This document shows positions 1 through 57,531 of a stretch of DNA of 57,531 bases, one piece after another (positions within the stretch are counted from its first letter, which is position 1; every line of letters starts with the position of its first letter). The notes beneath the pieces are model-generated. The model saw only the letters and a list, made by a program, of their open reading frames with translations, was not told where the DNA came from and made no database searches. Source of the DNA: a virus; IMG/VR virus record IMGVR_UViG_3300027777_000042, positions 1 through 57,531 of that record. The stretch is one strand, 5' to 3'. The position numbers were made by a program, and so were the translations under genes.

Positions 1-333
1 TTCAGCTCCTGTACTGTTTGTATATAGTGCTTGCGTTCCAATAGCTGTGTTGTATGTACCTGTTGTGCTAACCCCTGCGTTATATCCAAAAGCAGTTAAA
101 TAAGGTGTACCACCTCCAGTAGTTTGTTTTGCATACACAGTACCCAATGCTGTAGCTGTGGCTTGTGATGCTCCTGCTGTAGGAACAGAACTCCAAGCAC
201 CACTCACATACTGATCTAGTTGACCTGTTGTTGAGTTGTATCCAATCTCACCATTTGCAGGAGATGCAGGGCGAGTGGCTGTTGTCCATGTAGGAAGAAA
301 AGCACCGTTAGTGCCATCAAGAATCATTGTCAT
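1..333 (-). CDS. Tail fibre protein, N-terminal part (cut by window edge)
   Basis: The first 111 codons of a fibre gene are present and the reading frame is still open at base 1. The protein opens MTMILDGTNGAFLPTW and then has the fibre-type phrase SPANGEIGYNSTTGQLDQYVSGAW, usual in phage fibres near the virion-attachment end. It ends in the first units of a repeat of the form YNTAIGTQALYTNSTG. The same repeat (NTAVGYQAL) fills the open-ended fibre gene at the right end of the window, so the two pieces are probably one gene. ATG follows the previous stop by one base, with a GGAG-type Shine-Dalgarno. That it is a fibre is clear; its receptor is unknown. Confidence 0.75.
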   Translation of the reverse strand, partial: MTMILDGTNGAFLPTWTTATRPASPANGEIGYNSTTGQLDQYVSGAWSSVPTAGASQATATALGTVYAKQTTGGGTPYLTAFGYNAGVSTTGTYNTAIGTQALYTNSTGAE

Positions 334-334
334 C

Positions 335-607
335 TTATGCTCCTATCAATGCTGTTACTTCAGCTTGTGTTAAGCCTAGTGCTGTGAGTTTTGCCAATGC
401 TGATGCTTTAGCGTTTGCTTGTGCTTGTTGTTGTTCAGCGTATTGGGATTCTAATGTTGTCAATTGAGCAGTCACAACAGATGGATCTATTGTGATTATG
501 TTTCCATCAACATCGTGTACAACTAATTCATTTAAACTATCACCCCATATAGTAACTGCGTTGGTATGAATTGCTCTTACTGCATCATTTATGGTTGGTT
601 CAATCAT
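335..607 (-). CDS. Small tail-fibre-associated protein (90 aa)
   Basis: This 90-residue protein lies between two fibre genes and overlaps the upstream one by 4 nt, so it is translationally coupled. The C-terminal half is an Ala/Gln-rich helix (about residues 55-75) followed by LTALGLTQAEVTALIGA. This ending is common in small phage proteins encoded beside tail fibres (XkdW or fibre-assembly type). There is no signal peptide or membrane segment. A role in fibre assembly or as a small fibre-associated virion protein is inferred only from position and the C-terminal motif. Confidence 0.6.
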   Translation of the reverse strand: MIEPTINDAVRAIHTNAVTIWGDSLNELVVHDVDGNIITIDPSVVTAQLTTLESQYAEQQQAQANAKASALAKLTALGLTQAEVTALIGA

Positions 608-1191
608 GCTGCTATCTCCATTAAAATTATTGAGCCAGTACTATTCCCACCACACCATTGTGCGTTTGTAGCGCCATTTGGGTTTATATATATAGCGTAG
701 GTTGTTGAAGATGTAGTGGATGGCGAATCTAAATAACTTGCACCAAGATTAATTTGTATTGCTGAACTATCACCTTTTAAAATTCCAAGACCATATGCAC
801 CAAGTAAATTTGAGCCATTTTTATATATAGTTCCAATTACATTAATAGCTGCTGATCCATTTCTAATAGGTAAACCAAAAAAAATTAAAATTTTGCTTGT
901 TGTTGCTATTGGTGTAATTGATGCAGTTAAACCAGTTGCGGTAAATACTGATGCCGATGAATCTACTTGAGTAGAATATGTTGCCCCAACAACTTGCAAC
1001 ACAGAACCAGTTTGTTGCAATATAGGATTACCAGTACTATTTAATATTTTTGTACCACTTGCTAATGTAAGTTGTTGTCCTGAACTAATCGTCAACGCAG
1101 TTGTTCCTGCTGTTTGTAATTGCAACTGACCACTTGTGTCACCTGTGGAAATTAGCCCACCCGAAGTTGCCGCATTGATAATACTAGCCAT
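604..1191 (-). CDS. Tail fibre-like structural protein (195 aa)
   Basis: Residues 1-65 are Thr/Ser/Gly/Gln-rich with the fibre-shaft pattern LQLQTAGTTALTISSGQQLTLASGTKILNSTG (seen here in broken form). The C-terminal 120 residues form a beta-rich domain (VDSSASVFTATGL, then IGTIYKNGSNLLGAYGLG) like short globular receptor-binding heads. It lacks the S74 chaperone domain found in the next gene. It sits in a run of at least five fibre-type genes and overlaps its downstream neighbour by 4 nt. Probably a separate short fibre or a fibre tip; not assignable to a named family from sequence alone. Confidence 0.65.
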   Translation of the reverse strand: MASIINAATSGGLISTGDTSGQLQLQTAGTTALTISSGQQLTLASGTKILNSTGNPILQQTGSVLQVVGATYSTQVDSSASVFTATGLTASITPIATTSKILIFFGLPIRNGSAAINVIGTIYKNGSNLLGAYGLGILKGDSSAIQINLGASYLDSPSTTSSTTYAIYINPNGATNAQWCGGNSTGSIILMEIAA

Positions 1192-1193
1192 GT

Positions 1194-2336
1194 TTATTTC
1201 CCTTCAAGAGCAGTTATACGCTCTGTTAGTGATGTAATTGTTGCTGATTGTGCTGTGATGAGCGTGTGCATTTCTTGGATTGCTTTTGTTAATACAGCAG
1301 TCATGTTGCCATAAGATAGTCCAAGCAAACCGTTATTCTCATCAACAAGTTCTGGTAGTATGGATTGAACTTCTTGAGCAATAAAACCAATTTGTTTTGG
1401 TTCGTACCCTTTTACATTGTAATTTCTTGGTTTTAATTGCAGTATTTCTGGCAAACCATAGGTTAAATCTACAATATTTTCTTTCAAAGAAACATCAGAT
1501 GTATTAGTAAAAGAACCTGCAAGAGTTAAGTAACCTCTAAGTGTTCCCTCTCCAGAATAAAAACTCATATTATTACTAGAAGTACCTTGATACCATGTGT
1601 ATGTACCATTATTTATACCAAAAGTGTATGTACCAGAGTATTGAACAAATAAACCACAACCAGTTGTTGAAGGTGTAACGCCAATTCCAACTCTACCAGT
1701 AGAGTCTATACGCATCCTTTCTGTATTTCCCCCTGCATAAAATACCATATCAGCGGCATTTAAAGCAGTGCCATAACCTGCAATAGCACATCCACCAGTT
1801 GTAGAAGAGCCTGATGTAAATAGTATTTGTGCGCCATCTCCTACAGCAGTGCCGGGGTTGTTCAACCTAATTGATGTAGTTGCCCCTGCTCCAGTTGCAT
1901 TAACAACATCTAATCTATAACTTGGGCTTGTTTGACCTATACCTACATTGCCTACATTAAAAGTGTATCCCGTAGCATAAAACCCCATTTTTGCATAAGC
2001 TGTTTGAGCATTATCTGTAGCTTGTAAATATACGCCTGTACCTGATGCTTGCGGTTGAATTCTAAATAAATCAGAACTAGCAGCAGTTACGATAAAATTG
2101 GATTGATTAGATGCTGTTCCATTTACAGTTAGCGATGTACCATTAAACTGTAACGCACTCCCAGTAGCCAAAGCACTTGTACTAGAAGCATAAGCCACAC
2201 CATTCGTTGTGAACCCTGCTCCTGATGTTTGTATTGTTCCAGTTTCAGCAGGCAGAGTAATTGTGTACGTCCCTGTTGATGCTGGAGTTATTGTGGTGCT
2301 TCCACTTGAAGAACCCGCCAAGACTAAATTTCCCAT
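1194..2336 (-). CDS. Tail fibre with C-terminal S74 intramolecular chaperone domain
   Basis: 380 aa. The N-terminal 100 residues are a Thr/Gly/Ser beta-repeat shaft (LVLAGSSSGSTTITPASTGTY, then FTTNGVAYASSTSAL). About residues 285-380 form a Peptidase_S74 domain: the SDVSLKENI motif carries the Ser and Lys of the self-cleavage dyad, followed by IGFIAQEVQSILPELV and a C-terminal coiled coil (TSLTERITALEG). In this family the domain guides trimerisation of beta-helical fibres and then cuts itself off just before the Ser. A second S74 fibre closes the gene at the right end of the window. Mature product: receptor-binding trimer. Confidence 0.85.
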   Translation of the reverse strand: MGNLVLAGSSSGSTTITPASTGTYTITLPAETGTIQTSGAGFTTNGVAYASSTSALATGSALQFNGTSLTVNGTASNQSNFIVTAASSDLFRIQPQASGTGVYLQATDNAQTAYAKMGFYATGYTFNVGNVGIGQTSPSYRLDVVNATGAGATTSIRLNNPGTAVGDGAQILFTSGSSTTGGCAIAGYGTALNAADMVFYAGGNTERMRIDSTGRVGIGVTPSTTGCGLFVQYSGTYTFGINNGTYTWYQGTSSNNMSFYSGEGTLRGYLTLAGSFTNTSDVSLKENIVDLTYGLPEILQLKPRNYNVKGYEPKQIGFIAQEVQSILPELVDENNGLLGLSYGNMTAVLTKAIQEMHTLITAQSATITSLTERITALEGK

Positions 2337-2346
2337 GTCTATTCCT

Positions 2347-3264
2347 TTATAAGATTATCCAGCGAGCGCCAGATTGCAGAGTTACTGATACCGAAGCACC
2401 CAATGTGATTGGCCCTGCTGACATTGCACTCTGCGTTGCAGGTATTGAGTAACTTGTGTTGATGGTTTGATTATTTATGATTAAACCATTACCTGCAACT
2501 AACTGTTCTGATTGAAAGTCACCTGTGCTTGGTTTAAAAAGTAATTTAGCATTACCTGTGTTTAAACTTGATACTGTACCACTTGTCGATGTAGCAAATA
2601 CTGGATAAAGATTAGTTGATGTTGTTGTATCGTTGCTTAACGTGATGTTTGTACCTGCTGTACCCCAAGTACCATCGCCCCTCCAAAATGTTGATGCAGT
2701 CGCACCCGTACCACCATTAAGATTGGTTACTGGTAAATTACCTGTTACATCAGCAGTCAAAGATACTGCACCAAAAGTAGGCACACCACTTGGATTACCG
2801 TGAAGAACAGTAGTGGTTGTACCTGCGGCAGTTGATGTTGGGGCGACTCCTGCACCTCCTCCAATGACAACACCGTACTGCGTTAAAGCACCAGAAGATA
2901 CCAATGTGCCAGTTGCTGTGTAGGCTAGAACACCTCCAGAAGTTCCTGATGTTAAGCCAGTACCTCCATTGGCAACTGGCAAAGCAGTACCAGACAAAGT
3001 AATTGCAAGCGTACCACTTGTGGTAATTGGAGAACCTGCAATTGACAAAAACGCAGGGACAGTAGCCGCAACGCTTGTAACTGAACCTGATGAACCTGCA
3101 TTACTAGCAAGAAGTTTAACTGTACCCGCACTGTTCTTAAAATACAATTTTTCATCAACCGTATTAAGTGCTAACTCGCCTGCAACAAGATTTCCAGAAG
3201 ATGGTGTTGCCGCCGCAGTCGTGCTGTAGTACAGCGAAATTGGTGTAAAGTTTGTAGCCGCCAT
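2347..3264 (-). CDS. Tail fibre protein with virion-attachment-type N terminus
   Basis: 305 aa. Residues 1-55 carry the phage-fibre anchor pattern PSSGNLVAGELALNTVDEKL followed by YFKNSAGTVKLL. The body contains the shaft signature LPVANGGTGLTSGTSGG once, plus a related copy around LNGGTGATASTFWRGDGTWG. No S74 chaperone is present. The ATG shares its A with the stop of the upstream 727-residue fibre (TAATG). It shares shaft phrases (VLHGN...SGVPTFGAVSLTADVTG) with that upstream fibre, so these two genes are probably related by duplication. Confidence 0.75.
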   Translation of the reverse strand: MAATNFTPISLYYSTTAAATPSSGNLVAGELALNTVDEKLYFKNSAGTVKLLASNAGSSGSVTSVAATVPAFLSIAGSPITTSGTLAITLSGTALPVANGGTGLTSGTSGGVLAYTATGTLVSSGALTQYGVVIGGGAGVAPTSTAAGTTTTVLHGNPSGVPTFGAVSLTADVTGNLPVTNLNGGTGATASTFWRGDGTWGTAGTNITLSNDTTTSTNLYPVFATSTSGTVSSLNTGNAKLLFKPSTGDFQSEQLVAGNGLIINNQTINTSYSIPATQSAMSAGPITLGASVSVTLQSGARWIIL

Positions 3265-5447
3265 TAGAATGTTCCTCCAAATATACCAGTTGTTGCCGTT
3301 ACAGTTGTTGCGGATACAGTAGTAAATGCGCCCGTGTTTGTAGATGTAGCACCAACAGTACCATTGATGTTAATAGAGGCTGTTCCCGTCAGGTTTGTAA
3401 CCGTTCCACTTGAAGGTGTACCCAAAACCCCACCATTTACTACAAAAGCGCCTGCCGTTCCTACATTAACACCTAAAGCGGTGACTACACCTGTTCCTAA
3501 GCTGGTAATCCCTGTTCCGCCATTGGCAACAGGAAGAGTGCCTGAAACGTCAGCAGTAAGACTCACAGCCCCAAAAATAGGTGCTCCTGAAGCGTTACCA
3601 TGTAAAACCGTTGTGGAAGTTCCTGCGCTCGTCGTAGCCAACGCTGTTGTTGATGAAGCGTAAGTCACACCATATTGCGTAAAAGCGCTAGATTGACCTG
3701 TACCGCCAGCCGTATTTGGCAAAGTTCCTGTGGTCAACGCTGATGTTGATGTGGCGTACATTGCACCACCAGAGGTGAATGATGTGAGGTTTGTTCCGCC
3801 ATTTGCTGTGGCCAATGTTCCCGCGACCGTTATCACGCCTGATGTAGCGGTTGACGGGGTTAAACCCGTTGTGCCAAATGACAAAGTTGTCACCGCCACG
3901 CCTGACAGAGTAGACCACTGCGGAGCGGTCGCGCCTGAATTAACCGTCAACACTTGACCCGCAGTACCTATAGCTAGGGTTGAATGCGCGCTTGTTCCTG
4001 CGCCGTATCCTAAAGCACCTATAGCTAAAGATGTTTGACCCGTACCCCCATTACCTACGGGCAACGTGCCTGTGACGCCTGTAGTCAGTGGTAACCCTGT
4101 GGTGTTTGTAAGCGTTCCTGTGAGGGGTGTGCCCAGCGCCCCACCATTCACTACAAAAGCGCCTGAAGATCCTGTATTGACCCCTAAAGCGGTGACTACT
4201 CCTGTACCCGTTGTGACCGTGCTTGGTGTAGCGCCCACACCGCCCCCAACCATCAGCGCATTGCTAGCTAAAAGCGGGCTAGTCGCCCACGTAGTGGCAG
4301 AGCTGAAATAAGGAATCCCGCCTGATGTTCCCGCTATAGTCATAGCGACGGCTGTATTGGGATTAGCTACCGAAATTATACCGCCCGTAAACGCTACAGA
4401 AGTTACCGTTCCCGTTCCTGACACAGCTGTCCAAGTTGGCGCGCCTGAGCCTTGGCTTGTTAAAATTTGCCCCGCAAGCCCTGCAGCTGTCGCAGCATAT
4501 GAGCTCCCATTTCCGTAAATGACGGATCCTGCTGCAGGTGTTGAACTACTATTCGTACCACCTTGGGCTATGGCTAATATACCTGTTGTAACTTGAGAGG
4601 CTTGAATAGCGATTGAAGTGTTTGTTGTGCTGGTAATTTGACCATACGCATTAGTAGTAAAAACGGGAACAACCGAAGCCGAACCATACGTACCCGCAGT
4701 ACCCACCGCGGCCATCGAAATGGTTCCTGAAACGGTAATTGGTCCGCCAGTCAATCCTGCGCCCGTACTGATTGAAGTAACTGAGCCCGCACTCAAAGAA
4801 TTTGAAGTTGCAGCGGTGATACGACCATAAGCGTCAACAGTAATCGTAGCTGCTGTGTATTGCTGGGGTGTAACTGTGGTAGTTGCTAAGCTCAAAGTTG
4901 GGTTACCGCTTGAGCCCGTCCCGTTTGCGACGTTGATTTGACCGCTTGTACCCGTAATTGTAACGGGCGTCAAAGTTGATGAACTACCTATAGCCAGTAA
5001 ACCCGTTCCCGTGGTGTTGGCCAGCGTCAAAGGCAAACCCGTAAGGGATACTGTGGGGTTTCCCGCCACGCCTGATCCGTTAGCAACCGAAAGCCCTGAA
5101 GAGCCTGACACGATTGAAACACCCGTCAAAGTGCTTGAATTAGTTTTGACTTGAATACCCGTGCCCGACGAGATCAATGACGCCAACGCCACTGTAGGGC
5201 TAATCGTATAAGTCCCTTGAGCCCCGCCGTCAGTGATTGATAAGCCCGTGCCAACACTAACATATCTACTATTTGGTAATGTTGACTGTTGTGAAACAGT
5301 TAGGAAAGGTTGTGTTTGTACAGGACTATTTGTAATTGCTGAAACAGTTGTTTGTACTGTTTGCCCATTTTGCACAACAGGCACTAATTCCGCACCTGTA
5401 ATAGCGGTTGGAGCTGTTGGCAACTGTGATATTCGAATATTAGACAT
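3264..5447 (-). CDS. Large tail fibre/shaft protein with NGGTG repeats
   Basis: 727 aa, almost entirely low-complexity Thr/Ser/Gly/Val beta structure. The shaft signature LPVANGGTG, with variants TLPVGNGGTGQTS, LPNTAGGTGQSS and LATANGGTNLTS, recurs at least six times, as do VVTALGVN and FVVNGGALGTP. The first 60-70 residues (RISQLPTAPTAITGAELVPV, then VQNGQTVQTTV) resemble a virion-binding domain. The DNA for the rest (about 3290-5250) is clearly more GC-rich than its neighbours and uses many GCG and CCC codons, while the N-terminal codons are AT-rich. This suggests exchange of the distal receptor module. No chaperone domain is visible. Confidence 0.8.
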   Translation of the reverse strand: MSNIRISQLPTAPTAITGAELVPVVQNGQTVQTTVSAITNSPVQTQPFLTVSQQSTLPNSRYVSVGTGLSITDGGAQGTYTISPTVALASLISSGTGIQVKTNSSTLTGVSIVSGSSGLSVANGSGVAGNPTVSLTGLPLTLANTTGTGLLAIGSSSTLTPVTITGTSGQINVANGTGSSGNPTLSLATTTVTPQQYTAATITVDAYGRITAATSNSLSAGSVTSISTGAGLTGGPITVSGTISMAAVGTAGTYGSASVVPVFTTNAYGQITSTTNTSIAIQASQVTTGILAIAQGGTNSSSTPAAGSVIYGNGSSYAATAAGLAGQILTSQGSGAPTWTAVSGTGTVTSVAFTGGIISVANPNTAVAMTIAGTSGGIPYFSSATTWATSPLLASNALMVGGGVGATPSTVTTGTGVVTALGVNTGSSGAFVVNGGALGTPLTGTLTNTTGLPLTTGVTGTLPVGNGGTGQTSLAIGALGYGAGTSAHSTLAIGTAGQVLTVNSGATAPQWSTLSGVAVTTLSFGTTGLTPSTATSGVITVAGTLATANGGTNLTSFTSGGAMYATSTSALTTGTLPNTAGGTGQSSAFTQYGVTYASSTTALATTSAGTSTTVLHGNASGAPIFGAVSLTADVSGTLPVANGGTGITSLGTGVVTALGVNVGTAGAFVVNGGVLGTPSSGTVTNLTGTASININGTVGATSTNTGAFTTVSATTVTATTGIFGGTF

Positions 5448-5448
5448 G

Positions 5449-5820
5449 TTATGGGCTCAAATTGTCTAGATTTCCATCAACTTGATCTTGCGAAGTCTCT
5501 GGGGCTATACCAAACTCACCAGCGCTACTTGACACTGCAGACTGACCAGGTCCATTTACCACATTTGGATCAGTTGTAATAGCGTCATTATACTGGGCAA
5601 TATCAGCATCTGGCCTAGGAAATCTAATAGAAATTTTTTCAGTTTGTCTTGCAGGTAATCGATATGGATCACGTTCATCATTGCAACCTTCATTACAAAC
5701 ACGTAATCCAGAAATATTTCTATCATTACCTATATCAGAATAGGCACGTTTCATTTTGCATCTGTCACAAATGGCAATCGATAAGACTGAATTACCAAGT
5801 GTGTCAAGCCAGATGCTCAT
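5449..5820 (-). CDS. Small conserved virion protein with zinc-ribbon-like cysteines
   Basis: 123 aa. The N-terminal 60 residues contain ICDRCKMKRAYSDIGNDRNI, then LRVCNEGCNDERDPYRLPAR. The CxxC plus CxxxC pair is a probable zinc-binding knuckle. Related short proteins are common in podovirus-like phages next to the neck and fibre genes. The C-terminal 50 residues are acidic and disordered-looking. The start overlaps the stop of the upstream adaptor gene by 4 nt. Probably a minor tail or neck component; exact job unknown. Confidence 0.6.
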   Translation of the reverse strand: MSIWLDTLGNSVLSIAICDRCKMKRAYSDIGNDRNISGLRVCNEGCNDERDPYRLPARQTEKISIRFPRPDADIAQYNDAITTDPNVVNGPGQSAVSSSAGEFGIAPETSQDQVDGNLDNLSP

Positions 5821-6881
5821 CTTGTATAGGGTGAAATATTAGGCGCAAAATAGATCGGAGATTTATCCCGTTCTTCTTGTTCAGCTTGCATCCATGTTTC
5901 TTGTGCTTCAGCTTTAATCATGCCAATCCTAGCAGGGTCAACTGCGGGTAATTCTAATGCCATTTGATGTGCTAACATGTTCTGTATGGCAAGATACCAA
6001 CGCTGGGGTATTTCTATTTGTCCCTGCAATGATCCCACGTCTTGGACGTATCTATGACACCATGCGACTATTTGTGGTGCATATGTCTGAGGTGTGGGCC
6101 ACAAATACATACCGGGTTGTGGGATGTTTCTGTCAAACCAGTACTGTAATGGGTAGTTATTTGTAAAATTCTTATTTGGCAAGTTTGTGTAATCATCACG
6201 ATTCATCCTTGCTAGTGGTATTTCCGTTGCATTAGATCCAAACACAACTTGATAAACACCCATGTTAATTCCAGATGTTTGAACAATTCGCCAATAGGGC
6301 TGTGTAGCAGATGGGTCCAGATCATAATAGATCCATGTCCCTGACACCCAATTTACAGCTCCAGGACTATATACAGTCGTCCAAGTAGTTCCATCTGATG
6401 AATACTGTATTTGAATTGTGACAGAACCACTTACAGCAGGCAAAATACCTACTGTGCCCATATAGATTCCACCACCACTACCTAAGTTAATACCAATTGA
6501 ACTAGTGTTATTTGTGCATTGGCAAATATTTGTATATTTACCATCAAAAGCATAGCTTCCATTACCTGTGGTTGAATAACCACCTGTGGTATTTGTAGTG
6601 ACCGTTCTGTAATTTGCATTAAGAACATCATTAATGCCTGTATCTAGATAGTAAATATAGTGATCAGGTACTAATCCATATACTACTTTTTGAATGCACC
6701 AATATTGAATGCCTCTATTTGCTAAATTTGACAGCACATAATATAGACTGTCTTTTGATGCCAATACTTGCTCATCAGTGAGCTCTTCGGCTAATTTTCC
6801 AGCCCTACGAGCACCATGATCAATCAGTTGCTGAACAGTAATAACTGTTTGACCAACTGTTCCGCTTGTATTTAAAGCCAT
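5817..6881 (-). CDS. Head-to-tail adaptor (P22 gp4-like) with inserted discoidin-like domain
   Basis: 354 aa. The two ends match helical head-tail adaptors of the P22 gp4 type: residues 1-80 (TVQQLIDHGARRAGKLAEEL, then LYYVLSNLANRGIQYW) and residues 215-354 (IPLARMNRDDYTNLPNKN, then IEIPQRWYLAIQNMLAHQ). About residues 95-214 interrupt this fold with a beta-rich segment (YAFDGKYTNICQCTNNTSSIGINLG, given here as a pattern; SVTIQIQYSSDGTTWTTVY; WRIVQTSGINMGVYQVVFG) that looks like an F5/8 type C (discoidin) galactose-binding-like domain. The adaptor would sit under the portal; the insert could project outward. Adaptor call good; insert identity is inference. Confidence 0.7.
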   Translation of the reverse strand: MALNTSGTVGQTVITVQQLIDHGARRAGKLAEELTDEQVLASKDSLYYVLSNLANRGIQYWCIQKVVYGLVPDHYIYYLDTGINDVLNANYRTVTTNTTGGYSTTGNGSYAFDGKYTNICQCTNNTSSIGINLGSGGGIYMGTVGILPAVSGSVTIQIQYSSDGTTWTTVYSPGAVNWVSGTWIYYDLDPSATQPYWRIVQTSGINMGVYQVVFGSNATEIPLARMNRDDYTNLPNKNFTNNYPLQYWFDRNIPQPGMYLWPTPQTYAPQIVAWCHRYVQDVGSLQGQIEIPQRWYLAIQNMLAHQMALELPAVDPARIGMIKAEAQETWMQAEQEERDKSPIYFAPNISPYTR

Positions 6882-7514
6882 TTACCATCCTTTTATGTCG
6901 TGCTTTTTGGCTTGTCCGCCATCTTTACAATGCCAATTTTTCAAAGAAGCTTTAGCCCGTGGTGCATCACCTTTTGCATGCTTTACAACACCGGACATAC
7001 GAGCACAAAATGAATTATGTCTAGGACCTGACGCTTGTGGCGCCTTTAAATGACTACCTGTTGCTCTATTAACTTTTTCACGACCTTTTGCAGTTAGTCC
7101 TGCACCTTTATCAGTAGGTCTTTTATCACCTTCTTTAATAGAAAGTCTTACATTTCCACCATTCTTTTTGCTTTGAGAATGTTTTAAATCATATGCAGTA
7201 GGCGCACCTTTGCTCCCAGGTTTGCGCATATGCTCCCCAGAACCATTTTTAATGCGCTCTTGCTTTGCATGAATATTATCCCATAACCCACCGGACTTCA
7301 TATAGCCCATTTTGTTTCTAACTTCAGGCGGTAATTTCTTTAAGCCTTTATTGTCTTCAGGCACAGATTTTAAAGAACCACCATCTTTTTTATTTGCCGC
7401 TCTTTTCATTGCATATGCAATAGCCACGGCTTGTTTAGTGGGTTTACCTGCATGAACTTCTGCAGATATATTCTTACTAAAAGCTTCTTTGGATTTACTT
7501 TTAATAAGTGGCAT
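6882..7514 (-). CDS. Lys/Gly-rich small-motif protein with KDGG motifs (210 aa)
   Basis: The protein looks like several short phage peptides joined together. It starts MPLIKSKSKEAFSKNISAEV and QAVAIAYAMKRAANKKDGG, continues with LWDNIHAKQERIKNGSGEHM, and ends with GLTAKGREKVNRATGSHLKA, then NSFCARMSGVVKHAKGDAPR and LKNWHCKDGGQAKK. Each block occurs in phage and virion-associated small proteins known to me, but I cannot name a function. It is strongly basic with no membrane segment. It shares the K-x-GG motif with two other proteins in this operon. A DNA-binding or packaged virion peptide role is possible. Confidence 0.6.
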   Translation of the reverse strand: MPLIKSKSKEAFSKNISAEVHAGKPTKQAVAIAYAMKRAANKKDGGSLKSVPEDNKGLKKLPPEVRNKMGYMKSGGLWDNIHAKQERIKNGSGEHMRKPGSKGAPTAYDLKHSQSKKNGGNVRLSIKEGDKRPTDKGAGLTAKGREKVNRATGSHLKAPQASGPRHNSFCARMSGVVKHAKGDAPRAKASLKNWHCKDGGQAKKHDIKGW

Positions 7515-7516
7515 GA

Positions 7517-7936
7517 TTACACCGTTGGGTTAACGTAATGTTTTTGCATTTCAAGAATGACCGTGTATGAATCTCCAGCACCACCATCTAAAGTAGTAAA
7601 AGAAATTGACCCTGTTTTGCCCGTACCTGAATTGTTTGTCAATCCACCAAAACTTGAATAATCTTGCGTGTACGCATTATTTTGTGGAATAGTCTCAATG
7701 ACTACAGGTGCTGTTGCAACCCAATTCATCTGAACCTCAAGTCCATGCGTCATTGCAGTTACTTTAAGAATGCTTACGGCATCACAAGCACCACCTGCAT
7801 TAGACGCAAGTAAGTTTGCAGGATTTACTTTAACAACAGCAGACTCGTTCTCAGTTGCAGTCATTGTTGCATAAAATTTCATAATAGCGATTCTCTCGCC
7901 ATCAAATATTGTTTGAGATGTAGCTGTAATTGCCAT
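7517..7936 (-). CDS. Putative virion structural protein (139 aa)
   Basis: 139 aa, beta-rich, no cysteine cluster and no membrane segment (ITATSQTIFDGERIAIMKFY; MNWVATAPVVIETIPQNNAY; YTVILEMQKHYVNP). It lies immediately downstream of a strong hairpin terminator and three bases from the next gene. Its size and position between capsid/decoration genes and the neck adaptor fit a minor head or head-tail joining protein, but I do not recognise a named family. Confidence 0.6.
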   Translation of the reverse strand: MAITATSQTIFDGERIAIMKFYATMTATENESAVVKVNPANLLASNAGGACDAVSILKVTAMTHGLEVQMNWVATAPVVIETIPQNNAYTQDYSSFGGLTNNSGTGKTGSISFTTLDGGAGDSYTVILEMQKHYVNPTV

Positions 7937-7947
7937 AATAGTTCCTT

Positions 7948-7972
7948 AAAAAGTAAGGGCCGAAGCCCCTAC
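7948..7972 (-). terminator. Rho-independent terminator with UUCG tetraloop
   Basis: On the minus strand the arms GTAGGGGC and GCCCTTAC pair over 8 bp (one G.T) around a TTCG tetraloop, and five T follow. It lies 4 nt past the stop of the upstream Lys/Gly-rich protein gene and in the correct orientation for the structural operon. It would cap the highly expressed capsid block and lower transcription into the neck and fibre genes. Confidence 0.85.
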
Positions 7973-7976
7973 TAAT

Positions 7977-8759
7977 TTAGCAGTTTTGCATTTTCTTTAC
8001 GGTGGTATAACCACCTGTATCTTTACAAGTCATGGCTACGTGACCACCATTTTTGTATCCGGCAGGACGTTGTTTAATATCACCAGTCTTACCTTTTACA
8101 GTAGGCATTTTAGAACCATCATTCATGTTACTTACAAATTTACTTGCAGTACTAGCTTTAATTGTGCCGCCACCTTTATAACCTCTGCCTTCAACACCGG
8201 CTGTTTTAGTGTTAAAAGATTTAGTTTGTTTAGCTTCATTAACTTTATCTTGCACATTAATTTTAGGCTTCATTGCATTACGTGCTTGAAACTTATCACC
8301 TTTAGCGGCTAAACCACCATCGGCTTTATGCATCATTTTTCCACCGTGTTTATAACCAGGTGAACGAACACCGCCTGTGCCTGCAGGTTTTGTAGGACCT
8401 TTATCCATTACGCCACCTAACAAACCACCGGGTACTGCACTAGCTCTACCACCCATTTTAAGACCGTGATGTGCTTTAGACGCTTTCATGTGCTCATGAT
8501 GCTTAAGTTCTTTTTCGATCTTATGCATCTCTTTCATTTCAGCTTTTTCAGCTTTACCACCTTCTTTTCGCATAATAGGCATTGCAGCAGGTGGTTTTGT
8601 AGCAGGTCGTTTCATCATAGGAGGGGGCATCATTCCCATGCCTCCCATAGCCATATGCTTTTTACTAGTATGACCACCTTTTTTCATACCACCACCGACT
8701 TCATCGGCTTTTGGTTCAGTAGTCATCATTTTTGGTTCGCGCTTAAATGAAGTTGCCAT
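7977..8759 (-). CDS. KGG-motif Lys/Gly/Met/His-rich protein (260 aa)
   Basis: 260 aa of low complexity. It has repeated K-x-GG motifs (MKKGGHTSKKH, MRKEGGKAEKAEM, YKHGGKMMHKADGG, YKGGGTIKAS, YKNGGHVAMTCKDTGGY), a Met/Pro stretch (GGMGMMPPPMMKRP) and a His/Lys charged helix (KEMHKIEKELKHHEHMKASK). KGG-motif proteins of this kind are widespread in phage structural operons but have no fixed function that I know of. Strong positive charge suggests contact with DNA or a disordered capsid-associated protein. A good GGAGG-type Shine-Dalgarno lies just upstream of the ATG. Confidence 0.6.
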   Translation of the reverse strand: MATSFKREPKMMTTEPKADEVGGGMKKGGHTSKKHMAMGGMGMMPPPMMKRPATKPPAAMPIMRKEGGKAEKAEMKEMHKIEKELKHHEHMKASKAHHGLKMGGRASAVPGGLLGGVMDKGPTKPAGTGGVRSPGYKHGGKMMHKADGGLAAKGDKFQARNAMKPKINVQDKVNEAKQTKSFNTKTAGVEGRGYKGGGTIKASTASKFVSNMNDGSKMPTVKGKTGDIKQRPAGYKNGGHVAMTCKDTGGYTTVKKMQNC

Positions 8760-8771
8760 GTTGGCCTCCTA

Positions 8772-10028
8772 TTAGGATACTAAGTTTTGGTTAACACCAA
8801 CAGCACCAGTGCGTGTAGCATTGGGTCCTACCGCAATACCGGGTAACAAAATACCCATTACTGTGCGATTAATACCATCAGATGCCGTACCAGGAACATA
8901 AGTTCCTCTAACATCACCTGTGGTTGTTGTTGCAGTTGCGGTATCTGCGGCTACAAATGTTCCAGTATCTTGTGCAAGTGTGCTATTTGTTTTAACGCTT
9001 GCAATATATGCTACATTAAACACACGAACTGGCAAACCAAGAATATCTGTAGTACCAACTGTAAGAGCAGTTCCTGTGGCACCACTTGTAGTAATAGAAC
9101 TGATTTGAAAGAAAGCTTTCTTACCATTTACTGCAGTGCTAACTGCGGCACTTGAAGTAATTGCTTCACTCATAGGTTGACCATAATAATCATAGCCAGT
9201 GACTGTGATTGTTTGTGGCGCAGCACCCAAAGTATAAGTCAAACCAGTTGGTGTACCTGCTGTAGTAACAACTGCCCCACCTGCGGTTGTTGTCAAAGTT
9301 GCGCTTGTTGCTGTTACTGCACTCAGGATATAAGTCGTTGGGTTGGTATAACCTGTAATCGTACCTGTACCACCTAAAGTGCCAGAAATAGTCATGCGTT
9401 GACCAGTGAACACGTTTGCGTTAGAGGTAAAAGTAATTTGACCTCCAGTTCCAGCAATAATAACACTTGCCAATACAGAACCTGTTGCAGTTCCTGTGGT
9501 TGCTTTAACTGCTCTTGGCAAATCTAATTGCAACACAGTAGTACCATCAGTACGAATAACTGATTTAACTGATGTGCCAGCTGTTAGTGTTAAACTGCCT
9601 GAAGTTGTAGGCGTTTGTGATGCAGCAATATTATTTGCCACCAATGTTTGAGGAATAACATCCCAAACATAAATACGACCTAATGGTCCCACACCTAAAT
9701 CCATTGGTGCAGGATCATCAAAAGCGATGTTTCCATGCAATGTTAATGCAGTAGTATTTGCAATGTTAATTGCTTGGCTAAGTGTGTAAGTACCAATCCC
9801 ACCTGTACCAGTGCCAAAAGCACTAATATAAGTCCCATCAGTTACACTTGAACCATCAACATACATACCCAAAACAATTGGTGCACCTTGATTAAGTGCT
9901 GTAATTGTCAGTGTTGTTGAAGATGTACCACCTGTGCCACCAGTGGCAGTGGCAGTATATGGGCGAATTCCAACACCCATGTAAGTCTGGGCTGGTCCTA
10001 GAAATAGATCATCTGAAAATTGTGGCAT
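8772..10028 (-). CDS. Head structural/decoration protein candidate (418 aa)
   Basis: I start the gene at MPQFSDDLFLGPAQ because AAGGAG lies 8 nt upstream of that ATG; the longer open frame (20 extra residues) has no ribosome site and covers an intergenic hairpin. The protein is Thr/Gly/Ala-rich and beta-rich. About residues 25-80 (TTLTITALNQGAPIVLGMYV, then DGTYISAFGTGTGGIGTYTL) are a surface-display module seen in many phage virion proteins, and a similar module is inserted in the nozzle protein of this genome. It is directly downstream of the major capsid gene, which fits a decoration or capsid-associated protein. Confidence 0.6.
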   Translation of the reverse strand: MPQFSDDLFLGPAQTYMGVGIRPYTATATGGTGGTSSTTLTITALNQGAPIVLGMYVDGSSVTDGTYISAFGTGTGGIGTYTLSQAINIANTTALTLHGNIAFDDPAPMDLGVGPLGRIYVWDVIPQTLVANNIAASQTPTTSGSLTLTAGTSVKSVIRTDGTTVLQLDLPRAVKATTGTATGSVLASVIIAGTGGQITFTSNANVFTGQRMTISGTLGGTGTITGYTNPTTYILSAVTATSATLTTTAGGAVVTTAGTPTGLTYTLGAAPQTITVTGYDYYGQPMSEAITSSAAVSTAVNGKKAFFQISSITTSGATGTALTVGTTDILGLPVRVFNVAYIASVKTNSTLAQDTGTFVAADTATATTTTGDVRGTYVPGTASDGINRTVMGILLPGIAVGPNATRTGAVGVNQNLVS

Positions 10029-10062
10029 TTTGTCTGCTCCTTGAAAAGTTTGACAATAATAG

Positions 10063-10087
10063 TGCAGGGGATTAAGGCTCCCCTGCA
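10063..10087. other. Intergenic hairpin downstream of capsid gene
   Basis: TGCAGGGG and CCCCTGCA form a perfect 8-bp stem around a 9-nt loop, 15 nt past the capsid stop. There is no T tract on either side, so a simple intrinsic terminator is unlikely. It could protect the 3' end of the capsid message or be a processing site. Confidence 0.55.
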
Positions 10088-10102
10088 AAGCCTTCCGGGT
10101 AC

Positions 10103-11017
10103 TTAAACTCCAGGTGTGCCGTACATGGCACGTGGATCAGTCCAACCAGGAATATAACGTTCTGTAGCCTTATAGCGCATGCTATCGGTTTCGAAGTCAC
10201 CTTCCATAGTCTTCTCTAGTGAACGACGCATTAGAAGTTTCATACCTTCAGGTGCATCAGTCTCAACCCACCAGTTAGTTGCAGAAGTCAAACGACTAAT
10301 AACAGATGCGCCTTCAGGCAACAAACCAATTGATTTAATTGGGTTGATGTCATTGTTAGCAGTACCTGCTCTTAGAACTGACTTAAGCAATACTTCAGCT
10401 TGGAACACGTTACCAGGTGCAACCACTAGTTTTACAGGTTGTAGACGGATTTTCTTACCATTGTTATCAACGGCTTGACGAATCTGAATTAACATTTGCT
10501 CAAGTGATGTTTGACTCAAGTTAGCAGCAGTAGATAACTGATTGCTAAAAGAACCAACTGCAATTGGGTGAGCCGTGTTAATCAAAGATACGCCGTCACC
10601 ACCAACATATGAACTATTGAAAGCTCTGTTGAGGATGTTAGCACATAGCAATTCTTTAGTTTCCACCAAAGATTGTGCCAAGTGTTTAGCATATACTTGA
10701 CCGATACGGATATGGTCACCGTCTTCAACCAATACTTTGGTCAATGCAAAAGCAAGACCGAAGACTTGGTAGACATAACGTTGCAAGAACAACACACCAC
10801 CTTGTTGATAGGTAACGGGAGATCCATCAGGTAACTGAGGAGCTGCACCGAAACCGTACAAGACGGGTTCTTCATGGTAGTTACGTGGAATGCCGGCTGC
10901 TTCACGGAAAACCGTGGACCATTCATCGGCACGTTGATCATAAACACCGTCAAAGGACTCATTAAGGATTGGTTCAACAATCGATCTAAAGTCCGTACTT
11001 CGCATTGGGGCTGCCAT
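10103..11017 (-). CDS. Major capsid protein
   Basis: 304 aa. The sequence has the features of HK97-fold heads of the Mu gpT-like or N4-gp56-like kind: an N-terminal helix (FRSIVEPILNESFDGVYDQR), a long central helix region (YAKHLAQSLVETKELLCANI), the SLINTAHPIAVGSFSNQL segment, KIRLQPVKLVVAPGNVFQAE before a helix, and a C-terminal domain ending YIPGWTDPRAMYG. It has no N-terminal prohead protease target that I can see. It follows scaffold-like and GroES-like genes and precedes decoration-type genes, the usual place of the capsid gene. Confidence rests on pattern plus position; I cannot run a profile search. Confidence 0.8.
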   Translation of the reverse strand: MAAPMRSTDFRSIVEPILNESFDGVYDQRADEWSTVFREAAGIPRNYHEEPVLYGFGAAPQLPDGSPVTYQQGGVLFLQRYVYQVFGLAFALTKVLVEDGDHIRIGQVYAKHLAQSLVETKELLCANILNRAFNSSYVGGDGVSLINTAHPIAVGSFSNQLSTAANLSQTSLEQMLIQIRQAVDNNGKKIRLQPVKLVVAPGNVFQAEVLLKSVLRAGTANNDINPIKSIGLLPEGASVISRLTSATNWWVETDAPEGMKLLMRRSLEKTMEGDFETDSMRYKATERYIPGWTDPRAMYGTPGV

Positions 11018-11030
11018 AGTTTATCCTTTC

Positions 11031-11621
11031 TTAAATTGCTGCAGTAGAAGAAACAAACTGTGGCTTGCTGATTTGTACACGAACAATCGTATACGCATCG
11101 CCCCAGGCATTGTCTGGATAGGGTGCTATGTCAACAATACGGAACTGTCCTGTTGAAGATGAACCCACCAAAGATGAGGACAAAGTCATTTGAGACAACC
11201 CAGTAGTTGTAGAACCAGCTGTGAAATTGGAAAGATTTGCTTCGTTTCCAACTGCTGTTTGAGAAATCGCCCCATCTGCTTGAATTTCATAAACGATTTG
11301 TTGGTCGTTATAAAAATAAGCAATGGAAGTTGTATTGGTTGCTAATGTAGTACTAGCAGGCCAATAATTCGATACTCTACGACGACCAGTTGTATCGGTA
11401 AATTCAACACCTTGGAACGAACCAGACACAAGGCCTGAGTTTGTTGTAGTGTCGACAACCGGTATAATGGTGCCAGCATTAGGGCTATATTGTACAGCTT
11501 GTCCTTTTAGGATGTTGCTGGAATAGCCAGATGGGATACCGCCAGTTAGCGCCTGAGCACGTTCCAACCCTGTGGGGAAATATGCGGGGCGTAAACCAAA
11601 CGGAGCGTTAGTAGATGACAT
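11031..11621 (-). CDS. Capsid-adjacent conserved structural protein (196 aa)
   Basis: The protein opens MSSTNAPFGLRPAYFPTGLE, a start I recognise from capsid-adjacent proteins of many marine and freshwater phages, then alternates short beta strands (FQGVEFTDTTGRRRVSNYWP; YFYNDQQIVYEIQADGAISQ; FRIVDIAPYPDNAWGDAYTI). No membrane segment. It is 14 bp upstream of the capsid gene, on the side of the scaffold. A head decoration or capsid-stabilising role is likely but not proven by sequence. Confidence 0.6.
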   Translation of the reverse strand: MSSTNAPFGLRPAYFPTGLERAQALTGGIPSGYSSNILKGQAVQYSPNAGTIIPVVDTTTNSGLVSGSFQGVEFTDTTGRRRVSNYWPASTTLATNTTSIAYFYNDQQIVYEIQADGAISQTAVGNEANLSNFTAGSTTTGLSQMTLSSSLVGSSSTGQFRIVDIAPYPDNAWGDAYTIVRVQISKPQFVSSTAAI

Positions 11622-11637
11622 ACATACTCCTTAATAC

Positions 11638-12177
11638 CTATGAAAACACAGGTGTTTTTACGTTTTGGTCAAAAGCTGTGCCGCCATTCTCCAACTGTAT
11701 CAATGCACGACCATTGCTATCTCTAGCATTGTTTTGTAGTTGTTCTTGCTGAATCTTAATCTTATCTTGCTCATCAAGAGGTGCATTGTGGTGCATCTCC
11801 ATCATGATTTCTTGATAAAGATCCATAGGAAGTTTATACAAAACCATCTCATTACATGAAACGCATCCTTCAAGTTCACCGGATTTAACTTTGTATGCTT
11901 CAAAGCCGCTAACTTCTGCAGCTTTTACAAGTTCATATCCCATGCGAAGACGTTTATGAATAGGGTCATACTGATTTGTTGTAGATAACCAGCACAAGTG
12001 GAAGCCCGGAATCTCAGGCGGGGTCGGAAGAGCTTCTTGAAGCCATTCCGAACGGAACGCTCTGCGGCGTTCCTCAGAAGAAACAAACTTTTCTTCAGGT
12101 GCTTTACGTGAATCATCTTCACTTGATCTAGATTCACGTCCAGCACGAGTATTTTTCTTTAATCTATCATCCATCAT
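11638..12177 (-). CDS. Conserved head-operon protein (179 aa)
   Basis: The N-terminal 45 residues are highly charged (RLKKNTRAGRESRSSEDDSR). They are followed by a conserved core, LPTPPEIPGFHLCWLSTTNQ and YDPIHKRLRMGYELVKAAEV, that I know from phage head operons without an assigned role. The C-terminal 60 residues are helical and Gln-rich (KIKIQQEQLQNNARDSNG). Two possible adjacent ATG codons overlap the stop of the scaffold candidate. Coupled to the scaffold and capsid genes, so probably needed in head assembly. Confidence 0.55.
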   Translation of the reverse strand: MMDDRLKKNTRAGRESRSSEDDSRKAPEEKFVSSEERRRAFRSEWLQEALPTPPEIPGFHLCWLSTTNQYDPIHKRLRMGYELVKAAEVSGFEAYKVKSGELEGCVSCNEMVLYKLPMDLYQEIMMEMHHNAPLDEQDKIKIQQEQLQNNARDSNGRALIQLENGGTAFDQNVKTPVFS

Positions 12178-13133
12178 TGACCCCTTTGTTTATTTTCACG
12201 ATCCCATTTGGCATAATTAGCGATTGCTTTCTGACGAAGCTCATGGTTATCCCATACTCCAGCTTCTTTCATAGCAGTGACACGCTGTGGACTAACTCTA
12301 AATTCATTAGACTTAGTAGTTGCGATAGAATCTCTACCAGAACTTGTTACCATGGATCGAGGCCTCTGACTTTTGACGTTTTGAGAATTATAACCACGTT
12401 CTGCACGATGTGGTAAATATTTTGCAATTCTATCGTCCAATTCTTCCCAGTACTCTTCAGATTTTGGATCGTAACCCTCATCTGTTAACTTTTTATCAAT
12501 TTTTTGTGCAATTTCGGAATCAAGGTCTTTACCTGATGGATCATACCAAGGATTGTTTTCAACCCAATTAGATGCATGCCTTTGAACGGTAGGATCTGCT
12601 TGAATTCCTTGTGAAGTTGTTGCTCTTGCAGCATGTTCTCTGACATTTTTTAAAGATTCAAGTTTGCGTTGTGCTTCATACCAAGTTTCTTGCGCTTTTG
12701 TAAGCGCATCACCATTTGAATGTGTGACAGCATCCCTCATTTGCATCTTGGCATATTCAACTGAAACACCTGCATCTTCAATTGCCTTATCAACACGAGC
12801 TAATTCAACACCTGTGTGTTTCTTTTCCATAATAGCCACACGTTCAGCAAGATCTTGATTTTGCTTACGAAGTGCGGAAATTAAGTGGCTAGATTCTCTA
12901 GTCTTTTCGCGGTGAAGTTGCTTTTTAAGCTTTCTTTCTTCACGTCTTGCTTCCCTGATGGCTTCCCTGTCAGGATCATTATCTAATCCATCATCTTGCG
13001 CATCAGCACCATCATTAATCAAATTGATAAGATCATCATTCTTGACAATTTCATCTGCAGGTGCTACCTGTACAGATGCACTGCCATCCTGATTTTCTTC
13101 AATTTGAAGTTCTAATTTATCAGTTGGGTTCAT
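12174..13133 (-). CDS. Putative scaffolding protein
   Basis: 319 aa from ATG 13133. A longer frame would need a TTG, and the AAGGAA ribosome site lies inside that extension, so ATG is preferred. The composition is typical of scaffolds: acidic N terminus (DDLINLINDGADAQDDGLDN), a long charged coiled coil around residues 55-110 (REARREERKLKKQLHREKTR, then RKQNQDLAERVAIMEKKH), a helical middle, and a basic C terminus (ESGVWDNHELRQ-like region, then KWDRENKQRGQ). It lies directly upstream of the capsid group. Function inferred from composition and place. Confidence 0.6.
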   Translation of the reverse strand: MNPTDKLELQIEENQDGSASVQVAPADEIVKNDDLINLINDGADAQDDGLDNDPDREAIREARREERKLKKQLHREKTRESSHLISALRKQNQDLAERVAIMEKKHTGVELARVDKAIEDAGVSVEYAKMQMRDAVTHSNGDALTKAQETWYEAQRKLESLKNVREHAARATTSQGIQADPTVQRHASNWVENNPWYDPSGKDLDSEIAQKIDKKLTDEGYDPKSEEYWEELDDRIAKYLPHRAERGYNSQNVKSQRPRSMVTSSGRDSIATTKSNEFRVSPQRVTAMKEAGVWDNHELRQKAIANYAKWDRENKQRGQ

Positions 13134-13151
13134 AAAGTTTCCTTCCAAAAC

Positions 13152-13571
13152 TTAAATAAATGCTTTAATATCACGAGGATCACCAGTGACTTTACCAATG
13201 AGTTCATGATCATTGAAAAAAGTAAACAAGGCTTTACCCTTGGATCCATCTATTTCAAAATCAATCTCCCATCTATCTCCGCCCCACTTAGGTACACGAA
13301 CATAATCACCAACTTGTGCCCAAGCACCTTCAGGCCATGGATCCATACTTTCACGTTTTCTGAAAGCTAGTGGTCCTACTGCTAAGACCTTACCAATCAT
13401 GGTGTTCCATTTTTCGGTTTCTTTTGTTTCCTCAGGTAGCACAATCCCAGATGCAGTGACTTTATCTTTCACAGCACGGAGTTGAACCAGTACTCTAGCA
13501 CCATAAGGTGCCATTAAAGGATCAATAACGGGAAACGCTTCTTCAAGCGTTTGTTCGATATCATACGACAT
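13152..13571 (-). CDS. GroES-like co-chaperonin (Cpn10 fold)
   Basis: 139 aa. The Cpn10 pattern runs through residues 20-105: APYGARVLVQLRAVKDKV, then SGIVLPEETKET, GKVLAVGPLAF, and VGDYVRVPKWGGDRWEIDFE. The mobile-loop region corresponds to about residues 35-45. In GroES the loop docks on GroEL, so this protein may adapt host GroEL to fold the capsid protein, like T4 gp31. No GroEL gene is present. Residues 1-15 and the C-terminal 30 residues (FNDHELIGKVTGDPRDIKAF) are extra to a minimal GroES. Overlaps its upstream neighbour by 11 nt. Confidence 0.75.
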   Translation of the reverse strand: MSYDIEQTLEEAFPVIDPLMAPYGARVLVQLRAVKDKVTASGIVLPEETKETEKWNTMIGKVLAVGPLAFRKRESMDPWPEGAWAQVGDYVRVPKWGGDRWEIDFEIDGSKGKALFTFFNDHELIGKVTGDPRDIKAFI

Positions 13572-13746
13572 CTTGTTTTTCCTCTTCTAAAATTACATTG
13601 ATAAGATTCAAAGCTTCATCCAAGCCTTGGTGTTGGCCAATTAAGCGCTGGTAAGATTCAAAGTTGACACAATAGCCAGAGACTATTGCGGTAGCTACAT
13701 CAGCTTGCTTTTGCTTAATTCGCCCGATGAGATCAGAAATCGTCAT
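13561..13746 (-). CDS. Small conserved phage protein (61 aa)
   Basis: A helical 61-residue protein, MTISDLIGRIKQKQADVATA, with core NFESYQRLIGQHQGLDEALN. This pattern (LIG+I+xKQAxVA...NFExYQRLxGxHQGL) is frequent beside portal genes in phages of several types. It has no assigned function that I know. The gene touches the upstream KGG protein stop and overlaps the GroES-like gene, so all three are coupled. Confidence 0.65.
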   Translation of the reverse strand: MTISDLIGRIKQKQADVATAIVSGYCVNFESYQRLIGQHQGLDEALNLINVILEEEKQDVV

Positions 13747-14081
13747 TAACGACCCCGACCAGATGACTTTCTCATAGGTGTTGCAATGACTACTGTCATG
13801 CCACCTTTTGCATGACCACCTTTTTTCATGGTTGCAATTTTTCCTGTGGGTTTAGGCAATGCACGTTTTTGTGAACTATCATTAATCAAAGTTTGTGCTT
13901 TTGATTCAGACACACCAGTGATCTTATTCACATTAGGTTGATGACTAATCTCAGCAGGTCCTTTAACTCCACCACCTTTTGCATAATGATGCTTTTTAGC
14001 TACACCACCTTTTTTCAAATGATTAGCTTCACCTTCACCGCCCATAGCGATTCGCTTGTGCATGTTAATGGCTTCAGACAT
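13746..14081 (-). CDS. KGG-motif basic protein (111 aa)
   Basis: 111 aa, strongly basic, with LKKGGVAKKHHYAKGGGVKG near the start and MKKGGHAKGGMTVV near the end, closing in PMRKSSGRGR. The middle (VNKITGVSESKAQTLINDSS) is the only ordered-looking stretch. It shares the K-x-GG motif with the 260- and 210-residue proteins further down the operon. The start overlaps the portal stop by 8 nt. Perhaps a nucleic-acid- or portal-associated virion peptide; function unknown. Confidence 0.55.
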   Translation of the reverse strand: MSEAINMHKRIAMGGEGEANHLKKGGVAKKHHYAKGGGVKGPAEISHQPNVNKITGVSESKAQTLINDSSQKRALPKPTGKIATMKKGGHAKGGMTVVIATPMRKSSGRGR

Positions 14082-16602
14082 TTTGATTCTCCCCTAAATT
14101 GGATTGGATTTGATTTTGAGCATCAAGGACCGTTTGCAGTTGCTCATGTTGCAATTGGGCCGCATCCCTTGATATCTCTGCGGACTTAATTCTTTCAGCT
14201 GTCAAATTCTTTTCTGTGTTAATAATTAAGTTGGATTGTATTGTATCCATCTTAGCTTTATTTGACATTTGAACATCTTCAGCTTTAATTTGCATCTCGG
14301 CTTTATCACGTGCTGCTCTGCGTTGTGTTTCAGCCATTTGTGTTTGCACCAATGCTTGCACAGAAGGATCTTGCGGTTGCAATGATTGTTTAATTTTCTG
14401 TGCCATTTCCATAAGCTGTGCCAACTGAGGTTGTATATCAGCAAACCTTTGTTGTGTGTCTTCTTGCACATGATGTGCACTAACAGCAAGCAGTTTTTGA
14501 GCTTCTACTGGGAGTGTGCCAACTTTAAGCACGTCAAAGTGGCTTCCAAATGCAGCAGATGAATACGCAGTCATTTGACTTATATACCACAAAGTAATAT
14601 GTTCTTTTATGTGATTTAATACTCCTGGGACAAACTGCGTGGCAATAATTGGGTTAGAACCAAGCATAGGATCCATTGCATATGTCAAATGCGTTTCCAA
14701 ATGAGCCATATGATCTTGATGTGGATAAGCACCAACAGGTTTGCCTAAAGATAGAGCCACATTTTCCAATGCAGGGTTCATATCTTTCACTTCTTCAGGA
14801 TCTGGTAGTACTGAATTAATATCCGGTAGTCTAATTTGTTTAAGAATCCGTTTTTCAACCTCTAATCTATCATAGAGATCCGGACTTGCCTGTGCTCTAG
14901 CTGCAAGCGTTTGAATCTGCGCATACCTCTGGCTCTCAGCAAAGATATGAGGATCAGAAACCGGTACAATGTCCGTATTTGATAAGAAATCATCCTTAGA
15001 AATGTTAAGATCTTTAACAACCTCACTTTTTGCTTGTTCATCAACATACCACCTGTTTAATCGTGTAAGAATCCGTAACACTCTACGCTGAGAGTCATGC
15101 AATCTTGAATGTATTGCACTAAATACTGCAGAACCTTGTTCAATTAAGGCCTGTGTTGTCCCTACAGGTGCATTTGATGTCACATCTGCAATCTTTTCTT
15201 CCGCAGTTGTAACCACACCTTTGGCTGCATCATTTAACCAGCCAAGCAATGAGAACAAGACAGGTGAAGGTTGATTAAAAGGTATTGGCATTGCAATTTT
15301 CCTGATGTCATCAACACCAGGCGCGCCTTCAATCTCAGAAACTTGTGTTGGTTCTATCACAGTGGTTTGGCCACTGATCTTAGCACCTTTAAGTTTAAGC
15401 ATTGTTGGTGCAGTAACTATATGAGCCGAATCAAGCAATGCACGAAGAGCACCAGTAAGAGCGGCAGACAAACCACCAATAAGATGAGGTAATCCAATTG
15501 CATATGCACCTCTCCATGGAATGAATTTAAATTCAACAATCCAATCAAGATTGGTCATTGCTTCATCACCATCTTCCCAGTTTCTATACAATCCAACCAC
15601 AGATCGTGCATTTTCATCAATCATTAGCATGTAAGGTGCACGTTCGCCTTTAGAAAACTTATCATCTTCTAAATCTAACCATACTCTAATGTGAAATACT
15701 CTGCGAATACCATCAATATTCTCAGCTTGACGTTTTTTACCTTCAATCTTATCAGTTGCTTTTTCAGCTTTTGTCTGATCTGGCTCTTGCGATGCACGAT
15801 ACACATCTATGTCTGAGTACAAACCACTTTTAACCCTTATTTCATAGATTTCTTGTGTAATATCTTGAACTTCAGTGATTCTAGATGCAGTATAAAAGTT
15901 ACCTGCGGCAAATGGAAGGTAAATATTGTCAATGGGTATAAATTCGGCACAGGGTCGTTTCTTTCTTTCATCATACCAGAGCTTCATGTACTGACTTCCG
16001 CCTAATGGAAGTTGTGTAAGCATCTGTTCTTGCTCATCACGGTACTCTTCAATTTGCTCTGTTAGTTGCCAGTTCATAAAGTCGCGTTTTCGCTCGGCTT
16101 TACTGGTCTTAGCGTCGGTAACTTCACCAATAATCTTGGTTTTAACTGGCCCATCAGCAGGAAATAGTTCTTTAATTGCCCTTGCAGCAAAGTCCACACA
16201 GGCTTCAGCCATAACAGGATGCACAACTTTTGATGCGCCTAAGAACTGTGCACCACCCGGTGCATCATGACCAAGGCCAGTTCTACGGATTCCATCTTCA
16301 TATTGTTTATCCCTGTCTTCACGGGCCTCTTTATCTTTCTCAATAAGGTCAAGATACTTAGTGGCTAGCTCATCTAGGTCATAACTATTAATAGTTTCGG
16401 CCAGATTTTCATAAAAGTCAGGCGATTCTTCAGGGCCTTTTAAATCGTCCATCCTAACAATTGCAGAACCATCAGGCAGTTCTTCAACATCAGGGATTTC
16501 GTCCAACAATTCTACAAGTGATGCATCATCATCTGCAGGCTCTTCAGTAATTGGATCAATGTGCCGATCAAAATCTTGTGGAATGGGCATTTCTATAGCC
16601 AT
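14074..16602 (-). CDS. Portal protein (P22-like family)
   Basis: 842 aa, large as in P22/BPP-1-type portals. An acidic N-terminal extension (residues 1-85) leads to the portal core: GAQFLGASKVVHPVMAEACV; FMNWQLTEQIEEYRDEQEQM (wing/stem); QLPLGGSQYMKLWYDERKKR; ARSVVGLYRNWEDGDEAMTN; AYAIGLPHLIGGLSAALTGA; a long helical C-terminal barrel (AEMQIKAEDVQMSNKAKMDT, then LQHEQLQTVLDAQNQIQSNL). The dodecameric portal is the DNA gate and packaging-motor docking site. The long Gln/Ala coiled C terminus would make the barrel seen in P22. Confidence 0.88.
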   Translation of the reverse strand: MAIEMPIPQDFDRHIDPITEEPADDDASLVELLDEIPDVEELPDGSAIVRMDDLKGPEESPDFYENLAETINSYDLDELATKYLDLIEKDKEAREDRDKQYEDGIRRTGLGHDAPGGAQFLGASKVVHPVMAEACVDFAARAIKELFPADGPVKTKIIGEVTDAKTSKAERKRDFMNWQLTEQIEEYRDEQEQMLTQLPLGGSQYMKLWYDERKKRPCAEFIPIDNIYLPFAAGNFYTASRITEVQDITQEIYEIRVKSGLYSDIDVYRASQEPDQTKAEKATDKIEGKKRQAENIDGIRRVFHIRVWLDLEDDKFSKGERAPYMLMIDENARSVVGLYRNWEDGDEAMTNLDWIVEFKFIPWRGAYAIGLPHLIGGLSAALTGALRALLDSAHIVTAPTMLKLKGAKISGQTTVIEPTQVSEIEGAPGVDDIRKIAMPIPFNQPSPVLFSLLGWLNDAAKGVVTTAEEKIADVTSNAPVGTTQALIEQGSAVFSAIHSRLHDSQRRVLRILTRLNRWYVDEQAKSEVVKDLNISKDDFLSNTDIVPVSDPHIFAESQRYAQIQTLAARAQASPDLYDRLEVEKRILKQIRLPDINSVLPDPEEVKDMNPALENVALSLGKPVGAYPHQDHMAHLETHLTYAMDPMLGSNPIIATQFVPGVLNHIKEHITLWYISQMTAYSSAAFGSHFDVLKVGTLPVEAQKLLAVSAHHVQEDTQQRFADIQPQLAQLMEMAQKIKQSLQPQDPSVQALVQTQMAETQRRAARDKAEMQIKAEDVQMSNKAKMDTIQSNLIINTEKNLTAERIKSAEISRDAAQLQHEQLQTVLDAQNQIQSNLGENQNV

Positions 16603-16611
16603 GTTTTACCT

Positions 16612-19600
16612 TTAAGGTTGTTGTCTTAGTTCAATGTCTGTGGCGTGCTGTTCAAGAGCTCGAGCAAGTAGCTCACGTTGCGCAGGGTTAAAGACTCTCC
16701 AAGGTTGACCAGCACTATATTGTCGCGCCGTTTGCGCAATAGCTCTTAAATCAGTAGGGGTATTGGCATTGTTAGGATGCGCAACGCGAGCTGCGAACTC
16801 TCTTGCTTCATTGATTTCTCTTGTACTTAACTCGCCCTGTAAGTCTGCTAAAGCTGCAGTTTGAATACGACGAGGCAACACGTCGGCATTTGCAATGTGT
16901 TGTTGCACAGCTTCGGGTATTGGTGCTTGCTGTTCAAATTGCACATATGGGCCTAGGTGATCAATGGCTCTACGTAACATAGACAAGTAATCGTCGTACT
17001 CAGTGCGATTAATTCGTAATGCCTCAGGTGTTGACCTTACAATATCATTTCTTATATTAGTAAATCTATTTATTGCAGACTGCGCTATTTCACTTGGGGT
17101 ATACCCTTGGCCAAACATATTATTTGCCATGGTATTAACATGCTCAATGGCTGCCCCCATCATGCTATAACTGACAGGCGTAGTGGCAAGTTGCAAAGGC
17201 TCAGTATACGCTTGCGTAATTGCTGCATTAATGTTTTGCGGCTCAGGTGCTTGTGCAGGCTGATTAGCACCGTGCTGATTATCAACTTCCCAATCACCAG
17301 TATCCACATTAAGTCCCATGTTTTGCATAACTGTATCAACATGGCTTAGAGCTTCTTCTCTTTGTCTAGGCGTTAATTCCCATAAAGTACCGCGTTCTCT
17401 ATCTTCGATCTGCTCCAATAAGTCACGATAGCTTTCTTCAAGAATATTTTCAGGGTGCGAATCTATATTGTTATTTCTAAAAAATGCCTCAAGAAAGTCA
17501 ATCACAGGTGCAGGTAATGATGTTTGTACTGTTTCAATTTGGTACGCAGGATTTACGCCTAGTTCAGGCTGATTAGCGCCATGCTGATCATCAGGCTCCA
17601 ATAAATTAGGCGTTGCACGTCTGCTTTCATATGCTGCTAAAGCCAAATCTACACTCCGTATATGCTCATCAAGCATTTGAATGATTGGTGCCACATCTCT
17701 AGTACTCTGAATACCGTATGCAGGTAAGTCAATGTCATCGACATTAGTAATGCCATCAACATAGTGAGTTAAATGATCATGAATCCCTTGAAGTGATGCA
17801 TTTTCTGGTAGCACAGCTATTATATCGTTATATACTCTAACTGCTGCAGGATGATGTGCAATGTAAGCATTTGAAACACTTGCCATTGGTTGTCTATGTG
17901 CGTCTAAATCATGCTCATCAGCCAGCCTTGTCATCTCTTGAATTGCACTTTGTATAAACTGTCTTCTATCTGCTCCAGTAAGATTTCTAATTGTTGGATG
18001 ATCAAACACATCACTATGCAATGCATAAATTGTAGAGTCTACATTATCTATACCGCCGCGTATATTATCCTCAAAGATACTATTACCAAATAATGCACCT
18101 TGAAAACTTACACGCTGCAATTCTGTAGGTTCATTATTAGGTTGTGGTTCAGGCACGGGAAGTCTACGTTCTAATTCACGAGCCAATAACTCACGTTGCC
18201 GCATTGAAAAAGTACTATATGCATCATCACCTATTGCAGGCGTGCCTGTGCGAAGTGAATGTATTATGTTTGCAACTTCACGGTGGTCATAACTACCAAA
18301 AAGGTCATTAGCCAAAATATCAACTTCATTAGCTTGATGATCCCCCATTGCGTCGCGTAACCGTGTTGTAGGTGTATTTTGCATTCCTGCTATTACACGC
18401 TGCAATTCTGTAGGCTCACGATAAGGTTGTGCAGGTTGTTGTGCAGGTTGTTGTGCAAGTTGTTGTACAGGTTGTTGTTGCGCAGGGTCAGTACGATCTA
18501 AGTAATGCTGAAGCGCAGTTGCCACGCCTTCGCGGTCAAAACTAGTTCTTGTGCCGGCGAAATTAATACCACCTTGCAAAGTGCTTATAACTTGCTCTAT
18601 ACTTCTGCGCCCATGAGTGGGATTAGCATTACCGTTAATTATGGATGTTGCAACATCATGTATGGTCTCTACTGCGGCATCATTTAAATGCCCTAATAAA
18701 GGTATTTCTTGGCGTAACCCTGCAATATCAGGAAATTGATATGGCTGTATAGCTTGTTGTGCACCTTGTCGTTGCGGCATATTTTCATTTTGTAAAAAAT
18801 AATACTGCACGGCATCACTATGTGCTTCCAACATATGACCTAATTCAGCTAGTTCTGCATCAGTATTAAGATCATGGTCAGTTGGCGCAACACGACCATA
18901 ATTTATTTCATGTGTTGATGTGATTAATGACTGTTCTATATCTTCATTGTTTAGACCTTCATCATACAAATCTTGAAGATATCTTCTGTATGCTGTGTGA
19001 ATACGATAGTTATTAGTAGAAGCAAGAATATTAGGTATTGGTACTAATGGGTCACCGGCACCAATTAAATACCTAGCATTATTAGTCAACCCTGGGTGTT
19101 CTTGCTCTAACCGCCTAGTTAAGTTAATATGCCGTTGTGTGGCATCACGCATACGATCTTCTAAGTCATGGCGTGCATCTAGATAGTCTTCTTCTGATGG
19201 GAAATCATTCCTATCTAATTCATTTAAATCATCGTCTAATTGTCTTCTAGTTGCTTCCAACTCATGCAATCTATCATTATTGCCATGTTGACGTCTTACG
19301 GCAACCACAGATGCTGGAGGTGGATTATGATTCTTTAAGTCCATCAAATCTTCTTGTGTGACAAACCTAGGTAATCCATGCGCTTCTGAAGCAATCCTAA
19401 ACGCTTCTTCAGACATATTAGCTTTACCTGCTAAAAATCTAGCACTTAATGCTTTAGTGTCATACACACCAGATTTATCAGTCGTGTCCATGTTTCTGAT
19501 TTCGTCTGATTTAGCATTTAAATAATCACGAAGTGAATTTCTATATTGTGGGTCAATATCTTTATTGTGGTGTTGTGTTGCATAACCAATTTGATAAGTT

Positions 19601-21885
19601 TTCTTGCCTGATGCATCTTGCCGCATATCAGAAAATTCAACTAACCCAACAGGCATACCAGTTTTACTATCCCTTAGTGATCCAAATTTAGTATCACCAT
19701 TCATTGCATTACTAATAAACCCAGTGAGATTCTTTCTAGTTGTTTCAGAAAAACGTTTACCCCATGGGTTTTCTGCTGATTGTGTAGAAATATCTGTTAG
19801 TGGCAAGTAATTTCTTTCTGCGCCTGTGAATGTATGTTTATGTGATGGTCTATCAATACCTTTTGCAACACAATGGTCTAGTATTTCAGTTTCACCGCTT
19901 AACCAAAACTCAATCTCTTCTGGTGACATGTTGCTATCAATTTCTTTGACGTGTGCATTCCCAAAATGATTTTGTGGTGGTATTGTGCTTAAATCATCTT
20001 TGTAAATAGAACTGATTTTTTCTTTTCTTGCCACTAATGATTTTTTAGCTTCAAGTTCTTTAGCTATCCGTTCTTTAGTGACATCCCTAACAAGAGCATC
20101 GATGGGTGTTCTTGCCAATTCTTTTTCTGTCATCTTACCTGTTAACAAACGGTTGTATATTTCATCCCCGATTTGCTTAACGCCTAATCTGTGTAATGCA
20201 CCAGCTCTAACGTCATATACAGTTGTGTGTGGTTGAGTGTTAACAAGGTGCTCAAGTTGTGGGTAAAACTGACGCTCAGGTGGGGGAATCTTGCTCCACA
20301 TCTTTTCTGCTGTCATACCGCGCAATGCATCATCAGCCATGTTTTCATAGTTATGCGCAATCTTAAGGTTGTCCATATCAGTATGCGCACGCTGTAAAGC
20401 TGTGTTTACTTTTTCTAATGCTTTAATATTTTCTTTTGCACCTGGATATGTCATCGGTCTGGCATAACCTTCAGACACCGCTTGTTGGTGTAACTTATCT
20501 CTAGTCTCTTGGCGATCATCAGATTCTTTTTGCAACTTAGCGATTTCTTCTTGCTTTTTAACTATTTTAGGCGTAACCGTACCTAGTGGCATATTAGGGT
20601 TAAACTTGGTTCTTGCATGCTCAATATCTTCATTTGGTGTAGACATGCTTGCAAGATCATCACTTGCACGCATTGTAATGCCTTTTAATGCTTCATTTAG
20701 CAATGGATCTTTTTCAGTACCTAAATATTTTGAAATGTACTGCTTAAATGGGCCAGTTAATGCATTAACACCTTTTTGATGATTCTCAGCAAGTTGGTCA
20801 ACGCTGATTAAGCCATTTGCTGTTGCAAATTCATTCATCATGTTTTTCATGTAATCATCATGTTCTCGCCCAGGGTATTTATAATCAACAGCTCGTTCTG
20901 CATCATTAGCACTAAGATTTGGAAATTCTTCTTGTGCTTTTTGCCGTTTAAAATTTTCAAATGCTTCGTGGTGATTTTCGCCTATGACATGATACCTATA
21001 TAGTGCATTAGCACTGTCTTGATCAAGTACTGGACCGTACGGCAAAATATCCCTAATTACCTCATCCATACCGCCACGATCTAGACTGACTTTCTGTGTT
21101 GTCGCCGATAGCATTGGTGAACCTTCAGGTCTAACGGCATATAAATTAGTTCTAGGCTGTAATTCAGCGGGAATTCCTGGCACAGGTGGTAAACCTTGCA
21201 TTTGGCGTTTAGCCATAATGTCACCAATACTATCGGCAACACCTTGTGCTTTAACACCTAGTGTAGGTTCGCCCAGTATGTTTTGTTTTTGAATACCTGA
21301 TTGTGCATTCCTAAAATCTTGTGGTAAATCCCTTAACTCACCACCTACGATCTGAGCTTTACCAATAGCCGCTCTTACATCACTAGGCGACACTAAAGGT
21401 CTACGTTCTTCAAGCCCGGTCATATTACCAATAATGCCGCCTCTAGGTGACATTGGCAATATAGGAATGTCAGGTGCTTTTTTGGCTAAATAATCTTCAA
21501 AATTCTGGCCAAGCGGAGTTTGTGCAGGTTGCATGTGCATCTGATTAAACCTATTGGCTAAATCAGTTGCTGTGTTAAGACCTGTTCTGTTAACTTCACC
21601 TGTTTGTGCATAATTACTAATGTCATTAGCAACGTCAGGCACGGATCTAACAAGACCTTGTGCCGCACCAAGTGCACCAACAGCAGGGTTTATCACCGTA
21701 GTCCTTGCAAGATCCTGCAAAGACTTCATAACCATTAAAGGATTGTAGTTAGTGGCTACATGCTTTACTTTATTAATCGCTGAATGTAACGGGCTATTTC
21801 CACTAGGTTGTGCTAAAGGTTGATCTACAGGCGCATCGTCTTCATAACCGATTTGATTGCCCATTGCATCAGTTAGTATAGCCAT
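16612..21885 (-). CDS. Giant polyvalent-type protein with PcfJ-like domain (1757 aa)
   Basis: This is the longest gene in the window, placed between TerL and portal. The N-terminal 640 residues are helical and charged. About residues 650-810 resemble the PcfJ/polyvalent-protein domain: GETEILDHCVAKG, then SLRDSKTGMPVGLVEFSD and YQIGYATQHHNKDIDPQY follow the family pattern 'HCV...SLRD..G.P...E.....QI.G..N....Y'. The C-terminal half has a degenerate helical module repeated several times, with FSMRQRELLARELERRL and FNPAQRELLARALEQHA as the clearest pair, joined by Gln/Pro linkers (QQPVQQLAQQPAQQPAQP) and DxQHGANQP spacers. Polyvalent proteins are often injected with phage DNA. Function inferred, not proven. 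Confidence 0.6.
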   Translation of the reverse strand: MAILTDAMGNQIGYEDDAPVDQPLAQPSGNSPLHSAINKVKHVATNYNPLMVMKSLQDLARTTVINPAVGALGAAQGLVRSVPDVANDISNYAQTGEVNRTGLNTATDLANRFNQMHMQPAQTPLGQNFEDYLAKKAPDIPILPMSPRGGIIGNMTGLEERRPLVSPSDVRAAIGKAQIVGGELRDLPQDFRNAQSGIQKQNILGEPTLGVKAQGVADSIGDIMAKRQMQGLPPVPGIPAELQPRTNLYAVRPEGSPMLSATTQKVSLDRGGMDEVIRDILPYGPVLDQDSANALYRYHVIGENHHEAFENFKRQKAQEEFPNLSANDAERAVDYKYPGREHDDYMKNMMNEFATANGLISVDQLAENHQKGVNALTGPFKQYISKYLGTEKDPLLNEALKGITMRASDDLASMSTPNEDIEHARTKFNPNMPLGTVTPKIVKKQEEIAKLQKESDDRQETRDKLHQQAVSEGYARPMTYPGAKENIKALEKVNTALQRAHTDMDNLKIAHNYENMADDALRGMTAEKMWSKIPPPERQFYPQLEHLVNTQPHTTVYDVRAGALHRLGVKQIGDEIYNRLLTGKMTEKELARTPIDALVRDVTKERIAKELEAKKSLVARKEKISSIYKDDLSTIPPQNHFGNAHVKEIDSNMSPEEIEFWLSGETEILDHCVAKGIDRPSHKHTFTGAERNYLPLTDISTQSAENPWGKRFSETTRKNLTGFISNAMNGDTKFGSLRDSKTGMPVGLVEFSDMRQDASGKKTYQIGYATQHHNKDIDPQYRNSLRDYLNAKSDEIRNMDTTDKSGVYDTKALSARFLAGKANMSEEAFRIASEAHGLPRFVTQEDLMDLKNHNPPPASVVAVRRQHGNNDRLHELEATRRQLDDDLNELDRNDFPSEEDYLDARHDLEDRMRDATQRHINLTRRLEQEHPGLTNNARYLIGAGDPLVPIPNILASTNNYRIHTAYRRYLQDLYDEGLNNEDIEQSLITSTHEINYGRVAPTDHDLNTDAELAELGHMLEAHSDAVQYYFLQNENMPQRQGAQQAIQPYQFPDIAGLRQEIPLLGHLNDAAVETIHDVATSIINGNANPTHGRRSIEQVISTLQGGINFAGTRTSFDREGVATALQHYLDRTDPAQQQPVQQLAQQPAQQPAQPYREPTELQRVIAGMQNTPTTRLRDAMGDHQANEVDILANDLFGSYDHREVANIIHSLRTGTPAIGDDAYSTFSMRQRELLARELERRLPVPEPQPNNEPTELQRVSFQGALFGNSIFEDNIRGGIDNVDSTIYALHSDVFDHPTIRNLTGADRRQFIQSAIQEMTRLADEHDLDAHRQPMASVSNAYIAHHPAAVRVYNDIIAVLPENASLQGIHDHLTHYVDGITNVDDIDLPAYGIQSTRDVAPIIQMLDEHIRSVDLALAAYESRRATPNLLEPDDQHGANQPELGVNPAYQIETVQTSLPAPVIDFLEAFFRNNNIDSHPENILEESYRDLLEQIEDRERGTLWELTPRQREEALSHVDTVMQNMGLNVDTGDWEVDNQHGANQPAQAPEPQNINAAITQAYTEPLQLATTPVSYSMMGAAIEHVNTMANNMFGQGYTPSEIAQSAINRFTNIRNDIVRSTPEALRINRTEYDDYLSMLRRAIDHLGPYVQFEQQAPIPEAVQQHIANADVLPRRIQTAALADLQGELSTREINEAREFAARVAHPNNANTPTDLRAIAQTARQYSAGQPWRVFNPAQRELLARALEQHATDIELRQQP

Positions 21886-22946
21886 TATTTACTCTTCTTC
21901 TCAGTTTTATTTTTATTGGCTTTCTTTTCTTTTTGTGCTTGTTCCCATGACTGATCAAGATAATTACTAAACTCTTCAGGTGTTACTAAGCTTTGAAATT
22001 CAAAAGATCTATCACCTTGTTTAGGCTTTAACCCTAGTTCTGCAAACTTAGGTTCGTATGATCTTGGATCGTACTTATAAAACTCAGACATGTTATCATA
22101 TAGTTCTTGCTCATCATAGTCATATTGGTGCAAGTTGCGTAACACATCAACCATTTCATGTGGTTTTAAGTTGTGAGTTAGCTGATGTTGCATATGAATG
22201 TACAACTCATGCGCATCTTTATTAGATATATCATCTGAAGAATACTCGTTGTATTTTCCATTTGGTGTATTAGCCAACGCATCCATTGAATCAAGTTTCT
22301 CTTTTGGTATACGATCTTTTAAGTAGTCACGAGCTAATAACCATGCACTTTGTGCCACTGCCTGTGGCTCTTGCTCATATGCATCATTAAATGCATGATG
22401 AATAAAATCACCAAGATGAAAGTCAATGTTACCATTCTTTGCAAACGTGGTCTTTGCAACTTCAGTTAATGGCGGCACAATCTCAGGCACAACATCTGCA
22501 ATCTTAGGCGTAGGTAATGCTTGATTCAAAGCAGCTTGACCGGCTTTTTTAAGCACTTCACGTCTAGATACGGGTGTGTTCATGGCTTTAGCGGCCAAGT
22601 CATTTAACGGACTAACAGATGGCGCAGGTGCTGATGTTGGTGCCGGTGCTTGTTGAGGTGCAGGCGCTGGAAAATTAGATGTTGGAACTGGAATATCAAC
22701 AGGTCTAATTGCAGGAACTGAATACTCTGCTTGAGGCGATAATCCAAGAATTGATCGACGTTGTATGTCAATAGGCGGTGCAACTGGCTTAACTGGTTTA
22801 GGCCCTCTGCCAAAAAGCCCTACTTGCTGCATGTAAGGATCTTGACCAAATTGACTAGCACCATCATCATAGACAGGCGGTGGCATCTGACCATTTGCCA
22901 TTAATGAGGCTTTCATATATGGAATATCGTCTTCATTAAGCGGCAT
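21885..22946 (-). CDS. Uncharacterised protein between TerL and polyvalent protein (353 aa)
   Basis: I start at MPLNEDDIPYMKASL, 11 nt inside the TerL stop; the longer open frame just reads TerL DNA in another phase. Residues about 60-140 are a Pro/Ala linker (FPAPAPQQAPAPTSAPAPS). After this comes SRREVLKKAGQAALNQALPT, then helical sequence (HDLNPHEMV-like, NLHQYDYDEQELYDNMSEFY), and a Lys-rich tail (EKKANKNKTEKKSK). RREVLKKAGQAAL looks superficially like a Tat signal but is internal. Adjacent and in series with the giant polyvalent gene, so they may work together, but I know no family for it. Confidence 0.5.
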   Translation of the reverse strand: MPLNEDDIPYMKASLMANGQMPPPVYDDGASQFGQDPYMQQVGLFGRGPKPVKPVAPPIDIQRRSILGLSPQAEYSVPAIRPVDIPVPTSNFPAPAPQQAPAPTSAPAPSVSPLNDLAAKAMNTPVSRREVLKKAGQAALNQALPTPKIADVVPEIVPPLTEVAKTTFAKNGNIDFHLGDFIHHAFNDAYEQEPQAVAQSAWLLARDYLKDRIPKEKLDSMDALANTPNGKYNEYSSDDISNKDAHELYIHMQHQLTHNLKPHEMVDVLRNLHQYDYDEQELYDNMSEFYKYDPRSYEPKFAELGLKPKQGDRSFEFQSLVTPEEFSNYLDQSWEQAQKEKKANKNKTEKKSK

Positions 22947-24366
22947 ATGGGTTAACCCTTCTAGGACGTGAATCATCGGCGTAACCGTCTTCCGGATTAT
23001 ACAAATAATCCAACACAAGAAAACCGCTATCACGCAAATATCTTAATGCTTGTGATGTTGAGTCCACTAAGTCATCATGCCGGACTTCAGGGAATGCGCA
23101 CAACTGATTAATCAAAGCATCTGCCCAATCACGAGCCATTCCTTCTCTGACTTGCGACTCAGGTATATATACCAAACCCCGTTGAATAATTGGCGCAACT
23201 ATATTTAACCTTTGCGTTTTATCTGCATTTCCAGGATTGTAAGGACGTACTGGCAACCCAGCTTTCTGCAAATCTTGGATCAATGAAATCCCTGCCGACT
23301 TGTTTTCTATAAGAATCAAATCAACTTTTTTACCCTGCCCAAATTCATCATTATCCCCGTAAATATTTGCAAACTCATCAATTACACGTGGCCGAAGATC
23401 AGGGTACTTCATGTACTCGTCCCAACTGTCTATAAGCATGACCGACATCGGTTTATCTTCAGGCTTAAATACTCCCCACACCGTGCATGCCGTCGGATCA
23501 TTCGTGGTCTTATCCGATGTTGCACAGTCGTAAGATTGCACCACGTAAATAAATGGGGGTAGGGGTGTTTGCGCATCCCACAACTTGAACCATTGTCTCT
23601 TTACAATTCCTGCCTCCTCAGGATCTATCAACTCGGCGTGAATTTCTTGTCTGCCTAATGATGTTCCCTCGTACTGCAAAATCTGCGTCTGAAAAGATGG
23701 GGCTAGGTTCTTTATGTTGTCATACGTAGATGCTGATGTGTAGCATACGTCTTCACCGTCACGATTAACTAGATCGATAATCAAAGGTTTTGGCTTTGGG
23801 GTTGTTGTGCAAATTAACACAGGCTTTTTTCCTAGCCGCATTCCAAACTGCAGCATGTTCCAAGCTTCGTCTAGATAGTGCCATGCAGCAAGTTCGTCCA
23901 GCCAACCACCATGAAACTGAGGTCCCCGAAAACGTTCTGGCTCTGATGCAGCTATGCCCTTAATGATAGAGCCATTCTTTAGTATTACCTCGTGTAAACT
24001 TTTGTAATACGTTTCGATAATTGCCTCGGGAACTACGCTCAAGAGGCCTGAGTCCCCCTCGTAGCAGACGTCTCGAAGGTCCCCTGATGTCGGAGCAGAA
24101 ACCAACCAGCGAGTTTTTGGATGCGTCCAAGCTTCCCACCAAGTCCATTCAGCCGCACACCTTGTCTTGCCTGCACCTCTACCTGCAAGTAAGAGCCATA
24201 TGTTCCACCAATCGCCCTTTGGCGGGATCTGGTGTGGGTTAGCTACTTGGAGCCATTTAAGGCGAGCTTTGATTGCGGCTTTCCATTCAGGTGAAGCATG
24301 CTCTATGCTCGGACCTGTCTTAAGCCTTTGATCTACGTGATCATGGATTGCTTGTGCTACTGTCAT
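22936..24366 (-). CDS. terL: Terminase large subunit
   Basis: 476 aa. ATPase: Walker A AGRGAGKT (residues 61-68), Walker B region WLDELAAW (155-162), coupling CTTTPKPKPL. Nuclease: VVQSYDCATSDKTTNDPTAC with the first acidic residue, VDLILIENKSAGISLIQDLQ with the Glu, and RHDDLVDSTSQALRYL with the last Asp pair. All catalytic motifs expected of the two-domain packaging motor are visible. Works with TerS and the portal to cut and pump DNA. It overlaps TerS by 26 nt. The region 23.3-24.7 kb appears somewhat more GC-rich than the early genes. Confidence 0.92.
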   Translation of the reverse strand: MTVAQAIHDHVDQRLKTGPSIEHASPEWKAAIKARLKWLQVANPHQIPPKGDWWNIWLLLAGRGAGKTRCAAEWTWWEAWTHPKTRWLVSAPTSGDLRDVCYEGDSGLLSVVPEAIIETYYKSLHEVILKNGSIIKGIAASEPERFRGPQFHGGWLDELAAWHYLDEAWNMLQFGMRLGKKPVLICTTTPKPKPLIIDLVNRDGEDVCYTSASTYDNIKNLAPSFQTQILQYEGTSLGRQEIHAELIDPEEAGIVKRQWFKLWDAQTPLPPFIYVVQSYDCATSDKTTNDPTACTVWGVFKPEDKPMSVMLIDSWDEYMKYPDLRPRVIDEFANIYGDNDEFGQGKKVDLILIENKSAGISLIQDLQKAGLPVRPYNPGNADKTQRLNIVAPIIQRGLVYIPESQVREGMARDWADALINQLCAFPEVRHDDLVDSTSQALRYLRDSGFLVLDYLYNPEDGYADDSRPRRVNPYAA

Positions 24367-24787
24367 CTTGCCTGATGCTGAGTACTTCGTTCATAAGCTC
24401 TTGCGCGAAGTCATGAACTACATCGACCTGAATTGCTCCGTCATTCTTGCCCGTGACTTCGACCTTGCTATTGTCTCGGTACTTTGCTGGGAATCTGGCT
24501 GACATTGACCTAGACCAGAGATTTGCATTCACTTTGGATCCGTTCGGTCTCTCAACTATGTTGTCCATAGCTATCCGTTCCCAAAACGCGAGCTCAAAGT
24601 TTTTCGCGCGCTCCAAGGCCTCCATAAACTCATCGTTGTGCTCAGCCCACAAGTTCAAAGTATTGTAATGAATATCTAGTTCCGCAACAATAGCTTCACG
24701 ACTAAAGCCTTTTTTGCCAAGTTCAACAACTAAGTCGCAGTACTCTGGCTTATATAGCGTAGGTCTTCCGATTTTTTTATCGCTCAT
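24341..24787 (-). CDS. terS: Terminase small subunit
   Basis: 148 aa. The N terminus is a helix-turn-helix (IGRPTLYKPEYCDLVVELGK, then SREAIVAELDIHYNTLNLWA). The middle is helical with EFMEALERAKNFELAFWERI, followed by NANLWSRSMSARFPAKYRDN, a pattern I know from phage small terminases of this type. The acidic C terminus may contact TerL. TerS would recognise the packaging site. The iteron-like array just upstream (24862-25040) is an obvious candidate ligand, although an origin role is equally possible. Confidence 0.85.
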   Translation of the reverse strand: MSDKKIGRPTLYKPEYCDLVVELGKKGFSREAIVAELDIHYNTLNLWAEHNDEFMEALERAKNFELAFWERIAMDNIVERPNGSKVNANLWSRSMSARFPAKYRDNSKVEVTGKNDGAIQVDVVHDFAQELMNEVLSIRQDDSSTSNP

Positions 24788-25050
24788 GATAGTAATTGGT
24801 AGAAAATAAAATGCATTCTATCTATTTTTTGGATCGATTACACAATAGTTTTCAGGTCAAAGTTACAAAGTTACAAGTTACAAAGTTACAAACATTCTAG
24901 AAACTATTATACGACGACGTTATATCTATATATAAATATTATCTTAAATATTAATGTAACTTTGTAACTTTGTAACTTGTCTTTTATATCAACAACTTAG
25001 CTACATTTCACACGTAACTTTGATGTAACTTTCATGTAACTTGCATAATA
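24788..25050. repeat. AT-rich iteron region, candidate replication origin or TerS site
   Basis: A 263-bp non-coding stretch. Four direct GTTACA copies (starting 24862, 24870, 24877, 24885; steps of 7-8 nt) face TGTAAC copies at 24955, 24963 and 24971 (steps of 8 nt), then CGTAAC at 25013 and TGTAAC at 25024 and 25035. The ~60 bp between the two arrays is almost pure A/T. Repeats plus an AT-rich unwinding-type core beside the primase-helicase gene are what an origin looks like; position upstream of TerS also allows a packaging site or an operator. A TATAAT on the minus strand (24905-24910) could serve TerS. Confidence 0.65.
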
Positions 25051-27144
25051 CTATAGTTCCAATTCTCTTTTTACAACATCATCTGTTTCTTCAGCCAACA
25101 TGCTTAATTCTCCGTAATTGGTAAAGTTACATTTTTTGGCCAATGCATTTGTAACTTTGAAGATGGTAACTCTAGAGCTTTTTCCACGGACTTTTACCAC
25201 TTTACCGGATTCAACTTCACCATAGTTTAACAAAGCTTTCTTAATGTATTGTGCTTTAGCACGGACATCATGACCCCATCTTTCGCAAAGTATTTCCAAA
25301 TGTGTTGGAGTAAATGCAGCAATTCCATCAAGATTCTCAACCACAAAGACACAAAGTTCTTGTGCAAATGCTTCAATCGGACTTTTGCTAGCTTGAATTG
25401 CAATCTGTTTGTACTTAGTGTTGGGTGCAGGCTTTGACGGGTCAAAGTCCGTAATATCACGGTTGTAATACCAATTAAGCACTTTACCGAATCCTTGTTG
25501 TGATCTAGCCCAAAGCATTAAGCTTACCACTTTTGGGTGTGTTTCCAAGTTAGTTAAGCTTTCCGGTTTAAATATGGCTTCCCTTCTTGCACTATCGCCC
25601 ATTCGTGTAATGTAAGGTTTATTTGACGTAAATATAAAGTTCATGAAGTTCTCAATGTTGTATTGAGCTCCATACTTATTATTGATTGCTATTTCACGTC
25701 CAGTAATCATGCTTTTTAACTGAGCCGAATGGTCTTCACGATCCGATGATGGTTCGTTAATCACAATCAGGATTTTATTTTTAAAGATACCGTTAAAATT
25801 GCCAAATAGTTCGTCCGGACCGATGATGATAGCTGGTCCATTTTCACCAAGTCCAAGCATTTCAGCAATGAATTCAGCAACAGCGGACTTTCCAATACCT
25901 TCCACATTACTAACGAATTGTGGTGTGGTGTTGTTTTTCCTGTGAGGAAATTGCACTACATTAGCTACCCAATCGTGCCAATAGTCGGCAAATGCTGGTT
26001 CATCCCTAAAAAAGTACGAACAGAATTCCAAGTATTCAGTCACATCGCCAATTACAGGTTCATGCAACCAGTTACTCAAATAGTTATAACATCCGTCAGG
26101 TGTAATCTTCAAACCTTGGTATTGGGGAAATACACCAACTTTACGGATGTCACACCGTTTTCGCCATTTCTTATACTCTTCAAGCAGTACATATTCCCTA
26201 GTCACTACCTTTGGTGGTTGATTCGGTCTAGTCTGTACTTGTGTAGACTGTAAGAACACATGTTGTGCCGAGTCTATCTTTGCTTTTTGGAAGCTCATGA
26301 TATGACCATCATCTAACCTGATGACATCCCCATTGTACAAGGCGTATTTAGTGCTGAACTCATGAAGCCGAACGTCCAAACTATCTACACCATTCATCAC
26401 AACAGAGGTGCTTGCCAAGACATCAGTCAAAGCTTTACCATCGTTCAAGTGATCATCAATTGCATATTTGGCACCTTTACCCGGTCCAAACCTTCCAACA
26501 CGACACAAATGCACCTCAGCACCAAGACCTCGTAAAACTATGGCTAACTTAGTCTCAGCAAGTGCAACCTGATCATTAGGCTCACCATCATCCTTTGCAC
26601 CATCGTAATCGAAAACAATATAGACCTTCCGATGCGTGACATTGAAATTGGTTTTCCTTTGCCATTGGATTTGCATTAAATCCTTGTGCAAGTGTAAACC
26701 ATTTTTGTCAGTCCATGATGTAACACCGGCAAGCCCAATACAAACTTGCGTCAATTGGTTTGCCATTGCATGTTTAGTAATAGACCAAGTCTTAAATTCG
26801 CCTTCAGTAATTATGATAGGCACATCAACATTGGTAATGATAGATCGCCAATGAACTGTTGGTGGAAAATAGATATGACTGCCACTTGATCTAGCCTGAG
26901 AATATTTCATCTTAGACCGTGGCATCAGCAATCGGACCCTTACGAATCCGGTATCATTTCCATCTATATCAAAATACGGTATTTTTACCGCATGTTCGTA
27001 TGTGTGACCAAGTAAGGATTTTGTAATCTCTTTTTCAAGAAACTGAAGACCAAGACTCTTTTCATCTTGTTCATCAAATTGTCGTTGTTTAAGAAAGTCA
27101 TGGTATAATCCGATCGGTTGTGTTACATGAGACGAAAATCCCAT
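25051..27144 (-). CDS. DNA primase-helicase (TOPRIM DUF3854-like + SF3 DUF5906-like)
   Basis: 697 aa. TOPRIM-like part around residues 105-220: VPIIITEGEFKTWSITKHAM carries the Glu, VYIVFDYDGAKDD the DxD, then YAIDDHLNDG. Superfamily 3 type helicase part from about 350: VSNVEGIGKSAVAEFIAEML with a GxxGxGKS-like Walker A near residue 418, ILIVINEPSSDREDHSAQLK as Walker B region, and FMNFIFTSNKPYITRMGDSA as motif C with the sensor Asn and arginine finger (SARREAIF). The C-terminal 90 residues look like a winged helix. Primes and unwinds DNA at the fork. A GTTACA motif array lies just past its stop. Confidence 0.8.
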   Translation of the reverse strand: MGFSSHVTQPIGLYHDFLKQRQFDEQDEKSLGLQFLEKEITKSLLGHTYEHAVKIPYFDIDGNDTGFVRVRLLMPRSKMKYSQARSSGSHIYFPPTVHWRSIITNVDVPIIITEGEFKTWSITKHAMANQLTQVCIGLAGVTSWTDKNGLHLHKDLMQIQWQRKTNFNVTHRKVYIVFDYDGAKDDGEPNDQVALAETKLAIVLRGLGAEVHLCRVGRFGPGKGAKYAIDDHLNDGKALTDVLASTSVVMNGVDSLDVRLHEFSTKYALYNGDVIRLDDGHIMSFQKAKIDSAQHVFLQSTQVQTRPNQPPKVVTREYVLLEEYKKWRKRCDIRKVGVFPQYQGLKITPDGCYNYLSNWLHEPVIGDVTEYLEFCSYFFRDEPAFADYWHDWVANVVQFPHRKNNTTPQFVSNVEGIGKSAVAEFIAEMLGLGENGPAIIIGPDELFGNFNGIFKNKILIVINEPSSDREDHSAQLKSMITGREIAINNKYGAQYNIENFMNFIFTSNKPYITRMGDSARREAIFKPESLTNLETHPKVVSLMLWARSQQGFGKVLNWYYNRDITDFDPSKPAPNTKYKQIAIQASKSPIEAFAQELCVFVVENLDGIAAFTPTHLEILCERWGHDVRAKAQYIKKALLNYGEVESGKVVKVRGKSSRVTIFKVTNALAKKCNFTNYGELSMLAEETDDVVKRELEL

Positions 27145-27182
27145 TGATATGACCTTTCCTTTGTTTTCTTTGCAGTTGTCTT

Positions 27183-27213
27183 AAGGCCCTAGCTCTAACT
27201 AGGGCCTTTTTTT
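27183..27213 (+). terminator. Strong hairpin with T7 tract, oriented opposite to its neighbours
   Basis: GGCCCTAG and CTAGGGCC form a perfect 8-bp stem, extended by two A-T pairs, around a 6-nt loop; seven T follow on the plus strand. Both flanking genes are on the minus strand, where the hairpin is followed only by TTAAG. It starts just past the DUF932 stop. It may stop plus-strand readthrough or antisense transcripts and act as a weak attenuator or message-end stabiliser for the leftward unit. Confidence 0.7.
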
Positions 27214-27216
27214 ATG

Positions 27217-28191
27217 TTAGATTGCTACTAGTTCTTCGGCCAAATTAACGGCCATTTCTTTATAAGCTATTCCATCACCAAAAAATGCACGATCAATCCG
27301 CACATCTGAGGTTCTACCTTGATGATGATCGACATATTCTGTAACTGCATTAATTAAACCCCAAACAGTATCTTTAGCGGACTTAAGACTGCTACCTTTT
27401 CCAGCACCATTATATAAAGCCATTAGCTGTTGGCTAATACGCTTCGACACAATAGTTTCACCTTTATCGTTTTCGTATGAAGACACAGTTTGAAAGTACT
27501 TTTCAGCTTGTTCCTGTGTGACATGTGATTCAGTCCAGAATTCTAACCTTGTAAGGAATGATGACCATGAAGTTGCAGCCAAACCAAGTTCAGCCTTAAC
27601 TTTATCATGATCAAATGTTGCACGGTGGTTAACACGAACAACGTTTTTAGATTTGCCTGATGTGGCTTCTTGCATTGCAAAACCTAAAGTGTTATTACAT
27701 ACCACACGAACAGATGTGAACATGGCCGTTGTTGCCATTGAACCATCACATGCTGTACCAAGTAATAAATAACCCTTGATTGTATCATCCATGACTTTAG
27801 CTTCTTTACCCATGGAAGCCAATGCCCAGTATTTTCTACCACCACGTAAAACTCCAGCTGTTTCAAGTTCGAAACCAGCTTTATCAGTAAGATCACGGTA
27901 AAACTCTAAAACTTCTTTTGGTTGTACAACATTGTAAGTCTTTGAAACCACTGTCAAAGCATTACCACTGTCGGAACGAACCAAGACTTTTTTACCGGGT
28001 ACTTTATGTGTATCACCATTAAGACGGTACAAGGCATCATGTTCTTCGATGGTGAAGTCCATACCTGCAGCTTGTTGCCATTGCTCGATGCTTTGACCTG
28101 CTTGCATTTGTTGACCAAGTTTGTGCCAAGGCATATCGCCTTTGTATGCAATTGCTGAAAAACCTTTGGTTGAATCGATTTCGTGTGACAT
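27217..28191 (-). CDS. DUF932 phage/plasmid-like protein
   Basis: 324 aa. The family pattern is clear: FSAIAYKGDMPWHKLGQQMQ, DFTIEEHDALYRLNGDTHKV, VLVRSDSGNALTVVSKTYNV, YLLLGTACDGSMATTAMFTS, VRVVCNNTLGFAMQEATSGK. DUF932 (TIGR03299-like) proteins are frequent in phages and plasmids, often early genes; I know no proven biochemical function. It is the first gene of the leftward unit. AAAGGA lies 6 nt before the ATG, with the leader motif CTTAACTTTCT 18 nt upstream and an extended -10 promoter about 53 nt upstream. Confidence 0.85.
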   Translation of the reverse strand: MSHEIDSTKGFSAIAYKGDMPWHKLGQQMQAGQSIEQWQQAAGMDFTIEEHDALYRLNGDTHKVPGKKVLVRSDSGNALTVVSKTYNVVQPKEVLEFYRDLTDKAGFELETAGVLRGGRKYWALASMGKEAKVMDDTIKGYLLLGTACDGSMATTAMFTSVRVVCNNTLGFAMQEATSGKSKNVVRVNHRATFDHDKVKAELGLAATSWSSFLTRLEFWTESHVTQEQAEKYFQTVSSYENDKGETIVSKRISQQLMALYNGAGKGSSLKSAKDTVWGLINAVTEYVDHHQGRTSDVRIDRAFFGDGIAYKEMAVNLAEELVAI

Positions 28192-28450
28192 AGTGAATCC
28201 TTTTATATTCAGAAAGTTAAGTTAATGTGTTTCCACAAGGTTCATTATAACAACATCTGCACAAGTAAACACCTTTTTTAAAAATATATTCAAAATAATT
28301 AATAAATTTGTGCTTATTTATTAGATGTTTAGTATATAATGTCCTTGTGCAATGAATAGCACACCTTATTTTTATGAACTGAAAATAAAGGTATTCAATA
28401 ACAAGTGGTTTGAAAATAAAAGTAAACAACTCAATAAACAAAGGATCAAG
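28192..28450. promoter_or_regulatory. Divergent early control region between the two transcription units
   Basis: 259 bp without a gene, very AT-rich. Leftward promoter: TGTTATAAT (extended -10, hexamer 28244-28249 read on the minus strand) with GTTTAC 15 nt upstream, followed by leader motif CTTAACTTTCT (28210-28221, shared with promoters at 30.6 and 38.1 kb). Rightward candidate: TATAAT at 28335-28340 with no good -35. GTAAAC half-sites stand at 28265-28270 and 28422-28427. A small TGTG-N4-CACA dyad follows the leftward -10. An AAAGGA ribosome site precedes the first rightward gene. Confidence 0.65.
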
Positions 28451-28834
28451 ATGTCGTATCTTACACATAACGAAATTTTTGTAAACCCAAATGGGACAAG
28501 TCTTAAGGGCAATATTAAATGTGGCTATTACTTATTAGTCACTTTATTTGGCCAACCCCATAAAGCCGATGAATACAAGTCAGATGCTGGTTGGGATATT
28601 CTGTTTTTAGATGATGACAACCACAAAGAAATACGAGCCACAATCTACAATTGGAAAGATGGCTTTAATTACTGTGGTGCCAATGGTATTCAAACAGATA
28701 AAATCACCAATTGGCATGTTGGTGGTAACCACAGTTCAGTCGTAAATAGAATTCAAGAAGTTATTGATACATATATCCTTGATTGTCTTGAAAACACTAT
28801 CACAAATTCTAACAAGCACTTTGAGGAAGCCTAA
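28451..28834 (+). CDS. Conserved small phage protein, first gene of rightward unit (127 aa)
   Basis: The start MSYLTHNEIFVNPNGTSLKG has AAAGGA 5 nt upstream; a longer frame beginning at 28352 lacks a ribosome site and runs through the control region. The core GYYLLVTLFGQPHKADEYKS, WDILFLDDDNHKEIRATIYN and WKDGFNYCGANGIQTDKITN followed by WHVGGN is a pattern I have met in small early phage proteins without known role. Cytoplasmic, single domain. First in the operon, so expressed early; possible takeover or anti-host function is only a guess. Confidence 0.65.
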   Translation: MSYLTHNEIFVNPNGTSLKGNIKCGYYLLVTLFGQPHKADEYKSDAGWDILFLDDDNHKEIRATIYNWKDGFNYCGANGIQTDKITNWHVGGNHSSVVNRIQEVIDTYILDCLENTITNSNKHFEEA

Positions 28835-28932
28835 TGGATTACATTAACATTGACAAAATACTGGATGTGGTTTTAGCAGTGCTTATTGGTATTGTTTTAG
28901 CCATTTGTTTAGTTTCATGGTGGAGTAATTAA
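28834..28932 (+). CDS. Single-pass membrane miniprotein (32 aa)
   Basis: ATG overlaps the previous stop (TAATG) and the stop is one base before the next ATG. The product MDYINIDKILDVVLAVLIG-IVLAICLVSWWSN is a short polar start plus one 19-20 residue hydrophobic helix with an aromatic tail. Tight packing between two genes supports translation. Membrane role unknown; size and form fit an early inner-membrane phage peptide. Confidence 0.5.
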   Translation: MDYINIDKILDVVLAVLIGIVLAICLVSWWSN

Positions 28933-28933
28933 T

Positions 28934-29215
28934 ATGTTACCAATTGACTGGCACAGACAAAGAATTAAAACAGGCATGAGTCCTTCAGCCGAAGCACTAT
29001 TGTGTTTAATATCAGTGTATAAAGCAATGACAGTTATGGAATTAGTTGCATTGGCATTAAAAGAAGAAATTGCATCATCAGCAACTATTCACCGCAGCTT
29101 TATGTGGCTTCGTAAAAGTAAGTTCATTAGCATAGAGTTTCATGATGGTAATCAAAGAACTAAATATGTTATTGCAACTAAAAAAGGCGATAAATATATA
29201 GGGGTTGGAAAATGA
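28934..29215 (+). CDS. Small winged-helix-like protein (93 aa)
   Basis: MLPIDWHRQRIKTGMSPSAE leads into helices ALLCLISVYKAMTVMELVAL and EEIASSATIHRSFMWLRKSK, then a strand-turn-strand FISIEFHDGNQRTKYVIATK that looks like a MarR-type wing. This fold would bind DNA. It could be the regulator of the GTTTAC-N4-GTAAAC sites, but nothing in the sequence links them directly. Spacing of 1 nt to the previous gene and 4-nt overlap with the next show operon expression. Confidence 0.5.
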   Translation: MLPIDWHRQRIKTGMSPSAEALLCLISVYKAMTVMELVALALKEEIASSATIHRSFMWLRKSKFISIEFHDGNQRTKYVIATKKGDKYIGVGK

Positions 29216-29385
29216 ATAACAATTTCATATACGAATACGACCAACACGAGGCTGATGAACTTCGTCTTCAAGACCAATTTGAACGTAAGCAACGGCAAAA
29301 ATATGCTGCCCATCCTGATTGTAGGGATCCTGATCATCCCGGTTGTGATAGATGCAGTGAAAGTGATGATGACAATGACGACTAG
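29212..29385 (+). CDS. Small Cys/His/Asp-rich protein (57 aa)
   Basis: Start overlaps the previous stop (ATGA). The product begins MNNNFIYEYDQHEADELRLQ, has a charged helix (FERKQRQKYAAHP), then DCRDPDHPGCDRCSESDDDN. The CxxxxxHxxCxxC arrangement could hold one zinc. It ends 11 nt inside the next gene. Real coding is supported by overlaps at both ends and by the consistent Asp/Glu-rich reading; function unknown. Confidence 0.5.
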   Translation: MNNNFIYEYDQHEADELRLQDQFERKQRQKYAAHPDCRDPDHPGCDRCSESDDDNDD

Positions 29386-30037
29386 AAAAGTAGCAATTCT
29401 TTGCCCATCATATGATGCCAAGGTTCATTGTAACTTTTGCATATCTATGGCTGAAATATTTAGATTGGGTTCGCATATTAAAAGTATGTCAATGCATCTA
29501 AATTTTCTTATGCATGAATCTATTATTGAACGTGCTAGAAATCATTTGCTGCAAGATGCTTATGATCAAGGCATGGATGATTTTGTGTTCATAGATACAG
29601 ATCAGTCATTTGATCCTGCTGCATTTTTTGCTGTACTTGGTCATCAAGTTGATGTTGTAGGTATTCCTGTTCGCATGAAGGATAGTGAAGAACATTACAA
29701 TATTAGACCTGAAGACATGAGTCAGCATACATATGATCCATGGCTTGGTTTATTGGAAGTCAAAAGCATTGGCACTGGATTTTTTCGTTTGTCTAGAAAA
29801 GCCGTCACATATTTAATGGATAACTCCATATCATATTTGGATGGCTTCACCACAAGAAAACGTATGTTCCAATGCGATGTATTTGACAATGGTTATGTGT
29901 CGGAAGATATTAACCTGTGTAATAAGCTAATCAATGGCGGATTTAAAGTCTACGCAGATATTAATCACACATGTGCTCATTACGGTGATGCAACATACAC
30001 AGGTAATTTTGCTGACTGGTATAGGAAACAAGTATGA
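29375..30037 (+). CDS. GT-A type glycosyltransferase-like protein (220 aa)
   Basis: Start chosen at MTTRKVAILCPSYDAKV; the longer frame (260 aa) has 40 extra residues that overprint the upstream small gene. The core is a GT-A fold: beta strand VAILCPSYD, a helix with ESIIERARNHLLQDAYDQG, then DDFVFIDTDQSFDPAAF with the DxD metal/sugar-nucleotide motif, and a C-terminal YVSEDINLCNKLINGGFKVY-ADINHTCAHYG, typical of acceptor-side acidic residues. It could glycosylate DNA, a virion protein or a host surface. A second GT-like gene ends this operon. Confidence 0.65.
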   Translation: MTTRKVAILCPSYDAKVHCNFCISMAEIFRLGSHIKSMSMHLNFLMHESIIERARNHLLQDAYDQGMDDFVFIDTDQSFDPAAFFAVLGHQVDVVGIPVRMKDSEEHYNIRPEDMSQHTYDPWLGLLEVKSIGTGFFRLSRKAVTYLMDNSISYLDGFTTRKRMFQCDVFDNGYVSEDINLCNKLINGGFKVYADINHTCAHYGDATYTGNFADWYRKQV

Positions 30038-30237
30038 ACTGTCCACATTGTGGTGCTTGGAGTTTTGTAAATTACACTAAAATGCCTAGACGCAGAAGAG
30101 AATGCGCTAATGGACACAGGTTTACCACACAGGAAATATGTATTGATGATCAATTAAAAGAAGCAAAACTAACACGAATGCAAGTAGCAAAACTATTTCA
30201 AAAACGTAACTTAAAGGAAAAATCAAATGATGTATGA
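30034..30237 (+). CDS. NrdR-like zinc ribbon, no ATP-cone (67 aa)
   Basis: MNCPHCGAWSFVNYTKMPRR then RRECANGHRFTTQEICIDDQ matches the N-terminal zinc ribbon of the ribonucleotide reductase repressor NrdR (pattern CPxCG...R..RR.RRC..C..RFTT.E). Here the third and fourth ligands are Cys and His (CANGH). NrdR's ATP-cone is absent; only a short helical tail (MQVAKLFQKRNLKEKSN) follows. It may bind DNA as a stripped-down regulator or act as an NrdR antagonist. No ribonucleotide reductase gene is present. ATGA overlap with the glycosyltransferase gene. Confidence 0.65.
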   Translation: MNCPHCGAWSFVNYTKMPRRRRECANGHRFTTQEICIDDQLKEAKLTRMQVAKLFQKRNLKEKSNDV

Positions 30238-30628
30238 TAAAGTAAAAGAATTTAGACTTAAACTTAAACTGCCTGTATCAGATACACCGGCATTATTACA
30301 GCCAGAACACATGAGTTTTTATGCAAGATTTATCATGGAAGAATTAAGCGAACTTATGCGTGCACATGAAAAAGAAAACATGGTTGATGCTGCTGATGCA
30401 ATCACTGATTTAATTTATGTTGCAATGGGTTGTGCTCATCATATGGGTTTACCATTAGAACAGATTTTTAATGTGGTTCATGATGCTAACATGCAAAAAA
30501 CACCTGGTTCAACTAACCGTGGTGTACAACAAGATGCTCAAAAACCTGAAGGTTGGCAGGCACCTGAAGAAAAAATAAATAAAATTTTAAATAAATATTT
30601 GTTTACTTCCCATCAAACCATGGTATAA
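30227..30628 (+). CDS. MazG-like / all-alpha NTP pyrophosphohydrolase
   Basis: 133 aa. The EExxE...ExxD-type metal site reads FIMEELSELMRAHEKENMVD, then ADAITDLIYVAMGCAHHMGL and IFNVVHDANMQKTPGSTNRG. This is the pattern of phage MazG-like/PRA-PH type nucleotide pyrophosphohydrolases, which hydrolyse (d)NTPs to (d)NMPs and may adjust nucleotide pools or alarmones. Two ATG codons stand at the start; AAAGGA is upstream. The stop codon TAA lies inside the -10 box of the next promoter. Confidence 0.8.
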   Translation: MMYDKVKEFRLKLKLPVSDTPALLQPEHMSFYARFIMEELSELMRAHEKENMVDAADAITDLIYVAMGCAHHMGLPLEQIFNVVHDANMQKTPGSTNRGVQQDAQKPEGWQAPEEKINKILNKYLFTSHQTMV

Positions 30629-30652
30629 TCCAACTGTTTACTACGGTAAACA
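30601..30652 (+). promoter_or_regulatory. Promoter-operator cassette A
   Basis: -35 TTTACT (30602-30607), 16-nt spacer, extended -10 TGGTATAAT (hexamer 30624-30629), then 6 nt and a perfect dyad TGTTTAC-TACG-GTAAACA (30635-30652) over the expected start of transcription. A half-site GTTTAC also covers the -35. Downstream at 30665-30676 is the leader motif CTTAACTTTCTA, 15 nt before the ATG. The layout is the same as in cassette B at 38.1 kb. Likely host sigma70 promoter with repressor operator. Confidence 0.8.
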
Positions 30653-30691
30653 ACACTAAACTTTCTTAACTTTCTAAAACAGGAGTATTAA

Positions 30692-30907
30692 ATGGCTAAA
30701 AACCTTAAAATAAAAGTAAACATTGTAAAACGTGAAGATGCAATCATTAAAATTGCACAGGATTTAATAGAATCAGAAGATGATTTGGAATCTTATGTTT
30801 GTGATTTACTAATTGGTGAAACACAACCAGTTACTAAATGGTCTGATCAGGATATCATCGACCATTATGAGTATGTTCACGGTGAAATAATCGAACTTAA
30901 GGATTAA
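30692..30907 (+). CDS. Small acidic protein under cassette A promoter (71 aa)
   Basis: AGGAG lies 8 nt before the ATG. MAKNLKIKVNIVKREDAIIK, then IAQDLIESEDDLESYVCDLL and ITQPVTKWSDQDIIDHYEYV-like helices. No known family. It is the first gene after an internal promoter with operator, so its level is probably regulated separately from the early genes. It shares no obvious sequence with the first gene after cassette B. Confidence 0.55.
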   Translation: MAKNLKIKVNIVKREDAIIKIAQDLIESEDDLESYVCDLLIGETQPVTKWSDQDIIDHYEYVHGEIIELKD

Positions 30908-30912
30908 TCATC

Positions 30913-31407
30913 ATGAATATATTTTTCTTACATCGTGTTCCTAACATTGCCGCACTTTACCATTGCGACAAACATGTAGTTAAAATGATTCTAGAATCAG
31001 GTCAACTACTTGCCACATGCCATCACGAATATGGCAATCCAGTTACATGGAAACCAACACATAAAAATCACCCTAGTGCTGTTTGGGTTCGTCAATCCAG
31101 ACTACATTATGACTATGTTAATGCACTTGGTCGTTGTTTATCCAAGGAATTTTATCGTAGGTATGGTCATCATCATAAATCAAGTCAATTGTTTAATGGC
31201 GAATTAGCATATGCACCTAAGCCTATGTATTCAATGCCTTTAACATGGCAAGATCCTCCGCAATGTATGCCTGATGAATGTAAACACGAAGATGCTGTAA
31301 CAGCTTATCAAACTTACTATCGGCATAAAAAGTCTATCATGTCCATGGTATGGTACAAAGGTCAAAATCATTTTACGCCACGTTTTATGGAGTCAGCAAA
31401 TGTCTAA
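30913..31407 (+). CDS. Conserved phage 'CDKHVVKM' protein (164 aa)
   Basis: The sequence has a distinctive phage-wide pattern: MNIFFLHRVPNIAALYHCDK, HVVKMILESGQLLATCHHEY, THKNHPSAVWVRQSRLHYDY, RYGHHHKSSQL, then MPLTWQDPPQCMPDECKHED and AYQTYYRHKKSIM. Several His, Asp and Glu residues are conserved, as in an enzyme. Some databases relate such proteins to pyrimidine-dimer DNA glycosylases, but I am not certain. It overlaps the dCMP deaminase gene by 8 nt, consistent with a pyrimidine or DNA-repair role. Confidence 0.65.
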   Translation: MNIFFLHRVPNIAALYHCDKHVVKMILESGQLLATCHHEYGNPVTWKPTHKNHPSAVWVRQSRLHYDYVNALGRCLSKEFYRRYGHHHKSSQLFNGELAYAPKPMYSMPLTWQDPPQCMPDECKHEDAVTAYQTYYRHKKSIMSMVWYKGQNHFTPRFMESANV

Positions 31408-31864
31408 TCAGCACAAATGGGATATGCGGTATCTTAATTTAGCTAAGTTAGTTTCAACTTGGTCTAAAGATCCATCTACAAAATGTGGTGCTGTTATTGT
31501 TAACCAGCACAATGAAATTATTAGTGTTGGGTTTAATGGTCTGCCTAAACTTGTCACTGATAACGAGGAAAGGTTGACAAATCGTGACATTAAGTTGAAA
31601 ATGATAATTCATGCAGAAAGAAATGCTATTATTTTCGCTAAAAAAGATCTTAGGAATTGCACAATTTATACATATCCAATGATGGCTTGTAGTGAATGTG
31701 CAGCAATGATCATTCAGGCTGGATTTAGTCGCCATGTTTCCATGTTAAGCCCAAATAAGCATTGGCAAGATTCATGGAAAATTGCAGGCGAAATGTTTGA
31801 TGAAGCTGGTATGGTTGTGGATATCTATACAAAGTCAGAATTGGAGAATGAAAATGTTGATTAA
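31400..31864 (+). CDS. Deoxycytidylate (dCMP) deaminase
   Basis: 154 aa. Zinc and proton-shuttle motif IIHAERNAIIFAKKDL (HAE) and second ligand pair MMACSECAAMIIQAG (PMxxCxxC type, here YPMMACSECA). N-terminal substrate part DPSTKCGAVIVNQHNEIISV and GFNGLPKLVTDN. The enzyme makes dUMP from dCMP, the substrate for thymidylate synthase; a ThyX-like gene is 8.5 kb downstream in the same unit. Full length for the family. Confidence 0.88.
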   Translation: MSNQHKWDMRYLNLAKLVSTWSKDPSTKCGAVIVNQHNEIISVGFNGLPKLVTDNEERLTNRDIKLKMIIHAERNAIIFAKKDLRNCTIYTYPMMACSECAAMIIQAGFSRHVSMLSPNKHWQDSWKIAGEMFDEAGMVVDIYTKSELENENVD

Positions 31865-32228
31865 TGAATTAATAGACCAAATTGTTGAAATTAAAATTAA
31901 ACGTGACGAATGCACAGCATTAGATAAAGAACTTTCTAAAACACAAGCAATGTTAGAAGGTGATTTAATGAATTTAATGTCTACAGCAGGTACAACCAAA
32001 GCTGCTTCTGAAGCTGGTCATTCTGTTACAATGAAAAAAGTTGTTCATCCAACTATTATCGATTGGGATTTGTTTTATGATTATGTTACAAAGACTAAAA
32101 GCTTTGACTTATTGCATAAACGTTTAAGTTCTACAGCTTTCAGAGATCGCTGGGAAGCTAAGGAGGAAATACCCGGTTCCTCCTCTGCAGAAGTCTGGGG
32201 TATCACCGTTACTAAATCACGTAAATAA
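31854..32228 (+). CDS. Conserved small phage protein (124 aa)
   Basis: I start at MLINELIDQIVEIKIKRDEC because GGAG stands 7 nt upstream; an ATG two codons earlier would sit on that site. N-terminal coiled coil (DECTALDKELSKTQAMLEGD), then a basic-acidic core (HPTIIDWDLFYDYVTKTKSF, LLHKRLSSTAFRDRWEAKEE, IPGSSSAEVWGITVTKSRK). The last motif (IPG.....W..+V.KS) is common in phage genes near the polymerase. Overlaps the deaminase by 11 nt. Function unknown, probably replication or recombination related. Confidence 0.55.
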   Translation: MLINELIDQIVEIKIKRDECTALDKELSKTQAMLEGDLMNLMSTAGTTKAASEAGHSVTMKKVVHPTIIDWDLFYDYVTKTKSFDLLHKRLSSTAFRDRWEAKEEIPGSSSAEVWGITVTKSRK

Positions 32229-32237
32229 GGAATTAAT

Positions 32238-32975
32238 ATGTCTAAAAATCAAGTTGCATTATTCGAAAACGAATTGGAAAAAATGGCTCAAGCTTCTTTG
32301 GAGGCTGAAAAAGGTAGTGCAGGAATTACATTCCTTAGCACTAAAGGTGGCATACTAACTTACAAGGATAATCCTATTGCAGGTAATAGCCTTGAGGTTG
32401 TTGTTATTGCCTCACCTGTTGAAAGGCTTTACTATACAGCTCGTTACGATCCTACAAAGCCTGCAGGTCCTGTGTGTTTTGCCTTAGGTCAAACCATGAC
32501 TGGTTTAAAGCCTAATGTTAACTCAGAGCAAAAACAGTCTGACACTTGTGCTAACTGCCCTAAAGATCAATGGGGTAGTTCAACAACAGGTGGTAAAGGT
32601 AAAGCTTGTGCTGAAAAACGTAGACTTTTAATCGTGACAGCAGATTCCATCGGTTCTATTGATGCAGTTAATATGGCTGAAGTTGCAGCATTACGAGCAC
32701 CAGTGACCTCAGTAAAAGCATTTGCTGTTTATTTGCAAAAGATTGCTAATGCAGTTAAACGTCCACTTTCAGCAGTGGTTACTAAAATTAGTCTTGTGCC
32801 TGATCCAAAAACACAATTCAAACTTGAATTTGATTTTGTTCGTGCAATTGATGATGTTGAAATCATTAAAGCTTTAATCACTAGAGGTGAAAAAGAAATG
32901 ACTAATGCAGTGGAAACTGCTGGTATTGATGATGGTGAAACCACAAATGCCGTTTCTCAGTCAACAAAGTATTAA
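32238..32975 (+). CDS. Putative single-stranded DNA-binding/replication protein (245 aa)
   Basis: Beta-rich N-terminal part (ITFLSTKGGILTYKDNPIAG, LEVVVIASPVERLYYTARYD), then PVCFALGQTMTGLKPNVNSE. A Cys cluster DTCANCPKDQW...GKGKACAEKRRLLIV could hold zinc. Then VKAFAVYLQKIANAVKRPLS and FKLEFDFVRAI. Proteins with this layout lie just before the DNA polymerase in many phages and are taken as OB-fold SSB candidates; I cannot prove it. Two bases from the polymerase start, so co-translated. Confidence 0.5.
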   Translation: MSKNQVALFENELEKMAQASLEAEKGSAGITFLSTKGGILTYKDNPIAGNSLEVVVIASPVERLYYTARYDPTKPAGPVCFALGQTMTGLKPNVNSEQKQSDTCANCPKDQWGSSTTGGKGKACAEKRRLLIVTADSIGSIDAVNMAEVAALRAPVTSVKAFAVYLQKIANAVKRPLSAVVTKISLVPDPKTQFKLEFDFVRAIDDVEIIKALITRGEKEMTNAVETAGIDDGETTNAVSQSTKY

Positions 32976-32976
32976 G

Positions 32977-34797
32977 ATGTCTGATCCTATCTTCCTAGAC
33001 TTTGAAACGGAAGCAATCGGTCCTAGACCTAAATTTTACCCACCAAAACCTGTTGGTTTAGCGGTATTAGATAGGTCTGGACAATTTCAATCCGGTTATT
33101 TTGCATTTGCACATGACACAGGTAATAACTCTAGCTTTAAAGCAGTTAGAGATATTCTTGTGCAGATCTATGAAAGTGGTAGACATATTTGTTTTCATAA
33201 TGCCATGTTTGATATGGCAGTTATTATGGAACATTTTGATCTACCATTTCTTAATCCTATGCGTGTTGAAGATACTTTGGTGTTAGCCTTTTTATATGAT
33301 CCATATGTAAGAAGTTTAGCACTAAAAGAACTTTGTAAGGAATGGTTAGGTGTTCAACCAGAAGAACGTGATGAGCTATTTGAGTGGCTTATTGCTAATA
33401 TTCCTGAAGTTAAAAAGAAACCTAAACAAGCTGGTGCATTTATTGCGCGTGGTCCTGCACAATTGGTTGGTAAATATGCAAATGCAGATGTAAGACTAAC
33501 AGCATTGTTGTATGACTTTACACGTGAAGTACAAGCTACAATGTCCGATGCTTATATTCGTGAAATAACATTGATGCCAATTTTACTTGAAAATTCTAAA
33601 CTTGGTGTTCGTGTTGATCGTGATGGAATGCTTGAATGTCAAACACAGTCATTACATGATATTGGATTATGCGAACAATGGCTTAATACATATTTCAATG
33701 TTTCAGAAATCAATTACAACTCAGGTCAGCAATTGGTTGATTTAATTCAAACCAAAGGTTGTTTTTATGATAATAAACGTTGGCCAAAGAGTGATAAAGG
33801 CACATTACTATCCGATAAAGAAACACTAAAAGACATGATTACCGATGAAGTTCTTGTAACTGTACTTCGGTATCGTGACTTATTGGTTAAACTTAATGGA
33901 ACATATATTGAGCCATGGTTGGAACAGTCAGCATTTAATGGTAGGATTTACACTGAATGGAATACTGTTAGAGGTGAAGTTGGTGGCACAAGAACTGGTA
34001 GATTATCAGCCAAACCAACACTTCAGACTATGCCAACCAAGGAACCTCAGTCTAAACTACCGCCTGAATTGCAAAGTGTTGTATTACCTAGAGTTAGGAA
34101 ATACATACTTCCAGATGAAGGTGATGTGGTTGTTTCAGTGGATTTCCAAGCACAGGAACTTAGACTATTTGCACACTTTGAGGATGGTAAATTAGCAGCA
34201 CAGTACCGTAAAGACCCTAAAGCAGATCTACATGCATTTGCAGCAGGTATTATGTCTGAAAAAGCTGGTAGACCTATCATTAGGGATTATGCAAAGGTTA
34301 TGTCATTTGGCATATTGTATGGTGCAGGGCCTAAAAAGATCAGTGAAATGCTAGGTATTCCATACCCTGAGGCAAAGAACTTAATTGACTTGTACAAGAC
34401 TGAAGTTGCACCTGGTCTTGACAAGATCAATAATGATTTAACCAATAGGTATAGACTTCGTGCACCATTTACCACTATTGGTGGTAGATTGGTGAAAGGT
34501 GAACCACCTAAATTTATCAACGGCAAAATGATGGAATTCGGATTTAAGTCATTAAACACATTGATTCAAGGTTCCGGCGCTGATATGAATAAGAAAGCTA
34601 TGATTGACTATTACAAAACAGCCAAAGATAGCAGACTTCTTTTATCATTACATGATGAACTAATCATTTCAGTCAGAGAAGAGCATGCAGAACGTGAAGC
34701 TGAAAACTTAGCTAATTGCATGCTTAATTGCTTTAAATTAGATGTCCCATTAATTGCTGAACCAAAAATCGGCCGTAACTTTGCAGAGATTAAATAA
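32977..34797 (+). CDS. polA: DNA polymerase, family A with 3'-5' exonuclease domain
   Basis: 606 aa from MSDPIFLDFETEAIG (the longer frame runs into the upstream gene). Exonuclease: LDFETEA (DxE), ICFHNAMFDMAV (Exo II), ANADVRLTALLYDF (Exo III). Polymerase: RTGRLSAKPTLQTMPTK; motif A SVDFQAQELRLFAHF near residue 388; motif B RDYAKVMSFGILYGAG near 440; motif C LLSLHDELIISV near 560. No 5' nuclease domain, as in T7-type polymerases. Replicates the phage genome with the primase-helicase encoded at 25 kb. Motif A has QAQELR where many have SQxELR. Confidence 0.92.
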   Translation: MSDPIFLDFETEAIGPRPKFYPPKPVGLAVLDRSGQFQSGYFAFAHDTGNNSSFKAVRDILVQIYESGRHICFHNAMFDMAVIMEHFDLPFLNPMRVEDTLVLAFLYDPYVRSLALKELCKEWLGVQPEERDELFEWLIANIPEVKKKPKQAGAFIARGPAQLVGKYANADVRLTALLYDFTREVQATMSDAYIREITLMPILLENSKLGVRVDRDGMLECQTQSLHDIGLCEQWLNTYFNVSEINYNSGQQLVDLIQTKGCFYDNKRWPKSDKGTLLSDKETLKDMITDEVLVTVLRYRDLLVKLNGTYIEPWLEQSAFNGRIYTEWNTVRGEVGGTRTGRLSAKPTLQTMPTKEPQSKLPPELQSVVLPRVRKYILPDEGDVVVSVDFQAQELRLFAHFEDGKLAAQYRKDPKADLHAFAAGIMSEKAGRPIIRDYAKVMSFGILYGAGPKKISEMLGIPYPEAKNLIDLYKTEVAPGLDKINNDLTNRYRLRAPFTTIGGRLVKGEPPKFINGKMMEFGFKSLNTLIQGSGADMNKKAMIDYYKTAKDSRLLLSLHDELIISVREEHAEREAENLANCMLNCFKLDVPLIAEPKIGRNFAEIK

Positions 34798-35441
34798 TGC
34801 CATATCCTTATTCATATTCAGCAATCAAAATGTACGAAGAATGTCCATCTAAATACAAATTTAGTCGCATACTTCGATTACCACAACCATCAGGACCTGC
34901 AGCAGAACGTGGCACAATGATTCATGCAGAGATTGAAAATGCTATTAAAGGTGGATTAGATCTTTTGTCCGATGAGATTATGCATTTGGCTAATAGCATT
35001 AAAGTATGGAAAGAAAATGGTGCACAATCAGAGATGAAATTCTCTGTTGATAAACATTGGAATGCTATTCCTTATGATGACCCAATGTCAATGTTTCGTG
35101 GTGTAATTGATTTGTATCTTGAACATGAAGATAAAGCAGTTGTAATTGACTTTAAAACAGGTAAAGATAGAGATTATTCCGACCAGATACGTGTGTATTC
35201 AGCTGTTATTTTAGCAACTAAAACACATATATCAGAAGTAAAAAATATCATTGAGTTTATTGATCTTAAAAAGACTAAAGAATATCCTACAATTAAACGC
35301 GAAGACTTAAGTAGTCTTAAATCATTAATGGTTGGTAGAATTCTTGCGCCAGAAAAAGATAACATCTTTGCACCAAATCCAAATCAGTTTTGCAAATGGT
35401 GTCATTACCGTAAAGATAATGGAGGACCTTGCAAATGGTAA
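34797..35441 (+). CDS. Cas4/RecB-like PD-(D/E)XK nuclease with four-cysteine Fe-S site
   Basis: 214 aa. One Cys near the start (YSYSAIKMYEECPSKYKFSR) and three at the end (FCKWCHYRKDNGGPCKW) give the C...CxxC...C iron-sulfur arrangement of Cas4/AddB-type nucleases. The catalytic core is RGTMIHAEIENAIKGG (His), FRGVIDLYLEHEDKAVVIDF and KTGKDRDYSDQIRVYSAV (DxxxxxxDFKTG, Q). Likely a 5' or 3' exonuclease for recombination or DNA end processing, next to the polymerase. ATG overlaps the polymerase stop. Confidence 0.82.
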   Translation: MPYPYSYSAIKMYEECPSKYKFSRILRLPQPSGPAAERGTMIHAEIENAIKGGLDLLSDEIMHLANSIKVWKENGAQSEMKFSVDKHWNAIPYDDPMSMFRGVIDLYLEHEDKAVVIDFKTGKDRDYSDQIRVYSAVILATKTHISEVKNIIEFIDLKKTKEYPTIKREDLSSLKSLMVGRILAPEKDNIFAPNPNQFCKWCHYRKDNGGPCKW

Positions 35442-35581
35442 ATGCACCTGCACCATCAAAAGATACTGCACTTTTTTTGGCAGAATATTATTGGAATAAT
35501 AAGCAGCCTCAACGTAGTTGGGATTGGCTATTTGTTTGGGGGTTTTATGACCTATGGCTTTGGGAGTACTGGGATGACTAA
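35435..35581 (+). CDS. Tryptophan-rich miniprotein (48 aa)
   Basis: Starts inside the nuclease stop codon region with GGAGG 9 nt upstream, and ends 8 nt inside the next gene. The product MVNAPAPSKDTALFLAEYYW and NNKQPQRSWDWLFVWGFYDL-WLWEYWDD has seven Trp and several Tyr/Phe in its C-terminal half. Overlaps at both ends and a good ribosome site support it as a real gene. Probably amphipathic or membrane-surface; function unknown. Confidence 0.55.
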   Translation: MVNAPAPSKDTALFLAEYYWNNKQPQRSWDWLFVWGFYDLWLWEYWDD

Positions 35582-35945
35582 AGACGAAGCATTACAAATG
35601 GCGCTTAAGTTTATTGAACGTGTCAACAAAGATGCGTGGATATTGGAAGACTTTGAACCGCAGATGTACGAAGCAATCACCGCTATCAAAGAAGCACTAG
35701 AAACAAAAGATGATCCTGTGGCGATAGTCATATCCGAATCAAGGGCAAACGTAACGCATTCTTGGTGGCATGAGCCTGCATTGCCTATTGGTACAAATCT
35801 CTACACATCACCACAATGCACATGGGTAGGACTGACAGAAGAAGATTTAAAACCAATATGTGATGAATGGCGTATTGTTTATGGCGCATGGATAAACGAC
35901 TTTGCCAGAGACATTGAAGCCAAACTAAAGGAAAAGAACACATGA
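35574..35945 (+). CDS. Small accessory protein with WVGLT/AKLKEKN tail (123 aa)
   Basis: Start MTKDEALQMALKFIERVN has GGGAG 7 nt upstream; the longer frame (44 more residues) reads the Trp-rich gene in another phase. Layout: N-terminal helix ending EAITAIKEALETKD, a variable Pro/His middle (SWWHEPALPIGTNLYTSP), then TWVGLTEEDLKPICDEW and a terminal IEAKLKEKNT. I associate this modular type with phages of Betaproteobacteria. The next gene ends with the same tail module. Function unknown. Confidence 0.6.
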   Translation: MTKDEALQMALKFIERVNKDAWILEDFEPQMYEAITAIKEALETKDDPVAIVISESRANVTHSWWHEPALPIGTNLYTSPQCTWVGLTEEDLKPICDEWRIVYGAWINDFARDIEAKLKEKNT

Positions 35946-36313
35946 ATAGAACTGTTTGCCCCAATGGGATGGTTGATACTTGTTGCGAAAACTACGATAA
36001 CTGCACTCTTTCTTACTACGATAAAGATGCGGAAATCAAACGGCTCAATGAAAAGATTGAGTTTCTTGCCCGAACCAATATGCTATACAGCGATTGGGAG
36101 CATCGGGAAACGCAGGTGACTAGCGAATTAATTCGCAAAGGTATTGAAGAACACAAAATCAATATTGAGTTACGAGCAGAGATTGAAAGCCTTAAACAAC
36201 GCACATGGGTAGGACTCACAGATGAGGATAAACAAAAATTAGCCACAGAGCAACACGATTGGGAAAGTTTATATTTTGCGGTTCAAGCCAAACTCAAGGA
36301 GAAGAACACATGA
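35942..36313 (+). CDS. Coiled-coil accessory protein with the same WVGLT/AKLKEKN tail (123 aa)
   Basis: Residues 1-30 contain VCPNGMVDTCCENYDNCTLS, a short Cys-rich head. Residues 28-95 form a coiled coil (YDKDAEIKRLNEKIEFLART, IEEHKINIELRAEIESLKQR). The last 35 residues (TWVGLTDEDKQKLATEQHDW, VQAKLKEKNT) match the tail of the gene just upstream. The shared tail at the ends of adjacent genes suggests module duplication. ATGA overlap with the upstream gene. Confidence 0.55.
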   Translation: MNRTVCPNGMVDTCCENYDNCTLSYYDKDAEIKRLNEKIEFLARTNMLYSDWEHRETQVTSELIRKGIEEHKINIELRAEIESLKQRTWVGLTDEDKQKLATEQHDWESLYFAVQAKLKEKNT

Positions 36314-36507
36314 TTGAAATAACACCAATCAATCGTAAAAGAACTAAACGTGTGACTATTGACGTTCCAACAGAAATTGACAGGATTCGTGATCGTCTTC
36401 AAGATGACTATGGCGTTAAGATGACTTATGTACAAGTGTTTAGATTCTTAATTCACTTTTACATGCAAAGAGCCAATGAGCCAAAAACAAGATGGAAAGG
36501 ATTGTAA
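36310..36507 (+). CDS. Ribbon-helix-helix-like small protein (65 aa)
   Basis: Start at MIEITPINRKRTKRVTIDVP in ATGA overlap with the previous stop. VTIDVPTEIDRIRDRLQDDY followed by VKMTYVQVFRFLIHFYMQRA has the strand-helix-helix form of RHH DNA-binding proteins, with a basic N-terminal arm. It is a candidate regulator of the GTTTAC-N4-GTAAAC operators or of its own operon. No other evidence. The stop overlaps the nuclease start (TAATG). Confidence 0.55.
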   Translation: MIEITPINRKRTKRVTIDVPTEIDRIRDRLQDDYGVKMTYVQVFRFLIHFYMQRANEPKTRWKGL

Positions 36508-36905
36508 TGCTTGAGAGACAACTTGAGCGTTTTTTCAGTCAAGAATGCAAAAGGCTTAATATTGCAACCATTAAATTGCATTTACGCTTTTCAACAGGAT
36601 GGCCAGATCGTTTGATCATCTTAAACAAAAAAGTATGGTGGATAGAACTTAAAACTTTAACTGGTTCACTTAGTCCTAGACAACATGCAGTTCATGACAC
36701 ACTAAAAAGTCTAAACCACAAAGTACTTGTACTAAGAACAAAAGAGGAAATCACAAATGTATTGGAATCCGCATCCTTATCAAATGAAAGCAGTTCAGTT
36801 TCTAGTCGAAAACGGATCAGGTCAACTGTGGCTGGATCCAGGACTAGGAAAGACAAGTATAACATTACAGGCATTGAAGATCTTGAGGGCGGCAAAAGCA
36901 ATTAA
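36507..36905 (+). CDS. VRR-NUC type PD-(D/E)XK nuclease with overprinted tail
   Basis: 132 aa. Core residues about 1-85: LERQLERFFSQECKRLNIAT, then FSTGWPDRLIILNKKVWWIE-LKTLTGSLSPRQ, with the WPDR...WIELK catalytic pattern, and HDTLKSLNHKVLVLRTKEEI. VRR-NUC proteins are structure-specific nucleases, often beside a SNF2 helicase as here. The family fold should end near residue 87; the remaining 45-49 residues are Ser/Arg-rich and overlap the helicase gene out of frame by 149 nt. AAAGGA precedes ATG 36507. Confidence 0.8.
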   Translation: MLERQLERFFSQECKRLNIATIKLHLRFSTGWPDRLIILNKKVWWIELKTLTGSLSPRQHAVHDTLKSLNHKVLVLRTKEEITNVLESASLSNESSSVSSRKRIRSTVAGSRTRKDKYNITGIEDLEGGKSN

Positions 36906-38130
36906 CAAAGTGCTTATTCTTGCGCCATTAAGACCAACATATGCTGTTTGGCCTGAAGAAATCAATAAGTGGGATAACTTTAATGATTTAACTATTAGTA
37001 TTTTGCATGGGCCAAATAAAGATCATCGACATGGTGATAAGTCTTTTATCCATGTTATTAATTTTGAAGGTCTACAATGGTTAGCTAAAAAGAATCATTT
37101 CCCATATGATGCTTTAATTGTTGATGAAATAAGCTATTTAAAAAATACTAGAACAGAACGGTTTAAAGCACTTTCACCAATGCTAAATAACTTTAAGCGT
37201 AGATTCGGTTTAACTGGTTCACCTGCACCAAACAGTCTAATGGATGTGTTTGGACCACAATTAGTTATTGACCGTGGTGCAACATTTGGTAAGTACATTA
37301 CACATTTTAGAACAGCATATTTCCATCCAACTGGATACGGTGGCTATGAATGGGCGTTAAAGGTAAATGCCGATAAAGAAATATATGAAAAACTTGCAAA
37401 TAAAGTTTTACGTATGAAAGCAGAAGACTATCTTGACATGCCTGAGCTAATTACAAATAAAGTCCATGTAACTTTACCTGCAAAAATAAAAGTTATGTAT
37501 AAACAATTAGAAGATAAATTGCTATTGGATATTAATGACAATAAAGTTACAGCATCCACGGCTGCAGTTGCCGTCGGAAAATGTCAGCAAATAGCTAATG
37601 GTGCAATTTATCTAGATGGTGAAGATAAAGACATACAAATTTTACATGATGAAAAAATAAACGCAGTTTTAGAACTTATTGAAGGTATGAATGGCAAACC
37701 ATGTTTAATTGGTTATCATTTTAGACATGATTTAATTAGATTACAAAAAGCTTTTCCTAATGCACCATTTATTGGATCAGGTATTACAGGAAAAGAAATG
37801 CAAACAATTATTGATGATTGGAATCAGGGTAAACATCCAGTTTTACTAGCACATCCGCAAAGTGCTGGTCACGGATTAAACCTACAAGGTTCTGGTCATG
37901 CAGTTATATGGTTTAGCAATACTTGGTCCTTGGAAATCTATGAACAGTTTATCCGACGTTTATGGCGCCAAGGACAGAGGAATAACATAATTGTTCATCA
38001 AGTTATTGCTAAAGATACTATTGATGAAGCTATCGTTGCAGCCACAAGCCGTAAAGATAAATCGCAACAAGCTTTGATGAATGCCATTAAAGACTATGCG
38101 AATAGAGAAACTATTTTAGAAATAAGTTAA
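36757..38130 (+). CDS. SNF2-family DEAD-like helicase
   Basis: 457 aa. Motif Q/I: HPYQMKAVQFLVENGSGQLW-LDPGLGKTSITLQALK; motif Ia ILAPLRPTYAVWPEEI; motif II ALIVDEISYLKN (DE-x-x form); motif III FGLTGSPAPNSLMDVFGPQL; motif V LLAHPQSAGHGLNLQGSGHA and motif VI YEQFIRRLWRQGQRNN. A translocase/helicase for phage DNA repair or recombination, paired with the VRR-NUC nuclease. Start has GAGG 9 nt upstream although the nuclease frame continues across it. Complete family length for phage SNF2 proteins. Confidence 0.9.
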   Translation: MYWNPHPYQMKAVQFLVENGSGQLWLDPGLGKTSITLQALKILRAAKAINKVLILAPLRPTYAVWPEEINKWDNFNDLTISILHGPNKDHRHGDKSFIHVINFEGLQWLAKKNHFPYDALIVDEISYLKNTRTERFKALSPMLNNFKRRFGLTGSPAPNSLMDVFGPQLVIDRGATFGKYITHFRTAYFHPTGYGGYEWALKVNADKEIYEKLANKVLRMKAEDYLDMPELITNKVHVTLPAKIKVMYKQLEDKLLLDINDNKVTASTAAVAVGKCQQIANGAIYLDGEDKDIQILHDEKINAVLELIEGMNGKPCLIGYHFRHDLIRLQKAFPNAPFIGSGITGKEMQTIIDDWNQGKHPVLLAHPQSAGHGLNLQGSGHAVIWFSNTWSLEIYEQFIRRLWRQGQRNNIIVHQVIAKDTIDEAIVAATSRKDKSQQALMNAIKDYANRETILEIS

Positions 38131-38201
38131 GTAAACTGTTTACTTACATCAAAAACATGTTATAATTAAACTGTTTACTCAAGTAAACGCTTAACTTTCT
38201 A
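38129..38201 (+). promoter_or_regulatory. Promoter-operator cassette B with leader motif
   Basis: First operator AAGTAAAC-T-GTTTACTT (38129-38145), a perfect palindrome covering the -35 TTTACT (38139-38144). Spacer 16 nt, extended -10 TGTTATAAT (hexamer 38161-38166), then 6 nt and a second dyad GTTTACT-CA-AGTAAAC (38173-38188). The leader motif CTTAACTTTCTA is at 38190-38201, 18 nt before the ATG. Same spacings as cassette A and clearly a duplicate; two operators would give tighter repression here. Confidence 0.82.
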
Positions 38202-38219
38202 AACTTCAAAGGAACTAAA

Positions 38220-38498
38220 ATGGTAATTACTACAAGATCAATCATAAAATCAGCTATGGCAATCGATGAATTAGCTTACACACTGGATAATATTTCCGCT
38301 GATGATAAAAAGAACATCGAAGATTATACAGATTCAGAAATCTTGCATGAAGCTAATTACGTTTTAAGTTTGTTTATTTCCCCACATGAATCACATTGGA
38401 ATGCAGAAGATTTGCGTGGCGAAAATGGTTTAACCCAGCAAAAGTGGGCTAAAGCACAAGTTCGCAAACTTCAATCATTCATCAAAAAATATAGTTAA
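38220..38498 (+). CDS. Small acidic protein under cassette B promoter (92 aa)
   Basis: AAAGGA lies 7 nt upstream. Helical, acidic: TRSIIKSAMAIDELAYTLDN, then DDKKNIEDYTDSEILHEANY and LTQQKWAKAQVRKLQSFIKK. No known family. Like the gene after cassette A it is small, acidic and first after an operator-controlled promoter, so the pair may have related regulatory roles, but they share no clear sequence. Confidence 0.55.
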   Translation: MVITTRSIIKSAMAIDELAYTLDNISADDKKNIEDYTDSEILHEANYVLSLFISPHESHWNAEDLRGENGLTQQKWAKAQVRKLQSFIKKYS

Positions 38499-38505
38499 AC
38501 AACTG

Positions 38506-38517
38506 CCCCTTCGGGGG
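38506..38517. other. UUCG tetraloop hairpin after the cassette B gene
   Basis: CCCC-TTCG-GGGG in the 35-bp gap between two genes. Only two T follow, so it is a poor intrinsic terminator. It may stabilise the upstream message or be a partial attenuator that separates the regulated small gene from the metabolic genes behind it. Confidence 0.6.
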
Positions 38518-38533
38518 TTCAAAGGAAACAATC

Positions 38534-38995
38534 ATGAAACCCATAAGTCGACAACCTCGTGTTTATATTGCAAGTCCATTCTTTAATCCGTATGAAGTAT
38601 CTATCATAGAACAAATTAAAGATGTACTAGCTAAAAATGCATTAACATTTTTCAGCCCTAAGGATGATATGTTATACAACCCGGACACAATGAAACCTGC
38701 TGATGTGTTAAAGGTTAACATTGATGCATTGTACTCAACTGATTTAACTGTTTGTGTCACCGATGGAAAAGATCCTGGTACATTATTTGAAGCAGGTTGG
38801 TGTTATGCTCAAGGTGTACCTATTATTTATGTGTGGCTAACCGGTAAAAAAGATCAAAAGTTTAATTTAGTCCTTGCTGCATCTGGTGCAGTTGTCCGCT
38901 CAATTAACCAATTGGATATAGCCATTAAAGAAATCAAGCAGTCAGGTGCATTTGAACTTAAAGTATGGGATGATAAGGAGATTAAGTATGAGTAA
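38534..38995 (+). CDS. Nucleoside 2-deoxyribosyltransferase-like protein
   Basis: 153 aa. Family pattern: RVYIASPFFNPYEVSIIEQI (first strand and loop), FFSPKDDMLYNPDTMKPADV, NIDALYSTDLTVCVTDGKDP, and GTLFEAGWCYAQGVPIIYVW carrying the catalytic Glu (GTxFEAG). Ends with FNLVLAASGAVV. These enzymes move deoxyribose between bases or hydrolyse deoxynucleoside (mono)phosphates. Together with MazG-like, deaminase, HD and ThyX-like genes it makes a deoxynucleotide salvage set. Confidence 0.82.
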   Translation: MKPISRQPRVYIASPFFNPYEVSIIEQIKDVLAKNALTFFSPKDDMLYNPDTMKPADVLKVNIDALYSTDLTVCVTDGKDPGTLFEAGWCYAQGVPIIYVWLTGKKDQKFNLVLAASGAVVRSINQLDIAIKEIKQSGAFELKVWDDKEIKYE

Positions 38996-39155
38996 GACCA
39001 AACAAGAAGTCAGGGATGAAATCAATGAATTGTATGGCGCAATAATGGCATTAGGTACAGCTATGCAGCATATACATGACTTGCAGACAGAAAAAACAAA
39101 ACAAATGTTTGCATTAAATCAAATGATTAAAGATATGAAAGATCATGATGAATGA
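38988..39155 (+). CDS. Small helical protein (55 aa)
   Basis: Start MSKTKQEVRDEINELYGAIM has AAGGAG 8 nt upstream; a longer frame overlapping the previous gene has no ribosome site. One long helix with ALGTAMQHIHDLQTEKTKQM and NQMIKDMKDHDE, probably a coiled coil. Overlaps its neighbours by 8 and 11 nt. Function unknown. Confidence 0.55.
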   Translation: MSKTKQEVRDEINELYGAIMALGTAMQHIHDLQTEKTKQMFALNQMIKDMKDHDE

Positions 39156-39660
39156 ACAGTATGAAAAGTTCTTCATGGATAGTTATACATTAGAGCACAC
39201 AAAGCGGTACAGTATGAAACCTGTACTGCTACAAGAAAGTGTGGCAACACATAGTTATTTTGTGGCTTTAGCTGTATTACTACTCCGTAATGACTATAAG
39301 TTTGACGTGGATAAGGCAATTAAGATTGCTTTGTGCCATGACTTACCTGAGATGTATATATCTGATGTAAACCATATGGTCAAGAAGCAGTTTCCTAATG
39401 TTGCTAAAGCATTAAAAGAAGCTGAAGAACAAATTGCCAATGATATGCCATGGCATGTTTCAATGTGGATTAGGGAATATAACTCAGACACACCAGAAGC
39501 CTTGGCAGTACATTATGCTGATGCACTACAATGTAAGCAATATGCTGACAATGAAATTCAACTGGGGAACCAGGGATACATGACTGATGTGTACCGTAAT
39601 AGTTGTAGAAGACTATACGAACTTGAGCAAAAACTTAAACCTTATAAGGTGGTTCCATGA
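39145..39660 (+). CDS. HD-domain 5'-deoxynucleotidase-like protein (YfbR type)
   Basis: 171 aa. The HD metal site reads KPVLLQESVATHSYFVALAV (first His), KIALCHDLPEMYISDVNHMV (HD and further acidic residues), and DTPEALAVHYADALQCKQYA (last Asp). N terminus HTKRYSMKPVLLQESVATHS fits YfbR. YfbR enzymes remove the 5' phosphate from dNMPs. In the phage it may balance dUMP/dCMP pools for the ThyX-like enzyme. Two adjacent ATG codons at the start. Confidence 0.78.
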   Translation: MMNEQYEKFFMDSYTLEHTKRYSMKPVLLQESVATHSYFVALAVLLLRNDYKFDVDKAIKIALCHDLPEMYISDVNHMVKKQFPNVAKALKEAEEQIANDMPWHVSMWIREYNSDTPEALAVHYADALQCKQYADNEIQLGNQGYMTDVYRNSCRRLYELEQKLKPYKVVP

Positions 39661-40082
39661 CAACGACAGATCAAATTTTACAACAGAGAGGCGCAATTTA
39701 CGGTGATTTTTTTGAAGGGATAACATTGGAATCAAACGTTCTTAATGAAATATGTGTTAGGTATGAATCACATCATGGTGAATCATTACCTATGGAGTAC
39801 TATTTATTCTTTTCAAAGATCGTTATGAAATTATCTAGGCTGGCCATCACACCAGACCATATAGATAGTTGGGTAGATATTGCAGGTTATGCAAGGTTAG
39901 TAGAAATTCATTTAACAACACTTCAAGGGGAAAATAATGCCAAAAGTCAACAAAGATCAGATGCCGAATCTACAGAAGATGCACACGGAGATCAAATTTC
40001 ACAAGAAACCGGATCCGATAAACTTCATGAACCAACTAGAAAATATCAACGTAAAGATAGTGGGAGCACCATCGATACCTGA
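39657..40082 (+). CDS. DUF6378-like small protein with overprinted tail
   Basis: 141 aa. MTTTDQILQQRGAIYGDFFE, IVMKLSRLAITPDHIDSWVD and IAGYARLVEIH follow the DUF6378 pattern (short helical phage protein, function unknown). This conserved part ends near residue 90. The last 49 residues (KSQQRSDAESTEDAHGDQIS, EPTRKYQRKDSGSTIDT) are polar and lie out of frame over the start of the ThyX-like gene for 146 nt. ATGA overlap with the HD gene. Confidence 0.7.
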   Translation: MTTTDQILQQRGAIYGDFFEGITLESNVLNEICVRYESHHGESLPMEYYLFFSKIVMKLSRLAITPDHIDSWVDIAGYARLVEIHLTTLQGENNAKSQQRSDAESTEDAHGDQISQETGSDKLHEPTRKYQRKDSGSTIDT

Positions 40083-40860
40083 ATTTAGAAAGATTATTGC
40101 AGTATTCTTAATGAATACATGGAATGATAAACTTCAGTACACATTTGCCGAAGAAGATATTGACCAAACTATTGATGAATTGTTTAGGTTTGAATTGCTA
40201 CCAACTGCAATGGAAACCATTAATATTACATGGACAGTTAATGGCATGGATATGGTAGATACCACCCATTTAATTCGCCATAGACTATTTAGCTTTTCAG
40301 CTCAAGTCTGTAGTGATAGAGATATGCGTGATGACAATGTGATGGTTAAACCTTCAATCATGGCTAATAAGGATTTCTATGAACGTTACCAAAGCATTAC
40401 TAATGCAGCTCGTGATCTTTATATGGATATGCTTGATAGCGGTGAAGTCCATGGCCTTGATGCTCGCACTATTATGCCTAGGAATTTTGAACATTTTTAT
40501 ATGGTTCGCTGTACTATTAAAGATCTTATGGGATACTGCATTATGCGTGGTGATGAACAAATCCAAACCACGGTAGATAATGTCATTGCAATGAAGTTAT
40601 GGCTTGAAGTATTGAAGATCTATCCATTCCTTAAAGGATTAGTGGACTTCAGAAAACCAGATGCTTTCTATCAAAAACAATGTGGTAAAGGTAAAACAAA
40701 TATATTCCCACCAAACGCAAAGAATGACAACTTTAACTGGTGTGAAGAACAATTTGTTTACAAACGGCCTAGAGATGAATTTCCAGGCAGTGATTCTTAC
40801 TTACAAATCCGTGAGTTTTTATTAGCACAAATGGATGCTATTGAAAAGAGATACGTATGA
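39937..40860 (+). CDS. thyX: ThyX-like flavin-dependent thymidylate synthase (divergent)
   Basis: 307 aa; AAGGGG precedes ATG 39937. The key segment reads TTHLIRHRLFSFSAQVCSDR, with the RHR of ThyX. The usual RHRxxSxNxxSxR continues here as RHRLFSFSAQVCSDR, that is Ser for Asn and two extra residues before S-x-R. Other parts: SIPEFRKIIAVFLMNTWNDK, DARTIMPRNFEHFYMVRCTI, DNVIAMKLWLEVLKIYPFLK, YKRPRDEFPGSDSYLQIREF. ThyX makes dTMP from dUMP with FAD and methylene-THF. The altered motif may mean a different product, such as a modified pyrimidine. Confidence 0.72.
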   Translation: MPKVNKDQMPNLQKMHTEIKFHKKPDPINFMNQLENINVKIVGAPSIPEFRKIIAVFLMNTWNDKLQYTFAEEDIDQTIDELFRFELLPTAMETINITWTVNGMDMVDTTHLIRHRLFSFSAQVCSDRDMRDDNVMVKPSIMANKDFYERYQSITNAARDLYMDMLDSGEVHGLDARTIMPRNFEHFYMVRCTIKDLMGYCIMRGDEQIQTTVDNVIAMKLWLEVLKIYPFLKGLVDFRKPDAFYQKQCGKGKTNIFPPNAKNDNFNWCEEQFVYKRPRDEFPGSDSYLQIREFLLAQMDAIEKRYV

Positions 40861-41105
40861 AACGATGGTATGAATGTGAAAAGAAGCTTAAAACGTTTAA
40901 GCAACGTGAACGTAGAAGACTCTTCCATGAGTTCAAACGTCAATATGCAGAAAACTGGGCTGATGTCACACTTCATCCATTGTATGACGTAGTAGTCAAT
41001 TTAAAAAGACAAATGGAAGTTGCTGAATTTTATGATATGCATAAACAGTCACTTAACAGAAGTGTGAAAGTCTATAAACAATATTTAGAAAGTATATATG
41101 GATGA
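40857..41105 (+). CDS. Small basic helical protein (82 aa)
   Basis: Strongly basic helical sequence: MKRWYECEKKLKTFKQRERR, RLFHEFKRQYAENWADVTLH, DVVVNLKRQMEVAEFYDMHK. No known family. ATGA overlap with the ThyX-like gene and an 8-nt overlap with the next small gene. Could bind nucleic acid. Confidence 0.5.
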   Translation: MKRWYECEKKLKTFKQRERRRLFHEFKRQYAENWADVTLHPLYDVVVNLKRQMEVAEFYDMHKQSLNRSVKVYKQYLESIYG

Positions 41106-41250
41106 AGCAATAATCAAAAAAACTTACAATGACTGGGTGGAATTACTTAAGCGTTCAAACAATGAAGATATGCTTAATGATCCATATTCCATATGGTATG
41201 AAGCATTTCATGTGGCAACTATCTTAATCGAAAGAAAAAATGACGCCTAA
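41098..41250 (+). CDS. Small acidic protein (50 aa)
   Basis: Fills the gap between the previous gene and the glycosyltransferase-like gene, overlapping both. MDEAIIKKTYNDWVELLKRS, then NNEDMLNDPYSIWYEAFHVA and TILIERKNDA: two helices. The ribosome site is weak, so expression would rely on coupling. No known family. Confidence 0.5.
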   Translation: MDEAIIKKTYNDWVELLKRSNNEDMLNDPYSIWYEAFHVATILIERKNDA

Positions 41251-41920
41251 GATAGGTATCTTTACACCATTACATGGTAGACCTGATTTTGCTAGAATGG
41301 TGGCAATGCAGTTTGCATTTCAGACTGTATTGCCAACACATGTAGCATTTTATCAAAATGGCCCATTTGAAAATTATCAATGGGCTATCAATGATCTTAA
41401 ATTGCCATACCGATATGACTGGATTTACAATGGCACAACTGATAAACATCAAGAAAATTGGTATGGTATACCATTAAAAATGCTGCTTAGTTATGATTGC
41501 GATTATTATTTTTGGTGCGACCAAGATGATATCTATCAGTCAGATCATATTTCAAATAGTATAGCAGACTTAATTCTTAATGATGCAGATATTGTGCTAA
41601 ATAGCTTAGGTGGCTTATTAAAAGTAAATAGCAAAAACTTTACTTATGAAGTAACTAGATTCAAAGCGCATGACCCAGATGGTATTAGCTCATCTATGGC
41701 ATTTAATAAACGGTTTGCTAAAGAGTTGTACATTGACTTGTATAAAAATTTAGATACTGTGGCTCATTTTTGGGCTGATAATGTGGTAAGCCGAGAAACT
41801 ATGCCTAAGTTTAAAGTGTATCGTAATCCTACAAGGCATACAGTAACGTATCTATGCCATAACGGAACTACTTCATCGGCACATTGGTTAGAAGATTTAC
41901 CGCCAGTAAAAACTAATTAG
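41240..41920 (+). CDS. Second GT-A glycosyltransferase-like protein (226 aa)
   Basis: MTPKIGIFTPLHGRPDFARM and FQTVLPTHVAFYQNG are the first strands of a GT-A fold; DCDYYFWCDQDDIYQSDHIS holds the DQDD metal motif; FAKELYIDLYKNLDTVAHFW and DNVVSRETMPKFKVYRNPTR form the acceptor side. Only the fold is shared with the GT-like protein at 29.4 kb. It is the last gene of the rightward unit and its TAG overlaps the opposing stop by 4 nt. Target (DNA, virion or host envelope) unknown. Confidence 0.65.
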   Translation: MTPKIGIFTPLHGRPDFARMVAMQFAFQTVLPTHVAFYQNGPFENYQWAINDLKLPYRYDWIYNGTTDKHQENWYGIPLKMLLSYDCDYYFWCDQDDIYQSDHISNSIADLILNDADIVLNSLGGLLKVNSKNFTYEVTRFKAHDPDGISSSMAFNKRFAKELYIDLYKNLDTVAHFWADNVVSRETMPKFKVYRNPTRHTVTYLCHNGTTSSAHWLEDLPPVKTN

Positions 41921-43188
41921 CGTGATTTAGGCAATGGGCTGTTATCTTCCCATTCACTGGGTTGATTGCCTTTATAAATATCATATGCTATACCAGGAAT
42001 AGTTGCTAATGCACCTACACCTCTTACTGCAGCATTTGGTGCCATCATTCCAGCACCACCTAATGCACCTAATGCATGAACTGCCATTGGCCCATATCTA
42101 CCTTGGTCAAATTCATTTTTAGCTTGTGCACCAAAATAGCCTGAAATACTTCCACCTGCAGGTGGCGCAAATTTACCTAGCATTCTGCCAAGTCTTGCTA
42201 TATTGCCTTCAGCTTTAGCTTGTTTAGCCATTTCTTCGGCTTTAACTTTTTCACCTTCAGCTAATGCTTGTTGTCTTGAAACAGCTTCATCATGTTGTCG
42301 ACTATAAGGGCCTGCTTTAGCTAGTTTATCATGTTCAGCTCTAAGTTCTTTTAACTTGGCTTCTGACTCAGCAACTTTTTGTTGTGCATCTAAATAAGCT
42401 TTTTTGGCTGCTTCTTGTGAAGGTGTAAATGGCACATCACGGTTAGGCTCAATAATGCCTGCACGATTTACTCTAAATTTAGCACCTTCAGAACCTTTTA
42501 GCCCTTGACCTTCAAATTCTTTATTGCCTTGTTGCATGCGGTAATTTCTTGCTGCTTCAGCAACTGATTTACCACCAGGACCCATACTACCAGTTGAACC
42601 TGTTGTACCTGTGCTAGGATTTTCAATAGCCCATTTATCACCGGTGTCTAATGATAATGGCATAGCATTTAATTGCTTTGCAGCTTGTGTTGCATTAGCT
42701 AAATTACCCACATGTTGCTCATGCATTTGACCAGTGGTTTGCATTGCTTGTTGTAATGAAGATAACTGATTAGTGTGTGCTAACTGTCTTTTTACAAGGT
42801 CAGCCATCATTGCTTGTGCGGATGCTGATTGTCCTGCAGCAGAAGTATTGGCACTAATAACATCTGGAGGTGTAACTGCTTTAGGCAATGGCATGGCATA
42901 CCCAGCACCAGCTCCAATACCTGCACCAATAATGCCGTACTTAGAAGGATCAAGCGGTTGATTTTGCACTGGTGCTTGTTGCACAGGTGGTGATGGCGGT
43001 TGTAACTGCATTCCTGCAGGCGGATTAGCTAAATTACCATTAGCACCACCAGATATCATTGCATTCTGATCTTGTACATTTTGTGCAGGTTGCATTTCAC
43101 CAAGCACAGGATGTATATCCCCAAGTGTTGCACTAGGATTTAAAAATGGATCAATTGCAGGCTGTTGTGGAGTCATTGGTTGTACCAT
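41917..43188 (-). CDS. Putative ejection/internal virion protein (423 aa)
   Basis: Gln/Pro/Ala-rich N terminus (PPAGMQLQPPSPPVQQAPVQ), a GIIGAGIGAGAGYAMPLP hydrophobic glycine patch, a coiled coil about residues 255-340 (KKAYLDAQQKVAESEAKLKE, LAEGEKVKAEEMAKQAKAEG) and a C-terminal glycine/alanine helix pair (MAVHALGALGGAGMMAPNAA). Such features (coiled coil plus membrane-active helices) fit P22-type ejection proteins, which leave the capsid to form a channel. It is the last gene of the leftward unit, after the M23 protein. Inference from composition and position. Confidence 0.5.
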   Translation of the reverse strand: MVQPMTPQQPAIDPFLNPSATLGDIHPVLGEMQPAQNVQDQNAMISGGANGNLANPPAGMQLQPPSPPVQQAPVQNQPLDPSKYGIIGAGIGAGAGYAMPLPKAVTPPDVISANTSAAGQSASAQAMMADLVKRQLAHTNQLSSLQQAMQTTGQMHEQHVGNLANATQAAKQLNAMPLSLDTGDKWAIENPSTGTTGSTGSMGPGGKSVAEAARNYRMQQGNKEFEGQGLKGSEGAKFRVNRAGIIEPNRDVPFTPSQEAAKKAYLDAQQKVAESEAKLKELRAEHDKLAKAGPYSRQHDEAVSRQQALAEGEKVKAEEMAKQAKAEGNIARLGRMLGKFAPPAGGSISGYFGAQAKNEFDQGRYGPMAVHALGALGGAGMMAPNAAVRGVGALATIPGIAYDIYKGNQPSEWEDNSPLPKSR

Positions 43189-43191
43189 AGA

Positions 43192-45087
43192 TCACCTTTG
43201 TCCGCTAAGTTGGCGATAAAACTTATTATAGTTTTCTGTAATTGTATTATAAGGTGAGTTATCATCTGTAAAAAAATGATGTGCACCTAGTTTAGGGTTG
43301 CTTGCATAAGGCTTATAAGCATTAAACATAGATAACTTTGCATTGTTATACAACAAATGTTTTGCAGCCCATTCTTGAACTACAGATGCAGGATCTTTTT
43401 CTGAAGCCATTGGTGTTTTATACAAACGATCTTCAAAGTTTGTAGGATTACTACCCAATACTTTTCCACGTTCTGCAATACTTGCAAGATAGATATTACC
43501 TAAATTACGCTGCACAGTTCTTAAATCTTTTAACTGTTGTTCATTTAAGTTACCATATTCTGCAAATGTCTGCACAGGCAAACTGATGGGAAACCTACCA
43601 ACTTTTGCACCTTCATCCATGGCATGTTTAAGACCTGCCCACCAAGAACCTGAACCTAAAATATTGAAAACACTAGGATTAGTCTTGGCTATCTTTAGCA
43701 CTTCTTCAATTTCATCATTCTGATTTTTAATAACACCAGGTGTTGATGCATACAATTCACTAACATGTGCTTTCCAATTCTTATCATTTTCAGTAATACG
43801 GTCAGAGATCACTTTGTTTTGTGTTGCAAGGGGTAAACCTTCAAGATCAGATGCTTGATTCCCTAGCATTGCAGCAGGTGCACCAGCAGGCATGTTAGTA
43901 GGTAATGGGCCTTTGTTCGGGGCACTTACTTGTGGCGTAGTTTGTTGCTGTGGTTGCGCAAATGAAAGAATAGATTGAGGATCAATTGCTTTACCATTGT
44001 GCTGTATTCCAAACTCAACATGTGGCCCAGTGACCTTCCCTGTGGCCCCTAGAGTACCAATTGGTTGGTTAACCCCTATAACATCACCAAGTTTTACAGT
44101 AGCATCTTTCAGATGTGCATAGTAAGATGTTGATCCATCAGCATGCTTAACTTCTACACGATTGCCATAACCACCTACAGGGCCTACTGAAGAGACTGTT
44201 CCCGGGATAATTGCATTAACAGGTGAACCTTCTTTACCTGCAATATCAATACCACTATGGAATTCTTTAGTCTTGTTATCAAATGGATTTAATCTTTCAC
44301 CAAATGGACTAGATATTCTGCCATTTGCAACAGGTAAAGGCACAGATGCTGTAGTTACAGGCTTATTAGTATTACCTTGCATTAAAGATGGATCAATATA
44401 GCTGTTCAACATGCTTACCACACCAGGGCCTTGTTCAGAAATTAACTTAGCGATGTCAAATCCAAATTTACCTTTGTTAATGTTTTGTCCTAATTCAGAT
44501 GCCGCAACTTCACGTTCTTTTAAAGGTAATTCTTTAGTGAGTTTGTAGTTTCTGTCTATTTCACCTTGTCTAATTTTTTCACGTTCAACTGCAGCAGTTC
44601 CTGCTTTAAATACTGTCTCGCCTAAGCTTTTATCCAATGAGCCAATCATCATCATTTTTTCAGGCGTTAATTTTGCAAATGCACTTGCTGGCATATCACC
44701 TGACTCAATTGCTGATTGTATTTGCACAGGATCTGTTGTGCCTAATTCAGGGCCCATTAAACCCCCTAGCATCTTTAATGCTTTAGCCTTATTAGACACT
44801 TCATATTGTTGACCAGCCAACTGGGCGGTCATTAAAGCCCGTTGTGGCGCAAGTGATTCTTCAGCGGCTTGTTGTCTACCAAGTTCTGTTGCTGTTCTAC
44901 CAATGGCTTCACCAGCACTTCCAGTTTTGCCTGGGTCAAATAACTGACCTGCTAGTGCAAAGTAATTAGGCTGAACTCTTTGTGTTAATGCAGATAAAGC
45001 ATTCTTAATTGCTGCATTGTATGATTCTGTTGCAGTGTCATCACCGCCTGCAACAATTGGTATAGAAGAAGATGTTGGAAGTGCCAT
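43192..45087 (-). CDS. Virion protein with M23 (LytM-type) peptidase domain
   Basis: 631 aa. Helical N-terminal 240 residues; M23 domain about residues 255-375: RISSPFGERLNPFDNKTKEF, HSGIDIAGKEGSPVNAIIPG (HxxxD), GYGNRVEVKHADGSTSYYAH, IGTLGATGKVTGPHVEFGIQ. In LytM peptidases the last motif is HxH; here HVE replaces the second His with Glu. C-terminal 230 residues are helical (AKHLLYNNAKLSMFNAYKPY). Probably an ejected or tail-tip enzyme that locally opens peptidoglycan during DNA entry, placed with the other ejection candidates. Confidence 0.72.
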   Translation of the reverse strand: MALPTSSSIPIVAGGDDTATESYNAAIKNALSALTQRVQPNYFALAGQLFDPGKTGSAGEAIGRTATELGRQQAAEESLAPQRALMTAQLAGQQYEVSNKAKALKMLGGLMGPELGTTDPVQIQSAIESGDMPASAFAKLTPEKMMMIGSLDKSLGETVFKAGTAAVEREKIRQGEIDRNYKLTKELPLKEREVAASELGQNINKGKFGFDIAKLISEQGPGVVSMLNSYIDPSLMQGNTNKPVTTASVPLPVANGRISSPFGERLNPFDNKTKEFHSGIDIAGKEGSPVNAIIPGTVSSVGPVGGYGNRVEVKHADGSTSYYAHLKDATVKLGDVIGVNQPIGTLGATGKVTGPHVEFGIQHNGKAIDPQSILSFAQPQQQTTPQVSAPNKGPLPTNMPAGAPAAMLGNQASDLEGLPLATQNKVISDRITENDKNWKAHVSELYASTPGVIKNQNDEIEEVLKIAKTNPSVFNILGSGSWWAGLKHAMDEGAKVGRFPISLPVQTFAEYGNLNEQQLKDLRTVQRNLGNIYLASIAERGKVLGSNPTNFEDRLYKTPMASEKDPASVVQEWAAKHLLYNNAKLSMFNAYKPYASNPKLGAHHFFTDDNSPYNTITENYNKFYRQLSGQR

Positions 45088-45095
45088 ATTTACCC

Positions 45096-46316
45096 TTATC
45101 CGTTTCCGTAACCATTAAGACCGGGATTATCTTCCATTGGAACTGGTGTGCCATTAGAGTACACGTATCCTGTGCCATTCCAGTACATTGAATCACCACC
45201 AACTGTATTACCAACAAAATTTAATGATGTACCACCAGGAGTACTTGGATTTAACCATCCTTTAACCGTATTAGCAATACCTTGGCCTAAGTTTGTATTG
45301 CTAACACCTGCAGCTAATGCACCAAGTCCTGCAACTTGTTGTAATGGTGAAGCAGAATAAGCCCCAGGAATAGGACCAGTATAACTTGATGCCGTGGACG
45401 TAGGTATTGTAAACCCTCTTAACAAAGAGGCTTCATTTGCCAGTCCTTGCATTGGGAAGTTTTGCTGATTCTGTGCAATTGTTTGTTGTTGACCACCTAA
45501 TGTAGCCAATGCATTAACATCACCTAAGCCTAAGGATTGTGTGCTATTTGCTAAATTACCTAGTTGATTAGCTGCATTTATTTTATTTGACTGCTCTTGA
45601 ACACCTGCATTTGTTGCAGTATTGTATGCAGCTTGTTTTGCTGCGGCTTGTTGTGCAGTAATGCCTAATCCAGCATTTGCAAGAACTTCACCTAATGCTT
45701 GCTGGCCTCGTAAAGATCCAAAACCACCTGATCCAACAACACCAGCATTTGCTTGTGGCGCTAAGTTCTGAGCAATATTAGCTTGACCTAAGTTGCCAAT
45801 TGAGTTTACTAAATCAGTAGTTGGTGAATTATCCATTAAAGATTTAATATCACCTGTTAAACCACCTGCAGCTGTTTGTGCCAACCCTGTTGCTGCATTT
45901 AGCGTGGGAATGTAATTACCTACATTAGACGCAGTTTGATTAAATGCAGCAGTTTGTAAATCTGTAGGGCCAACAAACTGCGCATTTTGATTAGCTTGTT
46001 GACCTTGTGTTGCTATTTGATTTAAATAATCTGTATAAAAAGTCGGTGCTGCAGTAGCTTGCTGTTGTGAAGTTGTAATGTTAGGCAGTGCCGCACCTTG
46101 TGTAAAAGTACCTTGCACTGTTGAACCCGGTGTCACACCTAAATTAGGTGGTTGTGCATAACCAGTTGCAGCAGCATTAGTTGCGCCTGCTGGTGTTGTG
46201 TATGGGGTAATTGTAGGATTGCCTAGACTTGGATTACCTGCATTTATAGCTGATGGTTGCATCAGATTTAAATTAGAAGTTAACGGGTTAAATGCCGTGG
46301 TTGTTGGTAGTGCCAT
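45096..46316 (-). CDS. Putative ejection/internal virion protein (406 aa)
   Basis: Asn/Gln/Ala/Gly-rich helical protein: YLNQIATQGQQANQNAQFVG, PTDLQTAAFNQTASNVGNYI, GLAQTAAGGLTG, NIAQNLAPQANAGVVGSGGF-GSLRGQQALGEV. The FVGPTDLQ and GSGGFGSLR motifs recur in phage internal-protein genes beside P22-like nozzle genes. Central helix region AAAKQAAYNTATNAGVQEQS. Seems to be a pore or DNA-ejection component; the neighbours on both sides are of the same class. Confidence 0.55.
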   Translation of the reverse strand: MALPTTTAFNPLTSNLNLMQPSAINAGNPSLGNPTITPYTTPAGATNAAATGYAQPPNLGVTPGSTVQGTFTQGAALPNITTSQQQATAAPTFYTDYLNQIATQGQQANQNAQFVGPTDLQTAAFNQTASNVGNYIPTLNAATGLAQTAAGGLTGDIKSLMDNSPTTDLVNSIGNLGQANIAQNLAPQANAGVVGSGGFGSLRGQQALGEVLANAGLGITAQQAAAKQAAYNTATNAGVQEQSNKINAANQLGNLANSTQSLGLGDVNALATLGGQQQTIAQNQQNFPMQGLANEASLLRGFTIPTSTASSYTGPIPGAYSASPLQQVAGLGALAAGVSNTNLGQGIANTVKGWLNPSTPGGTSLNFVGNTVGGDSMYWNGTGYVYSNGTPVPMEDNPGLNGYGNG

Positions 46317-46318
46317 GA

Positions 46319-49300
46319 TTATTTAACACCTTTCAAGTATTCCAATGGTGACTTTGCCTTGGGTGGTATTTTATCAGGTGGGGCAGATCTTTTATGTTTT
46401 CTTATTGCTTGACGCATTTTATCTAACATTTCTGCACCAGCATCGGAAGAGCCATTGCCTAAAGCTGCCACAGTGTCAGCATCAAATACATACTCACCAT
46501 CAGCAAGCATGGCAGGAATATCATCAGATTGCCCATCGCCTTTTCCTTTCACATAATGACCTGTTGCACCAGTAATAAATTCAGGCTTATGATCTACAGT
46601 TCCGCCATCTTTATATGTTGGAAGTGCACCACCATTAATTGCTTGCAATCCTGCAGATGTTAATGCATTAAAGCTATTAGGGTTTGAACCACCAGTTCCT
46701 AATCCTGTACCTGGAATTGGCGTGGATGTTGTACTTGCCACTTGTGTTGGTGATAACGGTGAACCACTAGATCCAGTTTGCGGCCCTAACATTGACATAT
46801 TTGACTGCATTAATGCACCAGAACCTGAACTATCATTTTGTGCTCCTTTACCTGATAATAAAGCTAATGTGCGTGAGTCTAAATGATTTAATCCTGGGTA
46901 TAGTTGTTTTAAATCTTCCATAAGCTTCTTTCTTTCTGATACTGGTGCTGCTGCAAGCATTGAAGCAACTAAATTTGCCGGTAATGTCCCATAAGTGTTT
47001 GTTGTACTGCCACTAAGTGCTGCGCCTGTTGTCGGCGTTGATGTTATTGGTGGCCCACCAGAAGTACCAGAAGTTCCTGATGTGCCAGAAGTTCCTGATG
47101 TGCCAGAAGTTCCTGATGTGCCAGACTTACCAGAAGTTCCTGATGTACCAGATGTGCCAGATTTACCAGAAGTGCCTGAAGTCCCTGACTTACCAGATGT
47201 CCCTGAAGTCCCTGACGTCCCTGATGTGCCTGACGTTCCTGATGTGCCTGACGTTCCTGATGTGCCTGACGTTCCTGACTTACCAGAAGTTCCGGATGTT
47301 CCAGATACACCAGAAGTTCCGGATGTTCCAGATACACCAGAAGTTCCAGACGTACCAGACGTACCAGACGTACCAGACGTACCAGACGTACCAGAAGTTC
47401 CGGATGTTCCAGAAGTTCCGGATGTTCCAGAAGTTCCGGATGTATTAGATGTATTAGATGTTCCTGAAGTATTTACTGTTGTGCTTGTTGGATTTGATGT
47501 AACAGCCACACCTGAAATGCCTGAAGTACCTGAAGTCCCAGATGTACTTAATATGCCCGGTGTTCCAGATGTGCTATTAATAGTAGGTGAACCACTTACA
47601 GATTGTGTACCTGTGGAACCTGTTGTACTAACACTTGTATTTGAAGCACCATTAAACCCTGGTGCAAGACTAATATTATGATTACTAAAATAAGTATTAA
47701 CAGTCCCAATAGGTAAGCCCATAGATAGAGCAATATCAGATGCCGTTAAACTATGTGAACTAGCCCAATCAGCTATTTGCTGTGCTTGTTCTTGTGAAGT
47801 TATACTACTATTAGCTAAAATAGAATTTATACTAGATGCTGTATTTGATGCATTACTACCACTTGCTTGTGTGCTTGCACTACTAGCCGTGGCTGGTGCG
47901 CTTGAAGTTGCAATAACAGGTGGTTTTGTTGTTGTTTCTGTAACAGGTGGTGTTGTTGTAGTTGCAGTAACAGGTGGTGTTGTTGTTGTTGTTTGAGTGT
48001 TATCAGTTGGCTTAACAACTGCACTATTAATATTATCTTTAAGTTGGTTAAATGCTGCAATATCTTGTGGCGTTTTTAGTAATGTAACGTCAAAAGAATT
48101 AATCTTATTAACTGCATCTGCTTTATTTGCATCTGAATCAAATGCATACAATGAAATATCACCTGTAGGTTTAATACCCGGTAAACCACCAAAAAAACCA
48201 GGTAAAAAATCTGTTTTGCCCGTTGTATTATTCGTTGTTGCACCAGTTCCAAATAATGCCTCTTTAATTGCTTTTGGATCTTCTGTACCAAATGAAAATA
48301 TTGAACCTATTTGCGATAAAAAGTCATTACTTACAGCAGGTGTTGTAGATGCTGAGTTTGTTGCAGCCCCTGAAGATGATGATCCTGTTGAAACCATCCC
48401 AGGTTGCTGACCAGATGTATCTACCCATTGTCCTTGACTATTTTGTGCATATATTTTACCTGTGGTGGTGTCAGTATATGAACCATCTTTATTATCTGTG
48501 ATTTTACCTGATGCAACATCATTTCTAAATGCGGTATTAATTGCATTTTGTACGTTATTAAATGCGGCTGTTGTTAAAGCATCACCTTGATCATCAGTTA
48601 TAGTGCCTCTTATTACTTGATTAACTGCATCATTTAATGCTTTATTGTATTGCAAATATGCACTATTTATCAATGTCTGTGACTGTGGCGTAAATGCAGT
48701 CATAGCATTTGACAGACTATTTTGCGTATTTGCAACCATTTGCTGCCCATTAGCTATGGCATATGCTTCTTCAGGCGTGTATCCAGCTGTTGTATAAGTC
48801 TGATATAAATTTTTTGCATCATCTGACAGTGAATTGACTGAATCAGATATTTTAGTTCCCGTTGTGCCACTAGTACCTGATGTTAATGCATTACCTGCAG
48901 ATCCTGCCAATGATCCGATAATTGCATTAGATACTGCAGTTTTATCACCACCATTTAATGCACTTGTTGACGCTGCATTAACAACACTGCTAGTTGCTTT
49001 TGCGATTTTTGATAAATTATCCGCGGATAAAGTATCTTTAAACGATGATGTAATTTCATTGGCTGCTGCAGTACCTAGTCCATTTGCAATTAAGCCATTC
49101 GTAAATGCTGTAAGTACTTTAGTTGCATCACCACCTGCTGCAGCTGAACTTACAGATCTTACAAGTGAATTAGCTACAATATTGCTAACTTGTGTTGGTG
49201 TAAAAATACCATTAATAGATGAAGAAATAGCAGTTGGATTAATAAACTGATTGACTAAATTTGTAGCATTAGCTGATGCACCGCCTGTAACAGCGCCTGT

Positions 49301-50464
49301 TAATGCACCTTTTACAATATCTTGACCACCAAGTGCTGCAAATACCGCACCTGTTGTAGCACCAATTGCAGCACCACCAACTGTTAATGCTATTGTGCTA
49401 TCTGCTGCAGCACCTGTAATAGATGCACCTAGCGATCCTGCGCCAGGTAGTATTGCGTTTAATCCAATAGTAAGACCAATAGTTCCTAAGGGTCCAAGTG
49501 AGTTTACAGCCTGACCAATTTGATGCAGTACTGAACCATCACCACCTCGTTGGTAGTAGGTTTGTGCATTGTAATCAAAAACAGGTAAGATATTTCCTGT
49601 TTCTTTATTAAGACCAACAAGTGTCTGCATTTGACCACCAGTTGACCCTGAAGATATTATATAAGTTCCATTACCATTGTCAATAACTGATGCTGGCAGT
49701 GGTTTTCCATTACCATCAAGTAATGCATACGTTGGATTGTTGTTCTCATCAGTGCCATTTTGAACAACATGTGTATTACCTAGTTGAATCGCATTGTATG
49801 TTTGTGTGTATTCATTACTTGTTTTATCTGGTGCAGGATTAGTCCCATATGCTGTAGAACTTGAATATGGAGTTATTACACCATTGGAAGTATTTAGTGT
49901 TCCAGTTGTACCTGTGGTTCCAGTTGTGCCTGAAGTTTGAGTAGTGTTTAAAGTTGTTGGTTGAAGTACATTACTAGTAATTGTAGGTATAACATTTCCT
50001 GCATTAGGCACACTGGATGCATTTATATTAGATGCATTATTTACTTGTGCTAAAGCATTTTGTGCTGTAGTATTGTCTAAAGAACCATTTTGCAAACCAC
50101 TTAATACTTGCGCAGCACTAGTGTAATTAGTTAGTGCATTATTTGTCTGTGGTAAATTAGTTGTTGTGTTTACTGGTGATACAACACTTGTTGTAGGTGC
50201 ACTTACAGTAGGTAATGCACCAGTAGATGGTGTTATAGATGCGGATCCGGCGTTACTTGTACCACCACCAATTAATTGATTGTAAGCTGTTCCAATATCT
50301 GCAGAACTAGTGTTGTAATGTGCCGCCAATGCATCAGCTAAACCCGGAATAGAGCCTAAACCACCTAATCCTTGAACTGTTGCAGCAACTTGCGCCGGTG
50401 TTGCATTAGCATTTTCCGGTGCGGCAAACCAAGCATTTACTTGATCTTGTATATCATCTGCCAT
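46319..50464 (-). CDS. Giant virion protein with collagen-like GTS repeat array (1381 aa)
   Basis: Residues 1-960 are Thr/Ser/Asn/Ala-rich with an internal hydrophobic part around 330-400 (IGLTIGLNAILPGAGSLGAS). Residues about 960-1137 form a Gly-X-Y array, mostly GTS with GKS, GVS and GIS variants. The C-terminal 150 residues include TYKDGGTVDHKPEFITGATG and KGDGQSDDIPAMLADGEYVF, a terminal motif common in phage internal proteins. Position after the nozzle and before the M23 protein fits an internal/ejection or tape-measure-like protein; the collagen-like rod would be unusual inside a virion. Name of family unknown. Confidence 0.6.
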   Translation of the reverse strand: MADDIQDQVNAWFAAPENANATPAQVAATVQGLGGLGSIPGLADALAAHYNTSSADIGTAYNQLIGGGTSNAGSASITPSTGALPTVSAPTTSVVSPVNTTTNLPQTNNALTNYTSAAQVLSGLQNGSLDNTTAQNALAQVNNASNINASSVPNAGNVIPTITSNVLQPTTLNTTQTSGTTGTTGTTGTLNTSNGVITPYSSSTAYGTNPAPDKTSNEYTQTYNAIQLGNTHVVQNGTDENNNPTYALLDGNGKPLPASVIDNGNGTYIISSGSTGGQMQTLVGLNKETGNILPVFDYNAQTYYQRGGDGSVLHQIGQAVNSLGPLGTIGLTIGLNAILPGAGSLGASITGAAADSTIALTVGGAAIGATTGAVFAALGGQDIVKGALTGAVTGGASANATNLVNQFINPTAISSSINGIFTPTQVSNIVANSLVRSVSSAAAGGDATKVLTAFTNGLIANGLGTAAANEITSSFKDTLSADNLSKIAKATSSVVNAASTSALNGGDKTAVSNAIIGSLAGSAGNALTSGTSGTTGTKISDSVNSLSDDAKNLYQTYTTAGYTPEEAYAIANGQQMVANTQNSLSNAMTAFTPQSQTLINSAYLQYNKALNDAVNQVIRGTITDDQGDALTTAAFNNVQNAINTAFRNDVASGKITDNKDGSYTDTTTGKIYAQNSQGQWVDTSGQQPGMVSTGSSSSGAATNSASTTPAVSNDFLSQIGSIFSFGTEDPKAIKEALFGTGATTNNTTGKTDFLPGFFGGLPGIKPTGDISLYAFDSDANKADAVNKINSFDVTLLKTPQDIAAFNQLKDNINSAVVKPTDNTQTTTTTPPVTATTTTPPVTETTTKPPVIATSSAPATASSASTQASGSNASNTASSINSILANSSITSQEQAQQIADWASSHSLTASDIALSMGLPIGTVNTYFSNHNISLAPGFNGASNTSVSTTGSTGTQSVSGSPTINSTSGTPGILSTSGTSGTSGISGVAVTSNPTSTTVNTSGTSNTSNTSGTSGTSGTSGTSGTSGTSGTSGTSGTSGTSGTSGVSGTSGTSGVSGTSGTSGKSGTSGTSGTSGTSGTSGTSGTSGTSGTSGKSGTSGTSGKSGTSGTSGTSGKSGTSGTSGTSGTSGTSGTSGTSGGPPITSTPTTGAALSGSTTNTYGTLPANLVASMLAAAPVSERKKLMEDLKQLYPGLNHLDSRTLALLSGKGAQNDSSGSGALMQSNMSMLGPQTGSSGSPLSPTQVASTTSTPIPGTGLGTGGSNPNSFNALTSAGLQAINGGALPTYKDGGTVDHKPEFITGATGHYVKGKGDGQSDDIPAMLADGEYVFDADTVAALGNGSSDAGAEMLDKMRQAIRKHKRSAPPDKIPPKAKSPLEYLKGVK
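47058..47470. repeat. 9-bp tandem repeat array encoding Gly-Thr-Ser triplets
   Basis: About 45 tandem 9-bp units, mainly CCAGAAGTT, CCTGATGTG and CCAGACGTA forms on the plus strand. On the coding (minus) strand each codes G-T-S or a close variant. Larger blocks (for example CCAGAAGTTCCGGATGTT) are repeated exactly, showing recent duplication. The array keeps a Gly every third residue throughout. Copy number is likely to vary among relatives and could be mis-assembled. Confidence 0.9.
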
Positions 50465-50698
50465 TTAATTACCTATGGACATTATTCCCGCCAATTGTTC
50501 AGCCCAATCTTGCCAACCTTTAAAAGTTCTCTGATCAGGAACACCTGAATTCAAAAAATAACCAATGCCTTGCATACCATCAGCCCAGTCACGCCATTTA
50601 TCTTCTGTGACAACGCCTAATTGTTGTGCTGCAAATAGCTCTGCCATTAAAGCACACCATGAATCCCAAGTATGTCCTCGTGGATCATATGTGATCAT
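50465..50698 (-). CDS. Small conserved tail-region protein (77 aa)
   Basis: MITYDPRGHTWDSWCALMAE, LFAAQQLGVVTEDKWRDWAD, then FKGWQDWAEQLAGIM. This Trp-rich helical pattern (YDP+GHTWDSWCALMAELFA) is a small phage protein I have met beside P22-like nozzle genes, without assigned function. It sits exactly between nozzle and giant protein genes, overlapping the first by 4 nt and touching the second. Probably a tail assembly or ejection helper. Confidence 0.65.
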   Translation of the reverse strand: MITYDPRGHTWDSWCALMAELFAAQQLGVVTEDKWRDWADGMQGIGYFLNSGVPDQRTFKGWQDWAEQLAGIMSIGN

Positions 50699-52455
50699 GG
50701 GTTACCTGTCCCTCTTTCATCGCCCAAATCAGCACTAATTAAAACGTTACCCATTTCATAGTTGCCATTAAATGTATTACTTTCAAACTTAAGACGCATT
50801 TCACGTCTTTGTTCACGCATATCAATTTTAAGTGTTGTTGGTGAAAATGTATACGGATCTGAAATAACATCAACATCATCAGCATATGATGGACCAGTAA
50901 TATATACATTCATGTCACCATGTTGCACAAAGTCAGGTTCAATTCTTTCAACTCTAATCCATTTGTTATCACCGGCTAACTGTGGATTACCAGGACCACC
51001 AGTAACCCATCCAATATTGTTTGTTTCAAATGTACTTTGTACTGCATTTACAGATGTTAAATAAGTACTGTCAGTGCCACGTTCTTGCTGCCATATTGTG
51101 TATTTGTTTTGAGTATTAGGTTCCCATCCTGCCCAAATAGGGAAATGAAACACTTCTGAAAATACACCAGCTGAACGTCTAGCACCTAATGCTTCACCTG
51201 CATCGTACCAAACTTTTTCTCTTACGTTGTATATGATAGCATCAGTGCATTCTGTTGCATCACCTCTTGGATAAAACCACCATATTTCACCCCAACGTGG
51301 TATTTTAGTTGCCCATACTTTTTGTCGTTGTGCATAATTAACATTGTCAAAAAAGTAATTCATATTGAATGGGTTATCAATCTCTTGTACAACACCGTTA
51401 TACATAAGAAAACGATCCACACCACACCAATAATAAATACCATCATATTCAATCACAGAACTAGATGACAAAATAGATGATTGACTACTTACAATATCAT
51501 AACGCCAATAAACAGTACTTGTGCCTACTGCTTGTGGTGCATAACTAACACGAATTAATGAATCTAAAGACCAAAATAAACCTGCAGGTGATGTTGTACC
51601 ACCACGAACAGGTAAACCTTTAACAACTTTTGTGCCTGTTGGATTTGCCGCATTAGCATCAGCAGCTACCCAATTCTGAAAATTACCTGCAGATGAATTT
51701 TGAATTAATCCATTATTGCCATATACAAATAAGTATGGATAAACCATACAACAACCACCTGACACAGATATATTATTGTTAAATGTAACAGTAATACTTG
51801 TACCTGTGGCCATACTAGCTGATGTAGTCACTGTAGTTATGCCGGATGCTACAACAACTGCTGTAACTTTAGTGCCTGCCGTAATTCCTGTGCCTGATAT
51901 TGTTTGACCAACACCAATTAAATAATTATTTCCTGTGATTGTAATTGTTGTACCAGATAAATTACCAACTGCAGTAAATACACCAACTTGTGATAGATCA
52001 CCATATGGGAATGTGCCACTTAACACAGGTGTGTTTGTTTGTGAGTCAATATGTGATAAATTTTGACCGGGATGGCCAATAATAGTAAATGAACCTGACC
52101 CATATGCATCAAATGCTATATCCCATTGCCATAAATTATTAGCATTTGCAGTAAAGTTATTTAAATTAACATTAGTAGGGCCAGCACCGGTTGCATCATC
52201 ATCATCTGTTTGCCACGCAGATACATAGCTTTTTGATCCTGAATAGACATAGTTAATACTACTTTGTGATTGCATCAGCATCCCTCTGGATACCTCTGGT
52301 GCATTCAAAAACATAGCATTGTAACCACCCATTTTTCTAGGTCTACCACGTTGAAACCTTACCCACATTCCAGCAACAAAACATGGTGCATCAAAAACAG
52401 TACCATCCCTTTGGACACCTGGTTTAATCAATAATGATATGACTTTTTTAGTCAT
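50695..52455 (-). CDS. Tail nozzle / DNA-stabilisation protein (P22 gp10-like) with inserted module
   Basis: 586 aa, longer than P22 gp10 (472). Start MTKKVISLLIKPGVQRDGTV, then FVAGMWVRFQRGRPRKMGGY; the beta-propeller runs through QWDIAFDAYGSGSFTIIGHP, FWSLDSLIRVSYAPQAVGTS, YDGIYYWCGVDRFLMYNGVV, ATKIPRWGEIWWFYPRGDAT. About residues 150-235 interrupt it with a Thr/Gly/Val module (LSGTTITITGNNYLIGVGQT, GTGITAGTKVTAVVVASGIT), like the display module of the capsid-side protein at 8.8 kb. The nozzle closes the tail tube and keeps packaged DNA in. Confidence 0.78.
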   Translation of the reverse strand: MTKKVISLLIKPGVQRDGTVFDAPCFVAGMWVRFQRGRPRKMGGYNAMFLNAPEVSRGMLMQSQSSINYVYSGSKSYVSAWQTDDDDATGAGPTNVNLNNFTANANNLWQWDIAFDAYGSGSFTIIGHPGQNLSHIDSQTNTPVLSGTFPYGDLSQVGVFTAVGNLSGTTITITGNNYLIGVGQTISGTGITAGTKVTAVVVASGITTVTTSASMATGTSITVTFNNNISVSGGCCMVYPYLFVYGNNGLIQNSSAGNFQNWVAADANAANPTGTKVVKGLPVRGGTTSPAGLFWSLDSLIRVSYAPQAVGTSTVYWRYDIVSSQSSILSSSSVIEYDGIYYWCGVDRFLMYNGVVQEIDNPFNMNYFFDNVNYAQRQKVWATKIPRWGEIWWFYPRGDATECTDAIIYNVREKVWYDAGEALGARRSAGVFSEVFHFPIWAGWEPNTQNKYTIWQQERGTDSTYLTSVNAVQSTFETNNIGWVTGGPGNPQLAGDNKWIRVERIEPDFVQHGDMNVYITGPSYADDVDVISDPYTFSPTTLKIDMREQRREMRLKFESNTFNGNYEMGNVLISADLGDERGTGNP

Positions 52456-53681
52456 TAAAATGTGCCTCCAGATATGCCATTTAGTACTGTCAAACCGCTT
52501 GAGCTAAAGTATGCAGCTTGTGCATTACTTACAACAATTCCAAGCTGGCCGGATGCAGGTAAATACAAACCTGTGTTTAAGTCGCCAGTAAACTTCAATG
52601 AAGGAACCGATGTAGAGCCATTTCCAAGAGTCAATGATGTAATACTACTTGATGATCCTGATGCGGCATTGTAAACATTGGTACCATCACAAACAAGAAT
52701 CAATGTTCCACCTTGTGGCACAGAAACAGTAGCACCACCTGCTATGGATGTTTTGACCGTTAATGTATATGCACCAGTGGTGTTATTAACAAATGAATAC
52801 AACTGAACCGTGGAAGGCACAACAATAATTTGATTTGATGCTAATGCGCCTGAATACTCTTGAATTGTATTTGAGGCCTGTGCTGATGTTAATGTAATTG
52901 TGCCACCAGTCACAGCTAATGCATATTGTGTGTATGCAAATTGATTAGACCTACCATAACCAAAAGTGTTCCAACCTGTGCCTGTTGATACCAGCACTAA
53001 TGACTCTGTTAATTGTAATTGCTGGTTAGCATTCCCATTAATAGTATCTGTACCAACTGGTGTTAGTGTAAGAATACCTGTGCCATAGTTACCAATGTTA
53101 ACAAACCAATTAGCACCAACTGTTGCTGATGATGGTAGTGTAATTGTGCCTACACCACCTGACCATATTGCAAATGCTGCTTGACTATTGGCTGATAATG
53201 TGGTATTAGTAAAATAACTAGTAACTGGATATGTTTGATTTAATGTATTTGCAATAGCATTAAGACCATAACCGGCTAATGTTCCTGCATTAGCTGCTGA
53301 TGTTCCTGTGCCAAATGTAAATGCATTCCAAGTTCCATCCGTTGTTGAGTTATTAGTTAAATAAATATATTGAACTGCACCACTTGCAACATTACAAATT
53401 GTTGTTGCACCACTATTAGTTTTAATTGCAACTGGATTTGATCCAATATTATTAATTAAAATATCTTGACCAGTGGATACTTGATATGCAGGTGGCATTA
53501 ACAATGCCAACCCTGTAGTGGTTGCCGATACATTAATAATAGATGCTGCAGTAGGAACATCCCCACCTAATCCATTAATTGACCATGACAATGAAGTATT
53601 TGCCGATATAGATAATGATTCAAACCCAACCGATGAAGGCTGAATTGTCTGCCCGGTAAATGGATTGTTATATGTTGTCAT
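52455..53681 (-). CDS. Tail fibre/virion surface protein (408 aa)
   Basis: MTTYNNPFTGQTIQPSSVGF, then Ser/Thr/Gly beta structure: YLTNNSTTDGTWNAFTFGTG, SGGVGTITLPSSATVGANWF, IGNYGTGILTLTPVGTDTIN, and a C-terminal LKFTGDLNTGLYLPASGQLG-IVVSNAQAAYFSS, the common fibre ending 'DxxTGLY.P....L....G.....'. It is next to the nozzle, so it may be the fibre that attaches there. No S74 domain. The ATG just follows the adaptor stop. Confidence 0.65.
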   Translation of the reverse strand: MTTYNNPFTGQTIQPSSVGFESLSISANTSLSWSINGLGGDVPTAASIINVSATTTGLALLMPPAYQVSTGQDILINNIGSNPVAIKTNSGATTICNVASGAVQYIYLTNNSTTDGTWNAFTFGTGTSAANAGTLAGYGLNAIANTLNQTYPVTSYFTNTTLSANSQAAFAIWSGGVGTITLPSSATVGANWFVNIGNYGTGILTLTPVGTDTINGNANQQLQLTESLVLVSTGTGWNTFGYGRSNQFAYTQYALAVTGGTITLTSAQASNTIQEYSGALASNQIIVVPSTVQLYSFVNNTTGAYTLTVKTSIAGGATVSVPQGGTLILVCDGTNVYNAASGSSSSITSLTLGNGSTSVPSLKFTGDLNTGLYLPASGQLGIVVSNAQAAYFSSSGLTVLNGISGGTF

Positions 53682-53683
53682 GA

Positions 53684-54316
53684 TTAAGAATCCTGTGCAA
53701 TGGTTTGACGATCACCTAAACGAAGTAAGTCTTCTGCTTTTAGTGAATCCATGGCTTCTCTATACTTCTCCTGAAATATTTGCCGTTGATCGTTTTTAAG
53801 GAATGGCATGGCTTGAAGCAACGTGCCATATAACATAGCATTAGGTGCATTTTGTGTGAGCCAATTGGTTTGATTATCGGAAGCTAATGGCTGTATTCTT
53901 TCATAATACAACACTTCAAATGTGTATGCTTGATCAGGTGTTGGTGCAACTAACCAATGCTGATAGTCGTAATCGGCATAATAGACTGGTGTTGCTTGTG
54001 TCGTTGAACTGGAAGCATATGTTCGTAAATACTCATACTTCCTAAGAAATATTGGTGCAATTACACCATTGTTTGTCAAATTAATTGATACTGTTTTACG
54101 CCATCTTGCAGGTTTAGGTATGACAGGATTTCCTGCAACCATAACAGACTCAACTACTTGTTGTTGACCTAATGTCTTAACCTGCTGGGCTATTTCAAAT
54201 TCGCATAAAGTAATAAATGTAGGAACTTGTGCAACAGTGGCTGCATCATTCCGCTCTAAATACTGTAGGACTGTTGATGTTAAATTATCATACGTAAGAG
54301 CAAACGAAGCGGTCAT
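53684..54316 (-). CDS. Phage adaptor-like protein (SU10-adaptor/gp4-like, 210 aa)
   Basis: MTASFALTYDNLTSTVLQYL, then FITLCEFEIAQQVKTLGQQQ, VIPKPARWRKTVSINLTNNG, FEVLYYERIQPLASDNQTNW, and LLQAMPFLKNDQRQIFQEKY. This is the helical adaptor pattern (PF24175-type as I recall). With the interrupted adaptor at 5.8 kb this genome would encode two ring proteins between portal and nozzle, as in T7-type gp11/gp12 or P22 gp4/gp10 necks. An extended -10 promoter stands just upstream. Confidence 0.65.
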   Translation of the reverse strand: MTASFALTYDNLTSTVLQYLERNDAATVAQVPTFITLCEFEIAQQVKTLGQQQVVESVMVAGNPVIPKPARWRKTVSINLTNNGVIAPIFLRKYEYLRTYASSSTTQATPVYYADYDYQHWLVAPTPDQAYTFEVLYYERIQPLASDNQTNWLTQNAPNAMLYGTLLQAMPFLKNDQRQIFQEKYREAMDSLKAEDLLRLGDRQTIAQDS

Positions 54317-54343
54317 AATTATCCCTAGTTGCTAATGCGTACA

Positions 54344-54352
54344 ATTATAACA
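54344..54352 (-). promoter_or_regulatory. Candidate extended -10 promoter upstream of adaptor gene
   Basis: On the minus strand TGTTATAAT (hexamer 54344-54349) is exact for the extended -10 and lies in a 36-bp gap after the endopeptidase stop. The -35 is weak (about 54367-54372). The same nonamer is used in cassette B and in the early leftward promoter. It would let the tail genes be expressed apart from the lysis genes. Confidence 0.45.
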
Positions 54353-54784
54353 TTACGCGTATTTTCTCGTACCTGTTTTGTCAATGATAAGTGCTTGTCT
54401 GCGAGGTTTATCATTTGGGTTTGAAGGTATAGATATATGTGTCCATCTGTCAAATTCTCGAATCACTTGATCGTATGGCAATTCACTGGCAATAACAGCT
54501 CTAACTACTTCATCAGGAATAAGCCCAGGCACACGAATATCAGCTGCACAACCGATGCGATGCTGACTAGTATCTTTACTTCCAACTGCATCATTTACGG
54601 CTTTTGACCGAAACGCTGAGTTAACCATGATTGGACTGCCATCAAGAAGTTCTTTAATTTGCTCCAAGAATTCTGCAAGACGCATGAGATTTGCTTTTTC
54701 AGATTCGTTAGGTTCATTTGAAAACTCCCTATGATCGGTAATTGTTAACTCTTCAAGAGTAAAGTGTTTAGTTAAAATAGTCAT
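54353..54784 (-). CDS. M15-type peptidoglycan endopeptidase (endolysin)
   Basis: 143 aa. Zinc site of the D-Ala-D-Ala carboxypeptidase/L-alanyl-D-glutamate endopeptidase family: PIMVNSAFRSKAVNDAVG (Arg of substrate pocket), SQHRIGCAADIRVPGL (HxxxxxxxD), WTHISIPSN (last His). Start HFTLEELTITDHREFSNEP is the usual M15 N-terminal helix. Releases progeny by cutting the murein. 4-nt overlap with the holin gene, and co-expressed with it. Confidence 0.88.
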   Translation of the reverse strand: MTILTKHFTLEELTITDHREFSNEPNESEKANLMRLAEFLEQIKELLDGSPIMVNSAFRSKAVNDAVGSKDTSQHRIGCAADIRVPGLIPDEVVRAVIASELPYDQVIREFDRWTHISIPSNPNDKPRRQALIIDKTGTRKYA

Positions 54785-55281
54785 TTTGTTGGGCTTGATT
54801 GATGGAGCATAGTATCTTTAGCTTGTGATCCTGAAGATGAACCAAAATAGAATGAAAGGACGAGCATTAAAGCGCCATCTAAAGTACCTAATACACGTGC
54901 AATTAATTCCCGCATAGTTGGCTCAATTACATGAGTTAACAAGAAAAACTGTACTGCTGCCCAAGCCAACACAATCATAATGGATAATGCAGGAGGTATA
55001 AAACTACCTGTGGTCATTTGCATTTGACGTGCGCTTGCACGGTCAGCTACTGCTAATTTTTCAAAGTCAAGACCCATCTCTTGGGCTCTGGCTTTAAGAC
55101 CTAACTCAGCTTGTTGTAATGCTGCAATTTGATCAGCACTCATCTTGCCTGAGTTAATGGTGTTTTGTACTTCACTAGGGTCAACCCCTATAGCTTTGGA
55201 AACTGCCTCAACTGCCATGCCCGCAAGTGGACCACCAAGAGCAGTAGCTATTGTAGGAGCAATTGATTTCAGCCAATCCAT
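54781..55281 (-). CDS. Holin of the 3TM family
   Basis: 166 aa. N-terminal part MDWLKSIAPTIATALGGPLA with a hydrophobic stretch, middle GVDPSEVQNTINSGKMSADQ and VADRASARQMQMTTGSFIPP, then two C-terminal membrane segments ALSIMIVLAWAAVQFFLLTH and LIARVLGTLDGALMLVLSFY-FGSSSGSQAK. Pattern of the 3TM holins linked with gene-transfer-agent or phage release. It permeabilises the inner membrane for the endopeptidase. The -1-frame stop of the gene upstream abuts this ATG exactly. Confidence 0.85.
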   Translation of the reverse strand: MDWLKSIAPTIATALGGPLAGMAVEAVSKAIGVDPSEVQNTINSGKMSADQIAALQQAELGLKARAQEMGLDFEKLAVADRASARQMQMTTGSFIPPALSIMIVLAWAAVQFFLLTHVIEPTMRELIARVLGTLDGALMLVLSFYFGSSSGSQAKDTMLHQSSPTK

Positions 55282-55826
55282 TTACTGTCCTTTCGATTTT
55301 TGATAATCCAGATGGATGCCGTACATCAGTACGCTAAAGACCATGACCCATGAAAAAACTGCAATGCAAATTGCCGCCCGAAATTCCCATTTGGCAATAA
55401 ACTGCCGCCTTTTATAAGCGGCTTCTTCACGGGCTTTTTTTGCTCACGCTCGACTTTTTCTCGCTCTTTACGCACAATCTCACGCATTTCTGTGAATTTT
55501 GACCAAAGACCGGGCATTCCAACCTGATAAATAATCATTTCACGCAATTCAGTTTCCATCTGAGTCATCTGCTCTTGACGAAGAACTCTGTTCATTGCTT
55601 CTTCGTTGATGGATATATTTTTGGGTAAAGGAACTTTTTGGGACTCCTTATCAGCAACCTTAAACTCCTCGTTGTGCGTGAAGAACTTACCCAAATGCTG
55701 ACTGATGTCGGTGACTATTCCTGATAGATCTTTACCATCTTGCTTGAACTCGTTGTAGAGTTCCACGCATTCTTTGATTCCTGCGTGTGCCGCCTTACAA
55801 GCCGCAAAGATGGTGATTGGATCCAT
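55282..55826 (-). CDS. Holin-adjacent membrane protein read through a -1 frameshift site
   Basis: Shared part, residues 1-131: MDPITIFAACKAAHAGIKEC, coiled helices (TQMETELREMIIYQVGMPGL, EIVRKEREKVEREQKK). At 55434-55440 the 0-frame codons CAA AAA AAG make the slippery heptamer A-AAA-AAG. In frame 0 the protein stops after 35 unlikely residues (stop at 55326). In the -1 frame it continues 50 residues, KRRQFIAKWEFRAAICIAVF and SWVMVFSVLMYGIHLDYQKS, with a clear membrane helix, and stops at 55282-55284, touching the holin ATG. A GCCGC/GCGGC stem lies 11 nt downstream. Either programmed frameshift or a homopolymer indel. Probably a spanin- or lysis-like membrane protein. Confidence 0.75.
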
Positions 55827-55966
55827 TATTCCTGCGGGGGAGGAGTCTGTGCCTGTGCCTCTTTCTGCACTTCAGCAATCAATTGGAACACTTGGTCATA
55901 GGGTTGCTTACCTAAGTAGCCCATGATGGCGTTAAGAAGATTGATAGGTAGTGTGATTTTGTCCAT
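55826..55966 (-). CDS. Small protein (46 aa)
   Basis: MDKITLPINLLNAIMGYLGK, then QPYDQVFQLIAEVQKEAQAQ and TPPPQE. GGAG stands 6 nt before this ATG, which shares its A with the upstream stop (TGATG); an ORF extended upstream has no such site. A short helical protein with a Pro end, common in small phage gene clusters near holins. Function unknown. Confidence 0.6.
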   Translation of the reverse strand: MDKITLPINLLNAIMGYLGKQPYDQVFQLIAEVQKEAQAQTPPPQE

Positions 55967-56283
55967 CAAGCACTCCAAGGAAGTGGTTGTGATGATGGGG
56001 ATACTGGAGGTGTAATCATTGAGTTGATTTGACCTTGTACACATGATTGTACGCCTGCAATTTGTTCTGAAGGAATCCAACCAATTACAATGTTTTCAGT
56101 TAAGGAAGAATAAGGAATAAATGCACCTTCTTGGTCAGCAGAATTAAATTGCGTGTTGCTACCAATAGTACAAGTATACGCTCCATCTACGCCTGTGACT
56201 TCCCATAAAGCATTGACCACATAATTAGGGTCTGGCTGTTGTAGTGTGTACATAGCAGTAATGCGAGTTGTAAAAGTAGTCAT
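55966..56283 (-). CDS. Small conserved phage protein (105 aa)
   Basis: MTTFTTRITAMYTLQQPDPN, YVVNALWEVTGVDGAYTCTI, FIPYSSLTENIVIGWIPSEQ, then a Pro-rich end. Single beta domain of the type found beside tail-fibre genes in cyanophages and other marine phages. No catalytic motif. Position between fibre and lysis genes suggests a minor tail or fibre-tip protein. Confidence 0.55.
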   Translation of the reverse strand: MTTFTTRITAMYTLQQPDPNYVVNALWEVTGVDGAYTCTIGSNTQFNSADQEGAFIPYSSLTENIVIGWIPSEQIAGVQSCVQGQINSMITPPVSPSSQPLPWSA

Positions 56284-56285
56284 GT

Positions 56286-57531
56286 TTATGCTCCTAATCT
56301 TGTTTCTAAAGCAATTACTTTTGCATTAAGTTCTTTGATGGCATTTATCATGTGCCACATAATATTGTCAGAGTTAACAGATAAAACACCTGTACTTTGT
56401 TCTGTTACGCAATCAGGCAAAATTGTTTGAAGTTCTTGAGCAATTGCACCTAGTTGAACGCCTTCTTTTTTGATGACTTGGTTTTTAGGTAAATCAGTTA
56501 CTTCATCTTCATTACGATATTCAAAGTTGCGTACTTGTATTTGTGTTACTTTGTCTAAGCCTACATTGTTGTCCACAATGTTTTTCTTTAGACGTTGGTC
56601 AGATATTGTTGCCCATACAGCGCTATTTGCTCCATTGTATGTAAGTCCACCACCACCAGTAATAAACGCAGTATTAACACCTTTTCCAGCCGCTCCGTAT
56701 GAAGAAACTAAAACTTCTCCAGTAACACCTGCCGCACTTGCGCTAGTATTTGAGCCAATGTATGTAGAAGTTGAGCCAGTAGATATAGTTTGTCCAGAAT
56801 AATATCCAACACAGACTATATTATTTCCCGAAGTTATGTTAAGTCCTGCCACAGTTCCAATGCAAGTATTAACATACCCAGAATTGTTAGCATTTAATGA
56901 TTGGTATCCCAAGGCAACATTGTTATAGCCTGAAGTACAAGCATAGAGTGCGCTAAACCCTATACCAGTGTTGTTTGTGCCTGTTGATGTTCCTGATGCA
57001 CCTAATAATGCTTGCACACCAACAGCAGTATTTGAACCTCCTGTTTGATAATACCCCGTTTGATAACCTACTGCTGTGTTGTTAGTTGCTGTGGTGGTAG
57101 AATATAAAGCACAGTCACCAACTGATGTGTTGTAATATCCAGATGTGCTGTTGTAACTTGCTAATCGACCAACTGCGGTATTGCCTGTTCCAGTTGTTTT
57201 AGCAAGAGCCGAATAACCAAATGCAGTAATATTGTCAATGATCCCAGTTGCTCCAGCAAGCCCACCTGCCGAACCATAACCAACAGCGGTGTTGTTACTT
57301 CCTGTGGTGTTGTTTTGTAGTGCCTGATACCCTACTGCGGTGTTGTTATCGCCTGTATTTGCTGTTAATGCTGAATTACCAATAGCAACATTGTATGCGC
57401 CCGTTAAGTTTGCGGCTAATGATGCTTGGCCTAATGACGAATTAAAACTTCCTGAAGTATTGGCAATTAACGCACCATGACCGACTGCGGTATTAAACCC
57501 TCCACTATTGTTCGCTTTTAAACTTGAATAA
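56286..57531 (-). CDS. Tail fibre, C-terminal part with YadA-like repeats and S74 domain
   Basis: The frame is open at the right edge, so the N-terminal part is missing. The visible 415 residues begin YSSLKANNSGGFNTAVG and contain at least ten 25-30 residue units of the form NTAVGYQAL.....GSNN, a left-handed beta-roll as in YadA head domains. About residues 320-415 form an S74 chaperone: SDQRLKKNIVD (Ser and Lys), GVQLGAIAQELQTILPDCVT and a final coiled coil. The fibre fragment at bases 1-333 ends in the same repeat, which supports one gene. Chaperone is cut off after trimerisation. Confidence 0.8.
   Translation of the reverse strand, partial: YSSLKANNSGGFNTAVGHGALIANTSGSFNSSLGQASLAANLTGAYNVAIGNSALTANTGDNNTAVGYQALQNNTTGSNNTAVGYGSAGGLAGATGIIDNITAFGYSALAKTTGTGNTAVGRLASYNSTSGYYNTSVGDCALYSTTTATNNTAVGYQTGYYQTGGSNTAVGVQALLGASGTSTGTNNTGIGFSALYACTSGYNNVALGYQSLNANNSGYVNTCIGTVAGLNITSGNNIVCVGYYSGQTISTGSTSTYIGSNTSASAAGVTGEVLVSSYGAAGKGVNTAFITGGGGLTYNGANSAVWATISDQRLKKNIVDNNVGLDKVTQIQVRNFEYRNEDEVTDLPKNQVIKKEGVQLGAIAQELQTILPDCVTEQSTGVLSVNSDNIMWHMINAIKELNAKVIALETRLGA

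Follow-up and report, generated by a model that had tools for sequence, protein, structure and literature searches.

The heptamer A-AAA-AAG is the natural slip site of E. coli dnaX and is highly shift-prone (PMC5009743). Frameshifting in phages has been documented for tail chaperones and for the Ig domains of coat and tail proteins (PMC5009743), and the frameshift annotations behind PRFect are mostly tail chaperones (PMC10885494). More generally, confirmed frameshifting in phages is known mostly from tail-chaperone and capsid genes. Soluble and membrane products can also be made from one gene, as for copA (PMC5009743). Here we describe a gene that heads the lysis cassette of a virus, IMG/VR record IMGVR_UViG_3300027777_000042 (57,531 nt, referred to below as the window), which very likely uses dnaX-type programmed -1 ribosomal frameshifting. 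Comparison of relatives shows that the frame changes, that the tail is selected, that the site is conserved and that the RNA is locally structured, while there are no protein, ribosome-profiling or reporter data.

Results

The gene and its two frames

The gene is on the minus strand, with its ATG at 55826 and its 0-frame stop at 55328-55326 (ORF 55326-55826, 166 aa). It encodes a conserved N-terminal helical/coiled-coil domain (residues 1-131), which is followed in the 0 frame by a 35-aa tail without selection. The slippery heptamer (55434-55440, minus strand) lies within C-A7-G, in the codons CAA AAA AAG at 55442-55434. In the -1 frame the tail (55282-55434, minus strand) has 50 aa, AREEAAYKRRQFIAKWEFRAAICIAVFSWVMVFSVLMYGIHLDYQKSKGQ, and the region around the junction of the -1 product reads EREQKKAREEAAYK. 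Its TAA (55284-55282) is directly 5' of the ATG at 55281 and follows the 0-frame stop by 44 nt. The tail holds a predicted transmembrane (TM) helix, AAICIAVFSWVMVFSVLMYG (55318-55377, minus strand), which is supported by hydropathy and by a TM helix at the aligned position in homologues encoded in one frame. The maximum 19-residue Kyte-Doolittle score is 2.0-2.6 for the -1 tail versus at most 1.1 for the 0-frame tail. The N-side of the helix is positively charged (KRRQFIAKWEFR), and the charge pattern KRRQ...KWEFR ahead of it may suggest an N-in, C-out topology, an inference made from sequence alone. Since gene callers will annotate just the truncated 0-frame protein, the membrane anchor will be overlooked.

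In-frame A-AAA-AAG is rare: the whole window (40% GC) has 78 stop-to-stop frames that reach 100 codons or more, and only two examples fall within them. Because of this rarity, and because the site is kept in every relative, the arrangement is beyond chance. The other example is at about 23829 on the minus strand, at codon 187 of a 484-codon frame (ORF 22936-24366).

The slip site is invariant among relatives

A protein search with the joined sequence as query gave 80 IMG/VR loci, with 59-99% identity over the best segment. All 80 have the in-frame A-AAA-AAG, and in each of them the -1 frame stays open for a tail of 50-55 residues. We also scanned DNA with a pattern that fixed the upstream codons only and left the A-run free beyond four A, to avoid bias. 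This returned 119 stretches, of which one was unrelated (L137) and 118 belonged to the family, all with exactly C/G-A7-G-C. The family has at least 118 such contigs. The heptamer is invariant in all 193 locus instances, these contigs included, and 60 distinct -1 tails were present across all loci collected. The length of the 0-frame product varies among relatives (157-172 aa). No relative was seen in cellular or prophage copies in a scan of genome contigs. The frameshift arrangement is thus kept in more than 100 environmental contigs of a large phage group.

The main alternative raised by a sequence-only reading of the window was a sequencing or assembly indel in one continuous gene. Homopolymer runs are classic sites for indels, and that reading had proposed checking whether homologues carry A7 with the -1 tail or another run length. 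A7 with the -1 tail was found in 80 of 80 loci and in 118 of 118 contigs. There was no A5, A6 or A8 run among the 118 family contigs, and two DNA patterns written for A8 found no A8 version. In addition, read errors cannot yield synonymous freeze or frame-specific selection (see below). The indel explanation is therefore practically ruled out.

The -1 tail is selected and the codons of the site are frozen

Selection was analysed with 52 non-redundant sequences (3% nucleotide cut). The -1 tail has a pN/pS of 0.36, with diversities of 0.33, 0.24 and 0.56 at the three codon positions. Read in the -1, 0 and +1 frames, the 26-codon overlap has pN/pS values of 0.36, 1.05 and 1.73, respectively. Thus, selection acts at the protein level on the extension in the new frame but not on the 0-frame tail.

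The codons GAG CGT (GAR) CAA AAA AAG are essentially frozen, and no other codons of the gene are alike. The probability of the same codon given the same residue is 1.00 at GAG (-4), CGT (-3), CAA or GAA (-1), AAA (0) and AAG (+1); elsewhere upstream in the gene its mean is 0.50 and its maximum 0.82 (107 other codons). Both lysine codons and both glutamine codons are common elsewhere in the gene. The invariant upstream segment GAGCGTGA (55444-55451, minus strand; 52/52) also creates a -1-frame TGA, which precedes the site by four codons in every sequence.

These data bear on the possibility that the tail is translated from a start codon of its own, as a small independent membrane protein. In its favor, GTG, ATG or TTG occurs at tail codon 2-4 in some members. 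However, the position is not conserved, 16 of the 52 sequences, the window included, have no candidate start before the TM helix, and distant homologues fuse the N-domain to the TM helix. Because the -1-frame TGA is fixed and no start codon in the tail is conserved, independent initiation is unlikely, and we regard a separate protein as next to impossible.

RNA signals around the slip site

A stem-loop lies 11 nt 3' of the heptamer (55404-55422, minus strand; arms 55422-55416 and 55410-55404), with the core GCCGC/GCGGC that the sequence-only reading had placed there; the MFE fold lengthens the stem to 7 bp. The other claims of that reading about the site also held. These were the A-AAA-AAG in the 0-frame codons as a classic bacterial -1 site, the 50-residue -1 frame with a membrane helix and a stop against the ATG, the distance between the two stops, and an implausible 0-frame tail.

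Across relatives, the folding energy in 44-nt windows drops at one place only, immediately past the heptamer (mean z down to -1.8, with mean energies of -11 to -12 kcal/mol). When codons were resampled with the protein sequence unchanged, the first 45 nt past the slip site were over-structured (mean z -1.4 to -1.6), with p<=0.1 directly after the site in 30-31 of 46 sequences. These counts are not independent, as sequences inside groups are related. The segment just upstream is slightly over-structured (z -0.6), and other segments are close to 0. RNAalifold found no common pairs for a consensus stem in 40 sequences, so the fold evidence rests on the per-sequence and synonymous controls. The register of the stem shifts between subgroups, with GCCGC/GCGGC in the window versus GAAG-CTACGT/ACGTAG-A-CTTC in the relative L001. 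Local RNA structure is kept; the exact pairs are not, and there is no column-by-column covariation.

Upstream, GAGCGTGA could be a Shine-Dalgarno (SD)-like stimulator that pairs with the anti-SD as GAG-c-GUGA. The duplex has -8 kcal/mol, which gives it no more than a modest advantage over its synonymous alternatives (z -0.84). The pairing is weak and remains undemonstrated.

The main rival to ribosomal frameshifting is transcriptional slippage, in which RNA polymerase inserts an extra A at the A7 run, so that an A8 mRNA is translated normally into the TM form. Bacteria do use such slippage for expression, as in T. thermophilus dnaX and Shigella spa13 (PMC5009743). The homopolymer run is present in every member, and sequence by itself does not exclude this route. 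However, one would expect the downstream fold and the frozen upstream codons with ribosomal frameshifting, whereas slippage requires neither. Also invariant is the terminal G, without which the run would not make up the shift-prone A-AAA-AAG. Seven A are generally considered short for efficient transcriptional slippage. We consider this rival very unlikely and favor ribosomal frameshifting.

Distant homologues encode the membrane form in one frame

Residues 1-129 match PHROG 32327 (unknown function, E 4.8e-9), and Pfam gave no match for the protein. Homologues in one continuous frame, with no frameshift site used, are present in Limnohabitans phage DC31 (XLZ15461.1; E 1.3e-10 to PHROG 32327), in nine IMG/VR contigs and in Roseobacter phages CRP-1, CRP-5, CRP-6, CRP-7, CRP-345 and CRP-603. 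They have a homologous N-domain, a charged helix/coiled coil and a C-terminal TM helix in the same order; the function of the DC31 and CRP proteins is unknown. Because these distant homologues encode the N-domain and the TM helix in one frame, the TM form is the usual product of the family. The simplest reading is that the frameshift clade split a one-frame protein by recoding, which is inferred. The one-frame homologues are a natural control for this clade. The soluble and membrane-anchored forms proposed in the sequence-only reading are supported by hydropathy and by the TM helix of these homologues.

For the 0-frame protein of the window, AlphaFold gave only a poor model (pLDDT 52.8), which was not used. 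For the one-frame relative L088 (pLDDT 84.7), the model has a short helical hairpin and then a 95-residue helix, which is predicted to run into the membrane. The leading viral structure matches of this model are uncharacterised phage proteins, and there was no PDB match at E <= 0.001.

We also considered a unimolecular spanin, which would combine a lipoprotein signal at the N terminus with a TM helix at the C terminus. A C-terminal TM helix is present, but just 9 residues (one acidic, with no basic n-region) precede C10, and the corresponding Cys is absent from the one-frame homologues. This candidate was rejected.

The lysis cassette

The next gene (54781-55281, minus strand, 166 aa) starts directly after the -1 stop and encodes a holin-like protein with two hydrophobic segments. 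The sequence-only reading had called it a holin. This partly held, being plausible from position and TM segments, and the match is to phrog_1544, without known function. It is followed by an endolysin gene (54353-54784, minus strand; Peptidase_M15_3, PF08291, 2.9e-17; PHROG 894 endolysin). On the other side are two small ORFs and an S74 tail-fibre gene. A tail assembly chaperone (G/GT) was rejected, since the gene is not between the major tail protein and tape measure genes. Among the virion genes of the window, 46319-50464 encodes a protein of 1381 aa that contains an extended tandem repeat of Ser-Gly-Thr (SGT) as well as regions rich in Thr.

In relatives, the place of the holin-like gene may be taken by a gene for an Rz-like i-spanin (PHROG 1327, E 1.9e-21), for a small protein resembling a lipoprotein or for other small TM proteins, and the endolysin follows. 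The lipoprotein-like ORF of L206 and L101, with the motif YRYKCQDxxHFxxxECQxPxC, is directly after the -1 tail; L084 is also concerned. A similar ORF is downstream of a one-frame homologue in the Manatee Spring phage MW202462. Downstream of the one-frame homologue in L085-L091 and L095, there is a small membrane protein that carries an EF-hand-like DxDGDGxVxxxE motif ahead of its TM segments. It is the product of the next gene in DC31-like contigs and of a nearby gene in CRP-1, close to the endolysin. This EF-hand-like protein could conceivably be a Ca-binding holin.

The position of the -1 stop raises another explanation, compatible with frameshifting, in which the shift serves mainly to carry ribosomes as far as the start of the lysis gene that follows, the anchored protein being secondary. 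In 48 of 48 resolvable loci, the -1 stop falls within -14 to +1 nt of the next start and the 0-frame stop is 25-82 nt before it. The identity of the next gene also varies (holin-like or Rz-like i-spanin), in agreement with coupling. However, one-frame homologues have abutting genes as well, so position alone is not evidence. Many of the next genes carry their own SD-like sequence, and the tail is under selection at the protein level. Thus, coupling as the main purpose is unlikely. That slipped ribosomes help to translate the next gene remains a possibility, which is inferred.

The N-domain and tail also recombine. The correlation of their distances is 0.20, against 0.68-0.70 within each part. 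The window and L001 are identical for about 150 nt, with the AAG as the last shared codon, and diverge abruptly from there. L040 has the tail of the window and a different N-domain. Because the two parts recombine there, the site is both a slip site and a module junction. The uniformity of the conserved site may owe something to this recombination of modules.

Discussion

We propose the following mechanism. When ribosomes reach A-AAA-AAG, both lysine tRNAs would re-pair on AAA-AAA in the -1 frame (the tRNA-Lys of the hosts are unknown). The stem-loop about 7-11 nt downstream would aid the slip, and the SD-like GAGCGUGA upstream possibly aids it too. Ribosomes that do not slip would terminate 25-41 codons on and give a protein without the hydrophobic tail, which is probably soluble. 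Those that slip would add the 50-55-residue tail with one membrane helix and terminate where the following lysis gene has its start codon. This full-length product would correspond to the protein that distant phages encode in one frame and that is anchored in the membrane by its C terminus.

The efficiency of the shift, the accumulation of both forms and the function of each are inferred only. The ratio of forms may set the amount of membrane-anchored protein, perhaps through co-oligomerisation of the coiled coils. Metering the amount of this lysis-cassette protein is, by inference, the simplest role for two products. As for a lysis-related role of the ratio, we lean slightly against it on present evidence, and that the switch proposed by the sequence-only reading is a deliberate one with a role in lysis is still an inference. 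A bolder reading, which we think improbable, is a 'dual-end' lysis regulator. In this reading, the frameshift would set the ratio of soluble to anchored coiled-coil protein and also meter translation of the next gene; both forms would co-oligomerise, and the soluble form would restrain the anchored form or the adjoining holin. Such a regulator would use recoding to do what lambda does with its dual-start holin/antiholin. This membrane-anchored family in the lysis cassette, widespread although uncharacterised, raises a testable question: does recoding set the timing of lysis?

We found no earlier report of this frameshift in the literature searched, though most subscription papers were outside its reach. 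E. coli dnaX has in common with the phage gene the A-AAA-AAG slip site, a 3' stem-loop and possibly a 5' SD-like stimulator, though SD pairing in the phage gene is weak and undemonstrated. The shift shortens the dnaX product, whereas here it adds a selected C-terminal membrane domain. The tail assembly chaperone G/GT of dsDNA phages likewise has a -1 shift near the 3' end of a phage gene that gives a longer fusion. However, the present gene is outside the tail module and lacks a tape measure partner, and what the shift adds is a membrane anchor in the lysis cassette. In E. coli copA, as proposed here, a -1 shift lets one gene have two products, one small and soluble and the other membrane-integral, but in copA the shift makes the soluble product and here it makes the membrane product. 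A frame change also carries expression to the start of the next gene in the slippage of Shigella spa13/spa32 and in the coat/lysis frameshift that has been proposed for MS2. The spa13 case is transcriptional, and coupling in the present gene is merely inferred; the MS2 proposal also concerns lysis, but in an RNA phage and with a different model. The DC31 and CRP-1 homologues adjoin lysis genes as the window's gene does. The mechanism is known, and its well-conserved use in a lysis cassette is new as far as the literature searched shows.
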